A stretch of 64,000 nt of DNA. Origin: Beroe forskalii. Its lineage: Eukaryota; Ctenophora; Nuda; Beroida; Beroidae. The stretch's first letter is position 1. Each line of letters opens with the position of its first letter. The stretch is taken from NCBI GenBank assembly GCA_011033025.1, contig WFMF01000137.1:355142-419141 (forward strand), read 5' to 3'. A program made the translations under genes and the position numbers. Below are positions 1 through 64,000 of this stretch, one piece after another. Under the pieces are notes generated by a model. It saw only the letters and a list, made by a program, of their open reading frames with translations. It was not told the DNA's origin and made no database searches.

Positions 1-1059
1 GTGTATGACTATACCTAGCTTGTGGTGATTTAAACTCATTAAAACGTTTGATTCAATCTTGTTTCTATTAGAAGAATTTTCATGATCCAAAGTATAGAAC
101 ATAGATCAGGATCAACTACGGAATATGACGCGATTTCTGAGGTGTCACAGGTGTGCGTAGACTTGCCAAGTTATTAAGAATACACAATTCGTTAAATATT
201 CATCAGTATGATGTCATTTTATACTGGATTTAGAGCTAGACTAAATACAACTGTTGCGTAATGCGCGATTTGACCAAGTTAAAGGAGTGATATTCCCGAG
301 CAATTATTTCTAACCTAATTACTATCATGATCACTACCGTTAGAAATCTTGCATTATGCATGAGGAAATAAGCAGTAGGAAAACTGCAAGCAGTACCCAT
401 TTTCCTCAAAATTTTGTATTATATAATCGGAAAGTTTTTGTTGTGATACAAAGTTTTCAGTTTATCTCTCGGACCTCCCAAATCTCACCAAAAACAAGCT
501 TTATTCGCTAGCTACACCACTTATCCCAGTATGATACAAAAACAAAACAAACACAAAAGTAAATAGAACAGTAAAAGGAGAAAACATTTAACTTCAGAAC
601 AGCAATCATTGATTTCTTTAGAAGACCATACAGATCAGCGAAACTCCTGTTATTGCATATTCCAGAGAATCAAGTATATTTTCTAGTCTTTGTAATGGAC
701 ATCAGGAATATCATGCATATTTGGACAAATGACTTTGAGCAGCTGTGACTGTCCAGTGTCCATGGTCAAGGATCAAGAGCATGACATCAGCAGCTACTGA
801 TCACTTGATGATTACACCATTACATTCATTTGAGAAAAATGCCATCACTCATATAAACAAATCGTGGGTTCATGGTGACTGATGCTGGTCTTTTCACAAA
901 GGATTGTAAAATAGATATAGATTTTAAGTACAGGCTATCTGACCAAAGTAATTACAACTAAAGATTTTCCTGATACACAAATTGTAATGGTTACTGTATT
1001 CATATTACCATAACCACAAGAAATAATTGGGCAAACAATAATGGCTAAAATATACATAC

Positions 1060-2458
1060 CTAGATCTTTCCTCATCACTGTCCAATGACTGCACAGACTC
1101 CGATGTAGACTCTATCTCACTGGACATGACAGAGCTTGCATCACTTAACACTGAGCTGGCATCTGAGTCATCATTACAGCCACCAGATCTGAAGCATATT
1201 GAGAGTTAAGTAATTAATTAATTACTTATAAGTCAATGTGTCAAGTTATATGTGAATAATTAAAAAAATAACTGTCAACTGTTTGTATTTATACAAAGTG
1301 TGTTTCTCAACACAACCCAGATTATATACAAATAGAATTAAAACCTTAAACTTGTGACACACATCCTATATTTGCAGGGAAAACGAAAAGTTTCATTCCA
1401 GAGGAATGTAAAAGAGGGAATCAAAATTATATGATAAATTGAAAAGGATTGAAAACAGTTGAATTAGTCTGAATTTGAACAACACAACCAACATTGAGTC
1501 TGTGAGTTATATGTTAAATGAGTGCTCAATGACTTAGAGGTTCTTTATTTGAGGAAAGGTGATATTGAAATACTAATATTTCCGAAAATATTAAAAGGAA
1601 AAAAATCCAGGATATTACCAATAAGTTTCAAAACAGCATGGCATATAACAGTGTGGTTAATAATTCATCACCAAATGAGCACAATATCATAAAAACCAAG
1701 ATCAAAAGTAATTGTGGCATTTAAAAAACTCACTGAGGTGAAGGCCGAGTGGTCTGCTCTCCAGAACCATTTACTAGTGCACCTGAGAGAATAAATATGG
1801 ATCATAATGAAACTGTTATAAAAATAACCCTGATCTTAGTAACATTTTTAATCAGTGAGCTTGATTCATCTCCCATAATTTCTATAATAAGCATGCAATG
1901 TAACAGTTTCACAATTCACATTCTTTGGATAAAGCTTTCTGTGAACTTGCCATTCTCACAAACCTTTTCCATTTGAATTCAAATCTGGACTTATCCAAGC
2001 AACTACTCGACCATGGTAACAAGGGAGTATTCCAGAAGGATCTTTGATTTCCTTTTTGACAATGAGGTCCTCATCTAAGGTTTTGAAATAATACCGATAC
2101 CCAGTGCATTTGTTTATCTCTCTTGTAAAATCACCAAGTGTTATTTCTGAAAATAAGAAAGTTTTATGAGGAATCAAATAAACAAGTCTTTATATCTATT
2201 TTAATCACCGAGTTTTTGAGGTTCATCAGTTCAATTTTTGCTTATTTTTTCACCTATAATTTTCAGTTGAAATACTGTAATACACATTATTAGCTCCAGC
2301 TTGATAGATGATAATCAAGTATTACACTGTAGTTGAGTGAAACAAAAAGAGTCTTGATAGAAAGCGAAAAACAATAGACCTTCAGGTGAGATAGGAAGAC
2401 AAACAAGGTATGGAGTATCTTCAGCACCAATGTGATAAACTATTTTAGTCTCCCCCAT
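1060..2458 (-). CDS. DVL: Dishevelled, N-terminal exons (DIX domain), partial at left edge
   Basis: Dishevelled is the cytoplasmic hub of Wnt signalling; its DIX domain polymerises and binds Axin. Four exons join in frame: 2380-2458, 1964-2146, 1734-1782 and 1060-1188 (phases 1, 1, 2, 2), about 146 residues in all. The ATG at 2458 has an in-frame TGA just upstream. Exons 1-2 give a DIX domain (about residues 3-82): a beta-strand with KIVYHI, a DTPYLV turn, ITLGDF, the YRYYFKTLDED core and GRVVAW. That ending matches Dishevelled rather than Axin. Exon 4 is a Ser/Asp/Glu-rich stretch like the linker between DIX and PDZ in the family. The exon 1 donor (GTCTAT) is weak but the phase fits. PDZ and DEP exons would lie left of the window; I saw none in 1-1059. 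Family call is firm; the exon 3 and 4 boundaries are inferred. Confidence 0.88.
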
Positions 2459-3530
2459 ATCAACATCAGCCAACTGTCATCCTTGTGCAATATTCTCCCT
2501 AATAATAAATGAACTTGTTAGATTTCTTTTTAATTCAAATATGTTTTAACCCTGATTTTCAGGAGAAGCATCTCTCAAGATAAAGTATTGGATCAGGATG
2601 CATGCCACTCACATTAATTTTATTAATGTGCAACATAAAAGGACACAAATGACCCGGATCCATCCACCGGTCCTCTACTTCTCTTCACTTAGTGTGTTGC
2701 TTAATTTTTTGATGCTTGGAGTGAAGACAAAGACCAAAGAGCAAGTTTCAGATTTATTCAGGCAGATGGTCACTGCACTTGACGGTGCTATACCCTGGCA
2801 CCAGGGGGTGACTGCTAGGGGGCCTACCTCATAAAAAGCTCTCGCAATTTAAACACCCTGAAAGCTGAGGTAGGTATTGGACTGAAAATGCCTCCACACC
2901 ACTCATCTTGGTGTGACTCACTAAGATCCTACTGCTCTCCACATTGCATTACCTAAAGGAATCATGTTGGTGTTCAAGTACGGAGTTGGAGAAAAGTCTT
3001 GCAGATTGATGTCTTGAAGAAAGATTTCTTTTTAATTCAAATATGTAATCGTTAGAACAAAGTTTAACATGATGTGACAAATACAACCATCATGTTAGCA
3101 TATTGAAATCAAAAAGCAAAACATTTCTTCAAGGCTGCTATCTGCAAGACTTTCATCAACTTTTTATTTGAACTCTTGCATGGCTCCATTGGGTAGGAGC
3201 ATGTAGTGATGGAAAGATCCAAATGAACCACAACTGAGGTGGATGGTGTGTAGGCATCATCAGTCCAATGCCCACCTTAGCTATTGGGTTGTTAAAATAT
3301 AAGCATGATGAAAGAGGCCAGAGGGGGTTTATTATTAGCTAAGAAATTGGGGAAGATCAATAAGGACGAAAAATTGTGCCAGGTGCCAGGCCACACAACT
3401 GTACCAAACCTAGATGAGTACAAAACCAGACAATTAATTCCCAGTGGACTTTTCTGCAGAAAGCTAGTTAGCAGCAGACTCATTCAGCCAGCCTTCATTC
3501 AACAGTATAATAAGCGGTTACATGTCGAAG
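2459..3530. other. Intergenic stretch, no gene recognised
   Basis: This lies upstream of Dishevelled. It is AT-rich with a short run of balanced composition around 2640-2950. An open frame on the plus strand runs from 3305 to 3733, but its second half is the palindromic repeat at 3531-3638, and the first half resembles no family I know. The Dishevelled promoter should be here, but no distinct motif stands out. Confidence 0.5.
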
Positions 3531-3638
3531 TGGTGACCGTATACCGCAACTTACATGGTCGAGGCGACAGCCGAGACTGTGTGAGTTGGATAATGGACGA
3601 GGCGTGCCGAGTCCATTATCGAAGGTATACGGTCACAG
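3531..3638. repeat. Nested palindromic repeat with GTGACCGTATACC arms
   Basis: The 13-bp arms GTGACCGTATACC (3531-3543) and GGTATACGGTCAC (about 3625-3637) are perfect inverted repeats. A second inverted pair (ATAATGGAC / GTCCATTAT) lies inside. A related half-unit (GACCGTATAACC...ACGGTCG) occurs at about 4396-4423, on the other side of the reverse-transcriptase fragment. It looks like a small non-autonomous element or a folded terminal repeat. No clear target duplication was found. Confidence 0.6.
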
Positions 3639-3804
3639 CTGAGATCATGGAACCGGATTATACCCCGACCAGAAATAGCTGGGACCGACTATTCTCCAAC
3701 CAAACAACAGTATTTCTTCCCACTCGGGTCTGACGACCCTCGTCCGGATTCAACGCTTAAGTAGATATTTGAGTGCTCCTTTATAAAATCAAATTTCAGT
3801 TTAA

Positions 3805-4380
3805 TAATAATAATAATAATTCAAACTTATAGATTGTGGTGGCACATCAACTTAATTAATTGCACAGCTGTGCCACGAAAACAGAGAATCAAAAATGCAT
3901 TGACAGTGCACTAACACAACAACATAAAGCTTTATAATAATGTCAAATAATTTAAAATACTGTAAGATAAGTTTTAATTTGAGCACTGTCAGAGTAACGA
4001 TAACCTTTATATACAGAAATAATTAAACAAATGTTAAATAATATTAAAAGCTTGATTAAATAAATACGTTTTAAGTGCAGATTTAAAATTGTCAATTGAT
4101 GAGCAAGATTTCAGTTCTAAAGGGAGGCTATTCCATAATTTAGGTCCACACTTTTCAAAGGAACGTTCACCAAAATGGGAAAGAACTCTAGGTTCATGCA
4201 AGTAAATGGAATGATTAAAATCTGCATATTTAAACATTGAATTGAGATAAACAGGTCCTGAACCAGTTAAACATTTATAAACAATGAGGAGAATCTTAAA
4301 CTCAATACGATACTTTATGGGCAGCCAATGTAATTCTTTCAAGGTTTCACCAAGATGGTCATGTTTGTAAGCTTTTTTGC
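3805..4380 (-). mobile_element. Truncated non-LTR retrotransposon 3' end (L2/CR1-like reverse-transcriptase tail)
   Basis: An open frame at 4034-4342 (102 residues) has the typical C-terminal tail of L2/CR1/Rex-type reverse transcriptases. It opens with KELHWLPIKYRIEFKILLIVYKC written as LHWLP, YRIEFK and LLIVYKCL motifs, followed by FGERSF, a GPKLWNSLPLELK block and a FKSALKTYLF ending. The catalytic domain is missing, so the copy is 5'-truncated. Downstream on the minus strand it ends near 3805-3823 in a run of TTA triplets, a simple-repeat tail expected for this class. The family match is clear from the motifs; subfamily is not decided. Confidence 0.82.
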
Positions 4381-4439
4381 ACTGTAATTCAGTGAAGACC
4401 GTATAACCAAACTTACACGGTCGCTAAAACAAGCTTGGG

Positions 4440-5465
4440 AGGGGTATAATTAATGCTTTTCCAGGGTCTAGCCTTCTTTCTATTTTTGCAATGAACTGCT
4501 TGGGTAACTGATTGGTCATGGACCAGTTTATTTTTCTTAACTGTGCTCAATGACAAGAGCAAGCTCTCTGCCAGTCACCAGGACACCAGACTCTCGTTAG
4601 ACGTTGCCTGACCCCTCACCTTTAAAATTTGAAATAATAGGTCTGATAACATCAGACAACCAGACTCTGCTAGCATTTGACACATGTCCACAAAAAATAA
4701 GATACTGGCAAGCACTAACAGATTCCATCATGTTCAGAGACAGTCAGCCAGTGTTTACCACTGGCCAAAGTTCACAGCAATGATTGTTTGCTAAAGTAGG
4801 TACCTAAATTTTATCTGAACTTATAGCAATCATGATTCAAATTACTGGAGTGTGATCATAGGTTGAAAGCAGCAGGTTGAAAATGTAGGTAAAAAGGGTC
4901 CAACATATTTAATTTAATTCCTTCTCAATATACATACACAGTGTCACTAAATAACAACAATTTAAAAACATTTTAAAATTACTGTTAATTGCAAAGCACT
5001 TCATGGCTTTGCAATTGCATATCATGGTTTCAAAGTTCATGATATATGACGAAAAGTATCATTCCATAGAGAGAACCATCCAACACTGGCTACAGGAAAT
5101 GCACTTTCAACATCTATTTAGCCTTTTTCATTCAACCTATGAAACTGTTTTCAGAATGCATAGGAATTGCTGATTAGAATTGCATTGAAAACTGACCATA
5201 ATATTGGCTCCAGCAAAACCCACGACCTTCGGTTGCTACGTCAAGATGATGCTTGATTCAAAAATCACAACCCGTTGAAAATTATTAAAAAATATGTGTT
5301 GCATTAGTATTGATTTTGCTTTTTTGCAAACATAAAAACTGGATTCAAAAACCCAGATTTCTTCCATCCGTAGCGCGCGGCGTCAAATTACAAACGGAAA
5401 TATTGAGGGATAGGACTGCAGGGTAGTGTTACAAATTGCTTGTTAAAATATCCCGGCCTTAATCA
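4440..5465. other. Intergenic stretch with one palindromic element
   Basis: No gene is visible. At about 4592-4668 there is a diverged copy of a palindromic element whose ends read GTCAGGC...CCTGAC on one side and GGTCTGA...TCAGAC on the other (also seen at 5786-5865, 31108-31150 and 31530-31618). The rest is AT-rich unique sequence. Confidence 0.5.
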
Positions 5466-6140
5466 CTGCCTTGCTAAACACGTATATCCCTGTGTGGCTC
5501 GCACGGTGCGGCGCGGCGCGTACACTCACCAATGCGGGCTTGAAAAATCCTGCCCATATTGCTCGGCGCGTTGCACAAAACTTTTTCCATTGTTCATTCT
5601 AGTCAGAAAATGTCGGTCAATATTTCAGCGTTCGCGTTGTATACGGCATACGCAGCGCGAGCGCCGCGCGTTACTTTCCCCTAACCAGGGGTGTCGCGAA
5701 ACGGAGCAAGGCGCGGCGCGCGCGTAAAACTAGGGATCTGGTTAGAGCAACGCGTTACTTAACTTAAAAAACTCTACACTCGTTATGTCTGACGTCGTCA
5801 GACCCATTATTTCAAGTCGTGGCGCGCGCGCTTCGCGCGCGCGAGGGGTCAGGCAACGCCTGACAAAGCCCGCAACAGTCTGTTAATCATGCTAAACATG
5901 TATATTTCTGTTCGCATTGCGCGGCGCGCTTCCTGTATAGGAAGCTCTGCACGCGTACGCACACCTATGCAGGCTTATAAATTAATGAATTATACTTAAG
6001 TCATTGTCTTTTTAATAGTATAAGTATAGCTTAGGGCATTGATGGAAAAAATCCGTCTACGTCCGTTCAATCATTTGCCCTAACCAGGACCCTGGTTACG
6101 CGCACGGAGTGCGCGGCAAGCCCCTGGTTAGGGGAATTCA
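5466..6140. repeat. Cluster of GC-rich interspersed palindromic repeats
   Basis: Three repeat types are interleaved here. First, two copies (about 5472-5549 and 5890-5978) of a unit that begins TTGCTAAACACGTATATCC and ends CCTATGCAGGCTTA, also present near 30.77, 31.2, 31.4, 31.65 and 49.9 kb. Second, a TGTCTGACGTCGTCAGACCC ... GGGGTCAGGC palindrome around a CGCGCGC hairpin (5786-5865). Third, CCCTAACCAGG / CCTGGTTAGGGG inverted repeats (5679-5700 and 6068-6135). CpG content is far above the surroundings. An open frame at 5440-5727 is an accident of this GC-rich repeat. Confidence 0.65.
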
Positions 6141-6215
6141 ATCATCAGTTGAACGATGCTATTCATGAACATCAGACTGCTGGAATTCTTGTGGGACGCT
6201 TGATAATTTTAAGGC

Positions 6216-6371
6216 AGATGTCGCCACCTCGAGAAATAAGAATTCTTCTGAAATTTCCGATCGCGCGGCGCTATGTACGTAGGTGAATATACTGTTAAAT
6301 CAGTATCACACGCGTACAAATTGTGGTTTTGTGGAAATTGCAGACACCGATCTCAGAGGTGGCGACACCTC
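6216..6371. mobile_element. Small TIR element (TGTCGCCACCTC termini)
   Basis: Inverted termini TGTCGCCACCTC (from about 6218) and GAGGTGGCGACA (ending about 6369) enclose about 125 bp with no coding capacity. I see no convincing target duplication, so a plain inverted repeat remains possible. Confidence 0.5.
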
Positions 6372-9028
6372 AGTAACGCTAATGTTAAATTGTTAATTTT
6401 CTATGCTAAGTGTAGTCTGAAAGATCCAGTTTAATGCCTAGTGAACCATGGAAAAAGTTTTGTGATATTTGTTGATGCAATATCATGATTATTTAACTTA
6501 TTATTCTATTTTAATTTTTATTTTATATTTTCTTACACACAGACAAGTGATGATTTTGCTCGTTTATTTTATTGGTGCTATTTCTCTTTAGACACAATAA
6601 ACAAAATTTGTTGAAGAATCGTTGGTCTCCCATATACAGAAATTGGATCATACTAGATGGATTTCACCCATCCCTAGCGCGCAACACTCGGAAATTTGGA
6701 GGGTCGTGTCGCGGAAAAAAATGGCGCGCGGCGGAGGGTAGGGTAAAATCCTACTAGGATCATACATTCCGAAAGACCATTAACCTTTCGTTTCCCTTGT
6801 ACGTCGCAATTAGAGGAAAATTAGAATTTACTTCAATCATCAACATTCCGAAAGTATAATGGACCTTAAGTGACTAAACGTCCTATAGTGAATGGGCATA
6901 TTCTGTCTCAAAAAGAATTTTTGTGTAAGGAAAAGGTTGTGATTATTGCTGTTATAGAATGATCGAATTACCTAAATAAAGAAATTAAGTCAGGAAACTG
7001 ATTCTTTGAAATAGTGAATAATTACTGATTGAACATGAAAAACTTAATGAGTAAATTAATATAATGCTGGTCTGTAATGTTGTAAAATGTTGAATTTTTT
7101 TGTTTAATTCTTCGTTTTAGAACAAATACAGCCATCTTTGTAGTCAATTACTTAATAATCAAATTAAGTTGCTTTTGAATTTAATATGTGTGCTGAAGTT
7201 TGTTTGTTTTGATCTCGGTTATATTTTGTGGCCGAACTGTTTCAATAGAATTTAAAATATGTATTAAAACTGATTTTAGTGAATGTTCTGAAAAATCGCA
7301 AATTTTGAATTTGTCGTCTAACTCAAAAGTGACATCGTTAATTCATCAATTTGGCGCTTACACCAATTCAATAATAGAGAAAAATCCATTTTTCTACCGT
7401 AGAAATAATTTTAATCAAAATTAGGAAAATCAGCAAAATTACACCATCACGTGTCCATTACCAATTTCCCTCCTGTGCTACTGTAAGTGACGTAACTCAC
7501 AGAAAATTCCGCTCCAACGTTGGTTGGATCATGTCCCGAATTATACGCACGTCACAGATATAATATAATGGCGTCACCTGGACCTGTACTACCTTTCTCG
7601 CATATTGTACATTTCTTACATTTTCTATGTCCCTTGCCACTGCTTATAGAATCTCCACATATATTGTGCATATATTGAGTTTTGATATTATATATTGTGC
7701 ATATTTTGAGTTTTTTGATATTTTTGATCCCCTTGTCTCCCGATGTCTCAGGCTAATCATGATTGTGTCTCTGAATATTTGTAACATATATCATTTTTAA
7801 AACTTTCCCTTGCCACTGTGAATTGAGTCTCAGATACTTGTGTATGATAATTTAGTCTCTCAATACCTTCTGAGTAGTATACTAGTAACCACGAAATTTT
7901 GTACAATCTCACCTGGTTCCATGATATTAAATATTAATTGTATTATCGATTGATTGTTAATGATCATACATTTTACAAATGGTTTTGACCGGAAATTAAG
8001 CCTACAATGGACGACATAAGTTCTCCATTTTAACCCATGATAATTAAGTCACTATACAGTTGGCGCGTTAAATTCAATCCGCCGTCTTCCGGCTGAATTT
8101 CTCGCGGCTCCAGCCACAGTACGCCGTGCGTGAAAAATAGGCGGTTATCAACATCATCAACTCACTACATCACGCTTTGATGATGACTTCATCCTACCCG
8201 CCTATTTCTCGGTGTCCGACTAGGTGTGGAGCTCTGGTCATGGTTCACTAAATAATCATGGCAGTCTCCGCTCTGCGAGTGTGACATTTAATCTGGAATA
8301 TATTTTATTTCCATTTCTTTTAATGCCGTGTCGCACAGTGCAGGTTTGGCGGTTTTGTATGACGTCATTTTCATGGTTTAGAGTGGTGAATTTGTGACGA
8401 CAGACACCGGATAGTCTGTTTTTCAGTGTATTGTACGATGCGTGCCGTGTGAGTGCCGTGTGACTTTGCTCAGAGTCTGAGTTTGTTGTCCGCTTTGAGA
8501 AATTTGTACATTCATTGCGAATTTGTGTATTTATTGCGAAGTTGTGTACGTTTGTTTGATTTTTAACGTTAGAGATTAAATTAAGTGGATTTTTCGGCGA
8601 AAGGTTTCCGGTTGGGTTATTAATTAAATGGATTTTGCGGTGAAAAGTGTTTCTGAAATTAAATGCTTGACAACTGACTTTGTGCCATTTTATACGCCCG
8701 AATGATTATTAATGACAATCATTATCGTTAACAGTAAAACATTATTCCCCTTTACAAACCAAAAGTAATAGCTGATCGCTGGTGACGTCATTATCATGTG
8801 TTAAAATACGGAATTGATGGCGTCAACTCGACTCTTTTCAGAGCTTTGTGTTTGTACAGTATATTTCATAAGGCAACCGATTCTTCATCCTACGCCCTCG
8901 GCCCTTTTGATGATAGAGCCAAAGAATGTGCATAATTCTGAGTTTTATTACTGACATTTTACAGTTATTTGTGCATAATTCCTAGTTTCATTACTGATAA
9001 TTTACAGTTATTTCGATACTTATTATTA
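6372..9028. other. Intergenic AT-rich stretch
   Basis: No exon with convincing coding character was found on either strand. It holds diverged copies of a roughly 45-bp TGACGTCA-bounded palindrome at about 8128-8210, 8352-8400 and 8780-8830. The 8128-8210 copy lies between inverted AAATAGGCGG and CCGCCTATTT arms. The short open frames (6572-6757, 7200-7424) show no recognisable protein. Confidence 0.5.
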
Positions 9029-9527
9029 AATACCTTACAAGACAAAATAACATGGGACAATAATTCCGGGGATCGAAATTTTGGGGGTTCGAAAATATGG
9101 GGATTTTTTTCAAAAATCCCCAAATTTCGTACCCCAAATTAAATCAGGTGATTTTCGCCTTTTTTCAAATTCGAAAAAATAAGGTAACTTTTGGGAATAA
9201 ATCAGAACTTCAGAAAGGCCAATATTACTGAGGTGATCGAAGTAGTAGAATTTCCAGTACAAGATCCCTTTTATCGAGTCGAGTGTAGGAGGTTTTATTA
9301 GGAATTACTGCATTTAAGATATTTTTAACTCTTCTGCACTAATATACTTATTGAAATTTGTCTGGGAATTCTATATTTTATGCACTGTTAGTCAAATCAC
9401 AAACCCGCAATTAACTAATTTGGGGGAAATAATTTTGGGGATCGAAATTTTGGGGGAACGAAAATATGGGGATTTTTTCGTAAAATCCCCAAATTTCGTA
9501 CCTTTTAAATATGTCTCGTAAGGTATT
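9029..9527. mobile_element. Non-autonomous TIR element, about 500 bp
   Basis: The termini AATACCTTACAAGACA (left) and its inverted counterpart at 9512-9527 match at 15 of 16 positions. Inside are two direct copies (about 9067-9140 and 9432-9502) of a hairpin-forming segment containing GGGGATCGAAATTTTGGGGG and ATCCCCAAATTTCGTACC. A partial third copy of this segment lies in NOMO intron 2 (about 21450-21480). There is no coding capacity. Confidence 0.6.
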
Positions 9528-11531
9528 GTTTTAAACACGTTTTGGAGCCCTAAATTATGTGAAAATATTTGATGTATCGATGACAGGTATCATTGCAATG
9601 TATTTTAATGTTTTCGTATTCTGTTTTTTGGATTTTGAACCGTTCGCTCGAACAAAAAGTTCGCATGGGACTTGTTCTATTGAATACTTGATAATTATTC
9701 TGACATTCTTCAGTTCAAATTCGCCGGATTTGAATCGAAGTTAATTTTAAATTCCGAAATACCTATCTACTAGAAATTAAAATTCCATCGAAAAAGGAAA
9801 TATTTCACATTTCTCTCCGCCGTTTTTCTCATGATGAAACCTTGGTGTGAATTCTTCAGTATTTTTCCTAGACAATGTCTTATTATTTTATTTCTAATCA
9901 CACAATCATATTGATTAGTGGACTTATTAATTTTGTATATTTAATCCATAATTTCGTTGTCTACATTTTCCATTGACGATTATTAGCAATTGTAGACTAT
10001 ACAATTCGTTCCTATTGTAAGATAGAAATGATCAATAATTCCCAATATAGCCCTATCTGTAAACTTGTACCGTTTAGATCATTATTAATATTGAAGGCTT
10101 GCGTAAATTATCTTTTTATTATTTTCCTTGTCGGACCAGACATACCTATATAAACGCAATGAAATATACGATAGTTCGATTAAAATTCCTTGGATATTTT
10201 CCCCAAAATTCCGGCTCCTCAGCAAACTATAATATTTATCAGTTGTGTTTGCTCTCCACTTTATTTCAATCTATTCGCCGTTCGAAGGATTTATATATAA
10301 GAAGTTTAGAGTGACGTAATTATCATTGTTTTCTGCATTGAATTGATGACGTTTGCTCGTCTATTTTTCGCGTGCACGCGTTTTCCAGCATCACCTGTAC
10401 TCGAACTAATTAACATACGTGTTAAGCACGTCCATTATCAACTGATTAAGTAATGATCTGATAATTGTCCGTGACTTCTCGGGTCGTGTGTTATATATTT
10501 TGAAATATTTGCGAACTCTCCCCGCCCTTATATATAAATCAATTTCACTTCCTTGCATGTCGAGAGAAACGCGTTCGCTCGCTTCGCAGATGTTGTTTGT
10601 CTTTGGTAAGCTTTAAAAGTCGTTGGCTGTTGCAAATTCAAAATATATTTGGAGATAGGAGAATTCTTGATGGAAAATTCCAGAAAGATGTTCAAAAGTC
10701 GTCGAATCTATGCAATCGTTTGGTAACTTTATCTGTAAACACAATTACAGTAGTTTTGTGTGACGCGATGAAGAAAATTGTTTTCAATCACTGCATAGCT
10801 GCCACATATTGGATCGACGTGTACTAAATTCTTCAAGTACTGTACTATCGTTGCTCAGGAAAATTACATCATTGGATACGAGTAATAAGATTGTATATTA
10901 TGTAATTGCCGTTTTCCCCCTCTTTTCCTTTCTTCAGACTACCGATCGAATAAAATGCATTCAATCAGACACTGCAACGGTAATTTTTCATAGTCATAAT
11001 AAATTTGATCGGTATCCGATTGTCTAGGGTATTGGTTAGATATTTCTACGAATTCTTGCCCACTTTTCCAGAATTGACTTCGTGGTCAATTTGTTAGTTT
11101 GTTACAAAACGACAAAAGATCTTCGTTTATATTTATAGAATTCTAGATCTTTTGGCATGAGTGTTTGTCCTTGGGAATGATAGCATATTTCTCATTCCCG
11201 TTTATTCCAGATCACCTCTTTTACAGAAAATTGCCAGGGTATTAGGTATAATATTTAGACTGCGTATCATTTTAAACTGTATGTTGGTATTATGTTGGCG
11301 TCTAACTCGTTTAAATGTACCCTATTCAATAGGTCATTGTTACTAACTTGATAGGTCTGATAGGTCGTATATTAGCAACGATTTTTTCTCTATTTTATCA
11401 ATTTATCACATACAGTTGATTGTAGTATGTACTGTTCATTGGTGTGCTTTACACGTGAGTCAATGCTAAAATCAGACATTGAATCTAGCGCACAGCCGAC
11501 ATAACCGGACATAGTGTCATGGATCGGATTA
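9528..11531. other. Intergenic AT-rich stretch
   Basis: No gene recognised. Open frames at 9559-9744, 10099-10314, 10597-10827 and 11161-11346 are short, AT-driven and unlike any family I know. No strong repeat was seen. Confidence 0.5.
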
Positions 11532-12308
11532 CCTTAGTGGTAGAAATTAAGAAGTGTACTATTTAAGGTAGTAAGCAATTTTACTGCCTTAAATAGTACA
11601 CTCCTTAAATTCTACAAATCTTAATTTCTACCTACCGTAATTTGTACAATACCAAACTTTTAGAAAATTTTGTTAAGTAAAGATTTGTACATCTATAACT
11701 ATCTTTTCTTTCACTACAAAATTAAGGCATTCCAATTTCCATTTTCTCTCAATACAGGTTCAGAATTTTTCAGCGAAATCATCAGTGCAGACAAAATCAA
11801 ACTTGATATGATAAACAATTATCACTCGATAAAAATTATAGGCATTTATTCAGCTTCTTCGTCTTCCTGCACATCTTCCATATCTTCCACCTCAAGCCAA
11901 ATAGAACCTTCTTCGATATCTTCTTCGATGTTTTCATCAGGAAACAAGGCCTTCAAAATTTCAGCGGAATCATCGGCCAATCTTTCATCAAACGGAGGCA
12001 GTGAAACATTGCAAAGAACATGGTGTTGACTCAAGGATGCTCATTGACCCGTTTGCTAATCTGTTTCTCTAGAACGCCTAGCTTTACTTTTTTCAATGTT
12101 TCATAGATCCCAAATAAATGGAATTCAATGGAAAAAATCTGCCCTCTTCTTGTTTTCACATCGGTATTTTTGGTTGAAAATTGGTGAAACAACGTGAAAT
12201 TTAGTCCTAGAATTGCCTGATTTTTGTAGAAATTTTACTGCCTTAATTAGTACACTTCTTAATTAGTACGTCCTTAATAAATACACATCTTAATTTCTAC
12301 CACTAAGG
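11532..12308. mobile_element. TA-flanked TIR transposon remnant (pogo/Tc1-like)
   Basis: The element begins CCTTAGTGGTAGAAATTAAG and ends with its inverted repeat CTTAATTTCTACCACTAAGG. Both sides are flanked by TA (11530-11531 and 12309-12310), the target duplication of Tc1/mariner/pogo elements. Sub-terminal repeats of TACTATTTAAGG / CCTTAAATAGTA type (about 11557-11600 and 12240-12290) form nested hairpins. The body is only 777 bp, too short for a full transposase, so it is an internally deleted copy. Confidence 0.72.
11846..12034 (-). pseudogene. Acidic C-terminal fragment, probable pogo-like transposase
   Basis: A 62-residue frame inside the TA-flanked element reads FDERLADDSAEILKALFP followed by an Asp/Glu-rich end (ENIEEDIEEG, VEDMEDVQEDEEAE) and a stop. 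Acidic C-terminal tails are common in pogo/jerky-type DDE transposases, and the location in a TA-duplicated TIR element supports this. No DDE motif is present, so the assignment is an inference from context. Confidence 0.45.
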
Positions 12309-14235
12309 TATACAGAGCTCTCACTATACAATGTACACTGGTTAAATTCCAAAGATCTGAAGATGGCGTGATCGTATCACGTGATTTAGCAATATCACGT
12401 GACTTTGTTATCACGTGACGTAATATCGTCTCTTAAGTTGTTAGTTTCCTTCTGTATTTTCAGAGCTTGTTAAATACCCTTGCGGTCGGTTAGTAACAAG
12501 GTGTACGTAGGATTTGTAGGCGGTTGAAATACGATGATGAAATTATCATAGCACAAAGCTGTAATTTGATGATGTTGAACCGCCTATAACTTGCGGTTGG
12601 TATTATTTTTCATAGTCCCTTGTGTGAGATTGCGTGTGCGTCGCTTGAAAGCCTCCCTTGACCTATGACGCTTGTCGAAGTATATAATACCTTCGTAAAT
12701 ATTTAATATTTATTATGTGTGATCTAACACGTATTATATTTGTGATAATTATGTTCATTCGGACCTACTTGAATATGTGATTATATATTTTGCTTGAATT
12801 TTGTAGTATATTATGCTTTGTTTGTTTGTTTGTTGAGTGTGCTTGGCTGAGTTTAAAATATACGCTTTGATTTTTAATTTTCTGTTAAATTTCCTTTTTA
12901 TAGTCTCAGTCTGAGTTGGTTGCATTTATATGAATTTTTCATAAATTGAAATAAATTTATACTTGAACACATGAGAATCTGTAAAATACGGAATTTACCC
13001 TCCCTCATTTTATTATGTGAATACTGAATATGTTATATTATATGTTCGTTTGTTTGTGTGTCTGTTAGTTTGTGTGTCTGTTTGTGAGTGTGCATTGTTA
13101 GTGTGTGTGTGTCGTAGGCTTGTCAGGAATGTTACGTATGTTAAACCCCATGAGAAATAATAAGTCGGTATAATGACGTCATCAACACATCACTTTGAGC
13201 CATGATAATGACGTCATCTTTTAAGAGTCTGTTGGTTGCGTGATATGCGTGGGGAAGTGCGATTTCCCATTCCGTATATTGTAATTTACACGTTATTGTG
13301 TTGTGAGTGTTATTTTATTCTACGTTGCACATTTCTGAAAGAGCTGTGATTTTATGGAATTTACCGAAAACCACTTCCTTCCTTGCATTTTTTCGGTTTA
13401 TTGGTTTCGACGCTTTATCCATGTTATATTGACATCTACTTAAAATCATATTTTGAATTTTGAAGTCGCATGATTTATGAGTATCGAAGTAAGTGATGTC
13501 CCGGAATCGTATGATTGCAACACGTCGGATTGCCACGCTTGTATTTCTATTCCAGAATGATCATCGCTTGCTATGGAATGTTCCAGCCTCACGTTTCCCT
13601 TGAAAGGGGCTGTGGGCCTTCCACGGACCACCGCCCTTGTATGAAATTAAATTTTGTTATTATTCCGATACTCACTCAATAATACCTGTGTGTATGTATG
13701 AGTGTACCTTGCATATCATGTATCAAAGCTCTCATCTAATTTTAGATATCCGCGCCTTTGGTGCTTTGGTGGGGTCATAATTCACGTGTTTGGAGTGACC
13801 GCACACATTCCGTGATAATCTTACGTCGCCGCTCTGACTTGGAAGATATTCCGTCAAAAACTAGGCGGGATGTTTCGTCATCAATTGCCCACTTTGAGGT
13901 ATGAAAATGACGTAATTTTTGACTGCGTTTAATTTGCGTGCGACGCGCTGTGCGTATGTGCGTTTGTACTGAACCAGATGTATCTCTAGTACGCTGCTAT
14001 ATCTCTAAACTCCGTTCACAAAAAATATGCGGTTTAACGTCATCAACTTAGCAGTTTTAGCTCTGATAATGGGGTCATCGTATCTGTAATTCTTTAACGC
14101 GCCAACTTCTATATCTTGACTGAAGAATGTTCGGAGTCACCGGTCTTTGTTTAATATAATCTTAAATTAGACAAACACATTCTCTATCTCTCTCGTGCGC
14201 CGTTTTAAAAACCTCTTCGTATTTTTCTCTTTTCA
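12309..14235. other. Intergenic stretch between NOMO and transposon remnants
   Basis: No exon recognised. Diverged copies of the TGACGTCA-bounded palindrome occur at about 12526-12592, 13172-13222, 13862-13920 and 14030-14072. A TG-rich tract lies at about 13040-13110. A short open frame (13446-13631, minus) has no recognisable homology. The missing C-terminal exons of NOMO would be expected in this direction but are not visible. Confidence 0.5.
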
Positions 14236-14239
14236 CTCA

Positions 14240-14712
14240 GATTGCCATGCAGGCCATTTACCACTTGATAAAACTCCTTGACACCACTTGATAAACTCTT
14301 TGACACCACACACTGATGTAGATAAACTCACAGATAAACACAGATCCAGATCAGCACCACTTGATAAACTCCTTGACAGACTGACATCAGTTTAACGTGT
14401 GACAGATATCACTTGACTACTCGACACTTGACACCACTGATAAACTCCCTGACACAGGAGATAAACTTCACTAATTCCCTGATACCACTTTACAATCTCC
14501 TTGACACCACTTTATAAACTCCTTGACACCACTTGATAAACTCCTTGACGCCACTAAATGAACTCCTTGACACCACTTAATCAACTCCTTGACACCACTT
14601 GATAAACTCCTTGACACCACTTGATAAACTCCTTGACACCACTTGATAAACTCCTTGACACCACTTGATAAACTCCTTGACACCACTTGATAAACTCCTT
14701 GACACCACTAAC
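14240..14712. repeat. 22-bp tandem repeat (CTCCTTGACACCACTTGATAAA)
   Basis: About 15 copies of a 22-bp unit containing CTTGACACCACTTGATAA. The right-hand part (14490-14705) is nearly perfect and the left-hand part is degenerate. The array starts directly at the donor of NOMO exon 18, so it fills the start of the following intron. A similar degenerate CTTCACCTTGACACCAC repeat occurs at about 44510-44580 and 56828-57130. The open frames across it are artefacts of the repeat. Confidence 0.85.
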
Positions 14713-17700
14713 CTGATGTAGTAGTCCCCAGGAACAAGTCCAGTAAGCACCAGAGGCAGACTGTCCAGTTTAACGTTATTCCGGTATCCCTTACTACTCG
14801 ACACTGACACCAGTGTACCGGGAAGCACTTCCTCGCCTGGGAAAGTAAGGGGACATCATCATTAAAATGGTCAATTCATGACATTAAATGGGAATGTGAG
14901 AAGTGTATATTTACAAGTAAAAACGCGTGCAGAGCCTGAACAATTATTCTATTATCACGGATTGAAATGATAATGATTTCAATTAAAACTAATGTCAATG
15001 AGGGATGATTTCTTGGCAGAAACGTTCACATACCTTGTTTTACAACAACAGTTAGTTTACTGAGTTTTACAGCCACAAAATCATGCTCGTTTTCTGTACT
15101 CCTCACAATGTCGTAATCAACCTGCGAAGAGTTTTAATAACGAAGTTAACTTGCAATATAGTCAAAATTGCCCAAAACAGATCGAATTTGAAAGAGAACC
15201 TAGAGTAAGAATGAGTTGAAAACGCAGCTTCTTAACTACAAACAAACCAACCTAAGAATAGTTCAAAACAAAGTTTTGACGTCAAAGATACCAACCTTGC
15301 TAGCCGTAACATGGTATTTGAGATTATTGTGAAGCGGTCCTATGCTGTACTCCCCGCTATCATCAGTTATCTGAGTTAGAGTCAGGTCAATGAAAATAAT
15401 AAACTATATAACGCAGGCTGGATTTCTGTAATTGCTGCAGAAATACAACAAATTCGGCAATTCATCGTGAATCCTGGTATGGTGCAACACTGAACACAAT
15501 CGTTAGGTATGTGCTATTAATTAGTAGTACTTATGTGCTATTAATTATCATAACTTATAACAATGATAACGAATTATCTTATCTGAGTTAGAGTCAGGTC
15601 AGGAGAGTCGGGGGAGGTGAGGGTGATCAGAACCCCACGGACTGGCGGCGAAACGGAACCTGGATGACGCCATTATCAGAGATTAAAATGGTGAATTAAT
15701 GATGTAATTAACCTTGAGAGGATGACGTCATTATCAGAGATTAAAATGGTGAGTTAATGATGTCATTATCAGGGCTTAGAGGGAGGTTATTATTGGTTCT
15801 TCCTTCCTTACCAGAAACAAAAGTCCCGGGGTGGCCACTAAATCTGGGAACTACAGTCGGACACTGCTCATCAGAAACAGTGGTGGTTTGGGAAGCAGGT
15901 GTGAAGAGAAGGCTCTCTGATACCGGCTTTATCAGGTACTCCTGCTGAGGATAAAGTTAACAGGAACAGTCACTAGACATACAGACATACAGTACTGAAC
16001 AGGTAGTAGACAGACACTAAACAGACAGTAGGCAGACAGGTTAAACAGTGGTGGTTTGGGAAGCAGGTGTGAAGAGAAGGCTCTCTGATACCGGCTTTAT
16101 CAGGTACTCCTGCAGGGAACAGTTACAGATTATACAGTTTATTCATTATTCATTCTTGCAAGTGCAGACAGATTGTGGAGTGTGGAGGAATTGGCAGATT
16201 AATGCAGATGTAGACAACTAGACACTAGATTGTAGACATGTAGATACTAGATACTAGACAAACAGCAGAAAGTAAAAACAGTATACAGATAGCAGACAGA
16301 CACTTGACGCACTTGCTGGGGTGGACTCCACATTTGGTAGGTATAAGTCACCACACCATCTTCAGCCTCTCCAGTAGCCACAGTGTTCAGTGTAACCTTC
16401 TCATGGGATTCCATGTTAGTCACACTGACTTGGACGTTAGTGTCAGACTCAGCCAGACGGATAACTCCTGAAATTAAGGTGAAAATATGTGACAAATAGA
16501 GGGATAGAGCAAGGTCATATTCGTCAAGATCCAAAAAGGGAGCTGATCAGTGATCATTCATTTATCATGATTCTAATATAACATCTCTTATAGATTGCAA
16601 AGTTTTAATAAAATATTTGGCTAGTTTTCTGCATCCTTAATCTCATTCCCACTTTCACATCTTACCCTTCAAAAGATGGTGAGTAGCAGAAAGTGTCAGA
16701 GTTTCTCCTCGAGTGGTATCAAACTCGTATTTATCCTGTTCGAACTTGTGACAAGCGTAAGGTACCAGACTGTATACTCCCGGTTTCTTCAGACAAAACC
16801 TGAAATGAGCGGTTTTAAAACGCTGTTTTGAAAAGCGGCTTTGAAAAACAATTTCTCCATTTTGTCTGTGCCTTTTTACTCTTTTTGATTTCCGTACAAA
16901 ACAGACAGTGACATCCCCAATAAGGAATGTAATCTATGGAGAAGCAGGGGATGGGATGTATGGATATGATGCGATTGCCAATTAATAATTCAGCTACTTT
17001 CATAATAGCGTAAGAATTATAATGAATTATTGTTGATGGCGAGTGGCCAATATTTTCCAGTGCGGGACATAACAGAACATTGCACAAAGACACATCTGAG
17101 AGCTTATAGCAACCTCATTGAATGTTGGCGCAAAAGAAGGCACCACCGAGATTCGAACTCGGGATCTCCTGTTTACTAGACAGGCGCTTTAACCAACTAA
17201 GCCATGGCGCCCATGGGTGCGATCCATTATAACCAATCCTTGATCATTATTTGCCGAGACACTTATACGCCGAGCCCATTCCGCACGATAAGAAATTCAA
17301 TTTTCGACCTGGTAATAAGGCAAAATGCAACTCAATTTCTCTCATCAAACTCTCAATTCTTCATTAGCGTAACTGCGTGCTTGAAGCTTGATATTCAACT
17401 GCTATTTATTCATTATAACTTATCAACTTCGGCATATTGCCCGCTTACCGTGTGTTTACAAACAGAAGCGGACAAAATTTATGACGATTTTCGAATCTTC
17501 TGATGATAACATTCTCGTATCAGGGATAACGTTTAACTTCAACCTTAAACGTAACCTGTTCGTGCCCTGTTCGAGACTGAAGGTTCCCTTGCTGGTTTTC
17601 TCTCCCTCTCCTCCCAGGGCCACGGAAAAGTTGAGTTGTGCGGGGTGAGAGACCTCCAACTTCATTATGTAACCTGGTAAAGGGGGGTTTGAGATAAAGA

Positions 17701-20700
17701 TCATTGGGGATTACAAGATAATACAGCATAGCATATTTATTTTACTATTGTACATGTGACGCTACGCGTACTTTGAATAAGTTACGTAAACTGTAGTTAA
17801 TGATTTAAGAAGAAAAGAATGGAAATAACTATGGGACAAAACAATAAAATAATAAATTTAAAAAAGAAAATAATCAGATTAAACTTCATTATGTAACCAC
17901 TCTGTTCAAAGAGGGGTACCTCTGTCTCCTCCTCCACGACCACGCTCATTTCCGTTTCCTTCCAGCACCACTCAGCGTACTCAACTACCACCTAACGATA
18001 AAGGGTAATTCAAAAGTTATAGGTTCGTTATTCGTAGCCCCTTTTCTTCATTCAAAAGTGTAAAAATCTTTGCTGGATTTTCATTATTGATACTTTCATA
18101 GTTAGGAAGGAGAACCTAGACGCTTTATTGTCAACATATATTCAAACAATTTTGTTTATGGAGTTCCATGGTAAAATTCGCTTACCTTGTATTCCCCAGG
18201 AAGTAGGCTGTCAATTTCCCAGGCCCCATCCACCACACTCGCAGTTGCTACAGAGGGTCCAGTAACCTGTATAAGTGAGGACTGAAGGTGCTTTCTAAAT
18301 ATTTGAATAGCCATATCCATTTGAAATGTTCTAAAAACCACATAATTGATCTAAAAATTTGAACCATATTTGACATAGAAAGATTTTCAGCATTCATGAA
18401 TATTTCACTGTTGGAAATTAAGACTTTTTGAGTTATACTCTAGGAAATAACAGGGATGGGTCACTTTCTGACCTGCGATTTATTTCATATTATGGGATGT
18501 GAAATTAGAGATAAACTTATACATTCAGACATGAAAAACCCATAAAGATCACAGTGTAAAATAATCGACATCATCTACAATTCATCTGAAGATAAGAGAT
18601 AATAAGTGTCATTTCCATGATTCAATAAAAACGGATACAATATGTACATGGGTCATTTCGATATCATGTAGTACAAAATATATGAGGTAACAATTTTTAC
18701 CACATTACATGCACACGAAGAGATATTCGACCACATCCTGAAAACATGCAAGGAATGCGATGGTTGAATGAACAATTTGATGATATTGGGGACATAGCTG
18801 CCGAACTTTGAAAAAAATCCGTTCGGAGGTCATATGGCGCCCTCCCAAAAGGAAGGCATAAGTGGGCGCCATCCCAAAAAAGAGGGCAGTTCGGCAGCTA
18901 TGATATTGGGAAAAGTCATGTTTCAAGAGAAAGTACTTTTCGTTCAAGGGGGATGCCCGATTATTAAACTAATAAAACCTGAACGGCGCCATCTGGGGGA
19001 GTAACTAGAGTTATTGTGTCAGTGTCAGGGTCAGGCGAGCTGTTGAATACCTGAAATCGTGTTAAAATTGTGTGAAGATAAATCGAGGATAAATCGCAAA
19101 TATTAATTGAGGGATAATAAATCTGACATCGAAGTTTCATAATAGATGATCGGCATAAGAACTTATAGTATCTCAGGAATTTGGTATTTCTTAGAACAGC
19201 AAAACATAGATTGCCGTGACAGATCGCTAACAGAACATACACAAGGCAGCAGCAAAATTCAGCTTATTGAGCCCAAAACTGCAAAGTTTCAGAATCTCAT
19301 GAAAATGAATACATCCTCCAGTGGTCATCCAACTTTTCCACTCCCACCCCACTCCCCCTTTTTCCACTCCCACTCCCCCTCACCCACTCGTCCAGTAACC
19401 TGTATCTTGACAGCACTGCAATCCCCTCCAATGCACTTGACACTCCCCCTCAACTTAGCCAGCCCCTGATGAAACTCCACATCATGTTTGGGAATGTTGG
19501 TTATCTCCACTGAGACTTTCTCCGGGAGGAGTCGGAGACCGTCACGGTATTCCTGAGCACCGATAAGACTTTCTAGAGTGTAGCTACCTGTGGGAGGGGT
19601 AATTGGGAATTAAGGGACTAAGGGAGGTACCGATAAGACTTACTAGAGTGTAGCTTCCTGAAAGAGGGAGAATTGTACTTTGTAGGGGTCGGAAGAAACT
19701 ATGAGCTGGGATTTGTCAATGAAGAAACAAGGCATTTTAACCTATCATAAGACTTCCTAGAGAGGAGCTGCCTGCGAGAGGGGGTTTGAGTGGTATTCTA
19801 TAATTGGAGAGAATTGAATTTGAGCACATTTGCATTGATAAGATCCGGTCTTTTAAAATCTTTAAAAGTTTAAAATAATGATCCTTTCACCAAAACGGCA
19901 AAGCTCACTAAAAGAATTTGAGTAAGCCAAAGGAATAAATTTAAAGAAAAAAACAAAACAAAAATCACTCACCAGGTGAGACTTTGAAGCAGAAAGCCCC
20001 ATTCGCATCAGTACTTGTCGGCACCAACTCAGCGTTACTTTCCTCACTACTGGCAGGTCTTAGACCCACTTTCCGCTGTCCGAGGGGGCAGGGCCGAGGG
20101 GGGAGGGGATGCCATGTGAACCACTCCACAGAGCTGGTAGGCGTGGGCCGAGATTTCAGGAAGAACGGGGTTAAGAAATGATTATTAAGGTCGGTATTAT
20201 TTTTAAAAACAGGAATATTATTCTGTTCCATTAACTCATAAAGGCCGAAATGAATTTGGATGAAAACGGAATACATGGCAAATCCGAGTACAGTAACACG
20301 AAGATTTCCCTAAAATTTTCCTAAAATTCTCGGAAATTCCCTAGATTTCTCCGGAAAATCGAGGGACTTAGCCCCTTACCAGGAAGAACGGGGTTGTTAG
20401 GTGAGATATTGAGGATCTGGGGGTTGAAGTAGAAACCCCTCAGTTTAGGGGTTACTTCGTACTTCCCACTCGTTACGTTGCTCAACTCAAACTGTCCTTC
20501 AGCGTCTGTTACAGATACTTTGTCTCCTGAAAAACGTGTTTTCAATCAAAGTGAGTCAAGGATGATCATGGGAAGAATTTATTTCCTTTCCAGCTACAAA
20601 AAGACGACAGAACAGCAATCTTGATAGGAATATTTTTTCCCTCCCCAATCGCTTTTTGAATTTCATTCACTTTTGGGAATCTGAAATTTGGTGAAATTTA

Positions 20701-22657
20701 TGAAGTCTGTTGCAGATACTCTGTCTCCTGAAACATTTGTTGTCAATCAAATTAGACCGGGTGTCTTCCTTGGGGCGACGCCTCTACGCCTGGGGGAATG
20801 GCTAGATCTCCCGCAGATCCAACCCCCTTTCAGAAAGTTAGTAGTAGTTATCAACGTATCAGGGAGGCCAAGGGAAAATTTGCCCTTATTCAATCAAGAC
20901 ACAGGCCAACCATGTGAGAAGTTGAGCTTACCGTTTACATAGATGTTGACTCCAGGAAGAGGCTTGCCATTCTCCACAGCATCCAGCACAACTCCTATAA
21001 CAGCGAACAAATATGTAGTGAACAAGTCGTCTCAAATAGGAGCTATTGTACAAGGTGGTGCCAAGAAACTGATTAAATTTCAGGTGTTGTTTAAATTCGG
21101 TTTCTGTAGTATAAATTTCAGAAGTTTGATGTTCAGCTTTGTAAGCAGATCTGAATTAACTTTATAACACTATAACAGCCAATCGGTTAAATGCTATTGT
21201 CTTTTGCAATCACCCAAATAAATCCATTAAAACTCCACTTGAAACTGTACTGACCTATAACAGCGAATCCGTTGACAGTGAACGCCTCGTTTAGTAACAA
21301 GGTATCACTAATCACATCAAATGTCAGCTCATTGGGTGATACATCGAATGTACTGTGTTCTGATTGGTAGTGAGGAGTAATCTTGTAGCTGCCTGGTGCC
21401 AGAGAAGGTTTATTTCGTTTATTTCGTTTACCTTCGGAAAATTAACCTCTGGGGATCGAAATTTCGGGGGTTCGAAAATGTAGGACAGCGGAACTTTGGC
21501 AGACAGGAAGAACGCCTTAAGGCACAGACTGGAAACGAAAGTGGAAGTGGAACAAAAACGGAAGCGGAAGGGGAAACGGAAATTATTTGCAATTCATGTT
21601 TCTTGTAAAATATATCTAACATACCACTCCCACTCACCTGGGGCAAGAGAGGAAAGGAGTAGACCCCACTGGAATCACTGACCACCTTACATCTCCCCCG
21701 CTCACTCTTCACCTCCTGACACCCCTCAATCACCAGCATGGTGTTGTCACCTGGTGTCAGTGGTGTCAAGTAGAACTCAACACCGGCTATCGGCTGTCCA
21801 GCGCTCTGCACACTTCCTCGTACATCGTACGATATGACAACAAACGGTTCGGAAATATGGTGGTTTTCTTCACCCACAGTTATCGAAGTGGTCGGGTTTT
21901 CCATCTTCCAGTTTGGGTGTGAGAGCGATATCGTGTAGGCGCCACTCAGAACTTTGGGTATAGAAAACACCCCCGAAACAGTCTTTACATGCTGCTGACC
22001 CCCTTTCTCATCCCCCAACGCAACACTGACCCCTGTGGGGCCCACATTAAGTCCCTTGCTAACCACACTACCCGTCACTGTGAAACCCTCAAACACAAAG
22101 TTCAAATCCTCGCCCTTCGAGCACGGATCTGTCTGTCCGTCTATGTCGAGGAGTATTTCGGACGGAGCGAAGGTCCAGCCGGACGGGGGAGGACGCGGAC
22201 GGAAACCCGTCCTTTGGTGTAGAGCAGGGAGGAGGAAGTAGCCGTTGTGAGGCGCGCACTCAGTGCTCTCTTTCAAGATGCCGTCAGTGCTGAACACTCC
22301 TACTTTCACCTGGGGAGGGTAGGGTATTAGGATTTCCGATAGAGATTTAAAGTGTCTCTGCAGATAATGAAAAAAATTATCTAGGTTTTTAGTACTAGAT
22401 GTGATGTTAAATTATCCCAGGAAACAAAGAAAAAAAGGGGTATATCATTCATTAACTGCTAGCGCTCTCAGCATTTCCAAATCAATATTTTGGACAACTG
22501 ATCCTCAAATATTTCTTTCCCAGCGTCCCTACCTCTGAGAAGGGTATCTTGTGGTGGACTTGATAAAACCACCACAGACCACCACATCTCCTTCACTGTG
22601 AGCTAATGTGAGGAAGGTGAGGAGGAGGGTTAGGAGTTCTGGTAGCTGATGGGACAT
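14713..22657 (-). CDS. NOMO: NOMO (nodal modulator), 18 exons found, C-terminus not found
   Basis: NOMO is an ER membrane glycoprotein of stacked Ig-like/carboxypeptidase-regulatory-like domains that acts with TMEM147 and Nicalin in the multipass translocon. Exon 1 starts with an ATG at 22657 and a signal peptide (LPELLTLLLTFLTLAHS), then VCGGFIKS. Exons: 22533-22657, 21638-22309, 21255-21392, 20932-20994, 20380-20526, 19973-20156, 19400-19587, 18979-19050, 18186-18266, 17898-17991, 17556-17673, 16666-16799, 16313-16467, 15812-15941, 15583-15641, 15296-15370, 15034-15121, 14713-14836. They follow the family order (ECAPHNGYF; DANGAFCFK; EWCWKE; RFCLKKPGVYSL; DDSGEYSIGPLH; LVPGDYY). That is about 880 residues against about 1,200 in vertebrates; the last third is missing. 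Junctions 1/2 and 2/3 and points inside exons 2 and 6 are off frame, mostly at C runs, suggesting sequence errors. Several introns have repeated edges (see findings). Confidence 0.9.
16044..16113 (-). repeat. Partial copy of NOMO exon 14 with its acceptor
   Basis: 70 bp are nearly identical to 15876-15945 (5' part of exon 14 and its acceptor), placed 168 bp upstream in gene direction. The copy keeps a functional-looking acceptor (CCTGCAG) and the same frame (EYLIKPVSESLF) but runs into TAA right after the duplicated part. Use of this acceptor would therefore truncate the protein. It is either a decoy exon or neutral duplication debris. Confidence 0.8.
17138..17211 (-). tRNA. tRNA-Thr (AGT anticodon)
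   Basis: A complete cloverleaf reads from 17211 to 17138. The acceptor stem GGCGCCA pairs with TGGTGCC (one G-T pair), the D arm contains the A box TGGCTTAGTTGG, and the anticodon stem-loop CCTGTCTAGTAAACAGG has anticodon AGT. The B box is GTTCGAATC and the discriminator is T. CTTCTTTTG follows, giving a T-run terminator for RNA polymerase III. It has no intron and lies within NOMO intron 11 (between 16799 and 17556) on the same strand as NOMO. Confidence 0.97.
18791..18900. mobile_element. 110-bp MITE with 10-bp target duplication
   Basis: The inverted termini contain TAGCTGCCGAACT / AGTTCGGCAGCTA. Flanking 10-bp direct repeats TGATATTGGG lie at 18781-18790 and 18901-18910. A duplication of 9-10 bp is typical of Mutator-like elements. 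It is inserted in NOMO intron 8 and has no coding capacity. Confidence 0.72.
19555..19790 (-). repeat. Three partial copies of the NOMO exon 7 acceptor region
   Basis: The real exon 7 start (CAG, then GTAGCTACACTCTAGAAAG) is at 19587. Diverged copies of the same acceptor and first 25-30 exon bases lie upstream at about 19628-19668 and 19740-19785. Each keeps a GATAAGACTT...TAGCT...CCTG core on the plus strand. The copies become more diverged with distance. Confidence 0.65.
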
Positions 22658-23727
22658 GTCAACTACCCTAATTGGAAGTTTTATTAAGGGTTGTTATATT
22701 GGTCAGCAGGATAAATCAGTGGTTGAGAATGGTGACAATGCTTAGATGTTGTGTCATCGATTCTAAGGCCATTTTGGCTTCTCTCGATTTGTGTGTGGTC
22801 TTAAATAGCACCCCCTATTTAAACTTGAAGTTGTGTCTTGGTGAAGTCAAACCACCTTCTTTGCGGGTACAAACTGGTAATTTATGAGTTACTAGTTCAA
22901 TATTGCACGGCTGAAAAGTCCACGATAGTAACAATTAACAAATAAATAACAGTAAAAAACAAATCGAGGATTTCATTTTGCCCAAAAACGCAGAAATATT
23001 GAAACATCAAAATGTAGGTTTCAAATCAAACTCTCAAACTGCCTTCTGTGACATATAAACTGAAATAAATGTATTATTCTAGACTTCGAGATAAGAGATC
23101 ATGTACAGCAATAACCATAATACTTCCCATACATTTCCCATTAAATTTGCAGCACCACAATTATACACAGCTTTGATAAGAGTATTAGACAGATCATAAT
23201 TAAATACCTATTCGCTTTGATTATTTTCTGGCAGCATTTTCCATGCACGGACAAATACAGCAAATATTATTACACTTGTTTTTAAGGAATCACTGGTTAA
23301 ACTATTCTCGAAAGAAAATAAATATTTCCAACACACAAAATATAAAATTGGATGGTTTTGACGATTTGATTCAACAATAATAAAAGAGATGTGGAAGATA
23401 AATGTTGATTGCCTCCTGATAGGACCAAACGGTGTGCAAATCTTAATCCATACCAATCAAATGTAGTATTAGAAAGGGCACCTTAACATCGCAGTCAATA
23501 CATTAGTTCATTGATAAAGATGACTTGTCGCTATTGACAGCTGTTACGAATAAGTTTCAGTTAAAGTTCATTAAAAACTCAGAAGGAAGGTAGATTAAAG
23601 GACATCATCGTATATGATACGTTAATGATCAAAATGAAGGATTAAACATAATAAATGCTTAAAGGGTTAAAAGTGTTTCGACGACTTAATAACATAGTCT
23701 CATAAGCTTTAAATCCTCCTTGTTATT
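22658..23727. other. Intergenic stretch between NOMO and hnRNP L
   Basis: About 1.07 kb separate the NOMO start codon from the hnRNP L stop codon. It should hold the NOMO promoter and the hnRNP L 3' UTR. It is AT-rich, with no recognisable coding segment or repeat. Confidence 0.55.
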
Positions 23728-26700
23728 TTAAGCAGTTTCTTCAGCTTTATCCTTCTTGTTATCACGTGACTTTGCCGAAGAGGAGGAAGGTTTAACTTCC
23801 TCGTAGTTATCCATAGGCATGGACTTTTTACCGGTAAACGCTATCTTCATCAGATATCTGAGAGATATTATGTCGATATTAACAAGCCAAATCAGAATGT
23901 CTATGTGGCGAATGGCGTACTAAAGAATATGAAATAAATATTAGAAGCTATATTCTACAGTGCAAGATATTTCCTGACCCGAGAGTCGAGAAAGACAAGT
24001 TTTATCTGACACCCTTGTGCGATCCCTGCATGTGATTAGCTACGACTGCTGTGTCAATTGCCTCCTCTGTGCTCTCAAACTCTAGTAAACCTGACAGGAA
24101 TAAATTATTTTATGATTCAAAACTCACATCTGAGCACACTACGACGGTGAAATAAAATGTGCACGAAAATATACGTATTAGAGAGAAACAAGAGAAAATT
24201 ACGACGATGAGATTTCACATTACCTGCAGAGCAGACTTCTGACTTGTGCATTGAGATACTGGTGGGTGTAGGACAGCCTTTGTCCTCCAGCAGTTTCAAC
24301 ACAAACTCCTGAGATATATGATTACAGAAAAATAGGAGTGATATCAAGCCTTTCACATTGCTAAGTTTATGGTAAAAGTTTGAGCAAACAGATGAAAATA
24401 GTAACACAATGAACAAGAGAATATATGTGGCATCATTGATTCAGCGTTTTAATCATCGAAGGTGTTCTCACTAACCTCATCTATTTCTAGAGGCATGGCA
24501 AAGAAGTGGAGTATCTTGGTTGGTTCTACCAGCCTGTTCTTAGCAGCTTTCTTCTCAGTAGCATACCTGAGGAGAAAGGGTCAATAACATCTGATCTATG
24601 ATCATTGACCTTTGGTAACAACAAGAACAGAATGGACGGGTGGGCTATTTTTTCAAAGTTTCAAAATTAACCTGTTGAAGCGTGAGTTTTGGTAGACTTG
24701 TAGAGCTTCTGATCCGTCATCCAGAATACCAATGTTACCTCCCGTTCCTACCTCTCTGTGCTTCGATGGGGAGATCTGGAATAGGGAGAAGTGAGCCTTT
24801 CAGAAAAACCAAACTAAATTCAACTAGATTGATCCAAATCACTCTTCAAAGACAAATGCAAGAAAGTTACGACAAGTTGTGACTAAATGACTACTTGACT
24901 AGTTAAGACGAGTTTTTATCCAAGCACTTACGCTGAGCTGTGATCCGAGTGCTTTAGCTCTGTTCAGGTACCTCAGGACGTTGTCTGCTCCACGGTTATC
25001 CTTCATCTCAACCATCGCAATACCTTTCTTTGTCATCAAGAACTTGATCTGAATGTGAAGTAAGTCGCATAGGCAGAAAAACTTGAGCGGTCGAAGGTTT
25101 AAATCCATCTTTAGAAAAATCGGAATTTATTTCATTAAATCAGACCCAAGGATCCAGGGGCTAACAATTCAAACCCCTCGGCCCTCATTGTAATACCTTG
25201 TTAACGTCCCCGTACATGCAGAGAATGTTGTAGAGTTTGTTAGGGTTCATGTTGGGGGACAGTCCGTGTACCATGAGTACAGCAGGGATAAACCCACCCG
25301 GACCACCTGACAAGATTGTAATGAGAGTTTGTTAGGGTTCATGTTGGGAGACAGTCCGTGTACCATGAGTACTGCAGGGATAAACCCACCCGGACCACCT
25401 GACAAGATTGTAATGAGAGTTTGTCAGGGTTCATGTTGGGAGACAGTCCATGTACCATGAGTACAGCAGGGATAAACCCACCCGGACCTCCTGAAGAGAT
25501 TAAAATGAGAGTATGTTAGGGTTCATGTTGGGGGACAGTCCATGTACCATGAGTACAGCAGGGATAAACCCACCCGGGCCACCTGAAGAGATTTTTATGA
25601 GAGTTTGTTAGGGTTCATGTTGGGGGACAGTCCGTGTACCATGAGTACAGCAGGGATAAACCCACCCGGGCCACCTGACAAGATTACAATGAGAGTTTGT
25701 TAGGGTTCATGTTGGGGGACAGTCCGTGTACCATGAGAACTGCAGGGATAAACCCACCTGGACCACCTGACAAGATTGTAATGAGAGTTTGTTAGGGTTC
25801 ATGTTGGGAGACAGTCCGTGTACCATGAGTACAGCAGGGATAAACCCACCCGGACCACCTGACAAGATTGCAATGAGAGTTTGTTAGGGTTCATGTTAGG
25901 AGACAGTCCGTGTACCATGAGTACAGCAGGGATAAACCCACCCGGACCACCTGACAAGATTGCAATGGGAGTTTGTTAGGGTTCATGTTGGGAGACAGTC
26001 CGTGTACCATGAGTACAGCAGGGATAAACCCACCCGGACCACCTGACAAGATTGCAATGAGAGTTTGTTAGGGTTCATGTTAGGAGACAGTCCGTGTACC
26101 ATGAGTACAGCAGGGATAAACCCACCCGGACCACCTGACAAGATTGCAATGGGAGTTTGTTAGGGTTCATGTTGGGAGACAGTCCGTGCACCATGAGTAC
26201 AGCAGGGATAAACCCACCCGGACCACCTGACAAGATTGCAATATGAGACCACCTGAGTTATTCTAAGGCGAACTCAATAAACAGCTTTAATGAGGGCTTA
26301 CAAAGCTTTTGAAATACAAAGAATAAATTCAATATAAACACCAAGAAAAGATAGAAATATTCACAGAGCCGAGTCTGGATGCTGTAGTACTTCTGATCTA
26401 GCATCTTTAGAAACTCACCTGCCATGTCCCCACCCCGCCCCATTCCCCCAGTCCGGCGAGGTCTACCTCCTCCTCCACCTCGGTTGCTGTTGCTGCTGCC
26501 TGGTTCCATGTCTGAGAAAAGAGAAATATCACGATTCACGTAGGTGTAGGTATACATTTCATTGCACATTGATCGTGCGACAAAAACGAAAAAACGACAG
26601 AGATTCTATGAAATTGAAAAGTAAACTGTGCCCTACAGTGTGAATGCAATTTAAGTAAGACTGCTTAGTTACCCAAATCTAATTAATAAAGGTATTACAG

Positions 26701-29700
26701 TAGGAACTAAAGTTACCTCTGTCGTTGAAGTTATTGTTGTTACCATGGAAACCTTCCTCATTGCCAACACTACGTTTTCTGTTTGCTGAAATAAGTACTT
26801 TAGAATCAACCAATAATGAACTTTATCTGACATGATGCGCTCACAAAACAAATGAACAAAATAGCATTTCACCGAAACTATATGACCAAGATAGTCGGGG
26901 GCAAACTTATGCTTGCATTTAATAACTGAAATCGAGCTAATAATTATTGTTCGAAGGGAATTAAAAAGCAACATTTCCAAGAACTTCAACTCACCATTGC
27001 AGTTCAACAGGATGGATGAATATTCGATGATCTTACTGAATCCCTTTATTTGGGGCTAAATGAGTATTGTCGTGTTTTTGTGTAAATTTTTTGGTACTTT
27101 CCTGTCTTTGTGCCGGAGCTCATGAGTTATAAACTGACTTGCTTGGATATTAGCTCAGGATTGTGGGATAAGATATGAAGGTTTCTACTCTCGATGAATG
27201 TCAAAATATAGATTGTTAGAGCAAAGTAAGGCTCTATTACGGCCACAACTCATTCTCTTTTACAGAGCTCGGTGAGCTCTATAATCGATGCGGTTCCTTG
27301 CTGTATAGTGGCATGTTAGACATGGAATCGAAACTGGGCGTTCTGTGCAGGTCATTGCTATTGCAACATTTGGATTATAGCCAAGATTGGGATCGAAAGA
27401 AAATGCTTTCAATAGATATCTTTGGACTTTGTCTGATTTTGAATCTTTTTAGCTGCCTTTCAGACAGATTTTCTAGAGGTTTAAGTGAATGGATTTCAGT
27501 TCTCTATCAGCTAATGATGATTAGATAATAATGGACTAGGTATTCTTTTAGATGGAATGGTATGGGCCCTAGCAGCTTGCTGAGTCTTATGCCTGATATC
27601 TTTTTGAGAACATAGTCTGTCCATTACTGGTCAGACTTGGAAATTCGATAGTGATCTTTGTCTTGAAGATTTTGCCATATATATGTATTTGATTGAATTT
27701 ACCATTGACATGTTTCTTTCTTGAGATGCGAAATGGAACTTCTGCTGGTGGTTCCTTGACTTTGATCCGATTTCCAAATAGGTTGGTAACTTGTTATATG
27801 TTAACAGAGAAGTATCTGAAAAGTTAGTATCCTACGAAAATGTTAACCCTGATTTCAAGGGTATCTTGGTTGTATGTGACATAAAAATTTTGTATATATC
27901 TTAATTCTTACTGAACTCTGGTGTGTATGCAATTATTTACAGGTACTCTATTCTGTTACTTATTCCTATGTCAAGTGTCTGCCAATTAATTGCTTTTTGG
28001 ATCTTGGAAAACTTGCTCATAAATAGCAATTTGAATTGACAAGCTTCAGTGGATAATGAAATCATAACTTCATTCTTATCAGAAATATGTTAAAATGATT
28101 CTTTTGGGATGACAGAGATCAAAGGCCTTAGTCAAGTCTTGCTGTTACAATCTTTAAACTGTAAATTCTCTTCTTATACTAAATTGTAGACAATTTGTAA
28201 GCAATTAATTCACTGATAGGAACTTCAGTTATCCTATATATCAGAGTAAATGTTTGGAAATCAAATGTGTTTCAGTTCATTAACTGGTAATACTAATACT
28301 TAAACTTTGTATGTTAATTTGAATTTTTATCATCTTTCCTATTTACCCAACTGATATTTGAATGTTAGCCCCTTAGCATTTGTCATGCTGTATTCCTATT
28401 CCTATGAAATCTCCTGTTTGCAATCTTGCTTTTCCTATGTTTTACTTGAACTTCAAACATTGTTGATGGAACATTAAACAAGATTGTATGTCATCTGATT
28501 TTAATGTGATTTATTGTAAAATTAATGATCATATTGACAGACACAAGACTTTGGAATGTTTCTAAGTACCTTTGATTTGCTTATAATTCAGTATGTATTA
28601 AATCAATTGATTGGCCCTTTAGATGGTTGTCACGCTGAAATAGATTTATGTAAACCAGCTGAATTTATATCCATGACAAGAAAAATGGAGCTAGAGTATT
28701 TAACCTAATGTAGAAGTTTCATGGGGAGCAAGTTTCATTACAGTTAGGTGTATCATACCCTAAAGACCATACACTATACAGATCACATGTTGTAAATTCA
28801 TTAAATGATTTGAGTAGATCTTGATCCAAAAATATAAAAACTAAATAAAAGTAATTGCATTTATCTATTATGATTTCAAAAAACATACCAGCAATAGCAG
28901 GGTTGACATCAGTGTAGTCAAAGGTATCATCATCATTCTTGAACACATTCAGAGACTGGGCCTAATGATAGCTGGTTTCAAATTTAATCAACATGAAGAT
29001 TTAACGATTTATGTTTTACACTCTTATAACATTGGGATGTTCAGGATGAAAATAGTAATAAGCAATTATGGACTGTCAGAAATTTCTTGCCTTGCTATAA
29101 TTGACATCTAAGGTGCAGCATCCTGCATAAATGTCAGCACCATTGATAGCTTCCCTGCAAGCATCAGCTGACATAACACTATCAAACTCTATCAGAGATT
29201 CTATCTTAGAATCAGTCCTGTTGTGGATAACAATACGTAGCACTCTCCCATGAGGTGAGGCTATGGTGTGGAGAACTTCCTGAAATGAATCAATTGTTGA
29301 TTTATTGGTAAAATTATAATTGGTGAAATTATAATTTTATGCTGACATTTATCATCTTAGTCTCACTATCAAACAAATTTCATGTATGGATCATATTTGT
29401 TCAAATGTACAATTATAATCAAATTACTAACAGTGGTTATTGAGTACATTGGTTTCAGGACATTAACTTCTAAAACATGATTAGCACCAGTTGCATTCTT
29501 GCTGTTGAAGGTAGCCATGGCACTGAAATTGATGAAGATTAAAAACAGCACTATAAACTATATTCTTAATGCCTCAGTGGTTTGAAAGTAAACACCTTTT
29601 CAGCTAACAGATAAGCAATTTATTGACATACCTTGGAAGATCTTGGGCAGGTCCATAGTTTAAGTCAGGGGAAATGAATCTGATAAGAAAGCCATGGTTG

Positions 29701-30429
29701 TCAATATAGTTGATGAAGAATACACTCTTTTCGAGGGAAGCAAATTCCACAAGAAAAATGTCCCTGGAAGGAGATACCACACCCCTGAAAAGAAATTTCC
29801 TGTAATCTGACAATTACCTAGTTAAAAAAGATATAATGACTTTTACAAAGATGACAGCATTTGTTCTACAAAGATATAATATCATAAAATAATGAAAGCT
29901 TTCCTTTGTTTGTATAATTTGTTAGGTGTCTGTTAAACACAGAACTTTGGCCTGGATTTGTCAATAAATTAAATTGAAACTGATATCATTCATATTTTGT
30001 AGTGACCTGATCTCTCCAAAAATTTCCATTGATGATCTAATGTCATCTTCAGTTAATTCCTCTGCTTGTCCAATTTGAATCACACGAGAGGGAAGTGCTC
30101 TTTCTCTCTTCTGAACTCTTGGCTGAGATGCTTCTGGTTTCTCAACCATTTCTTCATCATGGCGACTAGGACGTTCACTGTGACCTCCAGGCCGACCTCT
30201 ACCTCTGCCACGTCCACGAAACCTAAGATAATTTCTGTGGATCATGAATCATTCAATTGTCATGATCACCATTCATTGTTCATCATACTTTGCAGAAATT
30301 TAGGATTTCATGATTAAACACAGTTGATCCATTTAAATTAATTTCCAAACTGTATTATGCTTACCCTCTAGACTCATCATCATCAAAACGTCTTCTTTTG
30401 TAGTCACCACCTCTGTTATCATAAGGCAT
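23728..30429 (-). CDS. HNRNPL: Heterogeneous nuclear ribonucleoprotein L (four RRM domains)
   Basis: This nuclear RNA-binding splicing regulator belongs to the hnRNP L/PTB family and binds CA-rich RNA in known members. Fifteen exons: 30365-30429, 30007-30222, 29632-29784, 29432-29522, 29091-29279, 28889-28961, 26717-26785, 26419-26511, 25197-25306, 24932-25048, 24672-24775, 24476-24566, 24224-24308, 24013-24090, 23728-23857, about 554 residues. After an RG-rich N-terminus come RRM1 (about 68-140), RRM2 (about 160-240, with LVEFAS-type and GADIYAGCCTLDV motifs, then LNVFKNDDDTFDYT as in hnRNP L), a Gly-rich linker (exon 8), RRM3 (about 322-390, IKFLMTKKGIAMVEM) and RRM4 (LHFFAMPLEI to YLMKIAF). 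Intron 5 is GC-AG (AAG then GCAAGA). All junctions keep phase except exon 14/15, off by one base. Exons 1-5 are duplicated at 48.1-49.5 kb. Confidence 0.92.
25222..26240 (-). repeat. 92-bp tandem array built from the hnRNP L exon 9 acceptor
   Basis: Eleven copies lie at exactly 92-bp spacing; the acceptor AG falls at plus-strand CT near 25308, 25400, 25492, 25584, 25676, 25768, 25860, 25952, 26044, 26136 and 26228. Each unit is about 21 bases of intron end plus the first 71 bases of exon 9 (from GTGGTCCGGGTGGGTTTATC to AACCCTAACAAACT). Only the lowest-coordinate copy continues into the rest of exon 9 and its donor. Two copies read CTGAAGAG instead of CTGACAAG, and the others differ by one to a few bases, so the array is young or homogenised. 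Confidence 0.93.
26786..28888 (-). other. Large hnRNP L intron 6, nothing recognised inside
   Basis: This 2.1-kb intron between exons 6 and 7 is AT-rich. An open frame on the plus strand (27298-27528) has no recognisable homology. No repeat of the families described here was noticed. Confidence 0.55.
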
Positions 30430-31107
30430 GACTAGAATCCAACAACAGAAATTGTAAGATATCAATTAGACTTTTCAAAACACATTTTAGTCACAAAATA
30501 TTATCAATAGAATTTTGAAGCATTAAGTTGTGAACAGGAATCAAAAACCTTCAAAAACATATTGTACTGATTCCGTAAACTTCAGCTGGAGCAATGAAAA
30601 ATGTTAAAATCAAAAATCAATATCAAAAGAATAATGATCAGTAACATTAGACAAAGAAAAATACAGACACAAAAGAATTGCTGCTTAGGGGGTTCATGAC
30701 AAAACCACAAATTTGAGATAGGAGTTTTAAATGATGGTCAGTACAACTTCCAACATTTTAATAGTTTCCTAAGCCCGCATGGGCCTGTGTACAGGGTATA
30801 CATGTTTAGCAATTTAATGGTCTTGGGTCCAAAGCTCCAACATTATCCATGTGAGGCCTCAAAGCCAAAATTTTACAAAAGGAGATATAAAACAAAGAGA
30901 AATGATTGTGATATGCACATCAACAGTTATAAAAAACGAAAAAACTTCTTCAAACTTCCACCCACGGATGAGATTTGAATTAGAAATATCTGAATATCAA
31001 AACCTGTAAAAAGAAAAGGAATGTAAACCCGAGCAATAACTGATAACTTGAAAAGTTCCATGCTTATTAAAATCTGAGAAATTGAAACGTATATTTTCCC
31101 AGTTAGA
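30430..31107. other. hnRNP L 5' flank, duplicated at 49.5-50.2 kb
   Basis: This is upstream sequence of hnRNP L, closely matched by 49473-50213. It carries one inverted copy of the GCTAAACACGTATATCC-type repeat (about 30773-30818), which is also present in the paralogue (49908-49955), so that insertion predates the duplication. The promoter is expected here; no distinct motif was recognised. Confidence 0.5.
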
Positions 31108-31689
31108 ATCAATCTTGTCTGACGTCGTCAGGGGGTCAGGCAACGCCTGACAAAATCAATCAACAAGTGCAACTTGTTGTTCGATGTATGGCTGTACCTT
31201 GCTAAACACGTATATCCCGTAGGGAAGCGTGCGGTGCGTACACGCACCTATGCAGGCTTAGGAAGGCGGTACCTGCTGATGCCAGCAGCGTTGAGAATCA
31301 GCAGTGCACTGCGCCGATTGTCAACGGCCGACAACTTGACACTTAACTTGTCTGCATAACCAGGTTGCGCGCGCACAGTGTGCGCGGCACTCCCAGCCCC
31401 TGGCTTGCTAAACACGTATATCCCTGTGTGGGCTCGCGCGGCGCGTACACACACCTATGCGGGCTTAGAAAGCCCCTGGCGAAGCCGACTAAGGGCATTA
31501 ACATCAGGCTGTCTGGCGCGCAGCCATGCGTTCTTGTCAGACCCCTACGCCTTCGGCGGGCGCGCGCGCGTCCGCCGAAGGTCAAAGGTGGCAATAATGG
31601 TCAGACAACGTCTGACAAATGCGTTCCTACATCCTAAGCCCACATAGCACATACGGATATACGTGTTTAGCAAAGCCATGCGCGTGCTC
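31108..31689. repeat. GC-rich repeat cluster upstream of satellite array A
   Basis: It contains a deleted TGTCTGACGTCGTCAG...GGGGTCAGGC palindrome (31108-31150) and a fuller copy with a CGCGCGCG hairpin (31530-31618). Three copies of the TTGCTAAACACGTATATCC ... GCAGGCTTA unit are also present, two direct (about 31198-31262 and 31406-31470) and one inverted (about 31633-31676). These replace the sequence found at the equivalent place in the second duplication copy. Open frames here are repeat artefacts. Confidence 0.65.
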
Positions 31690-33026
31690 CTTGCTGCAAC
31701 ATGCAATATATTGCGCGCGCGTCTTGCTGACGTGCTGCATGACGCGCGCGTCTTGCTGACGTGCAGCATTGCGCGCGCGTCTTGCTGACGTGCAGCATTG
31801 CGCGCGCGTCTTGCTGACGTGCAGCATTGCGCGCGCGTCTTGCTGACGTGCAGCATTGCGCGCGCGTCTTGCTGACGAGCAGCATTGCGCGCGCGTCTTG
31901 CTGACGTGCAGCATTGCGCGCGCGTCTTGCTGACGTGCAGCATTGCGCGCGCGTCTTGCTGACGTGCAGCATTGCGCGCGCGTCTTGCTGACGTGCAGCA
32001 TTGCGTGCAGTTCTTGCTGACGTGCAGCATTGCGCAAGCGTCTTGCTGACGTGCAGCATTGCGCGCGCGTCTTGCTGACGTGCAGCATTGCGCGCGCGTC
32101 TTTCTGACGTGCAGCATTGCGCGCGCGTCTTACTGACGTGCAGCATTGCGCGCGCGTCTTGCTGACGTGCAGCATTGCGCGCGCGTCTTGCTGACGTGCA
32201 GCATTGCGCGCGCGTCTTGCTGACGTGCAGCATTGCGCGCGCGTCTTGCTGACGTGCAGCATTGCGCGCGCGTCTTGCTGACGTGCAGCATTGCGCGCGC
32301 GTCTTGCTGACGTGCAGCATTGCGCGCGTGTCTTGCTGACGTACAGCATTGCACGCGCGTCTTGCTGACGTGCAGCATTGCGCGCGCGTCTTGCTGACGT
32401 GCAGCATTGCGCGCGCGTCTCGCTGACGTGCAGCATTGCGCGCGCGTCTTGCAGCATTGCGCGCGCGTCTTGCTGACGTGCAGCATTGCGCGCGCGTCTT
32501 GCTGCCGTGCAGCATTGCGCGCGCGTCTTGCTGCCGTGCAGCATTGCGCGCGCGTCTTGCTGCCGTGCAGCATTGCGCGCGCGTCTTGCTGACGTGCAGC
32601 ATTGCGCGCGCGTCTTGCTGACGTGCAGCATTGCGCGCGCGTCTTGCTGACGTGCAGCATTGCGCGCGCGTCTTGCTGACGTGCAGCATTGCGCGCGCGT
32701 CTTGCTGACGTGCAGCATTGCACGCGCGTCTTGCTGACGTGCAGCATTGCACGCGCGTCTTGCTGACGTGCAGCATTGCACGCGCGTCTTGCTGACGTGC
32801 AGCATTGCACGCGCGTCTTGCTGACGTGCAGCAATGCGCGCGTCTTGCTTACGTGCAGCAATGCGCGCGTCTTGCTTACGTGCAGCAATGCGCGCGCGTC
32901 TTGCTTACGTGCAGCAATGCGCGCGCGTCTTGCTTACGTGCAGCAATGCGCGCGCGTCTTGCTTACGTGCAGCAATGCGCGAGCGTCTTGCTTACGTGCA
33001 GCAATGCGCGAGCGTCTTGCTTACAT
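31690..33026. repeat. 29-bp GC-rich satellite, array A (about 45 copies)
   Basis: The unit is GCGCGCGCG followed by TCTTGCTGACGTGCAGCATT. Units are nearly identical, with a subtype change at about 32822 to TCTTGCTTACGTGCAGCAAT and to GCGCGTC units 27 bp long. Because 29 is not a multiple of 3 and the unit has no stop on the minus strand, long frames of up to 392 residues (repeating 29-residue peptide MLHVSKTRAQCC...) run through it in several frames. These are almost certainly not genes. CpG density is extreme for this AT-rich region. Confidence 0.95.
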
Positions 33027-33450
33027 AGCATTATCAGTGATAGTAATTACAACGGTAGTCCTTCAAGTTATATACAATCTGAATCAAATAATGGTCAGAT
33101 GTTCAACAAGTTAAATTAGTCAACTTAATTACAGAATATCATAATTAGAAATAAATAAAAACCTCTTAAAAAGTTGAAGTGTTCTCAAAATACCTCATAC
33201 TCCTGGCAATTCCCAATGCCATGCAGTTCAACCATCAACGGGACTTTCATAATTTACAATTCATTTTCTAGTTCAACAAAGTAGTACTATACGTTAAATT
33301 ATCTCGACTTCGATGAACATCTGCAGTCCAACAGACTCTCATACAGCCAAAAATTCATCACCTTCAAGTTCTACTACAATCTGTGGTATCAGTCATATTA
33401 TTACAATAAACCTATTTTCTAAAATATCAATGATAAGTCTCACTCTCGTT
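33027..33450. repeat. Satellite downstream flank shared by both duplication copies
   Basis: This sequence, from the ATAGCATTATCAGTGATAG side of the array to CAATGATAAGTCTCACTCTC, matches 54975-55421 closely. It includes TTCAACAAGTTAAATTAGTC and TCAACCATCAACGG segments. The match stops abruptly at about 33449 / 55421, where the second copy lacks the NHL gene. No coding segment is seen. Confidence 0.75.
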
Positions 33451-33751
33451 GGCGAAGGAGCTTCGAACTGAAAGTTGAAAAGTTCTTGAGTTCGATTATG
33501 ATGATAGCAGCAGCCGCAGCAGCAGCAGCAGTCTGCAGCCGTTTAATTAACGGCTCAAAGCAGCTGCTTCCAAGCTTTCATAGAATTTTCTGACAATTCT
33601 CCGAAGTATTCAACCGTTAATATTCCTTATCTCGAACAAACATTTCTCGTTAAGTTAATCTCTCTGAAATACTATAGATTTCTCTGAAGAAAATTTAGCG
33701 TTAATTTCCGAAATTCGTTGAGATTCTTGAGAATACTCTACTTCGCTTATC

Positions 33752-36700
33752 TCATCTGTAGACTTTGATGACTCGATGATTCTTCGGGTCGCAAATGTAT
33801 ACATTCTGCCTGTTGTCAACTGCAATTCCTGGAAAAAATCGCACATGAGTAAGAGATCATCGCAATCGTATCATTGAAAAATGTCTTATATTGAGTGGGG
33901 AACATACCTAGTGATATAACAGCAAAAGATCGTGAGTGTTGATACCATTTAAGTGGACAAATTGAAGAACTTCAAAGTCTAGAATTTATTATCTTCGAGC
34001 TGCCCCTGTGATAACTTCAAAAGAATATCAGTATCACCTGTAATGAATCCAGGGTATTTGAGTTGTTTACTGGTCCAAGTAAACACGTGTTTCTTAGAAT
34101 CCAGATCCACAAACAGGACTTCTCCCTGACTCGTCCCTACCACCAGTATACCGTAACCAGCGTAACAGCAACAATCCGGGTGCTGAGAGTGAGGGTTGAG
34201 TTGGTGCGGTGTGATAAGTGAATAATAGCACTTCAACCCAACAGTGCAGACAAATAGAAATGCATTGAGGGTGACGAGTTCCATCTTAGTTATAAGATAT
34301 GAATTGACGTCGATTATCTTGCTATTCGTTAGCATTAGCTCCTTATTTTGACTAAAAACATAATTTTGAAACACAAAATCACGTCTCACCTGAGGCAGTG
34401 GAATGGTGTCCACGGGAGTTCCCCAAGCATCCCACAGACTAATCCTCTTGTTTCCCCGGTCACAAACCAGCAGCAACTCCTTCTCAGGATACACTGATAC
34501 TCCTGAATGATGTTAAGGTTCATGGTCGGAAATAGTGCGTTTACAGTTCTTATCGCACGAGGAGGACCCGAGATCCTTATACCACGAGGCGATTCATTAT
34601 GAGAATGGCACAAATTAACCTCAGAAACTATAAATGAATCGGAACTCGAATTGGGCGTTGTTTCATTCAACACAATCTCTAATCGAATTACAGCCGCAAG
34701 ATAAGTTTACATTACTTTACTTTTATCGCTTAAATATCGTTTTTAACGATTCTGAATGAATAAAAAAATCCGCGCCTTACCTCCTGGTTTGCACATGGTG
34801 AACTCCTCATTGTCATCCCCGAAGGTAAACCAGTCCCCGGTTCCGTTCAACCCGCAAACCCGCCCTGTCTTCTCCTCCACAATGTAGATGTAGCCGTTCA
34901 GGAAACAGATACCGTCGGGGGAGAGGAAGTGGCCGAGATCCAGGGGGTCCGAGGGACTGTCTGAGAGGAGTAGGGTTAGAATTGGATTAAGGTAGGAGTA
35001 AATAGGGGAGTGAGAGTTAACCTTGGATTAAAGTAAAGGGTAATGGGGGAGAAACCCATTAAAACCGGTTGAGTTCCTCCTCTGACGTCACTATGAGAGC
35101 ATTGCCATGGCCTCGCACGGCTCGAGTACTACTCGCACTGTTCTCAAAGTGACAAATTGACAAGGTACTATTATCTCTTATAATTGCACTCGGTAAGTAC
35201 TTAAGTAGTACAATACCTGATCGAATGTGGTAGAGGTGTTGGTCCTCCTCCGATGTCACGTAGATATCAGAACCCGCAGCGCACATCCCGAATGCGCGGG
35301 GAAACACGGTCGTAGCCCGCAGCTCGTCCTCAATGTTCTCCAGCTGAAGGGGGCGAAGAGGTTAGTAAAAGAAGAAATAGAGATGTTGTCTCATGATATA
35401 CTGATTATAGCATGCCAATTTCAAATCTATTACGGTTGGTACCTTCATATTTTTGAACCGAAGTTCTTAAAAATCTTAATTCACACTTTATACATCATAA
35501 AATTAATTTTCGATCCACCCAAGTCTCAAAATTACGCTTATATACTGCAAACATACATCTTCATCGTATAGAGTGTTGCAAAATTTGTAAAGGTTTGCGA
35601 CAGATAGATGAGAGTGGCAATAATCATAGGCCGCATGTTTTTAGTGCATTACGTCAATGATGAAATATTGCAATTGTATGAAATTTCGGCGAAAGCAAAT
35701 TACAAAATGGGTTGCGTCTGCTTCTAGTACGTCTTTTATGACGTTTATTCGCGACACCTGCATAGCCCATAACAAACTGGGTATTTCAGTCGCACCTGCC
35801 CCAATTACCTAAAATAGCGTTTCGTTGTCTATGTATGCACGTATATTAGTTCATAGGGGGGGGGTGACATGAGTAATTTTGAATAATTTTGAATATGAGT
35901 AATCAAGGCATTTTAAAGGGGGACTCAAAAATCATCATAATGAATATGAGTAATTTGTGTCGAAAATCAAAAATTTACTCAAAAATTATCAACATGAATA
36001 AGAGAAATTCCACAAAATTTGCAAAATTTACTCAAAATTACTCGCCTATCGAAAATTTGAATTGTGGCCCCCACGAAACCCGTGACTGCGCACTATTCAC
36101 GTAAGATTTGAAGGGCGCAAGTCATGCGACCAAACTTGTTACCGCATTTGATCGATAGCAGGACACTCGTAGTTCCAACACATGAATGCAATGCTGTTAT
36201 ACGTTATTGTATGTAAGTATGTAGACAAATAGTGACACACTTTACACGAGTGCAACATGTAGATCGTAGCTTGACGGGGGGGAGTTAAGTTTTTAACTCC
36301 AGTTTCACACCTAAATCTACCTTCCAAATAGACACTGAAATTAGTGAGTAGACACCAATTAAGTGTGGAACTTTGACTTGAGTAAAGTGCGGATAGTTGA
36401 CCAGTGTCAAGTGTGGACTGTACAGTCCACCAGTGACATGATAGACTGGTGGCAGTGATCATTCAGACTGGTGAAAGTTGAAACCAGTCCGAAAGTTAGT
36501 GTTTTTTTAATGAAATTTTTCAATTTTACAAGCATTTTTTAACGCAAGCTTTTTTGCTATTTTATCTAGATAAAAATAATTTTTATCTAGATAAACCGAT
36601 AATTTATTTTGACGAATTATCGGTTTCGATTATCGGACTGGAAAGCCTAATCCACATTTTACTCAAGTCAAAGTTCCATACTTGATCCGACTTGATACCA

Positions 36701-39700
36701 GTCTTCGTTCCACAGTTGCCACCAGTTTACTTTCTACACTCCAGACCAGTCAACGTTTCAAACTTAACTCCAGTCTACGTAAAACACTTTTTACTCGAGT
36801 ATGAGTTCCATACTTAACTCCAGGCTGCGTTCACACTTGACTTCAGCCCACGTTCCAACATGACGCCATTGTACGTTTCACAATTGACACTGCTCAATTT
36901 TACGTTTCACACTTGACACCGGTCTATGTTCCAAACTTTACTCCACAGTGGAACGTATAATTGGAGTGAAGTGTGGATCGTAGATTGGTTTCAAGCGTCG
37001 AGCGTAGGTGTCAAGAATGAGACCGTAGAATGGCCTCAAGATGGGACGTAGACTGAAGTTCAGTGTGGAACGTAAACTGGAGTTAAGTTTTTAACGGAGA
37101 GTTAAGACTGGTGCCAGCTATGGATCGTAAACCGTGTAAAAAGTACAACTATACCGAAGGTTCGTGTCAAGTTAGAACGTCCAATTGTGTGTAGTGTGGA
37201 TCGTAGACTGGAGAAGTGTTGAAACTGCCACCGAGACTGATGTGAAGTGTGGATTAATGGATTATACTCTGGTGGCAAGTGCGGATTTCACACCTCAAGG
37301 CTCAATCTATGTTGCAACTAGACTCCAGTCTAAACTCTACAGTCCACACTTCACACCAATCTACGATCCACACTTCACTCTAGTAAACTTTCCACACTTT
37401 ACTCGAGTCTACGTTCCACACTTCTATACTAGAGTCTACGTTCCACACTTAACTCCAGGAGCTGCGTTCACACTTGAATTCATCTTCTTCACAACTTGAC
37501 ACCATTCTACGTGCAGTACAAATTGACAACAGTGTACGTTCCACACTTAACTCAATTTCACGTTTCACACCGATCTACTATGTTTCACACTTAATTCCAG
37601 TCTATTAAGTTGGAACTTAGATAGAAACGCAGACGGGAGTTGATTTTTTTTAAAATTTGTGAAGTGGGTAACTTTGAGTAATAAGACTGCTTTGAAGCGT
37701 AAAACGTGGACTGGAGTAAAATGTAAAACGCCATCATAGTGTCAAGCTCAAGTGAGGGTGAGTAAATTGATCCCGTGGCTGCTTGGGATTAGGAATATCT
37801 TGAGCTCATTAAGAATGGTCGGGATTTGAACTCAGATTTTCGACCATTTCACTAATTCAAACTGTTAGAGCAGACAGTGTCAAAGGAAAATTGTGGCACG
37901 CCCACGTCATGTGAAATGAAACTGATGCCATTCATAAGAGACTCAGACAGTAATGTGCCAGTGTAACATATTAGTTGATGTAGACTGCTGTCAGTGAACA
38001 AGAACTGGGGCCAGAGTTAAGAGTTTCGTACGGACTAGTTTCAAAACAACCCTCTACATATACATCTCGCCCTCATATGATGAGGTAATGATGGTGAACT
38101 GAGTCAGCGCTAGGCTGGATTGAATTCTGTGTTAATAACTAAATGTTGTTAGAGAAAATAGGGGTCGTCGAACAAAGTTACCGTAAGACAAGTTTCAACA
38201 TTAACTGCTATAAAAATTACCTACAGTACTCAAGTCGGCGTATCATGAATTGGCGGATAAAGGTGGAAATTTCGTGCGTGGCGAAAAGCAAATGTGATGA
38301 GTCTTTTATGCTTGAATTGTGGTGACCGCGGGCCGGGAGCGGAGCTCCAGCGGGCGACAGAGGCAGAGCCACTCAGAGAGCTAGTATTTGTTTTGGACTA
38401 AGAGACTAAAAGAAAATGAGGGTCAGAGTGAGCTTCTAGCAGGAGTCAGAGGAATGAAGAGGCCGTTGGCGAGACAATATAAACTCAAAAATACGAATGT
38501 ACGACTTATCGTCGGTAACACATATAATGAGGTAAATAAATCAATTGGACAATGGACATCCTGACCGGTTCTTATCAAATTTATTCAATTATGATTATTC
38601 CTTGTTATCTTTAAATTTTGTCGTTTCAAAGAAAAGTTGTTCAGTTGAAATAGTGAAATTAGGGAGAGCCTTTATCAGTTATTACAGTAGGAGCTTTTTT
38701 ATAAAGCTAATTTCATTGATAATTGAATGCTGGATAAATCGCAACTCGGCCACCGTAAGAGATTTACCAATATATACGCAATATATAACACTCGGGAATC
38801 TAAGAGCTGAAATTTTTTGCTGCGTCGACTTGAAGCAGAACGAAACGTTGCTATGCGCGCGCTGAGAATGCGCAATCCGCAGATCCGCGGATGGTAACAA
38901 GTTCGAAATATGATGGTGCAGCTGTACTGTTTACTGTCTTGTGGAGTCTAAATACATTTCAAACTTTGATAATCAGTAAATATTATCAAGCATCAAACAC
39001 AAGTACGGGATATCAGAATTTGGCAGGAAGATATGAATACTAAAAACCAAAAAGTGGGTGCATGAATCGTCGAATGTTAATAAACAGGATAAGAGGAAAA
39101 ATGTTAAATCTAGAACTCATTGGACTGGTCAATGGACAATGGTCTACCTCAATGGAGATTTACGAAGAAGCTCAACAGAGACACAATGCTCATAGCAATT
39201 AGCAATAGCAATGCTTACTAAAATCAAAAACAGGAAAGAAATCACACCTACAGAGAAACAGTATGTCAGAGTTCCGTAGGAAAGCGATTGCAATTGGACC
39301 AAGGTAAAATAGGATTTCGGGCAAAGAGCTACAAAAAGAATAGATGCAATCATTTCCATGAATAAAGTAAAATTACTGAATCATCAAAGCATCAATCAGA
39401 GAATCATTAGTTGGTACATACGTTGTACACAGCTACACACTACGCAGATTCAATTTCTTGTCCCCAAGTTAACCTAATCAGTGCATGTTACCCAATGTAG
39501 ATGGAATATCCAGATGAAGGTAATGTTATCCAAACAAATTAACGAAGCCACAATGTTTCCGGTACAAGGACAGAAGGAAAGAAAGGATCAAGAAAATTCA
39601 ATTATTGAATATGAGTATGTGGTTTAATTTTACTCATTAATCATCAAAAATATTTTTGAATATGAGTAATTCGCAATATTTTTTGGGGGACTCAAAATTA

Positions 39701-40989
39701 CTTATGTCACCCCCCTTCATATTATGTTACCATTTGTAACACACTGAGATATGGACGGATAAAGTCACAGCACTTCAGTACTGGAATTACACCCTGATAC
39801 TAACAAAACAAATTTCGCTAGCGTGCCCTTCAAAAACACGTTTTACGCTTACTGTGTCTTACTCACCTGATAAATCACGCCTACTGTGTCTTACTCACCT
39901 GATAAATCACGCCTACTGTGTCTAACTCACCTGATAAATCACGCCTATTGAGTATAACTCAACTATTAAATCACGCCTACTGTGTCTAACTCACCTGATA
40001 AATCACGCCTACTGTCTAACTCACCTGATAAATCACGCCTACTGTGTGTAACTCACTTGATAAATCACGCCGGCCTCCCAATCACTGACGAACACGTCTC
40101 CTGACTCATTGCACGTTACTCCGAAGGGAAACATGAGCTTAGCTTCTCCGAACTTCTTTAGAGGACACGTGGTACGGTAGAGAGAACTGAGGCTGCCTGA
40201 GGGAGGGATAAAGGGTTAGGGAGCGAGTTGAAAACGTTGAAAAACAAGGAAAAGGGTGAATAGCACATGAGAAGGTATTGATTTACTGAAACAAGAAAAA
40301 TAACCAAGTGGGGAAGCAAGTGATGGGGGCTGTACAAAATATTGATTGATTTCTACACCTCATAATCATGAATTACCATTGGTGAACCATCGTTTCCTGA
40401 ACCTCACACTCTCATTCCGTCTCCTATTCCACCTACTACAACACTTCATCACGCTAAACAGGTTCCCTTGACTCTGTCTGCGTGAGGGCCTGCGTGACAA
40501 CGCACCACGTGACAACGCGCCACCGCGTGACGAATCACGCGTGATATTCCCTCCAGTGATACTCCCCCTCCGGTTATTCCTCATTCTGTTCCTCCACACC
40601 GCCATTTGCCGCTCCTCTTCCCACTTCATCTCTTCTTCCTCCTCTGCCTCCTCATTATGAGTCAGATGTTTGATCTGGTTTATCAGAACATTCACTATAA
40701 CTTCACTCCGACTGAAGGTGAAGGTGGGGGTATCGTCTTTGGGATCGGGCGGGTTCAGATCGAGCAGCCAACAGACGAATCTGCGCGGGAATTGCAGGAT
40801 ATTACGTGGGAGGAAGAGGAAGTTCTGCGGGAGTAGGAGCAGGGAGCGCGGGAACAGGAGGAGTTTTCGCGGGAAAATGAGACGTGGGAAAATCAATGCA
40901 TCTTGCGGGATGAGGAGAATCCGGGCTTTGGTGAGGCAGGAGCCGAGGGATTTTATCAGATAAGAGGTGGTATCTTTGATACTATCCAT
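33752..40989 (-). CDS. NHL-repeat beta-propeller protein, seven exons
   Basis: NHL repeats fold into a beta-propeller that binds RNA or proteins; the exact role here is unknown. Exons: 40377-40989, 40057-40196, 35217-35343, 34781-34960, 34390-34502, 34038-34182, 33752-33828. All junctions keep phase and give 464 residues. NHL motifs: LMFPFGVTCNESGDVFVSDW (exon 2), FPRAFGMCAAGSDIYVTSEE (exon 3), LSPDGICFLNGYIYIVEE (exon 4), EKELLLVCDRGNKRISLW (exon 5) and ITGIAVDNRQNVYICDPKN ending HRVIKVYR-stop (exon 7). The N-terminal 205 residues have no RING or B-box. They carry a hydrophobic LLxFPR-type repeat (about residues 26-70), an acidic stretch and an Arg/Ser-rich stretch. The ATG has good context (ATCATGG); an open frame continues upstream without another ATG. 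Intron 2 holds a 3.86-kb TIR element. It is missing from the second duplication copy. Confidence 0.85.
35856..39715. mobile_element. 3.86-kb TIR element in NHL gene intron 2, 6-bp target duplication
   Basis: Both ends read G-run then TGACAT(G/A)AGTAATTTTGA in inverted orientation. They are flanked by direct repeats TTCATA at 35850-35855 and 39716-39721. Sub-terminal copies of GAATATGAGTAAT and GGGGGACTCAAAA occur near both ends. The interior (about 36270-37760) is a degenerate array of TCCACACTTGACTCCAGTCT-like units in both orientations. There is no transposase-like frame, so it is non-autonomous. The superfamily is not decided. Confidence 0.72.
36270..37760. repeat. Degenerate tandem and inverted array (TTCCACACTTGACTCCAGTC)
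   Basis: Roughly 30-bp units with the core GTTCCACACTT(A/G)ACTCCAGTCTAC are repeated many times. The orientation switches: GTGTGGAAC-type units at 36360-36420 and 36940-37260, and GTTCCACACTT-type units at 36660-36930 and 37310-37590. It forms the body of the surrounding TIR element. Open frames here are repeat-driven. Confidence 0.7.
39843..40076 (-). repeat. 32-bp tandem array containing the NHL exon 2 splice donor
   Basis: About seven copies of ACTCACCTGATAAATCACGC plus CTACTGTGTCTA. On the gene strand each unit reads GGCGTGATTTATCAG followed by GTGAGT. It therefore contains the last coding bases of exon 2 and a consensus donor. The copy that joins the rest of exon 2 ends at 40057 (ATTTATCAA, GTGAGT); the others lie downstream in the intron. 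Confidence 0.85.
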
Positions 40990-43540
40990 GATGGGAAAAC
41001 CAGGATGATACGGACATCGCTCATAGTACGAGGTAGGGTATATGTAGAGGAGATTGTCTTTAGTTCTAGAACTTTCTAAAGAGAACTACGGGAACTTATG
41101 TAGCCATCTGAGTGAGAGATATAGATCAAGATACAAACTAGATGTTCAATAAAATCGTTAAAAATAAAATGTACCAATATACCCTATGTTCACCGTTATG
41201 AAATATTTCCTTGTGGTTCAGCTAAAATATAGTTTCAATACACAGATAATCACGGGCGAACGAAGTTCACGATATATGGCAGTATGATTATAGAGAGAGG
41301 CTGGTATAGAGAGGAATATATTACTACGTTTTGAGTATATGAAAAATAGACAATTTGACGTCAACAATTCCCCATTCTTAACCATGATGATTACGTCATT
41401 TCAAAGTGCCTCTCTTTCACGCACTAGAAAATATAAGATAGGAGTATTATTAAGATCACAGACTTCCAGGATTTTAAGACTAATGCCACTAATAGTACGT
41501 ATATATCAATTATCTAATTCATGCTCATGATTATTATACATGCAATACTTATGTACGATTCAAATACAATCTCATTGCTTAAATCATATAGTATTAGGGC
41601 CTTTATTATATTCCAAGCTAAGAAATACGAATCAAATTCTCCTAAAACAGACACAGTTCTGACTATTTTATCAAAGCTTCAAGTTCAGATTCGTAAAAGA
41701 AATATATACGGCACGAAAAACACGCTTTGTCTTAAACAGGAGTTATTTTTCTCCAGAATACACTTTTTAAACGAACGTAAAGGACGTTTATATTTTACGA
41801 TTACAAAATGCTATTATAAAAAGAAAACTTTCATAAGAAAAAAGAAAAAATAATACAAAAGTATGTGTGTGCGCGGTATATAGCTATATGTTGAAGTAGA
41901 GAAGTCATAGTTTATAGGAATTATGTTTAGATGGAACTTATTTAATAATGAAAGTACATTCTATGAAATATGCCGCACGCGAAAAATAGGCGGCTAAACG
42001 TCACCAAATCACTATTCCAATCTAAAAATCGTCTATCATAACCGCCTAATGTATTCTCGGGGTGTATGTATAATATATGCACGTATTTAAATGCCCGATG
42101 GAATTCCCCCTGTTTAGCTATATGTAATGGGTGATTATACGGATAGACTCTGGAGTTGGGAGAGCTTATAAGGTTATTAGGCTACAAAACTATGGCCTAC
42201 GACCATGGGAGAGCTTAAGGTTATTAGGCTACAAAACTATGGCCTACGGCCATGGGAGAGCTTAAGGTTATTAGGCCGCAAAACTATGGCCTACGATGAT
42301 GAGAGACTGTCTGGTTATTAGGCTGCAAACCTCTGACTTACGACCATGAAATCATTGTGTCTGACCTACGACCATTTTACAGTCTTTGCTACAAGGATAT
42401 CAATACATAGCAAAATACAACAGGGTTCGAAAATGTAAGTTGTGGAAATAGGCGAACAGTCAAAAATCATGTGGTGGGCAAATTCATCTACTTTTCACTC
42501 AATGAAAATGATAAATACCATTGAGAATTCTAGCCTTTTCCGATAAAAGGCATCGCAACGATTTTCAAAACAAAGCAACGATGAAGGTGGATATGCAATA
42601 CACTCATTCCAAGGTAGCTTTAAACTATTTTTAATTTGCTTTGTGCTGAAGTGGTACATATTACCTGTCATCACAGTTATATTTTGGGATTATTAAAAGG
42701 CCGCGTATATTATATTATAGTTTACCCGCAGGATCCAAAAATCGTCACGAAATTGACCAATCAGCGCGTCAGCGCGAGTTTACGGTGAACTCGCGCGCTG
42801 ATTGGCCGATTTCAAATGGTCTTGCGGGTAATAAGCCAATTCACCACCAACAATGTTTTTCAAATTATTCGAATTCCAATGAAAATTGCTCAAGAAGCTT
42901 TCTTCATGATAGAATTGCCAAACGCAAGGCTACAAAATTTGACATTTAACTGAACACAATTCGCCATACAACTCAACTCAATATTTTAAGTTGTAGAGTT
43001 TTTCCTAGAATTATTCTGTCCGGACCAATCGTTGAGTTGTACCTCGCTAAAAAGTGTTTCACGCCGAACACATTTAAAAGTTCCTGGAGAATTATTTCCC
43101 TGTTTTGACAGTACATTCTTTGACACAATGTTCTAGTGCAGTGTAGGAATTGTGTCGGACAGGCTACTTTTCAAGTACCAATCGCAACTAAAGGAATTTT
43201 CAGACAGGTTACTTTTCAAAGTGAAAATTATAAGCATTAATTTGCGTAGTGAAGTGTCTCATGACACTTTAAAAGTGCCACCCTGACTGAAGTGCCATTT
43301 GCATCTAATAAGTGCCACTTATATTCTTTTTGTGGGTTCCAAACATTATTATGCCTACAGGAGAAATACGCAGTTAAGATGACGCCATCATCATTGCGCA
43401 ATGTAGGAAGTTGGTGACGTTGAACCGCCAATTTTTACGTGACTAGGGTTAACATGCATACGGGAACTCTGTTCTATGTACCATCAAATCGAAAAGCCAA
43501 ACAAAGTCTACGGAAAATGTCACGGTACATTTTTGACACA
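40990..43540. other. Intergenic stretch upstream of the NHL gene
   Basis: No gene recognised. Contents: copies of the TGACGTCA-bounded palindrome (about 41343-41402, 41970-42060 and 43377-43440); three tandem copies of an approximately 50-bp unit with TTATTAGGCTACAAAACTAT (about 42150-42300); and a palindromic element at 42719-42832. AT-rich open frames (41339-41853) have no recognisable homology. Confidence 0.55.
42719..42832. mobile_element. Palindromic MITE-like element (TTACCCGCA termini)
   Basis: It begins TTACCCGCA and ends TGCGGGTAA. Inner arms GACCAATCAGCGCG and CGCGCTGATTGGCC pair, so nearly the whole 114 bp can fold back. A TTA/TAA boundary is possible but no longer target duplication was found. 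Confidence 0.55.
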
Positions 43541-43789
43541 ATATTTTAGCAGCTTCAGGTCGCTTTTCGTGAACAAAATCGTAACTTAAGCGCCACTCGG
43601 ACTTTTTAGGTCTAGAAATCGTCATATTTTGGACTCAGGCGTGCGGGAATTCAGTCCGACATACCATCAAATGGAAAAAAGAAGCAAATTATATACACTT
43701 GGTATGTCCTCGGGCAACCAAAAGACGCGTGCTATAGACTATAGAGAAGAGCGTTGTATCACTATATATAGTACTCATCACAAATAAAT

Positions 43790-43985
43790 AGGCGGTGTGA
43801 CGTCATCAACTCACCATGCTAAACCCTGATAATGACGTCACTCTCGTCGGAATATGCGAGATAATTCATAACACTAGTCAACACCTGGACAGACTACAGA
43901 GTGTACTCGTGAAAAGTAAGAGTGCAGTGATGACGTCATTATCATAGCTTAACGTGGTGAGTTAATGACGATAACTCGCAAGTTT
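43790..43985. repeat. Pair of inverted TGACGTCA-bounded 45-bp palindromes
   Basis: Arm 1 (about 43797-43845) reads TGACGTCATCAACTCACCAT then GCTAAACCCTGATAATGACGTCA. Arm 2 (about 43930-43980) is its reverse complement with few changes. The paralogous pair is at about 56115-56170 and 56240-56295. It is the best-preserved member of a family found at a dozen or more places in the window. Confidence 0.75.
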
Positions 43986-44936
43986 CTCTGATTAAGACTA
44001 GCGCTTGTGCGATATAATATAGCACACATCGCATATATTGCCCAAGAAACTATTATTATAATTATCTCCAACATAGGTACATATTGTTACTTAATTAAAT
44101 AAAATATATTATAACTTTGATATTATACAGTGGAGGTGTCACCACTTTATTTCTTGTATGTGATCTTTTGTTTTATCAACATTTTCTAGCTTCTTTTATT
44201 GTCTTCAAATTTCCCAGCAACCTTATTAATTTTCAAGCTTTCTAGCTTTAATCATCAATATTGAATTATCAATACTTATATTGATTATCATTAATAATCA
44301 ATAGCCGGAACATAAAATAGGGAAAATATTCGCCAGGGCACAAGAGGGGAGATTTGTTGATAATTACTGATTTGACTAACTCTGATAGATTGGTGGATGT
44401 TCATGCATGATGGTTATCGCACATCTTAATAATCTTAATGTGTAATTTGAGCAAAGATCACGTTTCATATACTGCCAGCCAAATGGCGCCAATGCCAGCC
44501 AATTGATACCAATCTATCTTGACACAAATCCACCTTGACAATACTTCACCCTGACACCACTTCACTCTGACACCATTTCGTTTTCAGATACCAGCCAGTT
44601 GGCAGGAAATACCAATAAAAAGCATTCAAGGGCATTTAGCCTCTTGAATGCTTCAGAGCGACTAAGACCGGACTACACAGATAAAAACATCGAATATCTG
44701 ACTGAGATGTTTGATATTATTGCAACTATATTGTCCGTGTATACTGAATCTACTCAAAATCCAGAATTCATTAACTCAGTGCATAGTGCTTATTAGTGTG
44801 ATCGAGTTATTTGCATATTGTATAAGCTCTATGCATAACGGGTATATGTGCATTAAAATTGATGAAAGGACTGTAAGATTAAACTTGGTTAAACGGGTAC
44901 TGGGAAAGGGGGTTGAGGGAAAAACAACGGATTTTG

Positions 44937-47664
44937 TCACTTACAAAGGTAGTCGAAGCTCGTGTCCATATCTTCATCCTCCTCTTCTTCTGTTTCTACT
45001 CCACTGGAGTCCTCATCTGATGATGATAGTATTTTGATTCACCCGATAATAACTTTGATAAGAAGTAAAAAATGATAAAAACTTTGTCTTGAAGAGCCCG
45101 TCATTGGCTTCAAAATCACTCTTTTAACTCGGCTTTCCTTCAAGTGATAAATACACTTATAACACTCGGCTTCTCCCCGTGTAATTAGTACAACAATACC
45201 ACAATAAACTAATCCTCATCTGATGATAACGTTTCTTTTTCCTCCTCTACCACTGTTTTGAAGAGCGTATCACCATCCTCAAAATCATCAGAGAAGAAAG
45301 CGTCTAGGTTCAGGAATGAGTCGGTTCTTCCTTCCTGTGGGATATTTTATGATGCTCAATTGAAGAGAAATTCTTAGGAATATTTTAGGGTTTTCGAATG
45401 AAATTACGAAGAAGGAATGAAGTACTAATTTCAGCTGATTGTACGCGTGCGCGCAGCATATATTGAAATTTCCAGATTAGTCTAGATCAAATTGAAGAGC
45501 TGATTCCTTTTATTAAGTTCGGTAACACACCGAAAACCACTTAAGGAAGTACTTAGTTCTTTCATTTTATCAGCAATTTATCAAAATATCAAATGAAATC
45601 TAGCATCGCACCCTTACATATAATTGCTAAAATGTCGTCAGAGTGACGTCACTAAATTTCTCTCATATTACAAATCCTTACCGCTGAGGATATCTGACTG
45701 AATTCCCGGTACAGTTTAATGGATCTCCGAGCCCACTTTATCTCTTCCCTGACGCTCATGTCAGGTAAACAGATGTACCTGCAAAGAATAGATTTTCATT
45801 TGCCAATAGGCAGTGGTCCTATTCAAAAGATGGGCGATTTGAACAACTGAGGATCATCTATTTGCTTATTTGACATGATATCTTGATATCAACCTGCTTT
45901 TAAAATTCATAATCAAAGATAATTTTATTTGACTACATATTACATAATTCAACTTTTTCGCAGAACTGACAGTTTTCCGTTTAATCCATAAGACATAATT
46001 GGAATATAATTATAAATTGAATAGCTTGAATGGTAAAACTAACACCTACCTCCCCTGACAGCTGTTGGTCCGTGAGGCTTCCCTGAGTTGAGGCATCCGA
46101 CGTTTGGGAGCGAAACTCCTGCTCCGATTCTGAAAGGAGGGGAGGGTAAAAAGTGAGGTTTGAAGGCTGTAAAAAGGGGACAAGTAACGAAGTAGGAAAT
46201 CCATTGGACATCATTCGTGCGAACCTTCGGAAGATTTTGAGTTTGATGAGAGGAATATGTAAAATAATACAAAGTAGTTTCTAAATTTATTACCATGGGC
46301 TGATCCAGGATTGCCATATTATGGAGAAACTGGAAAATAAATAGAATGTTCAAGCCAAAAAACAAGCTGTTTCGACCGAAACACTACTGCCAAGAAGAAG
46401 ATAAGAAGAGTGTAAGAAGTGAAATTCAATATAACGGCTTAGATTATTATACGGGATTTGGCAATGTAACCGAGTTCCATTTCTACTTCCAAGGCATGAA
46501 GAGGGGTGAAACGTAAAGAAGCTGACAAATTCGATAAATGCAACAGTTCGGATCTATCTAAAGTATGGAAACCGCTTCACTAAATTAACGATACTATCCC
46601 TTGGAACATAGAATCGCGAATCCTTACTGCTACCAATATTTACGTCAATTTGATATCAAAACGGGAATAAGAACAAAACGGAAATGATCGACAATGTTAA
46701 GTCGAAGGAAGACCGTATGCTCAACTTGATCAGCCGATTATTGGATGGTCTAGTTGTGCTGATGATATCTGATATGGCAACATTATTGGGCCAGTGGGCT
46801 ACCCACCATAATGATAATTGATGGTGGAATCTTTTAATTGAATCCCTTAATCGCCCCAGATGAAACCCAGAAGCCCCAAAAACTAAGTTTTCTTCCAACT
46901 CCCACTAGAGACTCAGGCATTGCACTGTTACCTCGTCTGTCTTATCTCAAAGAACTTTTCAGATGACTCTGCACCAGCTTCACCCCATACTCCTCAAATT
47001 ATTGACCAAGAACAGAGCAGAGGAATCGGTCAAAACCGAGGCCGAGAACTCATTATAAAACCGAGACCGAGGACTCGGTTGATCACTGCAGCCCTCCCTC
47101 CCTTCTGAGACCTCATCCCTGATTCCTGCTATTATGTACTCACCAAATTACACGTAGTCTGAGTAGCTTTCACTACCTCTTCCTCCCTTTCCTCCTCCTC
47201 TTCCTCCTCTTCAGGAATAACACTATTCTGTGTGCTGGGAGGGGTTTCTCTCGTCCTTCTTATCTTGGGTAGGGTCGGAGAGAAGAGAGGGGTGAGGGGG
47301 GATATGTTCGTTGAGGGGGGAGAGTGGACGACGGAGTGGTCCTGAAAAGTGGGTTTAATTTAGAGAGAAGTTGAACTGGTTCTGTCACCCCAATTTAAAG
47401 AACTAATTTAAAGGGTCGTTGCTGCCTATCAAACCGAAGTTATCATCAAACCGGATCATGCATCAAAAATTCATCTTTAGGTGGCAGAACGCGCACTACA
47501 ATAAATCCAACTCGCTTCACAATTCCCAACTTTTCCGCACCAAACTCACCACGTTGTTGGTCTGATAGCTCTTTTCCCGCTGCTGTAGGTACAAGGAACA
47601 GACAGCTGCCCGTTTAATGTTGTCTACCTTCGCTCTCCTGCACGATGCTCGCTTCTCATCCGAA
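44937..47664 (-). pseudogene. Gene X, truncated copy (X1): exons 4-9 only
   Basis: Exons 47550-47664, 47144-47341, 46050-46129, 45682-45778, about 45220-45334 and 44937-45016 correspond one-to-one with exons 4-9 of the intact copy at 57.5-63.9 kb. Lengths are identical apart from one extra Glu codon in exon 5. Exons 1-3 are absent because the duplication junction falls at 47703. The exon 8 donor is lost: where the intact copy has CAG then GTAAAT, this copy has CAG then ATGAGGATTAG, so reading continues DED-stop. Most differences in exon 7 are silent. It has no start codon of its own and is probably a pseudogene, unless driven by the hnRNP L copy upstream on the same strand. Confidence 0.78.
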
Positions 47665-47703
47665 CTGAGGAGACGAAATGTTAGTCAAAGAAGGGAATGA
47701 TTA

Positions 47704-48081
47704 GGGCGGGGTCCGAATGACGGTCGAACGGGGGTCGACAACTTGAGGTCAGATAACAGGGTCCGCGCGGGGGCCCGAATAACGGGGTCGAATAACGGGG
47801 GTCGAATAACGGGGTCCGAATAACGGGGATCCGAATAACGGGGGTCCGAATAACGGGGGTCCGAATAACGGGGGTCCGAATAACGGGGGTCCGAGTAACA
47901 TGGGTTCAAACTACATACATCTGTCAAGATATCACCACCAAAACCGTTGGACGGTTGGTCTAGTAACCCCCCGCGGGTTTGGATGTGACAACGGAACCTG
48001 AAAAGAGACAAAATGGGCTGATCACATCCAAACCAGCGGGGGGTTACTAGACCAACCGTCCAACGGTTTTGGTGGTGATAT
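47704..48081. repeat. Duplication junction: 15-bp tandem repeat and long hairpin
   Basis: This 378-bp insert occurs only at the junction. The left part (about 47705-47910) holds a dozen units of GGGGTCCGAATAACG type. The right part is a near-perfect inverted repeat: arms of about 58 bp at 47930-47989 and 48020-48078, with ends ATATCACCACCAAAACCG, spaced by about 30 bp. hnRNP L homology starts directly after the right arm. Confidence 0.8.
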
Positions 48082-48144
48082 AACATTGGGATGTTCAGGA
48101 TGAAAATAGTAATTAGCAATTATGGACTGTCAGAAATTTCTTGC

Positions 48145-49472
48145 CTTGCTATAATTGACATCTAAGGTGCAGCATCCAGCATAAATGTCAGCACCATTGA
48201 TAGCTTCCCTGCAAGCATCAGCTGACATAACACTATCAAACTCTATCAGAGATTCTATCTTGGAATCAGTCCTGTTGTGGATCACAATACGTAGCACTCT
48301 CCCATGAGGTGAGGCAATGGTGTGGAGAACTTCCTGAAATGAATCAATTGTTGATGGAGAAATTATAATTTTTATGCTGACATTTATCATCTTAGTCCCA
48401 CTATCAAACAAATTTCATGTATGGATCATATTTGTTAATAATATACAATAATATAATCAAATTACTAACAGTGGTTATTGAGTACATTGGTTTTAGGACA
48501 TTAACTTCTAAAACATGATTAGCACCAGTTGCATTCTTGCTGTTGAAGGTAGCCATGGCACTGAAATTGATGAAGATTAAAAACAGCACAATAAACTATA
48601 TTCTTAATGCCTCAGTGGTTTGGAAGTAAACACCTTTTCAGCTAACAGTTAAGCAATTCATTGACATACCTAGGAAGATCTTGGGCAGGTCCATAGTTTA
48701 AGTCAGGGGAAATGAATCTGATAAGAAAGCCATGGTTGTCAATATAGTTGATGAAGAATACACTCTTTTCGAGGGAAGCAAATTCCACAAGGAAAATGTC
48801 CCTGGAAGGAGATACCACACCCCTGAAATGAAATTTCCTGTAATCTGACAATTACCTAGTTAAAAAAGATATAATGACTTTTACAAAGATGACAGCATTT
48901 GTTCAACAAAGATATAATATCATAAAATAATGAATGGAAGAAAGCTTTCCTTTGTTTGTATAATTTGTAAGGTCTGTTAAACACAGAACTTAGGCCTGGA
49001 TTTGTCAATATTAAATTAAATTGAAACTGATATCATTCATATTTTGTAGTGACCTGATCTCTCCAAAAATTTCCATTGATGATCTAATGTCATCTTCAGT
49101 TAATTCCTCTGCCTGTCCAATTTGAATTACACGAGAGGGAAGTGCTCTTTCTCTCTTCTGAGCTCTTGGCTGAGATGCCTCTGGTTGTTCTACCATTTCT
49201 TCATCATGGCGACTAGGTCGCTCACTGTGGCCTCCAGGCCGACCTCTACCTCTGCCACGTCCACGAAACCTAAGATAATTTCTGTGGAACATGAATCATT
49301 CAATTTTCATGATCACCATCCATTATTATACTTTGGAGAAATTTAGGATTTCATGATCAAACACAGTTGATCCATTAAAATCAATGTTCAAACTGTCTTA
49401 TACTTACCCTCTAGACTCATCATCATCAAAACGTCTTCTTTTGTAGTCACCACCTCTGTTATCATAAGGCAT
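48145..49472 (-). pseudogene. hnRNP L, truncated copy: exons 1-5 (RRM1-RRM2)
   Basis: Exons 49408-49472, 49054-49269, 48670-48822, 48470-48560 and 48145-48333 have exactly the lengths and phases of hnRNP L exons 1-5. Only a few amino-acid changes occur (for example VEKPEASQPRVQ to VEQPEASQPRAQ). The copy is cut off at 48082 in intron 5, so exons 6-15 are missing. If intron 5 is retained the frame ends four codons after exon 5 (SKARNF-stop), giving a 242-residue two-RRM protein. Start codon, splice sites and upstream flank are intact, so it may still be transcribed. It sits upstream of, and on the same strand as, truncated gene X1. Confidence 0.75.
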
Positions 49473-50213
49473 GACTAGAATCTAACAACAGAAATAGTAA
49501 GATATTAATTAGACTTTTCAAAACACATTTTAGTCACTTATCTTTGGGATACAAATACAGTCATCTTTGTACAGTCAAGCCACAAAACTTTCCAACAGCT
49601 CTTTTTAGTCACAAAATATTATCAATTGAATTTTGAAGCATTAAGTTGTGAACAGGAAATCAAAAACCTATCAAAAACATATTGTACTGATTGATTAAAA
49701 TTCTGCTGGAGCATAATGATCAGTTACATTAGACAAAGAAAAATACATAAACAAAAGAATTGCTGCTTAGGGGGTTCATGAGGAAACCACAAATTTGAGA
49801 TAGGAGTTTTCCATGATGATCATGACAACTACCAACATTTTAACCACAAATTTGAGATAGGAGTTTTCTATGATGGTCATGACAACTACCAACATTTTAA
49901 TGGTTTCCTAAGCCTGCATAGGCCTGTGTACAGGGTATACATGTTAAGCAATTGCATGGTCTTGGGTCCAAAGGTCCAAAACTATCCATGTGACGTCTCA
50001 AAGCAAAAATTTTACAAAAGGAGATAAAAATAAAAACAAAGGATTTTAATATGCACATCAACATTTTTAAAAAACGAAAAAACTACTTCAAACCTCCACC
50101 CACGGATGAGAATGAATTAGAAATAGCTGAATTCTGAATATCAAAACCTGGAAAAAAAGGAATGTAAACCCGAGCAATAATTGATAACTTGAAAAATACC
50201 ATGCTCATTAAAA

Positions 50214-50570
50214 TTTCCCCTAACCAGGGGCGTCGCGGAATAAGGCAAAATAAGGCCAAGGCTCTAATCTGTAACATGGAGTAATGCCAGCCGCCATTGA
50301 GAATCAGCGCTGCACTGCAGCTGCGCACGAAGCCACGAACTCTCACGATCACGGAGGTCTGTAAACAGCCGATAACACATAACATGTCATAACCACGACC
50401 CGAGCTGCGCGCGCACAGGGAGCGCGACACCCTTACCACATGTTACGTGTCCCTGTTTGTTCGCGCTTGCGCGCGCTTTTCGTAGAAAAGTCACAAACAG
50501 GGCCACGCAACAATGGTAAGATTCACTCCTCAGCTCGGGGCGCATATTTTACGCCCCTATTAAGTGATTG
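50214..50570. repeat. GC-rich palindromic repeats
   Basis: It starts CCCCTAACCAGGGG at the break of homology with copy A. It contains CGCGCGC hairpins and an inverted pair ACACGTAACATG.../ACGCAACAATGG with GTCCCTGTTTGT / ACAAACAGGGCC. No coding capacity. Confidence 0.55.
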
Positions 50571-50903
50571 AACCATATTTGGGCATTAATTGTTTGAGTG
50601 CGCGCGTCGTACGCCGCGCTCTAGGTTGAGAGTCACTCTAGTAGAGATGACCATATTTTGAGATCCTCCAAATCGCGTTGGATAACGTGATGACGTAGGT
50701 CAGGTTTAACAGGCGTTTGTCAGGTGATACCCATATATGGAATAAACTATCTGCCGAGCACTAGAGTGAGGAATGTGTCCGGCTTTCCATAAACAGTTGA
50801 TGTCTTTAACCAGTTCGTTGCTACTTCATTAAATTATTTATTTTGTGTGGCCATTGGCTCTTTCTACTTTTCTACCCGTTTTGATTATGCTTATTGATAT
50901 TTG

Positions 50904-52920
50904 GGCAAAATGGTACCACAGGAACACGACAAAAATTAGCCTCCATTAGCCTCCATTAGCCTCCATGGAGGCTGAGTGGAGGCTGAGTGGAGCCTGAGTG
51001 GAGCCTAAGTGGAGGCTAATTTCAAAAATTAGCCTCCACGGAGGCTAGTGGAGGCATGAGGCTAATTTTTGAAAAATAGCCTCCACTATGGAGGCTATAT
51101 TAGCCTCCACTAGCCTCCATTAGCCTCCACTAGCCTCCACTCAGCCTCCATTCAGCCTCCACTCAGCCTCCATGGAGGCTAAATTTTTGGTTTAGCCTCC
51201 ACTAGCCTCCACTAGCCTCCACTCAAGAATTAGCCTCCATTAGCCTCCACAAAAATTTAAAAAGTCATTTTGTGGAGGGCTAAAGCCCATATGGAGGCTA
51301 ATGGAGGCTAATGGAGGCTGAGTGGAGGCTAAGTGGAGGCTGAGTGGAGCCTAAATCAATAAGCCTACAAAACACAAATTTCTTGCTGAAAATGGTGATT
51401 TATGTGTACTATAAATGTGAAAAACAATATATAGCTTCAAACTTTCAGACAGCTCCAACTGTCCTACACTCAGCCTCCACTAGGCTCCACTCAGCCTCCA
51501 CTAGGCTCCACTCAGCCTCCACTAGGCTCCACTCAGCCTCCACTAGGCTCCACTCAGCCTCCACTAGGCTCCACTCAGCCTCCACTTAGCCTCCACTAGG
51601 CTCCACTCAGCCTCCACTAGGCTCCACTCAGGCCCCACTAGCCTCCACTAGGCTCCACTCAGCCTCCACTAGGCTCTAATGCCCACCACTAGGCTCCACT
51701 AGCCTCCACTAGCCTCCACTAGGATCCAATAGGCTCCACTAGCCTCCACTAGAATCCATTCAGCCTCCACTAGGCTCCACTAGGCTCCACTCAGCCTCCA
51801 CTAGCCTCCACTTAGCCTCCACTAGGCTCCACTCAGCCTCCACTAGGCTCCACTCAGGCCCCACTAGCCTCCACTAGGCTCCACTCAGCCTCCACTAGGC
51901 TCCACTGGCTACCACTAGGCTCCACTAGCCTCCACTAGGATCCAAGGCTCCACCACTAGCCTCCACTAGGCTCCATTCAGCCTCCACTAGCTCCCTCAGC
52001 CTCACTAGGCTCCATTCAACCTCCACTAGCCTCCACTAGGCTCCACTCAGCCTCCACTAGGCTCCATTCAGCCTCCACTAGGCTCCACTCAGCCTCACTA
52101 GGCTCCACTCAGCCTCCACTAGGCTCCAGGCCCCACTTGCCTAGTGGAGGCTGAGTGGAGCCAACCTGGAGGCTAGTGGAGGCTGGTGAGCCTAGTGGAG
52201 GCTGAGTGGGAGGCTAATGGAGGCTGAGTGAGGCTGCGTGGAGGCTAGTGGGCTGAATGGAGGCCAGTGGAGGCTGAGTGGAGCCCTGGTGAGGCTGAGG
52301 GAGCCAGTGGAGGCTGGTGGAGCCTAGTGAGCCTCTGTGGAGGCTGAGTGATTCTAGTGGAGGCCTAGTGGTGCCTAATGGATTAGACTTTGGTCTATGT
52401 TACAAAAATGTACTCTTTTTGTAAAAACATGACATAAATTTAATTTTGTGGAGGCTAGCATATTACCTGTGTTTTTTCATGATTTTAGCCTCCATTTCAC
52501 ATTTGGAGGCTATAGCCTCCACTAGCACTGTCAAAATAGCTTCCATAGAATCCAAAAAATGACTTTTTAAATTTCCGTGGAGGCTAATGGGGCTAATTCT
52601 TGAGTGGAGGCTAGTGGAGGCTAGTAGAGGCTAAACCAAAATTTAGCCTCCATGGAGGCTGAGTGGGAGGCTGAGTGGAGGCTGAGTGGAGGCTAGGAGG
52701 CTAATGGAGGCTAGTGGAGGCTAATATAGCCTCCATAGTGGAGGCTATTTTTCAAAAATTAGCCTCATGCCTCCACTAGCCTCCGTGGAGGCTAATTTTT
52801 GAAATTAGCCTCCACTTAGGCTCCACTCAGGCTCCACTCAGGCTCCACTCAGCCTCCATGGAGGCTAATGGAGGCTAATGGAGGCTAATTTTTGTCGTGT
52901 TCCTGTGGTACCATTTTGCC
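50904..52920. mobile_element. Foldback transposon, 2,017 bp, 8-bp target duplication
   Basis: Termini are GGCAAAATGGTACCACAGGA and its exact inverse, flanked by GATATTTG at 50896-50903 and 52921-52928. The inverted arms extend far inward (about 50904-51340 against 52440-52920), made of TTAGCCTCCA / TGGAGGCTAA words with intervening AATTTTTG and TTTTTAAATTT spacers in mirrored order. The centre (51470-52130) is a tandem of CTCCACTAGGCTCCACTCAG, followed by an inverted, more degenerate stretch (52140-52380). There is no transposase. An 8-bp duplication with GG termini suits hAT- or Merlin-like mobilisation; which is not decided. Confidence 0.9.
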
Positions 52921-52928
52921 GATATTTG

Positions 52929-53640
52929 CTTGTGAGATGTGACTCTGTGGGCCCGGCTCTATCTACTCCATTTGATTATGCTTGCTGTAGGAAACTCTGT
53001 GGGCCCGGCTCTATCTACTCCATTTGATTATGCTTGCTGTAGGAGAATCTGTGGGCCCGGCTCTATCTACTCCATTTGATTATGCTTGCTGCAGGAGACT
53101 CTGTGGGCCCGGCTCTATCTACTCCATTTGATTATGCTTGCTGCAGGAAACTCTGTGCCCGGCTCTATCTACTCCATTTGATTATGCTTGCTGCAGGAAA
53201 CTCTGTGTGCCCGGCTCTGTCTACCCCATTTGATTATGCTTGCTGCAGCAGAATCTGTGGGCCCGGCTCTATCTACCTCATTTGATTATGCTTGCTGCAG
53301 GAGACTCTGTGGGCCCGGCTCTATCTACCCCATTTGATTTTGCTTGCTGCAGGAAACTCTGTGGGCCGGCTCTGTCTACTCCATTTGATTATACTTGCTG
53401 CAGGAGACTCTGTGTGCCCGGCTCTATCTACTCCATTTGATTATGCTTGCTGCAGGTGACTCTGGCCTGTGGGCCCGGCTCTATCTGCCCCATTTGATAA
53501 TGCTTGCTGCTTGTGACTCTGTGTGCCTGGCTCTATCTACTCCATTTGATTTAGCTAATTGCTTGTGAATCTGTGAGCACCGGCTCCTTGTACCCCGTTT
53601 GATTATGCTTGCTGCTCGTGAGCACTGGCTCATTTTACTG
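52929..53640. repeat. 52-bp satellite (about 13 copies), split by the foldback element
   Basis: The unit contains CTGTGGGCCCGGCTCTATCT and CCATTTGATTATGCTTGCTG, with spacing 52 bp (for example 52943 to 52995). Later copies degenerate. The sequence just left of the foldback element (about 50850-50903, with TTGGCTC...TTGATTATGCTTATTGATATTTG pieces) is a diverged unit of the same array, so the foldback element jumped into it. Confidence 0.85.
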
Positions 53641-53877
53641 CATAAAGACATATCGTGCAGCCGCGATGCAATTCATGTTATGTAAACCATCCACGCTGAA
53701 TCCAATGCGCGCGGCGCGGGAAATTTACAGCGCGCGCGATAATTAGTTACGACGCGCATCGACTATTACCATTATGGTGGAGCCTTATTTTGCCTCTTCT
53801 CTGAAGAGGCGCGCTTGCGCGCGCAAAATAAGGCTCCGTAACATGGAGTAAGCGACACCCCTAATTAGGCAAAGCAA

Positions 53878-54900
53878 TGCGCGCGCGTTTCTTGCTGATG
53901 TGACGCACAACCATGCACGCGCGTCTTGCTGACACGCAGCCGTGCACGTGCGTCTTGCTGACGTGCAGCCGTGCACGCGCGTCTTGCTGACGCGCAACCG
54001 TGCACGTGCGTCCTGCTGACGCGCAGCTGTGCACGCGCGTCTTGCTGACGCACAGCCTTGCGCGCGCGTCTTGCTGACGTGCAGCATCGCGCGCGCGTCT
54101 TGCTGACGTGCAGCATTGCGCGCGCGTCTTGCTGACGTGCAGCATTGCGCGCGCGTCTTGCTGACGTGCAGCATTGCGCGCGCGTCTTGCTGACGTGCAG
54201 CATTTGCAGCATTGCGCGCGCGTCTTGCTGACGTGCAGCATTGCGCGCGCGTCTTGCTGACGTGCAGCATTTCGCGCGCGTCTTGCTGACGTGCAGCATT
54301 GCGCGCGCGTCTTGCTGACGTGCAGCATTGCGCGCGCGTCTTGCTGACGTGCAGCATTGCGCGCGCGTCTTGCTGACGTGCAGCATTGCGCGTGCGTCTT
54401 GCTGACGTGCAGCATTGCGCGCGCGTCTTGCTGACGTGCAGCATTGCGCGCGCGTCCTGCTGACGTGCAGCATTGCGCGCGCGTCTTGCTGACGTGCAGC
54501 ATTGCGCGCGTCTTGCTGACGTGCAGCATTGTGCGCGCGTCTTGCTGACGTGCAGCATTGCGCGCGCGTCTTGCTGACGTGCAGCATTGCGCGCGCGTCT
54601 TGCTGACGTGCAGCATTGCGCGCGTCTTGCTGACGTGCAGCATTGCGCGCGCGTCTTGCTGACATGCAGCATTGCGCGCGTCTTGCTGACGTGCAGCATT
54701 GCGCGCGTCTTGCTGACGTGCAGCATTGCGCGCGCGTCTTGCTGACGTGCAGCATTGCGCGCGCGTCTTGCTGACGTGCAGCATTGCGCGCGCGTCTCGC
54801 TGACGTGCAGCATTGCGCGCGCGTCTTGCTGACGTGCAGCATTGCGCGCGCGTCTTGCTGACGTGCAGCATTGCGCGCGCGTCTTGTCGACGCGCAGCAT
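53878..54900. repeat. 29-bp GC-rich satellite, array B (about 35 copies)
   Basis: Same unit (GCGCGCGCG + TCTTGCTGACGTGCAGCATT) and orientation as array A, in the paralogous position. The left end (53878-54090) is diverged (GTGCACGCGCGTCTTGCTGACG). Several 27-bp units (GCGCGTC) are dispersed through the array. Long minus-strand frames of up to 377 residues are repeat artefacts. Confidence 0.95.
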
Positions 54901-54974
54901 AATCGTGTCAGATATCATCCAGAATTCCGAGGAACAAAATCCTGGAAGCCTGGCTTGTATTCAGCATAAATTCA

Positions 54975-55440
54975 TCGCACTATCAGTGATAGTGATAACT
55001 ACGGTAGTCCTTCATTCCTTCAACTTATATACAATCAAATAATGGTCAGATGTTCAACAAGTTAAATTAGTCAACTTAATTACAGAATATCATAATTAGA
55101 AATAAATAAAAAACCTCTTAAAAAGTTGAAGTGTTCTCAAAATACTTCATACTCATGGCAAGTGAATACGCAATATATTCAATTCCCAATGCCATGCAGT
55201 TCAACCATCAACGGAACTTTCATAATTTACAATTCATTTTCAAGTTCAACAAAGTAGTACGTTAAATTATTTCGACTTCGATGAACATCTACAGTCCAAT
55301 GCAACAGACACTCACACAGCCAAAAAGATTTCACCTTCAAGTTCTACTACAATCTGTGTTATCAGTCATAATATCACGATAAACCTATTTTCTAAAATAT
55401 CAATGATAAGTCTCACTCTCAAGGCAAGAGATATAATAAT
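54975..55440. repeat. Paralogous flank of satellite array B
   Basis: Closely matches 33030-33450 (ATCAGTGATAGTGATAACTA, then TTCAACAAGTTAAATTAGTC, to CAATGATAAGTCTCACTCTC). Small insertions distinguish it, for example TGAATACGCAATATATTC. No gene. Confidence 0.75.
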
Positions 55441-55540
55441 TAGAGTTCAGTTATTTGCAGCTTGAAAAAATCGTAACTTTAACGCCACTCGGACTTGAGT
55501 CCAATAGTTACGATCATATTGTGGACTCAGGCGTAGAAAT

Positions 55541-55970
55541 AGAAATAGAAATAGTACAATACAGTCAGATTACAGAAATAATGTAATGTCAGACCGAAAA
55601 CCTTCTACTGAAAAATCCCCGTAATGATTCAAAAGATAAAAATGATTAAGATGTGTATGCAAAACAAGAGGTCCTAAATGTAGAAGCCAAGAAAAACTGA
55701 AATTGAAAAGGTAAAAAGGATGGAAACCCAAATTAAATGAGGTTAAGGAACTGAGATACATGAAGACTCTAATAAAAATTAAGAATAAAGTTCCTAATCC
55801 CTAACCAATACAGAAAAGTGTGTAAAATTTTAAAAAAAATCACAGACAGGAATTTCACAAGAGAGATGTAAGTTCACTTGCTAATAATTTATGTATTAGT
55901 TTTTGACTTATGGATGTTGATGTGACGAGGGTCTTCAGGAAATCGGATCACCATCAGTCCATGTACATGG
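55541..55970 (-). mobile_element. Retroposon-like insertion absent from the paralogous site
   Basis: The paralogous locus goes directly from GGACTCAGGCG to GGGAATTCAGTCC (about 43630-43655), whereas here about 430 bp intervene. On the minus strand the insert ends in a TTTCTA hexamer run, a simple-repeat tail expected of a non-LTR retroposon 3' end. No open frame of note and no clear target duplication. Confidence 0.5.
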
Positions 55971-56827
55971 GAATTCAGTCCAACATACCATCAAATGGAA
56001 AAAAGAAGCAAATTATATACACTTGGTATGTCCTCGGGCAACCAAAAGACGCGTGCTATAGACTATAGAGAAGAGCGTTGTATCACTATATATAGTACTC
56101 TTGATAAATAAATAGGCGGTGTGACGTCATCAACTCACCATGCTAAACCCTGATACTGACGTCATTCTCGTCTCAATATGTGAGATAATTCATAACACAG
56201 GTCAACACCTGCACAGACTACAGAGTGTACTCGTGGATAGTAAGAGAGCAGTGATGACGTCATTATCATAGTTTAACGTGGCAAGTTAATGACGATTATT
56301 CGCATGTTTCTCAGATTAAGAGTAGCGCTTGTGCTATATAATATAGCACACATCGCATATATTGCCCAAGAAACTATTATTATAATTATCTCCAACATAG
56401 GTACATATTGTTACTTAATTAAATAAAATATATTATAACTTTTGTATTATATATTGTGGAGGTGTCACCACTTTATTTCTTGTATGTGATCTTTTGTTTT
56501 ATCAACATTTTCTAGCTTCTTCTATTGTCTTCAAGTTTTCCAGCCACTTCTATTATTTTCAATTTTTCTAGCTCTAATATTCAATCATTATCAATATCAT
56601 AAATAATTAATAGCCGGAACATAAAATATTCGTCAGGGCGCAAGAGGGGAGATTTGTTGATAATTGCTTAATTGACTAATTCTGATAGATTGTTAGATGT
56701 TCAAGCATGATCGTTATCACACATCTTATTAATCTTAATGTGCGATTTGAGCAAAGATCATGTTTCTTAGCGCAACCTAACGCTATACTGCCAGCCTAAT
56801 GGCGCCAATGTCAGCCAATTCATACCA

Positions 56828-57130
56828 ATCAATCTTGAAACTACTTCACCTTGAAACCACTTCACCTTGACAGCACTACACCTTGACACCACTTTACCCT
56901 GACACCACTTCGTCCTGACACCACTTTACTCTGAAACCATTTCTTCCTGACACCACTTCACTCGATAACAGTCCACCTTGACACTACATCACCTTGACAC
57001 CACTTCACCCTGACACCACTCCAACCTGACACCACTTCACCCTGACACCACTCCACTCTGACACCACTTCTCCCTGACACAACATCGACTTGACTCCAAT
57101 CTACCATAACACCACTTCACCTTGAAACCA
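56828..57130. repeat. Degenerate CTTCACCCTGACACCA tandem repeat
   Basis: About 17 units of 16-18 bp with the core TTCACC(T/C)TGACACCAC. The paralogous copy at 44510-44580 has only three or four units, so the array expanded or contracted after the duplication. It lies downstream of the gene X stop codon. Confidence 0.75.
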
Positions 57131-57519
57131 CTTCAACCTTCAACAATAATCTACAAAAGTATATTACCGGTCAGTTGGCAGGAAATACCAATAAAAAGCA
57201 TTCAAGGGCATTTAGCCTCTTGGATGCTTCAGAGCGACTTATGCCGGACTACACAGATAAAAACATCGAATCTCGGACCGATGTTTGACAGTATAACAAC
57301 TCTGTTGTCCCTGTATACTGAATCTACAGCTACTCAAAGTCCAGAAATCATAAACTCAGTAGTGCTTATTTGCGTGATGAAGTTATATGCATATTGTAAA
57401 TGTTCTATGCAGTAGGCATAACGGGTATATGTGCATTCAAAATTTATGAAAGGATTGTAAGAGTAAACTTGGTCAAGGGTACTGAGAAAGAGGGTTTAGG
57501 GAAAAACAAGGAAGGTATC

Positions 57520-60500
57520 TCACTTACAAAGGTAGTCGAAGCTGGTGTCCATATCTTCATCTTCCTCCTCTTCTGTCTCTACCCCACTAGAATCCTCATC
57601 TGATAATGATAGTATTTTATTCACCCGATAATAACTTTGATAAGAAGTAGAAACTGATAGAAACTCTTTCTTGAAGAGCCCGCCATCGACCTCAACATCA
57701 GTCATTTCACTCGGCTTTCCTTCGAGTGATTATAGTACACTTTTAAGCTTTCGGCTACGCCTCCAGTGATTAGTACACTAATAGCACTCTGCTTCGCCCC
57801 GTTCAATTAGCACAACAATACCACTCTGCGTACAACAAACCCATATTTACCTGATGATAACGTTTCTTTTTCCTCCTCTACGACTGTTTTGAAGAGCGTA
57901 TCGCCATCCTCAAAATCATCAGAGAAGAAAGCGTCTAGGTTCAGGAATGAGTCGGTTCTTCCTTCCTGTGGGATATTTTAGGATGTTAAATCGAAGAGAA
58001 ATTCTGAGGAATATTTTAGAATTTCGTATGAAATTAAGGAGAAATTCTTGGGAAAAAATACATTTCTTATTTCAGCTAATTGTACGTATGCCCGCAGCAT
58101 ATATTGAAATTTCCAGATAAGTCTAGATTAAATCGAAGAATCGATTTCTTTTATTAAGTTCGGTAACACACCGAAACCACATAAGAAAGTACTTAGTTCT
58201 TTCATCTTATCAGCAATTTATCAAAATATCAAATGAAATTTAACATCGCACCCCTACATATAATTGCTAAAATGTCGTCAGAGTGACGTCACTAAATGTC
58301 TCTCACATTACAAATCCTTACCGCTGAAGATATCTGACTGAATTCCCGGTAGAGTTTAATGGATCTCCGAGCCCATTTTATCTCTTCCCTGACGCTCATG
58401 TCAGGCAAACAGATATACCTGAAAAGAATAGATTTTCATTTACCAATATAGCCAATATGAATAGTCGTAGGTCCTTTTCAAAGAGCGACGATTTGAACAA
58501 CTGAGCATCAGCTATTTGACATAATGTCTTGATATCCACACTTTCTTATATAATTCATGATTAAAGATTATTATAACGGGTGACGACTATTTATCTGGAA
58601 TTATTTCAATGTATTCTTGTGGGCAAATCGAGATCATGTTAGAGCTCAGATGTGCTTATTCTGGACCTAAAAAGTCTGCTGATTCAGAATAACATCATGA
58701 GAAAATTTAAAAACCCTGTTTTCCCATGCTACTGGCCGATTAGTTTGAGAAGGTACAAAAAAAATCTTGCACAAATTCAAAGATTGACTTCTGACATATG
58801 ATCGGAAAAATTGCATACAGGAGCGTTCCCATCAGTTGCCATCTAGGTTTATTCATGAACTTCGTCAGCTGAGACACTAATGAAGACCTCTACATGCATA
58901 TTTCGTTGAATATCAAGAAAATTCTTGGATTTTAGAGCTAAAATCACGCCAAATTTCTGGAAAAAGGTGTGTTTTTTGCTACACCAGGCCTTAAGAAAGT
59001 CTTAGAACAGGACCTAGGTGGTCTGAACACTCAGATTTGATGGCAGGGACCTCATTAAACATAACTCATGTCTTTGGACCACTTCCATTCATTGGTATGC
59101 AGAATTGTGGATTAACAATTACCCAAAATCGCAGTTTTATGAAAGTGACATTATCCTAAAATTGACGATTTCAAACACGTTTTAGGTTCCATAGGGTCAC
59201 CACTGGATAAGTTAGTAATGCTACTTACTGCAGTCACTCTTGAGACCCTCCTGCTCAAGAATCATCCCATAGTAAGGCTTAAATAACACTTTTTGGAGAT
59301 AATTATTGTCATTTTAGATTTTGTGCAAGATTTTTTTGTACTTTCTCAAACAAATCGGCCAGTAGCATGGGAAAACAGGGTTTTCAAATTTTCTCATGAT
59401 GTTATTCTGAATCAGCAGACTTTTTGGATCCAGAATAATCATATTTGAGCTCTAACATGATTTCGATTTGCCCACAAGAATACATTGAAATAATTCCAGA
59501 TAATTAGTCATCACCCGTTATTTAAAATTAACCGCATAATGCAACTTTTTCACAGAACTGACAATTTTCTGTTTAATCCATGAGACAAAATTGGAATATG
59601 AATTGAGTAGCCTGAATGGTTAAACACTTACCTTCCTTGGCAGCTGTTGGTTCGTGAGGCTTCCCTGAGTTGAGGCATCCGACGTTTGGGAGCGAAACTC
59701 CTACTGCGATTCTGAAAGGGATGGTAAAAAGTGAGGTTTGAGGTTATAAGCTGAAGAAGAAGTGAGGTTTGAGGTGAAAGGATGTGAAAAATAGGTTGTA
59801 AAAGGGAGTCAAAGTAATTAAGTATGAGTGAGTTACAATTCATTAACCATCATTGGTGCGGATCGCTGCTAGATTTTGACTGTGATGAAAGGAATTGATC
59901 TTCGATGAATAAATTAACTTCGTTTAAAATGATACAAAGTATTTGCTAAATTCATTACCAAGTACTGATCAAGGATTGCCATATCGTGGAGAAACTGGAG
60001 AATAAATAGAATATACAAGCTAGAAAACAAGTTGTTTCGACCGAAACACTACTGCCAGGAAGAAGATAAGAAGAGTGTAAGAAGTGAAATTCAATATAAC
60101 GGCTTAGATTATTATATAGGATTTGGCAATGCAACCAAGTTACTTCTAAAGTTCTAAGACTAAAGGCATGAAGAGGAGTGAAATGTAAAGTAGTTGACAA
60201 ATTCGATAAATCCAATAGTTCGGATTTAAACCAACGAAACTATCTTTTGGAACAAAAATCGCCAATCCCTTGGAACATGAAATCGCCAATCCTTACTGCT
60301 ACCAATATTACGTCAATTTGATATCAAAGCGGGAAAAAGAACAAAACGGGAAATGATCGACAATATTAAGTCGAAGGAAGACCGTATGCTCAACTTGATC
60401 AGGCGATTGTAGGATGGTAAAGTTGTGCTGATGATATCTGATATGGCAACATTATTGGGCTAGTGGGCCACCCACCATATTGATAATTGATGGTGGAATC

Positions 60501-63500
60501 TTTTAACTGAATTTCTAACTCGCCCCGGATGAAACCCAAAAGCCCCCAAAAACTAAGTTCCCTTCCAAATCCCCCTCCTGACTCAGGCATTGCAATGTTC
60601 CCTCGTCTGTATTATCTCAAAGTATCAGATCACTCTGCACCAGCTTCACCCCATAACCTCAAATGATCGACCAAGGACAAAGTAGAGGAATTGGTTAAAA
60701 CCGAGGCCGAGGACTCGTTAAAAACCGAAGACTCGGACACGTTTGATCATCACAACCCTCCCTCCCTTCTGAGTCCTCAGCCCCATGATTCCCGGTTTTA
60801 CGCACTCACCAAATTACACGTAGTTTGGGTAGCCTTCACTTCCTCCTCTACCCTTTCCTCCTCTTCCTCTTCCTCAGGTATCACACTATTCTGTGTGCTG
60901 GGAGGTGTTTCCCTAGTCCTTCTTATCTTGGGTAGGGTCGGAGAGAAGAGTGGGGTGAGGGGCGAGATGTTCGTTGAGGGGGGCGAGTGGACGTTGGAGT
61001 GGTCCTGAAAATTGGGGTTTTATTTGATTTCTTATTTGCTGAAAAGTGTTTTTGGAGAATTTAGTTCTGTCAGCGCAATTAAATTTAGAATAGTTGGTTG
61101 CTACCCAGCAAATTATGAGTCTGAAGTCATGATCAAACATCAAATTTCATCTTCGGACGGCGTATGCACGCTTCTCATTAAACTCAACTTGCTTCAAATT
61201 TGCGAAGTAGCAACTCCACAACTTTTCCACACTAAACTCACCACGTTGTTGGTCTGATAACTCTTTTCCCGCTGCTGTAGGTACAAGGAACAGACAGCTG
61301 CTCGTTTGATGTTGTCTACCTTAGCTCTCCTGCAGGAGGCTCGCTTCTCATCCGAACTAGAGAAAGGGGATTTTAGTCAAAGAAGGCAAAATGATTAAAA
61401 AAGAGAATTATTAATTGAATAAAATTATTGAAAAAAGGGGTCAAACTCACGATTAATGGCACAAGGAAAGTACCTTATGAATGTTATATGGCTATTTGGT
61501 ATACCTTGAGAAGATGGTATCGCTGCTGGTGGCTGTCTCCACGAGAATATCCAGGTTTTTGCTCGGATCAGCGTTACTAACAGCTCTGATTAGCTTCCGT
61601 TTCACTCCTCCCTGTCGGACCAGAGGCCGCTGGTTCAACGTGTCACTCGGCTGGGGAAAAGAAGGGTCAATAGAATTCATAGAAAATTTAAATTTTAACT
61701 GACGACGATTATAACATGATTTAATGAATTCATGGAATATAGGAGGTTTTTTTTATTAAGTATTCCTGATTATGTATTTGCAACTGGCTAGGGGGAGGGG
61801 ACAGGGGGCGCCTTTGAGGCGTGAAGGAAGGGCCAAAGGGGAGCAGGCTGAGACCTGAGCACTCAAAATTAACCAAAAACCGCCCAAAAAATACAAAAAA
61901 ATCATCATTATATTCGAAAATAAGTTCAACTAAATTGCACTCACCAATCGCTTAACTAGAATTGGATGACTAAGAAACCGTTTAAAACTTCGTTTCATAA
62001 CTAATCGATATAACCAAGATTCTGGATTAGAACTTGATCAGAATCCTATTAATAAACATTAAAAAAACTCACAATGTTGTGAAAATTATCGAACAAAACG
62101 AAATAAAGTGCTCCAAAACTAAACAGTGAGGAATTATAAATATCGCTGTGCATACTTCTCTAATAATAAACAGGTGCCAGCTGGTGGGGCGTCAAATCAA
62201 TAAATTATCTGAGTGTTTCAGGGTAATTAAACATTCCTCCTCCTTAATCCTTAACCAATATAATCCATGAGGAACTGTTTAAATTATTAATTTTGTAATC
62301 AAAATTTTCTGCAGAATGGTGCACTATGTGCAGAATGGTGCACTATGTTTGAAAGTGTGAGAGTTTGAGGAGGAATAGAAACTGATGTTATGAAGAAATA
62401 ATGACGCAATATGTTGCCATTTTCGTCCTAATTTACAGTGCAATCTATGAATATATTTAAGCAATAATTGAAGCAGAATTAGACACGTTGAATCATGTGA
62501 ACCCTGATCATTCATTAATGAACACCTGTCGTGACGTTTTGTGACGTCAAGAACGCGTAAAATCCCCCATGTTGTTGCTAAATATGCTTTCGGCTCATGG
62601 TAGTTTTTTCTCAAAAGTCGAAAGTAGTTAATGATATTGATATGGGCAGATGCAATCGGTTATATACAAAACAACACCCTCCCGTAGAAACAAATATATT
62701 ATACATAGGCACGCGCCTATCGGGTCCATTTTGGGATACTTCCAGAGGGCGTAAGCCCGAGGGATGCATCCGGTTTTGGCCCGAGCCAAGTTTTTATATA
62801 TCATAGACCCGCATGAAAACGTCAGAGGATTCTATAATTCGAAATATACCGCCACGATGCCGATATATTCTACGAATCACACAAAGAAAAGCTATTAAAT
62901 ACTACATGAACTCTAGCCCAGCCCCTTCCCTTCCCAGCCAGTTTCATGTGATGGATTTTAACTCAGGAAGTCAGGCAGAAACTTTATGATTCCTGCCAGG
63001 GAGCCACCAATTTGTCGTGAAACTTAAATTGGATGTCCTTTTTACTGAACGTGACGTTGTAAACCGCAATCAATTCCGTATAAAAATCGGATAGCCATCA
63101 TTTGGTCACAGAATATTGTGCAGTGAAGCACATCGAAAATTGTAAAATTTTGCTGTATAGTAGAAAATGAAGCTATGAATTTTGTTAACGAAATTTGAAA
63201 AAGCCTTGTATTCTGCAAAAGGTGAAGAAATTTTAATTTATCATTCCAAATAAAAGCATCTTCAACGCAACCAAAAGTGTCCTTACAGTACCCTTGTGGT
63301 TGAAAATTGGATGATAATACCAGCTCATTGAAAATTAAATGATAAAAACTTTCCTAGTGTTTGAACTCACCCCGATTTTGAGTAGATTCTCCATAAGAAC
63401 ATCCTCCTCTGGTATCGTTGGTGTGAGCAGAGTAGCACCCACTGTGGGGGCTTCCACCGCTAACAGCACCTGAAAAGTGTGACGTCATTATAAATGAAGT

Positions 63501-63903
63501 GGATTTATCAAAGAGAAATTATTAGTGTTATAATGAAACTGTCATTATCCAGGTTACATTTTCCAGGCAACTCTGACAGTGACAAATAGGTGTGTCAGTG
63601 TTTATAACATGTTGCAATGTGCTATGATGATGACAACACCTTATGACCGCTTGGTGGGGATATGAAAATGCAAACTCTATAGTGGACAGTGGTTGCTTGG
63701 TAGGAAATAATATGAAGACATCTTATAACCACTCCGTGAGGATTATGAAAATGCAAACTTTACAGTGGACAGTGGTTGCTTGGTAGATGGTGAGATTAAC
63801 GATGGTGAAACTCCAAATCCCTTGAATATATCTTGCAAACCTTCCTTTCCTTTTCAGAGATGGCATAGGCTCTTTCCCGATAAGCCCTTTCTCGGTAACG
63901 CAT
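57520..63903 (-). CDS. Gene X, intact copy (X2): unrecognised 329-residue acidic protein
   Basis: I do not recognise this family. Nine exons, all in phase: 63841-63903, 63371-63469, 61505-61650, 61242-61356, 60810-61004, 59632-59711, 58322-58418, 57851-57965, 57520-57599. The ATG at 63903 has an in-frame TGA upstream. Visible features: an N-terminal YRERAYRERAY repeat, a basic segment (VRQGGVKRKL), a Cys/Lys helix (RAAVCSLYLQQREKSY), a Pro-directed Ser/Thr-rich segment (HSPPS, SPLTP, SPTLP, ETPPS), an EEEEEE tract, a basic helical block (LPDMSVREEIKWARRSIKLY), then an acidic tail with a FFSDDFEDGD motif ending DTSFDYLCK. No signal peptide or membrane segment. The look is of a nuclear or regulatory, phosphorylated protein, which is inference only. 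Exons 4-9 are duplicated at 44.9-47.7 kb with mostly silent differences, supporting real coding. Confidence 0.8.
58573..59521. mobile_element. TIR element with about 200-bp inverted repeats in gene X2 intron 6
   Basis: The ends read ATAACGGGTGA and its inverse, and the inverted arms match for about 200 bp (58573-58780 against 59318-59521). Shared landmarks include TATTCTTGTGGGCAAATCGA and CATGCTACTGGCCGAT. The middle 540 bp has no transposase. The paralogous intron of X1 (about 45915-45955) lacks the whole element, so it inserted after the duplication. Target duplication is unclear (2-4 AT bases). Confidence 0.82.
61651..63370 (-). other. Gene X2 intron 2, nothing recognised
   Basis: A 1.7-kb intron outside the duplicated region. 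AT-rich, with one doubled GCAGAATGGTGCACTATGT motif near 62310-62345 and no recognisable coding segment. Confidence 0.5.
63630..63790. repeat. Two-copy tandem repeat, about 86 bp
   Basis: Two diverged direct copies, at about 63631-63702 and 63717-63787, share ATGAAAATGCAAACT and AGTGGACAGTGGTTGCTTGG. They lie in gene X2 intron 1, just downstream of exon 1. Confidence 0.65.
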
Positions 63904-64000
63904 GCTCTTGATATTCACTATTCACTTTAAGACTCTAATATGGTCACTAAAATTTACACGATGGTAACTAATAAGAGGGCTGTAATATGACAGAAACAAA

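Follow-up and report, generated by a model that had tools for sequence, protein, structure and literature searches.

Introns in several genes of the ctenophore Beroe forskalii carry one and the same short exonic sequence at their two ends, in register with the reading frame, and this property is linked to the lack of an acceptable GT-AG border in about half of them. They are probably young introns that arose by insertion with duplication of the target, and that are removed by splicing tolerant of odd 5′ sites. Five are found in NOMO, within the window considered here (64,000 nucleotides of contig WFMF01000137.1), and others in CCT, kinesin and myosin genes. The observation touches two long-standing questions, namely the origin of introns and whether a newborn intron requires GT-AG.

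Table 1. Features of the window. For introns (a) to (e), the length is that required by the protein, which equals the spacing of the repeat copies.
Feature	Coordinates	Strand	Length (bp)	In-register run (bases)	Details
NOMO gene, part within window	14712..22310	−			15 introns counted, 14838-21637
Intron (a)	20995..21254	−	260	14	GT-AG; repeat copies 21254-21267 and 20994-21007
Intron (b)	20157..20379	−	223	16	in register GT-TG only; 16-bp repeats 20380-20395 and 20157-20172
Intron (c)	18267..19399	−	1133	16	GT-AG; 16-bp repeats 19390-19405 and 18257-18272, AG|GT within
Intron (d)	17674..17897	−	224	17	GT-AG; 17-bp repeats 17882-17898 and 17658-17674
Intron (e)	15371..15582	−	212	23	AT-AG the sole border with AG; 23-bp repeats 15579-15601 and 15367-15389
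71-bp direct repeat	15875..16113	−			copies 16043-16113 and 15875-15945, about 97 bp enclosed
Non-coding 75-bp insertion	49528..49602	+	75	10	10-bp in-register repeat

The hand-joined NOMO translation, with all five inserts taken out, matched human NOMO2 (9c7v_B) with an E-value of 7.4e-151. The runs at the edges of the five introns (table 1) compare with 1–6 bases for the other ten introns at 14.8–21.7 kb. An earlier note on this DNA had located the repeats of (a) to (d) correctly and that of (e) one base off, with its first copy at 15368-15390. It had placed every repeat exactly at a splice boundary; judged by the reading frame this holds, but in (b) and (e) no placement yields a GT-AG border, so the ordinary splice sites that it assumed are missing from these two, and an acceptable placement is missing from about half of all edge-repeat introns. 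The AG|GT that it saw in the repeat of (c) does give this intron GT-AG borders. It had also divided (c) into introns 7 and 8 with exon 8 between them, for which the NOMO2 alignment has no need; the alignment shows a 4-residue gap beside the junction, and a cassette exon may stand here in place of one single intron.

Edge repeats were then counted in 107 introns from three conserved gene families (kinesin, myosin and CCT), leaving out adjacent pairs with a profile gap of more than 14 positions, a distance outside 25–4000 bp or missing flanks. In-register repeats of 10–17 bp were present in 5 of the 107, where about 0.2 were expected: among 11 342 mismatched donor/acceptor pairs from other genes, 0.17% reached 10 bp or more, and the longest run was 13 (frequency 9e-5). 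In this sample the repeats thus stand well above background, and the footprint proposed in the note, that of an insertion duplicating a short exonic stretch, is borne out by a register far beyond chance. NOMO, with 5 of 15 introns in the window (Fisher p = 0.0025), is enriched but not unique, the process being a wider one. A further scan for spliced frames, which is biased to open frames, added CCT-gamma (two copies), missed by the filter of the 107-intron set, together with a NOMO intron from a different contig. A candidate on NOMO contig C290 (NOMO_g, 14 bp repeat, 213 bp) was dropped as doubtful; homology stops at the first repeat copy with an in-frame stop directly after, and the gene may end there. 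Overall, the repeat-flanked units measure 133–1133 bp and the repeats 10–23 bp. Decayed edge repeats gave no clear excess between fresh and background cases (score of at least 7 in 8 of the 107 introns against 3.3 expected, five of these being the clear cases), so no gradation from fresh to worn introns can be seen. In an aldehyde dehydrogenase gene (C1051, outside the 107), four introns had runs of only 4–5.

The bodies of these introns do not point to one source. An all-against-all comparison of ten inserts yielded nothing beyond weak matches (best E 0.001 over 31 bp), with no common family or shared ends, which agrees with the note in arguing against a single introner family. As far as the genome searches went, most insert bodies were single-copy. 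Introns (a), (b), (d) and (e) contain inserts of about 190–250 bp of mostly unique sequence, and the bodies of (a), (b), (d), CCT-zeta and CCT-eta matched only themselves among the 40 of 362 candidates that were scored. Plain tandem duplication, which the note had offered as one route, does not fit: only 14–23 bp are repeated in the NOMO introns, and across the set the repeat ends after 10–23 bp, not extending to the whole unit. Outside coding sequence, the 75-bp insertion at 49528 has an empty site in a paralogous stretch near 30.5 kb that lacks it.

How the inserts arrived is less certain, and transposition or retroposition of low-copy or worn elements throughout, instead of staggered-break repair with filler DNA, is a serious possibility, albeit one we do not favour. 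The final 63 bp of the kinesin C664 insert, up to the repeat, recur at 33 further places with 95% identity, and this dispersed element comes with duplications of variable length (11–17 bp), two examined copies carrying their own of 11–12 bp. Likewise, one portion of the kinesin C164 insert belongs to a repeat family that gave 41 other matching rows, many as inverted pairs. Against this, the C164 family piece stops short of the insert ends, the body of the myosin C225 insert is a minisatellite, and the five bodies mentioned above matched only themselves among the candidates scored.

The link between edge repeats and splice borders was examined using a GT-AG score and cut-off of 5 devised for this analysis, by which an acceptable in-frame placement is absent from 6 of 12 edge-repeat introns compared with 3 of 112 others (p ~2e-5). 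Counting in the doubtful NOMO_g makes this 6 of 13, and the 107-intron set alone gives 2 of 5 against 3 of 102 (p = 0.017). GT-AG in exact register occurs in 5 of 13 edge-repeat introns, where simulation predicts 0.79 (P ~0.0007); this excess over random sequence links that subset, at least, with the spliceosome. The pair lies at or in the repeat, as AG|G(T), in (a), (c), (d), CCT-eta and myosin C225. U12-type introns have the 5′ consensus ATATCCTT or GTATCCTT. Judged by eye, the AT borders found here (ATAAGA, ATACGC, ATCAAT and ATCCCT) are unlike it, and U12-type introns were set aside as an explanation.

One might suppose that introns lacking an in-register GT-AG use canonical sites nearby, at the price of small changes to the protein. 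Such cases are described for Daphnia (PMC4202315) and for introners (PMC9860276), and kinesin C164 has a good GT-AG (score 7.53) that would put in three residues. This is nevertheless unlikely as a general solution, since (b), (e), f and CCT-gamma offer no in-frame, stop-free GT-AG within 40 bp plus five codons, and the best placement in CCT-zeta would cost five residues of a conserved segment. With its insert taken out, that segment is identical to solved CCT-zeta at 40 of 41 residues, which calls for exact removal. At the CCT-eta (C2) and myosin (C225) junctions, homology was taken from flanking Pfam profile matches and not from a solved-structure alignment. From this continuity of the proteins, we infer that the inserts are removed from the mRNA.

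A similarly improbable view is that all the odd inserts, or some of them, broke genes in the assembled haplotype or stem from assembly errors, and are never removed. The NOMO assembly is admittedly imperfect: one part of the gene lies on C178 and the other on C290, a minisatellite marking the break, and the frame slips by one base after 21637 and again near 20.06 kb, so some borders may be mis-assembled. Yet flanks, frames and repeats are otherwise clean, and several essential genes are affected. A search of the assembly with 13 joined-flank queries, in which all 16 candidates were scored, turned up no version lacking the intron; CCT-zeta, CCT-eta and NOMO are thus represented there solely by copies that carry inserts. 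Both inverted copies of CCT-gamma, whose coding sequences differ at 2 of 258 sites, carry the insert. Intron (e) recurs on contig C290 with its acceptor side and most of its body, and the exons that follow it in the window show seven differences from those on C290, all silent. As it is common to two divergent copies, intron (e) is not brand new.

Somatic excision of DNA between the repeats, in the manner of the internal eliminated sequences of ciliates, would explain why about half of the inserts need no splice signal and why no decay series is seen, and a cut at direct repeats that leaves one copy fits the data. We consider it very unlikely, because GT-AG is enriched in the remaining inserts and the inserts are present in the assembled DNA. 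We know of no such somatic DNA-elimination system in animals. Chance repeats in a repeat-rich genome can be dismissed. Direct repeats are indeed common: once tandem arrays were masked, the window contained 25 that were 13 bp or longer and spaced 60–2000 bp apart, whereas 30 first-order Markov simulations gave an average of 2.1 (and 0.6 when the minimum was set at 14 bp). Their mere presence thus proves little, but the mismatched-pair control shows that their register with the introns is not due to chance, which already contradicts this explanation.

Insertion with target duplication, the reading we prefer, would proceed as follows. A piece of DNA, mostly of unique sequence but elsewhere a minisatellite or a fragment of a dispersed element, would enter an exon, whether as an inserting element or during the mending of a staggered break, and duplicate 10–23 bp of the target; taking out the insert and one repeat copy would then restore the old mRNA exactly. 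In (a), (c), (d), CCT-eta and myosin C225, the GT-AG pair would serve the ordinary spliceosome. About half of the cases would also be removed by the spliceosome despite having no GT-AG in register or nearby, probably using the AG present on the 3′ side in most of them and an atypical 5′ site (AT, GA, CT or TT). As the repeats are in register, any cut point within the repeat yields the same mRNA, which buffers an imprecise choice. A bolder proposal, which we put forward tentatively and regard as doubtful, is that an animal with GT-AG in its other introns gives birth to introns without usable splice sites that are still removed precisely, every cut within the repeat being equivalent. This could happen via a spliceosome that is nearly indifferent to the 5′ site of an insert bracketed by a direct repeat, or via a separate repeat-guided excision at the RNA or DNA level, with GT-AG acquired later as the repeat wears away.

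Parts of this picture have precedents. In Daphnia pulex (PMC4202315), new introns likewise have end direct repeats, put down to staggered breaks; their bodies are unique and AT-rich, a recognized source is missing for most, and the mRNA is restored exactly in most cases. Their mean length is 78 bp, and 118 of 120 have GT-AG, whereas the units described here are longer and about half lack GT-AG, which is out of line with that case and counts against our reading. Introners (PMC9860276) resemble our inserts in deriving splice sites partly or wholly from the target duplication and in keeping mRNA length; as described there, they form multi-copy families, earlier ones with 3–9 bp duplications, while the inserts studied here have 10–23 bp duplications and no sequence shared among several introns. 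Fritillaria and other larvaceans (PMC13326754) provide an animal example of non-GT-AG introns, for which introner activity was proposed as one source, although 95% of their introns break the rule and nearly all other introns tested here admit GT-AG.

The introner elements of Amoebophrya (PMC7789003) combine non-canonical borders with direct repeats spanning the exon/intron junction, but these are of 3–5 nt and accompany hairpin-forming inverted repeats, in contrast to the 10–23 bp and lack of consistent end-to-end pairing seen here. Nonconventional introns of euglenids (PMC4770533) share variable borders and junction direct repeats, with an 8-nt repeat in a recent gain for which break repair was proposed; stable RNA structure joins their ends. 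When eight of our ten inserts were folded, end-to-end pairs exceeded the shuffle mean in (a) (13 versus 5.7), CCT-zeta (23 versus 8.4) and C164 (15 versus 5.4), with none in (b), (d), (e) and CCT-eta and 6 versus 7.1 in C664, so such structure does not look like a general feature. Rogers and Bendich (PMC11782384) reported 4–30 bp direct repeats near the borders of 213 introns of all classes, searching up to 80 bp around the borders; exact register and mismatched pairs are used here, and 102 of 107 introns fail. Our literature search on neo-introns, within the extent of the sources it covered, found no animal case that combines non-canonical borders with target duplication.

In this genome, a simple in-register repeat test can pick out putative young introns, in clear contrast with older ones. 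Should transcripts prove that inserts lacking GT-AG are cut out exactly, this would show that an insertion is by itself enough to produce an intron that is tolerated, its splice signals being improved later. In NOMO itself, the 71-bp direct repeat in table 1 represents the start of an exon duplicated at the 3′ end of the intron before it.

Direct repeats are common in the window, which has 25 with a length of 13 bp or more where simulated sequence has 2.1, so register was used as the test: the repeat spacing had to equal the intron length exactly. All five NOMO repeats described in the earlier note exist, with the fifth displaced by one base. The in-register identity runs to 14, 16, 16, 17 and 23 bp in the corresponding introns (a–e), and to 1–6 bp in the remaining ten. 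Neighbouring profile hits in myosin, CCT and kinesin genes provided a comparison sample of 107 introns past filters, within approximately 250 kb of sequence examined in the whole study. Runs were 3–7 bp in 102 of these and 10, 10, 11, 15 and 17 bp in the other five. Mismatched donor/acceptor pairs (n = 11 342) reached 10 bp or more in 0.17% of cases, so the scan against background proposed in the earlier note for the whole genome, when run on this sample, yields five introns with 0.18 expected. That note singled out the presence of five in one gene; the NOMO rate (5/15) is indeed higher than that of the other genes (5/107, p = 0.0025), but these carry such introns too.

A second scan looked for repeat pairs of 11 bp or more that leave an open frame once removed. 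Over 222 kb it covered 202 pairs, gave 68 candidates and added CCT-gamma, in two inverted copies with repeats of 19 and 18 bp, NOMO f on contig C290 (17 bp) and a doubtful NOMO g. Insert lengths are indivisible by three in 11 of the 13 edge-repeat introns, and the two multiples of three (kinesin C164 and g) contain in-frame stops. When joined proteins were made by deleting the insert plus one repeat copy, CCT-zeta matched solved CCT-zeta at 40/41 residues, and the junctions of CCT-gamma, kinesin C164, kinesin C664 (65 residues, against KIF3B) and, with a weak match (E 0.0041), NOMO f were ungapped; for g the protein match stops at the repeat. The NOMO exons, joined by hand and translated, align with human NOMO2 (9c7v_B, E 7.4e-151) in two stretches covering all five junctions, with no gap at a, b, d or e and a four-residue gap adjoining c.

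Exact-register GT-AG borders are possible in five of the 13 introns (a, c, d, CCT-eta and myosin C225), compared with 0.79 for random repeats (P about 0.0007), an excess that ties this subset to the spliceosome. The earlier placement of the NOMO repeats at splice borders holds by reading frame for all five, with exact-register GT-AG in a, c and d and in neither b nor e. A relaxed search admitted GT-AG placements up to 40 bp and five codons away wherever the frame was kept and no stop arose, with donor and acceptor graded by a score and cut-off devised for this analysis. An acceptable placement was found for 109/112 other introns versus 7/13 edge-repeat introns (p = 2.6e-5), or 6/12 leaving out g (p = 1.5e-5); in the 107-intron set alone, 2/5 edge-repeat introns and 3/102 others lacked one (p = 0.017).

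Introns without acceptable GT-AG borders, and positions of other features
Feature	Position	Borders or remarks
NOMO b		GT-TG in register
NOMO e		AT-AG
NOMO f		TT-AG or AT-AG
CCT-zeta		GA-AG
Kinesin C664		AT-AG among others
CCT-gamma		CT-AG
First NOMO intron listed	window 21392–21637	245 bp; frame off by one base under canonical splicing
NOMO frame change	window, about 20060	one-base discrepancy in the assembly, within exon following b
NOMO exon start plus acceptor, repeated in preceding intron	window 19559–19790	three copies
As above	window 20500–20735	two copies
tRNA-Thr (AGT) gene	window 17136–17212	same strand as NOMO, in NOMO intron; 96–99% matches elsewhere in genome
Inverted-repeat (MITE-like) stretch	window 18790–18915	within intron c; one 77% match elsewhere
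22-bp minisatellite	window 14260–14710	end of NOMO in window
Overlap with C290	window, about 14260 to 15542
Segmental duplication	window 28.7–31.1 kb	with 47.9–50.2 kb
Segmental duplication	window 43.6–47.7 kb	with 56.0–61.4 kb
29-bp GC-rich minisatellite	window 31710–33021, 53914–54900
Row of kinesin exon-start copies	C897 41724–44319	upstream of real exon; search rows only

With 40 of 362 candidates scored, the insert bodies of a, b, d, CCT-zeta and CCT-eta matched only themselves, and that of e matched itself and C290. The final 63 bp of the C664 insert, up to the repeat, has 33 other matches at 95%; it is one end of a dispersed element, of which the two copies read (L091 and L092) are near-palindromic and have target duplications of their own (12 bp and about 11 bp). 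The C164 insert includes a piece of a repeat family (41 other matching rows, many as inverted pairs) that stops short of the insert ends. The C225 body is a minisatellite. On contig C897, a paralogous kinesin exon has a match starting where the C164 repeat starts, which makes an intron at that position possible in this paralogue.

The most likely scenario has two steps: element insertion or staggered-break repair would place DNA in an exon, duplicating the target, and the spliceosome would then remove the insert. Where GT-AG is lacking it would use an atypical 5′ site, a choice buffered because any cut inside the repeat would yield identical mRNA. The earlier proposal of intron gain by short exonic duplication fares well for the insertion step, which the anatomy of the loci supports; the source is settled for C664 alone, and there in part. 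For the half without GT-AG, we infer splicing from sequence. Thirteen joined-flank queries found no insert-free copy among the contigs (1134, 216 Mb; 16/16 candidates scored); inserts are thus present in CCT-zeta, CCT-eta and NOMO as assembled. The CCT-gamma insert is common to both copies, whose coding sites differ at 2/258. Window and C290 share the acceptor side and most of the body of e, and two exons compared downstream differ at seven sites with protein unchanged. Together these observations argue that the inserts would do no harm to the product.

Contig C290 holds the C-terminal part of NOMO, including the exons absent from the window; the split may stem from misassembly, from a structural allele or from partial duplication. 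One fragment has a match to eukaryotic SSU rRNA, and the genome is probably that of an animal. The exon starts duplicated with their acceptors in preceding NOMO introns leave decoy acceptors.

Daphnia neo-introns likewise have direct repeats but differ in being GT-AG in 118/120 cases (PMC4202315), and introners draw splice sites from target duplications but form multi-copy families (PMC9860276). Non-canonical introns are the majority in larvaceans (PMC13326754) and Amoebophrya (PMC7789003), whereas they are a minority here; euglenid nonconventional introns combine direct repeats with RNA structure (PMC4770533). Putatively young, repeat-flanked non-GT-AG introns as a minority of an otherwise GT-AG genome did not appear in the literature listings searched, and are a variant of known intron-gain types.

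Insertions with short target duplications also occur outside genes in this genome: alignment of segmental duplicates in the window's non-coding DNA leaves seven well-flanked gaps, and three of these are insertions carrying an in-register repeat of 8 bp or more, one of the three being a plain tandem duplication. The window's segmental duplications (67–95% identity) show both insertions and empty sites, and one minisatellite recurs at two places.
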